Source: Firmicutes bacterium UBA6132
Lineage (GTDB): Bacteria > Bacillota_A > Clostridia > Tissierellales > Sedimentibacteraceae
Assembly (NCBI GenBank): GCA_002435835.1
Contig: DIVM01000280.1
Location: forward strand, 1-13,521
DNA: 13,521 nt
Reading direction: 5' to 3'
Position numbers and translations under genes: made by a program. The notes under the pieces were generated by a model. It made no database searches. It saw only the letters and a program-made list of their open reading frames with translations, and was not told the origin of the DNA. Below are positions 1 to 13,521 of this stretch, in pieces (the stretch's first letter is position 1; every line of letters starts with the position of its first letter).

Positions 1-8
1 GCTAAGTA

Positions 9-53
9 AGGCCTATTAAGGATGATGATCACTCTTAATAGACCTATTTTTTT
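9..53 (+). terminator. Intrinsic terminator of an off-window upstream gene
   Basis: The arms at about 10-20 and 34-44 pair over 11 positions with one mismatch (C12/A42). The loop is 13 nt and a run of T follows at 47-53. It ends transcription entering from the left and insulates the sigma-54 promoter downstream. Confidence 0.8.
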
Positions 54-76
54 ATAAATTTTAAATACAGTATTGT

Positions 77-156
77 ATCTCAAAATGAAATATTTTCATT
101 TCATATTGAGATGTGCGTAGTAATCAACAATTTACAATGATTGAGTCTCAAAATGA
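77..156 (+). promoter_or_regulatory. Putative upstream activator sites for the sigma-54 promoter
   Basis: The 11-mer TCTCAAAATGA occurs at 78-88 and 146-156. A one-mismatch copy lies on the opposite strand at 101-111. The first and inverted copies form a 15-bp imperfect palindrome (77-91 with 98-112, one mismatch). The last copy overlaps the palindrome TTGAGTCTCAA (141-151). The sites lie about 130-200 bp before the -24 element, the usual range for enhancer-binding activators of sigma-54. Which activator binds is unknown. The repeats are seen directly; the role is inferred. Confidence 0.6.
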
Positions 157-281
157 CATAATTAATAATTTCACTTAAAAATTTTATACTTGCAGTTTTG
201 GAAAAGAATTAATGGATTCGTATTTGTATTGATATTTCAACGATGATATATTTTTCATAAAAATATAATTAAACTGTATTT

Positions 282-297
282 TGGCATTATTGTTGCA
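282..297 (+). promoter_or_regulatory. Sigma-54 (-24/-12) promoter of the opine dehydrogenase gene
   Basis: TGGCATTATTGTTGCA matches the sigma-54 consensus TGGCAC-N5-TTGCW. The GG (283-284) and GC (295-296) are exactly 12 bp apart, as required. Transcription should start near 308, giving a 40-nt leader. Such promoters need an ATP-dependent activator and are off by default. Confidence 0.85.
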
Positions 298-347
298 ATT
301 ATAGTATGTATAAATAAAAAAATATTAATATTAGAGGAGAGTTAATA

Positions 348-1589
348 ATGAGTAATATGGAATATTTAAAAGATATGCCAATAGCAGTACTTGGTGGAGG
401 AGCTGTTGGTAAAACATGTGCGGCAGACATGAAATTGGCAGGACGTGAGGTTCGTATTTATGACATGATGCCTTTTGCTGAAAGTTCACTTGCTAATTTG
501 GAGAAAACAGGAATATTGTTGGATGGGTTGCAACGCAATCTATATTGTTTTGAGCGTTCAGGAAGGGCTTTTCTTGATATGGTTAGCAGTGATATGGGAG
601 AAGTAGTGAGAGGTGCTGGCTTGATTGTAGTTGCAGCTCCAGCTTTTGCACATGAACCATTTTTCCGTGAGTTAGTCCCACATCTCGAGGACGGACAGGT
701 TATACATATTTTCACTGATAACTATGCTTCTTTAATTTTGCGTAAATTGATGCGTGAGATGGGCTGTACAAAAAAGGTAATCATAGGTGGATGGTCATCA
801 GCTCCTTACGGTACACGTATAGAGTCTGTAGGAAAGTTTTTATTCCCTCATGTAGGAGTTAAATATCGTGCAATCACTTTAAGAGGCGCATCACTACCGA
901 TGTCTGATATCGATGATTTTATGGAATCTTCTAAATATTTGCCTTGTATTGATGCTGTTACATATGGTGATGGTCCTGAGGCAGGTAATACAGTATTGGA
1001 CATTGGATTTGCAAATATTAACCCTGTAATACACGTGCCAGCAACAATTCTTGGCGTATCCACAATGGAAAACTGGGGAGTAATCTTTGGAGGTCACGAC
1101 AAGACAAATTATTCAATGTATAGCCATGGTCTGTGTCCTTCTATATGTGAGGTACAATATCAGTTCTACGAAGAAGAAAAAAATCTGGCAAAAGGTATCG
1201 GCGTTGGAACTCCATCATATTCATACGAATCTTTCTTCTCCCGCCGCAGTGTTCTTACTCAAGAATATATGGGACTAGATAAAGAAGGTAAAGATAACGT
1301 AGTATTTCCACTTGATCAACCTTCTACTGAAGGGAACACTGGCCCTAATAATATCAACCATCGTTATTTGACAGAAGATGTACCTGTAGGATGTAAAATT
1401 TATCATGATTTAGGCGTTCAATATGGTATTCCGACTCCTGTGATCGATACAATGATTGTATTGGCAGGAGCTATGCATAAAAAGAATTTCTTTGAGACTA
1501 GTAAATATAATTTGGCATACCTTGGAATTGAAGATATGAGTAAGGAAGAATTATTAGCATATTTAAATGATGGTGTTTATAATAAATAG
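348..1589 (+). CDS. Octopine/nopaline (opine) dehydrogenase family protein
   Basis: Predicted 413-aa cytosolic NAD(P)-dependent dehydrogenase. The family makes or oxidatively splits secondary-amine 'opines', joining an amino acid to a 2-oxo acid. The N-terminus has a Rossmann nucleotide-binding loop, VLGGGAVGKT (residues 14-23). The C-terminal octopine-dehydrogenase domain (about 200-390) has NPVIHVP (225-231; His229 fits the catalytic His) and HRYLTEDVP (338-346; Asp344 fits its Asp partner). Length is normal for the family. The start follows an AGAGGAGAG ribosome site. Expression should depend on sigma-54 through the promoter at 282-297. Twelve of 15 Arg codons are CGT/CGC, while the next gene uses only AGA, which suggests a different origin or selection. 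The substrate cannot be read from sequence: opine synthesis, opine catabolism or another imine reaction all remain open. Confidence 0.88.
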   Translation: MSNMEYLKDMPIAVLGGGAVGKTCAADMKLAGREVRIYDMMPFAESSLANLEKTGILLDGLQRNLYCFERSGRAFLDMVSSDMGEVVRGAGLIVVAAPAFAHEPFFRELVPHLEDGQVIHIFTDNYASLILRKLMREMGCTKKVIIGGWSSAPYGTRIESVGKFLFPHVGVKYRAITLRGASLPMSDIDDFMESSKYLPCIDAVTYGDGPEAGNTVLDIGFANINPVIHVPATILGVSTMENWGVIFGGHDKTNYSMYSHGLCPSICEVQYQFYEEEKNLAKGIGVGTPSYSYESFFSRRSVLTQEYMGLDKEGKDNVVFPLDQPSTEGNTGPNNINHRYLTEDVPVGCKIYHDLGVQYGIPTPVIDTMIVLAGAMHKKNFFETSKYNLAYLGIEDMSKEELLAYLNDGVYNK

Positions 1590-1612
1590 TTAAATTAAGT
1601 TAAAAAATTATA

Positions 1613-1713
1613 CTCAACTTTTCATGCCGAAATCATAGTACCTTATAAGCTTAAATTATGAATCCATATGTTTTTAAGTTTATATTTAACATTTATATCC
1701 GTGAAAAGTTGAG
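1613..1713. repeat. Nested inverted-repeat element (long hairpin or MITE-like)
   Basis: Terminal arms CTCAACTTTTCA (1613-1624) and TGAAAAGTTGAG (1702-1713) are perfect 12-bp complements 77 nt apart. Inside, 1644-1655 pairs with 1673-1684 over 12 bp (one G-T), leaving a 17-nt loop. AAATTA flanks both ends (1605-1610 and 1714-1719). There is no T-tract, so it is not a normal terminator. It could be a structured RNA at the 3' end of the dehydrogenase mRNA, a processing signal or a tiny non-autonomous element. Confidence 0.6.
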
Positions 1714-1764
1714 AAATTATTTATATTATTAATATATTAAAGTTCCCTGGTTCATAAGTAATCT

Positions 1765-1795
1765 TTGACAGCGTTGTTGGGTGTGTTCTTTTAAT
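1765..1795 (+). promoter_or_regulatory. Possible sigma-A promoter of the MmgE/PrpD gene
   Basis: TTGACA (1765-1770) and TTTAAT (1790-1795) are separated by 19 bp, longer than ideal. The small palindrome TTCAGTCTGAA (1815-1825) lies just downstream and could be an operator. No sigma-54 site is seen here. The gene may instead be read through from the dehydrogenase promoter. Confidence 0.35.
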
Positions 1796-1850
1796 TTATT
1801 TCTGATTGCAGTAATTCAGTCTGAAGCTAAAATGAGAAAGGAAAAATTAT

Positions 1851-3194
1851 ATGAATTTTACAACTAATTATATTTTAGAAAATTATATATTAAATACTAA
1901 GTGGGAAGACCTGCCTATAAAAGTTCAAGAGAGAGCTATAGTTTGCAGTATAGATTTAATGACTGCACTTATTTTAGGAAGTAAGGGAAATCAATTTAAA
2001 GCAGGGGTATCACTTGCAAAATCCATTTATAAAGATGGAAATAATTCAGTAATAGGCTTAGACGATAAATTTGATTTCATAGGTGCAACTGTGGCATTAG
2101 GTCATGCATCAAATTCTTTTGATATTGATGATGGGCATAATATGATTAAAGGACATCCTGGAACTTCTATTATAGCAGGTATATTGGCAGCTGCTTTAGA
2201 AAAGGATATAACATATAAGGAATTTTTAACTACATTAGTTGTATCATATGAGACTGCCATAAGAAGTGGATTAGCTATGCAGAAACATTACAATTATTTG
2301 CACAGTACGGGAGCTTATGGAGCAGTTGGAACAAGTGCAGGAGTATCAAGAATATTTGGATTAAACAAAAAACAATTAAATAATGCGTTGTCAATAGCAG
2401 ATTTCCATGCTCCACTTACACCGGTAATGAGAGCTGTAGAATACCCTTCTATGAACAAAGATGGAGTTCCTTTTGGAGCGCTAATAGGTGCTATGGCAGT
2501 ACTTGAAACATTATCCGGGACAACAGGAAAAACTCATTTGCTTGAGTTAGATGAATTTGAATACTTATTAAATTCTTTAGGTGAAAAATATGAAATAATG
2601 AATTTGTATTTTAAACCGTTCACATGTTGCAGATGGGCACATCCGGCAATTTTAGCATCACATTCCTTAATTAATAAATATAATATAAATAAAGATCAAA
2701 TTGTTAAAGTAAATGTTCATACATTTGATTCTGCCACAAGATTAAGTAAAGTCGTACCAAAAACAACTGATGAAGCTCAATACAACATAAGCTTCCCTAT
2801 AGCTGTAGGAATAATTGATGGTGATGTGGGTATTGAACAAGTAATTGATCATAATCTTGACAGAGAAGAAGTAATTAGTTTTATGAATAAAATTAATTTT
2901 GTTATTGATGAAGAAATAGAAGATAGATTCCCTGCTGAAAGATTATGCAAAGTAGAATTTATTTTAGAAGACGGAACTACATATATGTCCGATTTATTTG
3001 CACCAATAGGTGAAGCTAAAGATAATGTTGATATAAAGTGGATTAAGGAAAAATTTGAAAGAATAACTAAACCTCTGTTAACTAAAGAAAACCAAAATAG
3101 AATATTATCTTTATTGTCCAATGAAAACAATGTATCAATGAGAAAAGTTATTGAAACAGTAAATGAATGTTTAATTGAATATGCCTATATATAA
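1851..3194 (+). CDS. MmgE/PrpD family protein (dehydratase/decarboxylase/epimerase)
   Basis: Predicted 447-aa cytosolic enzyme, full length for the family that includes 2-methylcitrate dehydratase, cis-aconitate decarboxylase and iminodisuccinate epimerase. Family signatures are visible: the helical N-terminus, GHASNSFDIDDGHN (84-97), GHPGTSII (101-108), HSTGAYGAVGTSAG (151-164), MNKDGVPFG (201-209) and CCRWAHP (259-265). D91-D94, H102, H151, K203 and H264 align with the active-site acidic, His and Lys positions of aconitate decarboxylase, so it is probably active. The start is backed by an AAAGGAA site at about 1837. It lies 261 bp after the opine dehydrogenase. Members of this family acting on iminodisuccinate, an opine-like secondary amine, make a shared substrate plausible, but the exact reaction is not determined. 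All 12 Arg codons are AGA. Confidence 0.88.
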   Translation: MNFTTNYILENYILNTKWEDLPIKVQERAIVCSIDLMTALILGSKGNQFKAGVSLAKSIYKDGNNSVIGLDDKFDFIGATVALGHASNSFDIDDGHNMIKGHPGTSIIAGILAAALEKDITYKEFLTTLVVSYETAIRSGLAMQKHYNYLHSTGAYGAVGTSAGVSRIFGLNKKQLNNALSIADFHAPLTPVMRAVEYPSMNKDGVPFGALIGAMAVLETLSGTTGKTHLLELDEFEYLLNSLGEKYEIMNLYFKPFTCCRWAHPAILASHSLINKYNINKDQIVKVNVHTFDSATRLSKVVPKTTDEAQYNISFPIAVGIIDGDVGIEQVIDHNLDREEVISFMNKINFVIDEEIEDRFPAERLCKVEFILEDGTTYMSDLFAPIGEAKDNVDIKWIKEKFERITKPLLTKENQNRILSLLSNENNVSMRKVIETVNECLIEYAYI

Positions 3195-3240
3195 GATTTA
3201 GAACGTCTTCACCATTTAAGTTCTAACAGTTGTATATTTT

Positions 3241-3280
3241 AAATAAGATGGTTTATATTTTGTAATAAGTCATCTTATTT
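3241..3280 (+). terminator. Hairpin downstream of the MmgE/PrpD gene, probable terminator
   Basis: AAATAAGATG (3241-3250) and CATCTTATTT (3271-3280) are perfect complements, extendable by two A-T pairs, around a 20-nt loop. The following sequence is AT-rich but has no clean T-tract. A smaller hairpin, TTAGAAC/GTTCTAA (3198-3204 with 3220-3226), directly follows the stop codon. One or both probably end the transcript. Confidence 0.5.
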
Positions 3281-3345
3281 AATATTTATAAATTACATAG
3301 TATTCACGATACGCTAAATTTGAAGATTATATTAATTGGTAATTA
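3281..3345 (+). pseudogene. Relic fragment of an APC permease gene
   Basis: This intergenic stretch matches the coding sequence of the downstream permease (4756-4817) at about 52 of 62 hand-aligned positions. It includes an unbroken 15-base identity, TACGCTAAATTTGAA (3310-3324 and 4786-4800). The match corresponds to permease residues 137-156. A one-base deletion and several changes break the frame, and a stop follows soon after. The better half still reads H-D-TLNLKIILIG. It is best explained as the remnant of a duplicated or replaced paralogue. Homology may extend a little further left but is unclear. Confidence 0.65.
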
Positions 3346-3354
3346 ATATAATCT
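3324..3354. repeat. Perfect 14-bp palindrome with 3-nt loop
   Basis: The arms 3324-3337 and 3341-3354 are exact complements around GGT. The left arm lies inside the permease relic, but the right arm has no counterpart in the permease gene. The right half therefore looks like an inverted copy of the left. It is all A/T except for one G-C pair and has no T-tract, so a terminator role is doubtful. Confidence 0.7.
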
Positions 3355-3380
3355 GTATCTAATTTATTATAAATTTCCTT

Positions 3381-3445
3381 TTTTGCATGCATAATTTTTT
3401 GCATGTGCAAAACAGTGAAGAAAATTTTGCATATTTATCTTTGCA
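3381..3445 (+). promoter_or_regulatory. Array of TTTGCA sites, putative enhancer of the sigma-54 promoter
   Basis: TTTTGCA occurs at 3381-3387, 3397-3403 and 3425-3431, and CTTTGCA at 3439-3445. The second is half of a perfect 7-2-7 palindrome, TTTTGCATGTGCAAAA (3397-3412). The first overlaps TGCATGCA (3384-3391). The array lies 95-160 bp upstream of the -24 element, typical for an activator binding site. It differs from the sites upstream of the opine dehydrogenase, so a different activator is likely. Confidence 0.6.
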
Positions 3446-3539
3446 ATTTATCCTATATGTAACTATTAATTCATTCCATTTTTGTTTAAAAATAAAGGAA
3501 TTATGAAATTTTTTTTATTTCGGCTGTATGTACAAAACT

Positions 3540-3555
3540 TGGCATATTTTTTGCT
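3540..3555 (+). promoter_or_regulatory. Sigma-54 promoter of the small-protein/permease operon
   Basis: TGGCATATTTTTTGCT has GG (3541-3542) and GC (3553-3554) at the exact sigma-54 spacing, with the TTGCT form of the -12 box. The predicted start is near 3566, leaving an approximately 89-nt leader before the first small gene. Confidence 0.87.
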
Positions 3556-3654
3556 TGTAATATAGTTAAGAAATAACATTTAATTTATTCGCTTTCCGAA
3601 GTCTAATTAAATTAAATCTTAGAAACAAGATTATAATTAAAGGTGGTGTAGTTA

Positions 3655-3912
3655 ATGGAAAATCAAATTAAAAAAATGTATACCTTAGATTGTTTTGGAA
3701 TAATTATATTTACAATTGTTTTATGGATAATCTTAACTGTTATTATGTTAAATATCAGCGAAATTTTGGAAAACCCAACTATTAGAATCATTATATATAC
3801 CATAGGAATTTTTTTGGGAACTATTGCAACAGCTTCATGCACGGCTGTGATTATACATTTAAAGAAAAATCAAAAAAAATTATATAATGATGAAATTTCA
3901 GAAAAGAGATAA
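3655..3912 (+). CDS. Small membrane protein, two predicted TM segments
   Basis: An 85-aa protein of unknown family. Two hydrophobic stretches, at about residues 12-33 and 44-66, predict a hairpin in the membrane. Both tails are charged; the C-terminus is rich in Lys and Glu. The start follows an AAAGGTGGTG ribosome site with proper spacing. It is the first gene after a sigma-54 promoter, and its stop codon overlaps the next start by one base (TAATG). That points to translational coupling with the next two small genes and the permease. It could be an accessory or stabilising subunit of that transporter, but no homologue is recognised, so the role is inferred only from position. Confidence 0.72.
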   Translation: MENQIKKMYTLDCFGIIIFTIVLWIILTVIMLNISEILENPTIRIIIYTIGIFLGTIATASCTAVIIHLKKNQKKLYNDEISEKR

Positions 3913-4205
3913 TGATTATGGAAAATAAAAAAAATAAAATAAATAAAAAAAATAATATAATTTTAGAAATATTTGATTCTATGTTTATTATGATTTTATG
4001 CTTTGCTACACTGCTGAGTGCTATGTTGATGCAAAGTGAAGATGCTAAAATTAGTTATATTATCAATTACAAAACATTATTTATTACATTTATTGGATTA
4101 GCTGTTTATTTAACTTTCATGCTCAGCCAATCACAAAAAGGATTAAATTCAATGATAAAGCATATTTACAAAAATGAAAGCTCAGAAGAGGAGGACGCAA
4201 AATGA
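3912..4205 (+). CDS. Small membrane protein, two predicted TM segments
   Basis: A 97-aa protein of unknown family. A strongly basic Lys/Asn N-terminus precedes two hydrophobic spans, at about residues 17-41 and 52-72. The tail is acidic (SSEEEDAK). The start used overlaps the previous stop by one base; an ATG six bases later (3918) is an equally possible start. The end overlaps the next start by four bases (ATGA). Size, topology and coupling resemble the preceding protein, and the two might form a hetero-oligomer. No known domain is recognised. Confidence 0.7.
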   Translation: MIMENKKNKINKKNNIILEIFDSMFIMILCFATLLSAMLMQSEDAKISYIINYKTLFITFIGLAVYLTFMLSQSQKGLNSMIKHIYKNESSEEEDAK

Positions 4206-4318
4206 GTTTTTGGAGCGTTATGAATAATGTGGCATGGGTTTTGAGCGGTTTGATTGTTTTGTTTTTTATAACAGATTTTATAAAAGTTGAAAAAAGCAGA
4301 TCAAGAGATGAAAAATAA
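4202..4318 (+). CDS. Single-span small membrane protein (38 aa)
   Basis: A 38-aa protein starting MSFWSVMNNVAWVL, with one hydrophobic span at about residues 8-26 and a charged tail (EKSRSRDEK). A strong AGAGGAGGA ribosome site lies about 7 bases before the ATG, inside the end of the preceding gene; the ATGA overlap indicates coupling. The permease begins 30 bp downstream. Size and topology recall the tiny accessory subunits encoded beside bacterial amino-acid and solute symporters (for example MetS-type proteins), but sequence homology is not established. It is easy to miss in automated annotation because it is so short. Confidence 0.72.
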   Translation: MSFWSVMNNVAWVLSGLIVLFFITDFIKVEKSRSRDEK

Positions 4319-4348
4319 ATTGATTTCTTGGAAGGGCAGGATTAAATT

Positions 4349-5719
4349 ATGGAAAAAAACAGTGAATCCCATTTAGCTAAAGTGCTGGGGCCAATGCATG
4401 TATGGGCATTGGGTGTAGGAATAGTATTGGTAGGCCAGTTTATGGGGTGGAACTTCTCAATAGTAAAAGGAGGTTCATTAGGCTCAATTATAGCATGCTG
4501 GACAATTGGAATATTATATATATCTTTAATTATGATTAATACAGAGATGGGTTCAGTCATTCCGGAATCAGGAGGCCAGTATGCAATGGCTAAATATCTG
4601 TTAGGGCCACTTGCTTCTTTCAATGTGGGATTGATGCTGGTTTTCGAGTATGTTATGTTAGAAGCAGCTGATGCTTTAGTAGTAGGTGAAATACTTAAGA
4701 CACTAAGCCCTGATGTTCAGCCGTTGCCGTATATAATTTTAAGCATATTGCTTTTAACATTTATAAATTACAGAGGCGTGCATGCTACGCTAAATTTGAA
4801 TATTATATTAACTGGTATAGCGTTCTTAACTATAATTATATTATTATTCAGTACGAAGTTTTATTCGCCTTCTGAAAGTTTGATTAATTTAAAGGAATTT
4901 ACCAATGGGCTTCCATATGGTTGGATGGGTATTTTAGGAGCTCTCCAATTCGGATGTTGGTTTTACTTAGGAATTGAAGGTACTGCACTTGTTGCAGAAG
5001 AATGCAAATCAACGGGAAGGGCTTTACCTGTAGGATCAATTATGGGCTTGCTTACATTAATAATTGGTGCATCTATTACATGGTTTGTATCATCGGGATT
5101 AGTAGATGCAGAAACTCTCGGCAGTTCTACATACCCTTTATATGATGCAGCTATTGCAACTGGCGGTGTATTAGTAATAAAAATATTGTTTATTGGAACT
5201 ATGCTTTCATGCTTAGCTAGTGCAAATGGATGTATTGCAGATGCCAGTAGGGCTTGGTATTCCATGTCAAAGGACACATTAATACCTAAATCTTTTTCAG
5301 TTCTTCACCCAAAATATAAGACGCCATATAGGGCAATATTGTTTTTAATGCCGATTTCATTAGCATTTGGATTTACAGGTTTGTTGGACCAAGTAATAAC
5401 ATTTTCCATTTTATCAGCACTATTGGTATACATTTTGTGTGCAATTATGATGATTAAATTTCGTAAAATGTACCCGGTAGGGTCTATAGAAAGAGGTTAT
5501 ATGTCACCATGGCATCCAATGCCTTCTGTAATTGTGCTTATATTTTCATGCGCAACATTGTTCGGTATGTACTTTAGCTACTGGATCAATTTAACCGCAG
5601 GATTTGCATTTTATCTTTTAGCATCAGTATGGTTTGTATTCTACCGCTCGAGATTTTTAAACTATGATACATTCATGTCACAAGGATCTTCTAAGTGGTC
5701 GAGACCAAAAGGTTATTAA
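4349..5719 (+). CDS. APC-superfamily permease, ethanolamine-permease-like
   Basis: A 456-aa integral membrane transporter with about 12 hydrophobic segments, full length for the amino acid-polyamine-organocation superfamily. The first segment reads GVGIVLVGQFMGWNF (22-36), followed by GGSLGSI (41-47) and IPESGGQYAMAKYLLGP (71-87). This pattern is closest to the ethanolamine permease (EAT) branch. The glycines of TM1 and the conserved E73/GGQ segment are intact. It probably imports an amino acid or small amine; the substrate cannot be read from sequence. It is the last gene of a sigma-54-driven operon with three small membrane proteins. A fragment resembling residues 137-156 persists upstream at 3281-3345. 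A palindrome (5707-5725) overlaps the stop codon and a clear terminator follows. Confidence 0.88.
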   Translation: MEKNSESHLAKVLGPMHVWALGVGIVLVGQFMGWNFSIVKGGSLGSIIACWTIGILYISLIMINTEMGSVIPESGGQYAMAKYLLGPLASFNVGLMLVFEYVMLEAADALVVGEILKTLSPDVQPLPYIILSILLLTFINYRGVHATLNLNIILTGIAFLTIIILLFSTKFYSPSESLINLKEFTNGLPYGWMGILGALQFGCWFYLGIEGTALVAEECKSTGRALPVGSIMGLLTLIIGASITWFVSSGLVDAETLGSSTYPLYDAAIATGGVLVIKILFIGTMLSCLASANGCIADASRAWYSMSKDTLIPKSFSVLHPKYKTPYRAILFLMPISLAFGFTGLLDQVITFSILSALLVYILCAIMMIKFRKMYPVGSIERGYMSPWHPMPSVIVLIFSCATLFGMYFSYWINLTAGFAFYLLASVWFVFYRSRFLNYDTFMSQGSSKWSRPKGY

Positions 5720-5770
5720 CCTTTTTACTATATAATGATATTACTGTCGAAACCTGTTTGTAATTATTTG

Positions 5771-5801
5771 AGCAATCATATAAAAAGGATTGCTTTTTTT
5801 T
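5771..5801 (+). terminator. Intrinsic terminator of the permease operon
   Basis: AGCAATC (5771-5777) pairs with GATTGCT (5788-5794) around a 10-nt loop, followed by a run of eight T. It closes the sigma-54 operon. Confidence 0.88.
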
Positions 5802-5825
5802 ATTGCCAAGTGATAGAGTGTTAAC

Positions 5826-5842
5826 ATCCCCTACTGGAGGAT
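5826..5842 (+). promoter_or_regulatory. CsoR/RcnR-type operator-like site (relic)
   Basis: ATCCCCTACTGGAGGAT is an imperfect 17-bp palindrome with C-tract and G-tract arms around a TACTGG core. It resembles operators of CsoR-family metal sensors. It sits 18 bp before the start codon of the broken regulator gene, where an autoregulatory operator would be expected. The assignment is by resemblance only. Confidence 0.5.
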
Positions 5843-5859
5843 ACTAAAGGAGGCTTTCT

Positions 5860-5982
5860 ATGACTGAAGAACACACCCATAAACATAAACATTAAGATAC
5901 TAAAAAAATAATAAATAGGATGTCCAGAGCAATCGCAAAATTGAAGTGGGTTTTCTTTGCTATAAGTAAAAATACATATTAA
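5860..5982 (+). pseudogene. Truncated CsoR/RcnR-family metal-sensing repressor gene
   Basis: A strong AAAGGAGG site precedes ATG and the His-rich peptide MTEEHTHKHKH, which then stops at TAA (5893-5895). The same frame continues as DTKKIINRMSRAIAKLK, which closely resembles the first-helix motif of CsoR/RcnR-family (DUF156) repressors, usually N-R-(L/M)-S-R-A-I-G-H-L. His-rich N-termini are common in this family. The TAA is one base from GAA, the Glu codon expected there. After about residue 28 the similarity ends abruptly and the frame closes at 5980-5982; the Cys/His metal ligands and the remaining helices (normally about 85-100 aa) are missing. The gene therefore has a nonsense change plus a 3' deletion and cannot make a repressor. 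Whether the 11-residue peptide is still made is unknown. Confidence 0.8.
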
Positions 5983-6049
5983 TAAAATTATAAAGAATTA
6001 TTATATTAAAAATATAATTGCTAATAAGAAAAAGTTTTCCATGAAAGTA

Positions 6050-6077
6050 TTGACATTTTGTAAAATTATGTTAATAT
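6050..6077 (+). promoter_or_regulatory. Sigma-A promoter driving the riboswitch transcript
   Basis: TTGACA (6050-6055, perfect -35) is followed after 16 bp by TAATAT (6072-6077). The start is expected near 6084, a few bases before the aptamer. Confidence 0.72.
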
Positions 6078-6095
6078 TTAATTAAAATAACTTCA

Positions 6096-6172
6096 ACCGA
6101 TAATAGCAAAGCTAATGAAAGTTAGCGACGCAAAGCTACAGGGCCTTTAACATGGCAGCCAGCTACCGAAGA
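6096..6172 (+). ncRNA. Cyclic-di-GMP-I (GEMM) riboswitch aptamer
   Basis: The hallmarks of GEMM-I are present in order. A GCAAA segment precedes hairpin GCTAAT/GTTAGC (6111-6116 with 6121-6126), capped by a GAAA tetraloop (6117-6120). The conserved joiner GACGCAAAGC follows (6127-6136). The second hairpin begins AGCT (6134-6137), carries GGGCC and the CTTTAACATGGCAGCC loop region, and returns at AGCT (6161-6164), followed by ACCGAA. The aptamer senses the second messenger c-di-GMP and controls the exported-protein gene at 6234. The expression platform (6173-6233) has no clear terminator. CTTCAACC (6091-6098) is perfectly complementary to GGTTGAAG (6209-6216), enclosing the aptamer and ending 4 nt before the ribosome site. 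Confidence 0.93.
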
Positions 6173-6233
6173 GGGGTTTTCTATTTCTGTTCAAATTGAA
6201 TTATGACAGGTTGAAGAATAACGGAGGATAAAA

Positions 6234-6635
6234 ATGTATAAAAGCATTAAAAAATCAATTTCCCTTATTTTTGTTATGACTTGCATTTTTGCATTATCAG
6301 CACCTGTTGCATTTGCAGCGGAAATATCGGAAAATATTAATGAAGGAATTATGAATCAAATTGACAAAACTAACGATTACGTTTATAAATCCATTGAGAA
6401 GGCTCAAGAAAAAGCAGACAAAGAAGTGATTCAGTCATCACAAAATATTCAAAAACAAGAATCTTTGAATGATTCAATTGATAAAATATGTGATGAATTG
6501 ATCAGTAAAACAGAAAAAAAAGTAGACAAATTAATTGATAAAGCAGCAGAAGTTGGAATTGAAATAGAACGCAAGTATATCGAAGTGCAAATTGCTGACA
6601 GAACAATTTATGTAGATCCATGCTATGCACATTAA
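6234..6635 (+). CDS. Small secreted helical protein under c-di-GMP riboswitch control
   Basis: A 133-aa protein with a classic signal peptide: basic MYKSIKKS, a hydrophobic core, and AFA before a likely signal peptidase I cut after residue 28. The mature part is highly charged (Lys/Glu/Asp/Ile), without Gly and with a single Pro, and should be mostly amphipathic helix or coiled coil up to about residue 115. It ends with a short beta-like segment, VQIADRTIYVDPCYAH. No enzyme motif is seen. GEMM-I riboswitches in Clostridia commonly control surface or secreted proteins, so a role in the cell envelope or attachment is reasonable but unproven. The start follows an ACGGAGG site at 6221. The next gene, 120 bp on, encodes a probable c-di-GMP phosphodiesterase. 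Confidence 0.82.
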   Translation: MYKSIKKSISLIFVMTCIFALSAPVAFAAEISENINEGIMNQIDKTNDYVYKSIEKAQEKADKEVIQSSQNIQKQESLNDSIDKICDELISKTEKKVDKLIDKAAEVGIEIERKYIEVQIADRTIYVDPCYAH

Positions 6636-6671
6636 GATAAAAAATAAAAATAAAACAATATAATTAAAGCT

Positions 6672-6734
6672 ATATAAGGAGGGAATTGTTTCTCTCCTTA
6701 TATTAATATACAGGATATTTTGGAAAAAATATCC
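6672..6734 (+). other. Tandem hairpins between exported protein and HD-GYP genes
   Basis: Stem 6672-6685/6690-6703 is 14 bp (one G-T pair) with loop TTGT. Its 5' arm contains AAGGAGGG and its 3' arm the complementary CTCTCCTT. A second stem pairs GGATATTT (6713-6720) with AAATATCC (6727-6734). Neither has a T-tract, so termination would be weak. The second stem ends just before the HD-GYP ribosome site (about 6739), so the pair may tune read-through, mRNA stability or translation. Confidence 0.55.
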
Positions 6735-6755
6735 ATATAGGGGGAGTGGTAGTTA

Positions 6756-7658
6756 ATGGAAGGTTTAATTATTTGCAAAGATGAAAAATATATAGATCAA
6801 GTAAGAGGTACTTCTATACTGAGCCTTCTTGCAAGAAAAGATGATTTTGAAATAATGTTATATGAGTTTTCAGCTGAAAGACCAAACAGTATTACACCTG
6901 GAAATACTCCGGATTTAATGGAGTTTTACTACATTATAGACGGTTCGATTTTAATTGAAGATGGTGATAAATCCATAAAATTGTACAAAGGCGATTATTT
7001 TTATGTTCAAGGAATTCAAGACACCGTACCATTTAGAACAATTACAAATACAAAAATGTTGTATGTAACATCCAAACCTGTTTATAATTTGTTGTATACA
7101 TATACTGATGAATTAAGTACCCTTTTGAAAAAATCAGAAGACAAGGATATTTATACCCATAAACATGGAAACAGAGTACAGGATTATTCGGTAAAAATAG
7201 CCAGCAAACTTGGCCTTTCCTCTGAAATTAATTATGCTTTAGCATTAGCTTCTTTGTTTCATGATATAGGAAAATGCTTTATACCTGACGAAATCTTAAA
7301 TAAGACATCAAGCCTCAGTGAAAATGAGTTTAATTATATTAAAAATCACAGTACATACAGTTCCGAGCTTTTGTCCGGGAAATTTATGGATGATATTTCA
7401 AGCATAGTAAAACAACACCATGAGAGATTGGATGGTTCCGGATATCCTAATGGATTAAATAAGGATGAAATTCGTATTGAAGCAAAAATTATAGCTGTTG
7501 CCGATTCCTATGACGCCATGACATCGGACAGAGCATATAGAAAAGCAATGGATCCAAAAACAGCTTTGGAAGATTTAAAAAGTTGCATTGGAAAATATTA
7601 TGATGAATCAGTTGTAATGGCTTTTGAACAAGTATTGATGGACGAAGGAATACTTTGA
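6756..7658 (+). CDS. Cupin-HD-GYP fusion, probable c-di-GMP phosphodiesterase
   Basis: A 300-aa cytosolic protein. Residues about 30-107 form a cupin-like beta barrel (LMEFYYIIDGSILIEDGD, then YKGDYFYV), a likely small-ligand or metal sensor. Residues about 125-300 are an HD-GYP domain with HKHGNRV (135-141), the HD pair in FHDIGK (168-173), HHERLDGSGYPNGL (221-234) and ADSYDAMTSDRAYR (249-262). All main metal ligands and the GYP triplet are present, so c-di-GMP hydrolysis is expected. A ribosome site AGGGGGAGTGG precedes the start. The gene follows a c-di-GMP riboswitch-controlled gene and may be co-transcribed, in which case the riboswitch signal and the degrading enzyme form a feedback loop. 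The cupin ligand is unknown. Confidence 0.87.
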   Translation: MEGLIICKDEKYIDQVRGTSILSLLARKDDFEIMLYEFSAERPNSITPGNTPDLMEFYYIIDGSILIEDGDKSIKLYKGDYFYVQGIQDTVPFRTITNTKMLYVTSKPVYNLLYTYTDELSTLLKKSEDKDIYTHKHGNRVQDYSVKIASKLGLSSEINYALALASLFHDIGKCFIPDEILNKTSSLSENEFNYIKNHSTYSSELLSGKFMDDISSIVKQHHERLDGSGYPNGLNKDEIRIEAKIIAVADSYDAMTSDRAYRKAMDPKTALEDLKSCIGKYYDESVVMAFEQVLMDEGIL

Positions 7659-7671
7659 AAATTAAATTTTA

Positions 7672-7725
7672 AAATGCTCCTTTTAGTTACAGCGAAACTG
7701 CTATTATAAAAGGAGCATTTTTTAT
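7672..7725. terminator. Terminator between convergent genes
   Basis: AAATGCTCCTTTT (7672-7684) pairs perfectly with AAAAGGAGCATTT (7708-7720) around a 23-nt loop, followed by T-rich sequence. The minus-strand side is also T-rich, so it can serve the gene at 7761-8171 too. Confidence 0.87.
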
Positions 7726-7760
7726 TATTTTAAATGTGTATATTTAAATTAGTTAATTAA

Positions 7761-8171
7761 TTATTCTGTGTAGTCTTCTTCATGTATTAATGGAATTATG
7801 CGTTCTAATTCAGCTGCATGAGTGGATAAAATTACATTTAATAGATTTTCCATTTCCTCATAATTATTTGAATATTGAATTTTCAAAATCCATTTAGGAT
7901 TATAATCTTCGTTATACTCTTCGATATCATATGTTTTTTCTGAAAAAACTTCAGTATTATATAAGTCGAAAATTCCGTAGTATTTCCAATCTTCGTTAAT
8001 TTCATTAGTAGTAATTCTCAAGTAAATTAATGATTTTCCATCTTCTTCAAATAGAAATATCTTATCTATATATTCAATGTGGTTGTTTATTTTATATGAG
8101 CCAATTTCTTCAATAAGAAAACCTGTTTCCATATCTTTTTTCATAAGTAGTAAATTATTGTAATTATCCAT
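7761..8171 (-). CDS. Hypothetical protein, 136 aa, acidic
   Basis: The reading frame can extend to 8213, but the start at 8171 is preferred because AGGAGGAAAA lies directly in front of it; the protein then begins MDNYNNLLLMKKDMETGFL. It is a soluble, acidic protein of alternating beta-like segments and a C-terminal helix (ENLLNVILSTHAAELERIIP). It has no signal peptide, TM span or catalytic motif that I recognise. It looks like one of the small clostridial proteins of unknown function; no role is proposed. It is convergent with the HD-GYP gene and divergent from the methyltransferase. Confidence 0.78.
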   Translation of the reverse strand: MDNYNNLLLMKKDMETGFLIEEIGSYKINNHIEYIDKIFLFEEDGKSLIYLRITTNEINEDWKYYGIFDLYNTEVFSEKTYDIEEYNEDYNPKWILKIQYSNNYEEMENLLNVILSTHAAELERIIPLIHEEDYTE

Positions 8172-8345
8172 TTTTCCTCCTAATAACTTATGTTTAAATA
8201 AAATATTTAGCAATAGAGCAAAACAACATTTTAAATTTTGCTACAAGCACATGATAACAAATTAGATTAATAAAAGCAAACTATATAGAAAATATTTTTT
8301 TGTATTTTGAATTAATGATTTCGTATTTTATTTGTTTGAAAATTA

Positions 8346-8354
8346 TGGTATATT
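8346..8354 (+). promoter_or_regulatory. Extended -10 promoter of the methyltransferase gene
   Basis: TGG immediately precedes TATATT (8349-8354), an extended -10 arrangement. The -35 region is weak. A start near 8361 fits a short leader before the ATG at 8389. Confidence 0.45.
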
Positions 8355-8388
8355 AAAATTAAATATAATAAATATAAAAGAGGGTATG

Positions 8389-8937
8389 ATGATTAGTAAA
8401 CTTGAAAACAAAATAAGATTGGATGAATTAAAACCTGAGGAAACTTTAAGAAAAATAGGATTTAAAGATAACATGACGCTATGTGATTTTGGTGCAGGAA
8501 CGGGAGTGTTTTCATTTGCAGCATCAAGAATAAGTTTCGGTAATATTTATGCCCTTGATATATCCGATGGTATGATTGAATTATTAAACAGCAGAGTTGA
8601 AAGTTACAAAGTTAAAAATGTTTTGCCTATTAAAGTTAATTCAAATGTTTTACCATTAGAAAATAAAAGTTGTGATATGGTTTTAATGGCAACTGTATTG
8701 CACGAAATTGAAAATAAAGAAGAAATATTAAAAGAATTCATGAGAATATTAAAAAGTGATGGAAAGCTTGCTATTATTGAATTTTATAAAAAAGTCACAC
8801 CTATAGGACCACCCGTTGACCATAGGATTTCAGAAGAAGATGTTGACGATTTATTATGCAGTAACAGTTTTAAAGTATTGGATAAATTATCATTGGGAAG
8901 TAATTTTTATTTAAATCTTTATGGATTGGTAGAATAA
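8389..8937 (+). CDS. Class I SAM-dependent methyltransferase
   Basis: Predicted 182-aa cytosolic enzyme beginning MISKLENKIRLDELKP. SAM-binding motif I is LCDFGAGTGVFSF (about 31-43). The acidic residue after beta-2 is in YALDISDGMIE, and the motif IV region is CDMVLMATVLHEIEN. The C-terminal GPPVDHRISEEDV is common in small UbiE-like methyltransferases. A longer frame from TTG at 8332 exists but would start upstream of the predicted transcript. AAAGAGGG at 8378-8384 is spaced properly for the ATG at 8389 and too close for the ATG at 8386. The substrate is unknown. It is monocistronic, with its own extended -10 promoter. Confidence 0.85.
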   Translation: MISKLENKIRLDELKPEETLRKIGFKDNMTLCDFGAGTGVFSFAASRISFGNIYALDISDGMIELLNSRVESYKVKNVLPIKVNSNVLPLENKSCDMVLMATVLHEIENKEEILKEFMRILKSDGKLAIIEFYKKVTPIGPPVDHRISEEDVDDLLCSNSFKVLDKLSLGSNFYLNLYGLVE

Positions 8938-9020
8938 GAGTAAAACAGGTATTAAATTATGATCTTTGATATTAATAGGAATTCTTAAAGATATATTGAA
9001 AAAGATATTATGATGTTATT

Positions 9021-9049
9021 TTGACAATTTCAACAGTTTTGTTTATAAT
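9021..9049 (+). promoter_or_regulatory. Perfect-consensus sigma-A promoter of the NYN gene
   Basis: TTGACA (9021-9026) and TATAAT (9044-9049) match consensus exactly with the optimal 17-bp spacer. Transcription should start near 9056. It is the strongest-looking vegetative promoter in the window. Confidence 0.9.
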
Positions 9050-9115
9050 TTACATTACAAAATCAATTTATAAAATTGTTTATAAATATAAGTCAAAAAT
9101 AGAAAGGATTATATT

Positions 9116-10006
9116 ATGGTAGATGAAAAACGATTTGCAGTTTTAATTGATGCTGATAATGTATCAGCAAAATATATAAAGTACATATTAGATGAAATAT
9201 CAAACTATGGTGTTGCAACATATAAAAGAATATATGGAGATTGGACGAAATCAAATACGTCATCATGGAAGGATGTATTGTTAGAAAATTCAGTGACACC
9301 TATACAACAATATGGTTATACAGTAGGTAAAAACGCAACAGATTCAGCAATGATTATAGATGCAATGGATATACTATATTCTAAAAATGTTGAAGGTTTT
9401 TGTATTGTTTCAAGTGATAGCGATTTTACAAAATTATCATCTAGACTTCGTGAATCAGGTATGTTTGTAGTTGGAATGGGAGAAAAGAAAACACCAAAAC
9501 CATTTATAGCATCATGTAATCAGTTTAAATATCTTGATGTTCTGGCAGCTTCAGGGGAAAATAATATAGAAATTGAAGAAAATCAGATAGATGTGCATAA
9601 AAACCAAACAACCCAAAGTAATGTAGGTGCTTTAAATAATTCAATTGAAAGTAAAAGTACAATTATTCATGATAAAAATGATAATGTAAAAGTTATGACA
9701 GACATTAAAACAATTCAGAATGCTATTATTAAGATGTTAAATGAAATTGATTTAGAAGATCAGAGCATTAATATGGGAGAACTTGGCGATAAATTGGTCA
9801 AAAGATATCCTGATTTTGATGTAAGAAATTATGGTGATACTAAATTATCAAAGTTCTTAAAAAAGTTTGATTTTCTTGATATCCATACAAAGGGCAAGGA
9901 AGGTAAATCTTTGTGGATTTCCTTAAAATCAAATAATACGGGGCAGCCTGAAGTAAAGAATATCAATCCCCAGAAAAAGAGAAAAAAATATTATAAAAAG
10001 AAGTAA
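9116..10006 (+). CDS. NYN-domain ribonuclease-like protein with C-terminal OST-HTH (LOTUS) domain
   Basis: A 296-aa cytosolic protein. Residues about 5-142 form a NYN/LabA-type PIN-like nuclease domain. Its acidic metal-binding residues are in LIDADN (10-15), TDSAMIIDAMD (75-85) and SSDSDFTKL (99-107). An acidic/Asn-rich linker (145-195) leads to an OST-HTH/LOTUS domain (about 197-270), a fold linked to RNA binding. The tail is strongly basic (KKRKKYYKKK). This two-domain layout is widespread in bacteria; family knowledge suggests RNA cleavage or RNA turnover, but targets are unknown. The GAAAGGATT ribosome site is well placed. The promoter at 9021 is perfect consensus. The PrsW-type protease gene starts 100 bp downstream without an obvious terminator and may be co-transcribed. 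Confidence 0.88.
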   Translation: MVDEKRFAVLIDADNVSAKYIKYILDEISNYGVATYKRIYGDWTKSNTSSWKDVLLENSVTPIQQYGYTVGKNATDSAMIIDAMDILYSKNVEGFCIVSSDSDFTKLSSRLRESGMFVVGMGEKKTPKPFIASCNQFKYLDVLAASGENNIEIEENQIDVHKNQTTQSNVGALNNSIESKSTIIHDKNDNVKVMTDIKTIQNAIIKMLNEIDLEDQSINMGELGDKLVKRYPDFDVRNYGDTKLSKFLKKFDFLDIHTKGKEGKSLWISLKSNNTGQPEVKNINPQKKRKKYYKKK

Positions 10007-10106
10007 ATGTAAAATGTCATATATAAATTTTTATATAATTCATTCAGTATATTATTTTGAATATGGACGAAAATAATTAAAATAAAATTTAAAAGGAATT
10101 TATAAT

Positions 10107-10790
10107 ATGAATTTAAATTTATTTATTACAGCAGTAACTCCTGGTTTAGGCTTAGCTTTATTATTTTATTTTTATGATAGATATGATAGAGAACCCATTA
10201 AAATGCTTTTGAAAGTATTTTTAATGGGATGTTTTTCTGTAATTCCAGTTTACTTTATAGAAAATATATTATCTTCTTTTAATATTTTTACAGGTATTTA
10301 CAGTTCAGCTTATACTGCATTTATTGTTGCAGGATTTACTGAAGAATATTTTAAAAGGCGGGTTGTATTAAAAAGTGTATATTTTAATACTGCCTTTAAT
10401 GAGAAATTAGATGGAATTGTATATTGCGTATTATCAGCTTTAGGTTTTGCAACTATTGAAAATATAATGTATGTAGTTTTCAGATTTGCAGATGTTGAAT
10501 CAGTAGGTTTATTTAGGGCTATACTTGCAGTGCCTGTTCATATGCTTTTTGCTATAACAATGGGATATTATATTTCTTTAGCCAAATTTTCAAAATCAAT
10601 TGATGATAGCAAGTTTTATTTAAAAAAGTCATTATTGATTCCAACTATACTGCATGGAATTTATGATTTTATTCTAATGTCAGGCAATGATTTTCTTATT
10701 CTATTTTTCTTTCCTTTTATTATTTATCTATGGGTAAATAATTTAAGAAAATTAAATAAGTATTATGATCTTTCAAGTAAAGGTGAATGA
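10107..10790 (+). CDS. PrsW-family intramembrane protease
   Basis: A 227-aa membrane protein with about seven hydrophobic spans. It has the PrsW/CPBP-like glutamic protease motifs: FTEEYFKR (77-84, the EExxK/R motif), IENIMYV (117-123), VHMLFAI (144-150) and LHGIYDF (182-188, with conserved His183). PrsW proteases act within membranes, classically on anti-sigma factors. No anti-sigma or sigma gene is present here, so the substrate is unknown. A GGAATT-type ribosome site is weak; the ATG at 10107 gives the expected N-terminal TM segment. It probably belongs to the same transcript as the NYN gene, and possibly the nitroreductase 41 bp downstream. Confidence 0.86.
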   Translation: MNLNLFITAVTPGLGLALLFYFYDRYDREPIKMLLKVFLMGCFSVIPVYFIENILSSFNIFTGIYSSAYTAFIVAGFTEEYFKRRVVLKSVYFNTAFNEKLDGIVYCVLSALGFATIENIMYVVFRFADVESVGLFRAILAVPVHMLFAITMGYYISLAKFSKSIDDSKFYLKKSLLIPTILHGIYDFILMSGNDFLILFFFPFIIYLWVNNLRKLNKYYDLSSKGE

Positions 10791-10831
10791 AAAAAAACTA
10801 TTAGTGATAATTTGAAAATGAAAGGGGAAGT

Positions 10832-11413
10832 ATGATTGTTTTAAATCATACAAAAACAAAAATGGAAAGAACATTCAAGTACGAAATTATGCCTGAAATA
10901 AAAAGCCGTTGGTCACCAAGGGCTTTTGATAACGAAAAAATTTCTAAAGAAGATGTAATGGCGCTTATTGAAGCTGCAAGATATGCTCCTTCTTGTTTTA
11001 ATGAACAGCCATGGCGTTTCATTGTAGCTGATAACGATGAAACTTTAACAAAAATAAGAAGCATTTTAGCACCGTCAAATCAAATATGGGCTGATCAAGC
11101 GCCAGTACTTATAATTATATTATCTAAGAAAACTTTTGCCAGAAACAGCAAAGATAATTATTGGAATATGTTTGATGCAGGGACGGCTTGGGGATATATG
11201 TCACTTGAAGCACAAAGGCGTGGACTTATAACTCATGCAATGGGTGGATTTAGTAAGGACAAAACACGCGAAGCTTTTGAAATAACGGATGATTATAATA
11301 TTATGTCTGTTGTTGCAGTAGGCAAGTATGGAAACAAAGAAAATTTGACTGAAGAACTTCAAGGTCGTGAATATCCTGAAACAAGAATGGAAATTGAAGA
11401 ACTTTTACTTTGA
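10832..11413 (+). CDS. Nitroreductase family flavoprotein
   Basis: A 193-aa cytosolic FMN-dependent oxidoreductase, normal length for the family. N-terminal SRWSPRAFDNEKIS (25-38) holds the FMN-phosphate-binding Arg/Ser. EAARYAPSCFNEQPWRF (47-63) is the conserved APSxxNxQPW signature. The central DAGTAWGYMSLEAQRRGL matches the dimer/flavin-contact helix. Substrates of such enzymes (nitroaromatics, quinones, other electron acceptors) cannot be predicted from sequence. A strong AAAGGGGAAG site supports the start, although the first about 10 residues are extra to the core and a later Met is possible. It lies 41 bp after the protease gene and ends at a clear terminator. Confidence 0.88.
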   Translation: MIVLNHTKTKMERTFKYEIMPEIKSRWSPRAFDNEKISKEDVMALIEAARYAPSCFNEQPWRFIVADNDETLTKIRSILAPSNQIWADQAPVLIIILSKKTFARNSKDNYWNMFDAGTAWGYMSLEAQRRGLITHAMGGFSKDKTREAFEITDDYNIMSVVAVGKYGNKENLTEELQGREYPETRMEIEELLL

Positions 11414-11421
11414 TTTTTATT

Positions 11422-11455
11422 ATAACTCTCAAAAATAAGTTTGAGGGTTATTTTT
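11422..11455 (+). terminator. Intrinsic terminator after the nitroreductase gene
   Basis: Arms 11422-11433 and 11440-11451 pair over 12 bp (one T-G) around AATAAG, followed by TTTTT. Confidence 0.88.
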
Positions 11456-11517
11456 ATAAGCATAATAATAAATTATTATTAAAACTAAATAATAGTATTT
11501 TTTCTATTTATTTATTG

Positions 11518-11526
11518 TGGTATAAT
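11518..11526 (+). promoter_or_regulatory. Extended -10 sigma-A promoter of the activator gene
   Basis: TGG plus TATAAT (11521-11526) is an extended -10 with a perfect hexamer. The -35 region is a T-rich stretch without a clear hexamer. So the activator itself appears to be made from a vegetative promoter, not a sigma-54 one. Confidence 0.65.
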
Positions 11527-11588
11527 GTAAGTAATAATTTTTAGAAAAACATAATTATACAATAATATTCTAAAGGAAGGTATTAATC

Positions 11589-12962
11589 ATGTCTTTGTAT
11601 AATGAATTAAATTACATAGATGGTATTACTATAATAGATAAAGAAGGCTTAATTCTTTTTACTGTCAAATTTAACCCCGATATTGATAAAAAAATGGAAG
11701 AATCTATAGTAGGAAAAAACTTATTTGATGTATTTTATAATATAAGTAAATCAAATAGTTCTCTTTTTGAATGTATGGAAAAAGACAAGCTTATAGAGAG
11801 AAAAGGTCAATATGTTAAAAATTTATATGTAGATGATTCGATTACAGATAATATTTCTATACCTATTAAACATGGAGGTCTTATTGTTGGTGCTATAGAG
11901 CTTTCTAAAGTCATAGCTGATTATGATGATCACGTAAATGAACTACATGATGATAGCGCTGTAATGAAATTGAAGCCTAAATGTCTCAATATGGGTTATA
12001 ATGCAAGATATAATTTAGACAATATAATTTGCAAAGATAAAAATATGGTCAAATTGGTTGAATATGCAGATCATGTAGCTAAATCTAATTCTCCCATATT
12101 TATTACAGGAGAAACTGGTACAGGAAAAGAACTTTTTGCAAATGGTATTCACAATGCATCAAATCGGAAAGATAAGCCTTTTATTGCACAAAATTGTTCT
12201 GCTGTTCCGGAAAACCTTTTGGAAAGTATATTCTTTGGAACAAGTAAAGGAAGTTATACAGGTGCTCTTGATAGAAAAGGATTGTTTGAAGCTTGTGATG
12301 GTGGAACTTTATTTTTAGATGAACTTCATTGTATGCCATTACATTTACAGGCAAAGCTTTTAAGGGCAATTGAAGATAAGTCTGCAAGAAGAATAGGTGA
12401 AAATAAAGAACATAATTTTGATGTAAGAATTATTGCAGCAACTAATATAAAAAACGATGAAATTCTCAATAATGGGTTTATAAGGCAGGATTTATATTAC
12501 AGGCTTTCTGTTGTAAAAATAGATATTCCACCATTAAGGGAACGTTTAGAAGATATAAAGGTTTTATCAAATTATTTTATTAAAAAATACAATAATATTT
12601 TTGAAAAAAACGTAACTTCTATATCACCAGAAGTCAGTCGTTTTATGCTAACTTATGACTGGCCAGGAAATATTAGGGAACTTGAAAACTTTATAGAATC
12701 TGCGATACTTAATGTTTCAAAAGAAAAAATTACAATAGATGAAAAAGAAGCTAAAGAAGTTAACAATATATTTAATGATGATTTTTTAAAAACAAAATCA
12801 TTAAAAAATATATTAGAAAATACTGAATTAAATTTACTTGAAGAAGCACTTTTGATTTCAAAAGGTAATGTTACTAAGGCTGCAGAATATTTAGAAATAC
12901 CACGTCAAACTTTACAACAAAAAATGTTAAAGTATAATATTAATTTAAAATATAAAAGTTAA
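11589..12962 (+). CDS. Sigma-54-dependent transcriptional activator (PAS-like/AAA+/Fis HTH)
   Basis: A 457-aa enhancer-binding protein with three parts. Residues about 5-110 form a PAS-like sensor (IDGITIIDKEGLILF; then IPIKHGGLIVGAIELSKVI). The AAA+ domain (about 145-380) has Walker A GETGTGKE (174-181), the sigma-54-contacting loop GSYTGA (221-226, usually GAFTGA), Walker B LFLDE (241-245), sensor I AATN (283-286), an arginine-finger region (R299/R305) and sensor II WPGNIREL (358-365). A Fis-type helix-turn-helix occupies about 415-455. There is no receiver domain, so it probably responds to a small ligand. A strong AAGGAAGG site precedes the start. Three matching palindromes and a sigma-54 promoter follow the gene, so the adjacent lipoprotein operon is the likely target. 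It might also act on the two sigma-54 promoters on the left, but their putative sites differ. Confidence 0.93.
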   Translation: MSLYNELNYIDGITIIDKEGLILFTVKFNPDIDKKMEESIVGKNLFDVFYNISKSNSSLFECMEKDKLIERKGQYVKNLYVDDSITDNISIPIKHGGLIVGAIELSKVIADYDDHVNELHDDSAVMKLKPKCLNMGYNARYNLDNIICKDKNMVKLVEYADHVAKSNSPIFITGETGTGKELFANGIHNASNRKDKPFIAQNCSAVPENLLESIFFGTSKGSYTGALDRKGLFEACDGGTLFLDELHCMPLHLQAKLLRAIEDKSARRIGENKEHNFDVRIIAATNIKNDEILNNGFIRQDLYYRLSVVKIDIPPLRERLEDIKVLSNYFIKKYNNIFEKNVTSISPEVSRFMLTYDWPGNIRELENFIESAILNVSKEKITIDEKEAKEVNNIFNDDFLKTKSLKNILENTELNLLEEALLISKGNVTKAAEYLEIPRQTLQQKMLKYNINLKYKS

Positions 12963-12987
12963 ATGCCGTAAAAACGGCATTTTTTTT
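12961..12987 (+). terminator. Terminator of the activator gene, stem doubles as palindromic site 1
   Basis: AAATGCCGT (12961-12969) pairs with ACGGCATTT (12974-12982) around AAAA, with T running to 12987. The stem starts one base before the stop codon ends. Its core TGCCGT-N4-ACGGCA (12964-12979) equals the two palindromes downstream, so the DNA may serve both as terminator and as activator binding site. Confidence 0.85.
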
Positions 12988-12996
12988 ACTATAAAC

Positions 12997-13063
12997 TGCT
13001 GTATTTACGGCATTTTGTGAAAACGGTTGCTAATAGTATAAATTAACTGCCGTATTTACGGCG
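12997..13063 (+). promoter_or_regulatory. Tandem palindromic enhancer sites (TGCCGT-N4-ACGGCA)
   Basis: TGCTGTATTTACGGCA (12997-13012, one mismatch in the left arm) and TGCCGTATTTACGGCG (13048-13063) share the core of the palindrome at 12964-12979. Centres are spaced about 33 and 51 bp, close to 3 and 5 helical turns, so all three lie on one face of the DNA. They lie about 140-240 bp before a sigma-54 promoter and next to an activator gene, so they are probably its upstream activating sequences. Their high GC stands out in an AT-rich region. Confidence 0.78.
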
Positions 13064-13147
13064 TATAAATAAATTAGTAATATTTTATTATTTTTTTTTT
13101 GAATATTTAATTTTATGAAATGACAAAAAATGCTGAATTTTCCAATG

Positions 13148-13165
13148 ATATAATCATGATTATAT
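13148..13165. repeat. Perfect 18-bp AT-rich palindrome
   Basis: ATATAATCATGATTATAT is self-complementary and lies between the enhancer sites and the sigma-54 promoter. It could bind a bending or regulatory protein, or be chance in AT-rich DNA. Confidence 0.4.
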
Positions 13166-13199
13166 ATTTTGTTTTATTATATTATTATCTTTTTTAAGT

Positions 13200-13215
13200 T
13201 GGTATGAAAATTGCT
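13200..13215 (+). promoter_or_regulatory. Sigma-54 promoter of the lipoprotein gene
   Basis: TGGTATGAAAATTGCT has GG (13201-13202) and GC (13213-13214) at exact sigma-54 spacing; the -24 box has T for C at one position. The start is expected near 13226, giving an approximately 185-nt leader. Confidence 0.82.
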
Positions 13216-13356
13216 ATTCTATTATTAATAGAATTTAATTATTCTAAGGAGTAAAAGTAATTTAAGACATTTGTATGTCAGAAATAATAAATGATAAGGA
13301 GGGAATTATTACAAAACTTTAAAATAGTATTACGTATTGTTACGAGATACTATTTT
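13216..13356 (+). promoter_or_regulatory. Structured leader of the lipoprotein transcript
   Basis: The palindrome ATTCTATTATTAATAGAAT (13216-13234) spans the predicted start point. GACAT/ATGTC (13266-13270 with 13275-13279) follows. A larger hairpin pairs 13321-13330 with 13347-13356 (10 bp), with an inner CGTA/TACG stem. An unused Shine-Dalgarno-like AAGGAGGG sits at 13297-13303. No T-tract follows the hairpin. These could be an operator and mRNA structures; no known riboswitch is recognised. Confidence 0.4.
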
Positions 13357-13410
13357 ATGAAAAAACATAGTACTAAAAAAAGAGGACAAGTTAAAAATAG
13401 GAGGAATCAC

Positions 13411-13521
13411 ATGAAATCAAGAATAATAGCGCTAATAATGGCAGCATTAATGGTTGTTGGAACACTTTCGGGATGTTCAAGTAATACAAACGCTAACCAA
13501 CCTGCAGGTAACACTGATACT
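13411..13521 (+). CDS. Lipoprotein, N-terminal fragment (runs off window)
   Basis: The first 37 residues are a type II signal peptide: basic MKSR, hydrophobic IIALIMAALMVVG, lipobox LSGC with Cys22 as the lipidation site, then a Ser/Asn/Pro linker typical of solute-binding lipoproteins. The ATG at 13411 has an AGGAGG site 7 bases upstream. The open frame extends in phase to an ATG at 13291, but that would destroy the signal peptide, so it is rejected. The gene is cut by the window end. Position behind a sigma-54 promoter and enhancer sites suggests a substrate-binding protein of an ABC or TRAP uptake system. That last step is inference. Confidence 0.82.
   Translation, partial: MKSRIIALIMAALMVVGTLSGCSSNTNANQPAGNTDT

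Follow-up and report, generated by a model that had tools for sequence, protein, structure and literature searches.

Near one end of the 13,521-nt stretch of DNA analysed here (the window) there is probably, at odds that we would put at roughly three in four, a PAS-sensing sigma-54 activator that works by looping from a three-site enhancer, with the enhancer serving also to terminate the activator gene, as it seems to do repeatedly in the activator's family. Under this model a one-component activator would switch on an adjoining transporter gene or operon, represented here by a gene for a solute-binding lipoprotein. The sites, the promoter element, the conservation with orthologues and the covariation of a hairpin in ornithine-type relatives can all be read from the DNA itself. 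We infer that the protein, once activated by its ligand, would bind three palindromic enhancer sites, each built on GC-N10-GC and set near whole helical turns apart, and would reach the sigma-54 polymerase at 13199-13215 via DNA looping. The activator transcript, presumably begun at a housekeeping promoter, would stop in vivo at the hairpin of site 1 (or of sites 1 and 2) and so be insulated from the sigma-54 promoter.

The activator is coded by a single open reading frame of 457 aa (11589..12962, + strand), whose Pfam domains (Sigma54_activat, AAA_lid_14 and HTH_8) identify it as a sigma-54-dependent activator, that is, a bacterial enhancer-binding protein. Its AAA+ sigma-54 interaction domain spans residues 146-311 (12024..12521, + strand; PF00158, E 5.6e-62) and has the loop expected of an enhancer-binding protein, by eye GSYTGA, a variant of GAFTGA; the account in PMC6615313 accepts variants such as GSFTGA and GAYTGA for sigma-54 activators. 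The N-terminal part, approximately residues 1-111 (11589..11921, + strand), is predicted to be a PAS-fold sensor domain: an AlphaFold model of residues 1-141 has a mean pLDDT of 77.9, and the structure in the PDB that matches it best is a PAS domain (E 3.4e-5). In Pfam, the activator has no match to a PAS family at E<=0.001. Judged by the modelled fold, the protein has the sensor of a one-component sigma-54 enhancer-binding protein. At the C-terminus is a Fis-type helix-turn-helix (12813..12935, + strand; PF02954, E 5.9e-10), in which the recognition segment, named by eye, is IPRQTLQQKM and is widely retained among the activator's relatives. Because PRQTLQQK is present also in more distant proteins with unseen flanks, the link from helix-turn-helix to site type is supported by few loci, those of the window type. 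Among the proteins listed as its relatives, roughly 80 have 64% identity or more. Such relatives go under the name 'arginine utilization regulatory protein' in several sources, and an assignment to PrdR (NCBIfam NF041552) was rejected, with a score of 352.9 bits against a curated cut-off of 795 and an alignment that begins at profile position 145 of 577, leaving the N-terminal part of PrdR uncovered. A gene for sigma-54 itself is present in 24 of the 25 genomes of the genus.

Directly 3' of this gene, as the first-pass annotation had noticed, lie the palindromes: the reading frame ends at 12962 and the first copy begins at 12964. Three copies of TGCCGT-N4-ACGGCA had been claimed. This is exact for candidate enhancer site 1 (TGCCGTAAAAACGGCA, 12964..12979), which is the same in the nearest relative, the 95%-identical G001, but site 2 (TGCTGTATTTACGGCA, 12997..13012) and site 3 (TGCCGTATTTACGGCG, 13048..13063) each carry one mismatch. 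With two or fewer mismatches allowed, shuffled sequence is expected to yield 0.07 matches, and none of 200 shuffles gave three. The start-to-start distances are 33 and 51 bp, which at 10.5 bp per turn makes 3.14 and 4.86 turns, so that the description of a spacing near whole helical turns is a fair one.

The promoter and target that were said to follow are likewise in place. A sigma-54 -24/-12 element, TTGGTATGAAAATTGCT (13199..13215, + strand), fully matches YTGGYRYNNNNNTTGCW, a pattern found in full three times in the whole window against an expectation of 0.04. Beyond it the lipoprotein gene starts at ATG 13411, a start taken from the G001 relative, and remains open at the window end, with its first 37 codons (13411..13521, + strand) inside the window and a lipobox, with its cysteine, recognised by eye. 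Judged through its relatives, the product is a family-5 solute-binding protein belonging to an ABC transporter of the oligopeptide/dipeptide/nickel type: Pfam SBP_bac_5 is found on the relative in G009, which is 68% identical to the protein in G011. In NCBIfam every match of the G011 lipoprotein falls under the cut-off. The lipoprotein relatives in G006 and G009 are accompanied by a sigma-54 element and then by permease/ATPase-like genes (one permease was checked). We considered these two loci as instances of the same circuit and rejected them, since a different, divergent activator adjoins and a palindrome of this kind is absent; the activator of this transporter seems, from these arrangements, to have changed.

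If the palindromes are bound by the activator, they should accompany its orthologues, a check that had been set with the original observation. At E<=1e-130, orthologues were found in four of 249 genomes of the order (G001, G011, G012 and G007), the G007 sequence ending inside the activator. In all three genomes with readable flanks the palindromes are present and stand upstream of a sigma-54 promoter, in G012 away from the activator. G001 and G011 retain activator, sites, promoter and lipoprotein together, G001 with three sites and the promoter element of the window, and G011 with three degenerate sites (1, 2 and 3 mismatches) and the element TTGGTACGGTTATTGCT. In G012 two sites, not adjoining the activator, precede another sigma-54 promoter and a different gene row, of which the activator is the last gene; both lie within ~230 bp before the element, where ~0.006 would be predicted from the genome-wide density of 63 palindrome matches in 2.3 Mb. 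Because the palindromes recur in all three of these genomes, they are very likely, on comparative grounds, the activator's enhancer sites. The window and G001 differ at 1 of 36 half-site positions, 10 of 60 linker positions and 3 of the 128 bp from site 3 to the promoter, and since this last stretch is equally conserved, the pair gives little site-specific signal.

A palindrome regulon extending across the genome was also considered and set aside. Matches with two or fewer mismatches show no clear excess over a reversed-pattern control (28 vs 36 in G001, 63 vs 66 in G012, 74 vs 81 in G006 and 134 vs 143 in G009), being slightly above it in G011 (127 vs 95) and G007 (138 vs 119) only. A relaxed pattern has 14 matches in G001, and GT and AC are found in both arms only in the three of this locus. 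Four single matches elsewhere (on contigs C30, C96 and C100 of G011 and C49 of G007) lie within open reading frames and were taken as chance. For three of them a sigma-54-like element, weakly matching (15 or 16 of 17), lies 65 to 270 bp off, the C96 distance being counted from a second, 2-mismatch site, and these elements too are inside reading frames.

The claim that copy 1 is at the same time the stem of the activator's intrinsic terminator agrees with the window sequence. Directly after the activator stop codon there is a terminator-like hairpin (12961..12987, + strand) with a 9-bp stem, a 4-nt loop and then T8; the hairpin proper (12961-12982) folds at -11.2 kcal/mol (z -4.0), so that stable hairpin and T-run are both present. 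Site 2 can pair with site 1 in RNA, the joint fold of the two reaching -23.1 kcal/mol. A permissive terminator scan lists copy 1 on the - strand also, copy 2 on the + strand (tail TTTTGTGAAA) and copy 3 on the - strand (tail AGTTAATTTA). Rfam has no match at the locus, and places a c-di-GMP-I riboswitch elsewhere in the window.

Is this hairpin more than a by-product? The palindromes could be enhancer sites in which a GC-rich palindrome happens to lie near T-rich DNA, the resulting hairpin being functionless here, an explanation that we regard as less likely than not. In its favour, the genome is AT-rich, and a terminator at the same position was not found in the relatives: the T-run after site 1 is gone in G001, and the terminator of G011 is at site 3. 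Likewise, in the lysine-type group of the activator family (17 loci, 14 of them with a TGCC-N8-GGCA site) the best terminator misses the site in 13 of the 14. Against a by-product, the G011 terminator is a strong one (-28.5 kcal/mol, T8) built on a different site, and the covariation in the ornithine-type group of the family, described below, also speaks against it.

In the family as a whole, the tandem layout is found at 37 of 48 loci. The circuit had been called self-contained, and that layout stands, but it is nothing special, being ordinary for the family by this count and by the description in PMC6615313. The site types vary by activator type, yet share, by eye, a common GC-N10-GC frame. 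In these layout counts and in those of terminators, the spacers of loci L014, L015 and L037 are shortened because the scan ran past the true stop; L015 was for that cause counted without a site, which is visible in its read-through peptide.

The ornithine-type activators are named OrdR here by their target gene, the two ord genes tested exceeding the NCBIfam cut-off. Beside the activator stop codon these loci have two GCAA-N6-TTGC sites that together form one terminator-like hairpin. A script found the pair at 34 of 39 loci (at two of the five loci missed, the pair overlaps the stop codon), and the best terminator covers both sites in 34 of 34. The search that collected 71 such elements required the half-sites, so their constancy is by construction; the pairs flanking them were left free. 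These flanking pairs covary, with a score of 0.92 for their own pairing vs 0.44 when permuted, a level reached in 0 of 20000 permutations and, in the control built into the tool, in 0 of 500. All four Watson-Crick types occur among them, a pattern not accounted for by a protein site on its own. A single element thus appears to be under selection for two roles, enhancer and RNA hairpin. Sharing of site and terminator is thus wider than had been claimed, with terminator-like hairpins made from enhancer-type sites widespread among ornithine-type activators. Some observations complicate a purely terminator function: in 13 of the 71 elements the 10 nt that follow contain fewer than 6 T, and pairs not directly behind an activator gene, which served as controls, argue partly against it. 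Hairpin and T-run are kept where a short opposite-strand reading frame intervenes between activator and pair (G063 and G064), where the pair is upstream of the activator (G018) and where it lies 181 nt past the activator stop (G014); the G033 pair is without a T-run, and G044 ends at a contig edge.

Two further explanations fare less well. An occupancy feedback, in which activator on its site hinders or frees polymerase at the terminator of its own gene, or in which polymerase transcribing the activator gene displaces the activator from the enhancer, is suggested by geometry alone, in that polymerase at ornithine-type loci must pass the two sites to reach the point where release is expected; a terminator there is more simply explained as insulating a promoter that is strictly activated, and we think such feedback improbable. 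That the palindromes are RNA elements only (terminator, processing or mRNA-stability hairpins), with the true enhancer elsewhere, is more improbable still, for although site 1 and the ornithine-type pairs give hairpins at the activator 3' end and the scan also flags sites 2 and 3 as resembling terminators, the three copies are near-identical, the T-runs of sites 2 and 3 are merely short, the G012 copies precede a sigma-54 element, lie away from the activator 3' end and have no long T-run, and each activator type has its own site type within one frame.

The reading that we prefer, an enhancer that is also a terminator, leads to a broader and more tentative proposal, one we rate somewhat below an even chance: a class of composite enhancer-terminators in which the enhancer of the target and the activator's own RNA terminator are co-selected, the protein holding the half-sites and pairing holding the remaining stem, with synthesis and occupancy physically coupled. 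Locally, the circuit is an ordinary one in a family with many members. Less ordinary are the ornithine-type activator genes that end, in many genomes of this order of anaerobes, in a hairpin with their own candidate enhancer sites as arms. If the enhancer identity were proved, this would be a clear-cut example of a single sequence subject to two selections separable base by base. It also raises the question of whether transcription of the activator gene disturbs, or is blocked by, activator bound at the gene end. In practice, paired sites beside a stop codon offer a motif for locating the enhancers of uncharacterised activators.

Several known systems resemble parts of this arrangement. Clostridiales enhancer-binding proteins have been sorted into groups, such as OrdR and XcyR, by Nie, Dong and Yang 2019 (PMC6615313). 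Like the window activator, these are PAS-AAA+-Fis proteins that mostly adjoin their target operons, many groups have several enhancer sites, and most sites precede the sigma-54 promoter by 100-250 bp; unlike it, none has a family-5 solute-binding protein named as target in Table 1 of that paper. RocR of Bacillus subtilis is likewise a sigma-54 activator, serving arginine use, and the enhancer between rocG and rocABC is at the 3' end of one gene and serves promoters on either side (PMC4941409), but that enhancer stands behind a target gene, whereas the one in the window stands behind the activator gene. The word 'terminator' is absent from the main text of both papers. In titles and abstract openings of open-licence PMC papers, a few search terms found no description of a shared enhancer and terminator. 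The OrdR-type loci share with the window the order of activator, inverted-repeat sites, sigma-54 element and target; they differ in that their GCAA-N6-TTGC pairs are 21-24 bp apart and two copies make one hairpin, whereas the window copy folds on itself. In Neisseria and Haemophilus, inverted DNA-uptake sequences serve as terminators, so that there, as here, a DNA-recognition sequence is the stem of an intrinsic terminator; that sequence serves DNA uptake, whereas the one in the window is a candidate transcription enhancer.

The sigma-54 activator gene at 11589-12962 (+ strand) is an open reading frame of 457 aa in which a Pfam profile search identifies an AAA+ sigma-54 interaction domain and a Fis-type HTH; residues 1-111 are predicted to adopt a PAS fold (AlphaFold model, pLDDT 77.9), with the NifL PAS domain as top PDB match of the N-terminal model. 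Relatives from named sources include Sedimentibacter proteins, and a sigma-54 gene was detected in 24 of 25 genomes of the genus. The -24/-12 promoter that the first-pass annotation placed ahead of the lipoprotein gene is borne out by pattern search: a full element lies at 13199-13215, with the lipoprotein start at 13411 after a leader of about 185 nt. Three copies of TGCCGT-N4-ACGGCA had also been reported here. Their number and place stand (starts 12964, 12997 and 13048, hereafter sites 1 to 3; 0.07 expected by chance from shuffles), but only one is exact, the other two having one mismatch each. From their ends to the -24 element are 220, 187 and 136 bp, inside the 100-250 bp usual for Clostridiales enhancer sites according to the text of PMC6615313.

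Two further perfect sigma-54 elements are present on the + strand (pattern search). That at 281-297 precedes an octopine-dehydrogenase-family gene (348) and then MmgE/PrpD (1851), while that at 3539-3555 precedes two small ORFs and an amino-acid permease (3655-5719). A pattern scan of the window found the TGCCGT palindrome at neither, so other activators probably serve both; by eye, a palindrome TTTTGCATGTGCAAAA with a partial copy (about 3380-3415), upstream of the 3539 element, is a candidate site for one. A c-di-GMP-I riboswitch (6095-6170, + strand; Rfam, 64.1 bits, gathering 35) precedes a 133-aa ORF (6234-6635) with a signal-peptide-like start.

Of the order's 249 genomes, four have an activator orthologue (E<=1e-130), and searching beside them for the palindrome gave a positive answer: the site type co-occurs in all three genomes with readable flanks, the contig of the fourth (G007) stopping within the activator. 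The genome nearest to the window, G001 (27% of sampled words in common; 6771-base contig JARBUP010000155.1), retains three sites, an identical promoter element and the corresponding lipoprotein. Window and G001 differ at 1/36 half-site, 2/12 spacer and 10/60 linker positions; because 13071-13198, from site 3 to the promoter, is itself nearly invariant (3/128 differ), this comparison cannot by itself single out the sites. The leader at 13226-13398, unlike that stretch, differs at 37/173 positions. G001 carries two additional ORFs (L083, 2538-4095), absent from the window, that separate its nitroreductase-like gene from the activator.

The second genome, G011, has three degenerate sites (L022, starts 9364, 9396 and 9469, with 2, 3 and 1 mismatches respectively), the activator stop codon lying inside the first; a sigma-54 element is present too, as is a related lipoprotein. 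Elsewhere in G011 (L084, region 6344-11704), a second lipoprotein gene, 83% identical, lies downstream of an alanine-dehydrogenase-family gene and two glycine/sarcosine/betaine-reductase B genes; L084 further contains another activator gene and, at 6344, a full sigma-54 element. In G012, inspection of the flank found no site array 3' of the activator, which lies 267 nt downstream of a three-gene row (alanine-dehydrogenase family; ornithine-racemase-like, below its cut-off; MmgE/PrpD-like by eye). Upstream of this row, not beside the activator, a full sigma-54 element is accompanied by two TGCCGT-type palindromes spaced 53 bp. The candidate enhancer site type thus goes with the activator in 3/3 readable cases and keeps its place ahead of a sigma-54 element where the target differs. 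The near-whole-turn spacing also noted earlier is upheld, with start-to-start spacings of 33, 51, 32, 51, 32, 73 and 53 bp each within 0.15 turn of an integer (10.5 bp/turn), few of them being independent.

A wider family survey covered the window plus 20 and 31 loci (31 of 40 used in the latter set, partial matches omitted), or 48 after dropping four duplicates. In 37 of these a sigma-54 element (at least 16/17) is found no more than 700 nt past the activator stop; of the 11 others, L004 and L036 offer 124 nt of flank or less. The order of activator, sites, promoter and target in the window is not special. Targets vary, but by sequence most are either the 3,5-diaminohexanoate dehydrogenase of lysine fermentation or the 2,4-diaminopentanoate dehydrogenase of ornithine fermentation, and all those tested, one of the former and two of the latter, passed NCBIfam cut-offs. 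With types assigned by HTH and target, lysine-type activators (PRQTLQYK) accompany TGCC-N8-GGCA, ornithine-type (mostly KRQTLQHK) GCAA-N6-TTGC, alanine-dehydrogenase-type (PRQTLQRK) GCCC-N6-GAGC, and the window type (PRQTLQQK) TGCCGT-N4-ACGGCA; by eye, a frame GC-N10-GC is common to these differing sites. The PRQTLQQK segment is found in more distant proteins too, whose flanks lie outside the data.

Site 1 had been read as the stem of the activator's own terminator. In the window it forms a hairpin (-11.2 kcal/mol, z -4.0) followed by T8, and sites 1 and 2 could also pair with each other (-23.1 kcal/mol). In G001, TTCTTAATTAA follows the site-1 palindrome, so the T-run is absent; in G011 it is site 3 that tops a long stem (-28.5 kcal/mol) followed by T8. 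The G012 sites are not 3' of the activator and lack a long T-run. The exact site-1 overlap is therefore not conserved, though some site lies within a putative terminator in two of the three array-bearing genomes (window, G001 and G011).

The ornithine-type set comprised 39 loci (30 plus 11, less two duplicates). By script, 34/39 have two GCAA-N6-TTGC sites (at most one mismatch each), and in 34/34 of these the best terminator-like hairpin covers both, with a mean of 7.3 T in the following 10 nt vs 3.6 in the remaining spacers. Among the misses, L043 and L046, which share their contigs with L171 and L170, have real pairs with the stop codon inside the first site; in L027 the copies are single and separate, and L106 and L132 have none. 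Such an overlap is not inevitable for a palindrome behind a gene, since lysine-type terminators mostly lie off the site: of the 14/17 loci where the script found a site (one of three misses being a script fault), the best terminator overlaps it in one (weak, -6.7 kcal/mol), is separate in 10 and is lacking in three. Alanine-dehydrogenase-type loci have a hairpin-forming inverted pair after the stop codon in 7/8 cases by eye, mostly with a poorer T-run.

Across the order, the pair pattern matched 89/249 genomes, vs one for a reversed control: 81/103 genomes with an ornithine-type activator match (E<=1e-100, a threshold that also admits other activator types) and 8/146 others. In seven of these eight (all but G234) no sigma-54 element was found in the fetched stretch. 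From 100 plus nine loci we drew 78 elements (71 distinct), each an exact pair that has a sigma-54 element no more than 350 nt away. By script, 61 of the 71 lie -12 to +50 nt from an activator stop; on inspection of the other ten, five abut or overlap the end of an activator-type ORF (66/71 in total), one is at a contig edge and four are elsewhere. At least six T occur within the next 10 nt in 58/71, and the hairpin is still retained where the pair lies away from activator genes (G018, G063/G064). In L169-L174 and L176-L178 the activator stop codon falls inside the first enhancer-type site (e.g. GCA AAA TAA TTT GC), so that coding end, site and hairpin have bases in common.

Covariation bears on what constrains these elements. 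Among 30 distinct elements, the two pairs next to the half-sites are standard (G-U counted) at 0.90 within a locus vs 0.42 across loci (0/20000 permutations), the second flanking position comprising AU 13, CG 5, GC 4, UA 4 and other 4. A structure counter gave 69 doubly changed cells vs 30.0 +/- 3.4 shuffled (0/500), with all slid registers far below the true one. In the 71-element set, own pairing is 0.923 vs 0.440 +/- 0.038 permuted for the flanking two positions and 0.836 vs 0.582 for the inner six (0/20000 for both), these permutation statistics ignoring relatedness of genomes. Two-sided changes in the flanking pairs point to a folded strand rather than protein contact. Constancy of the half-sites would point to protein, but it is fixed by construction in the 71-element set, and up to one mismatch per site was allowed in the 30.

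Alongside the anatomy, its conservation and the ornithine-type covariation, all read from sequence, we infer, as the most likely biochemistry, one in which the window activator would be made at basal level, its PAS domain sensing a ligand inside the cell that is probably an amino acid or peptide product. Bound to the sites, it would loop to sigma-54 polymerase and open the transporter promoter. The activator transcript would terminate at the site hairpin; as the promoter needs silence without activator, this terminator would serve as insulation. Control of read-through by site occupancy is possible, though purely hypothetical. Literature searches confined to open-access papers listed no description of enhancer sites doubling as the activator's terminator hairpin, a weak negative at that scope; a sigma-54 activator with a local target is itself a well-known kind of system.
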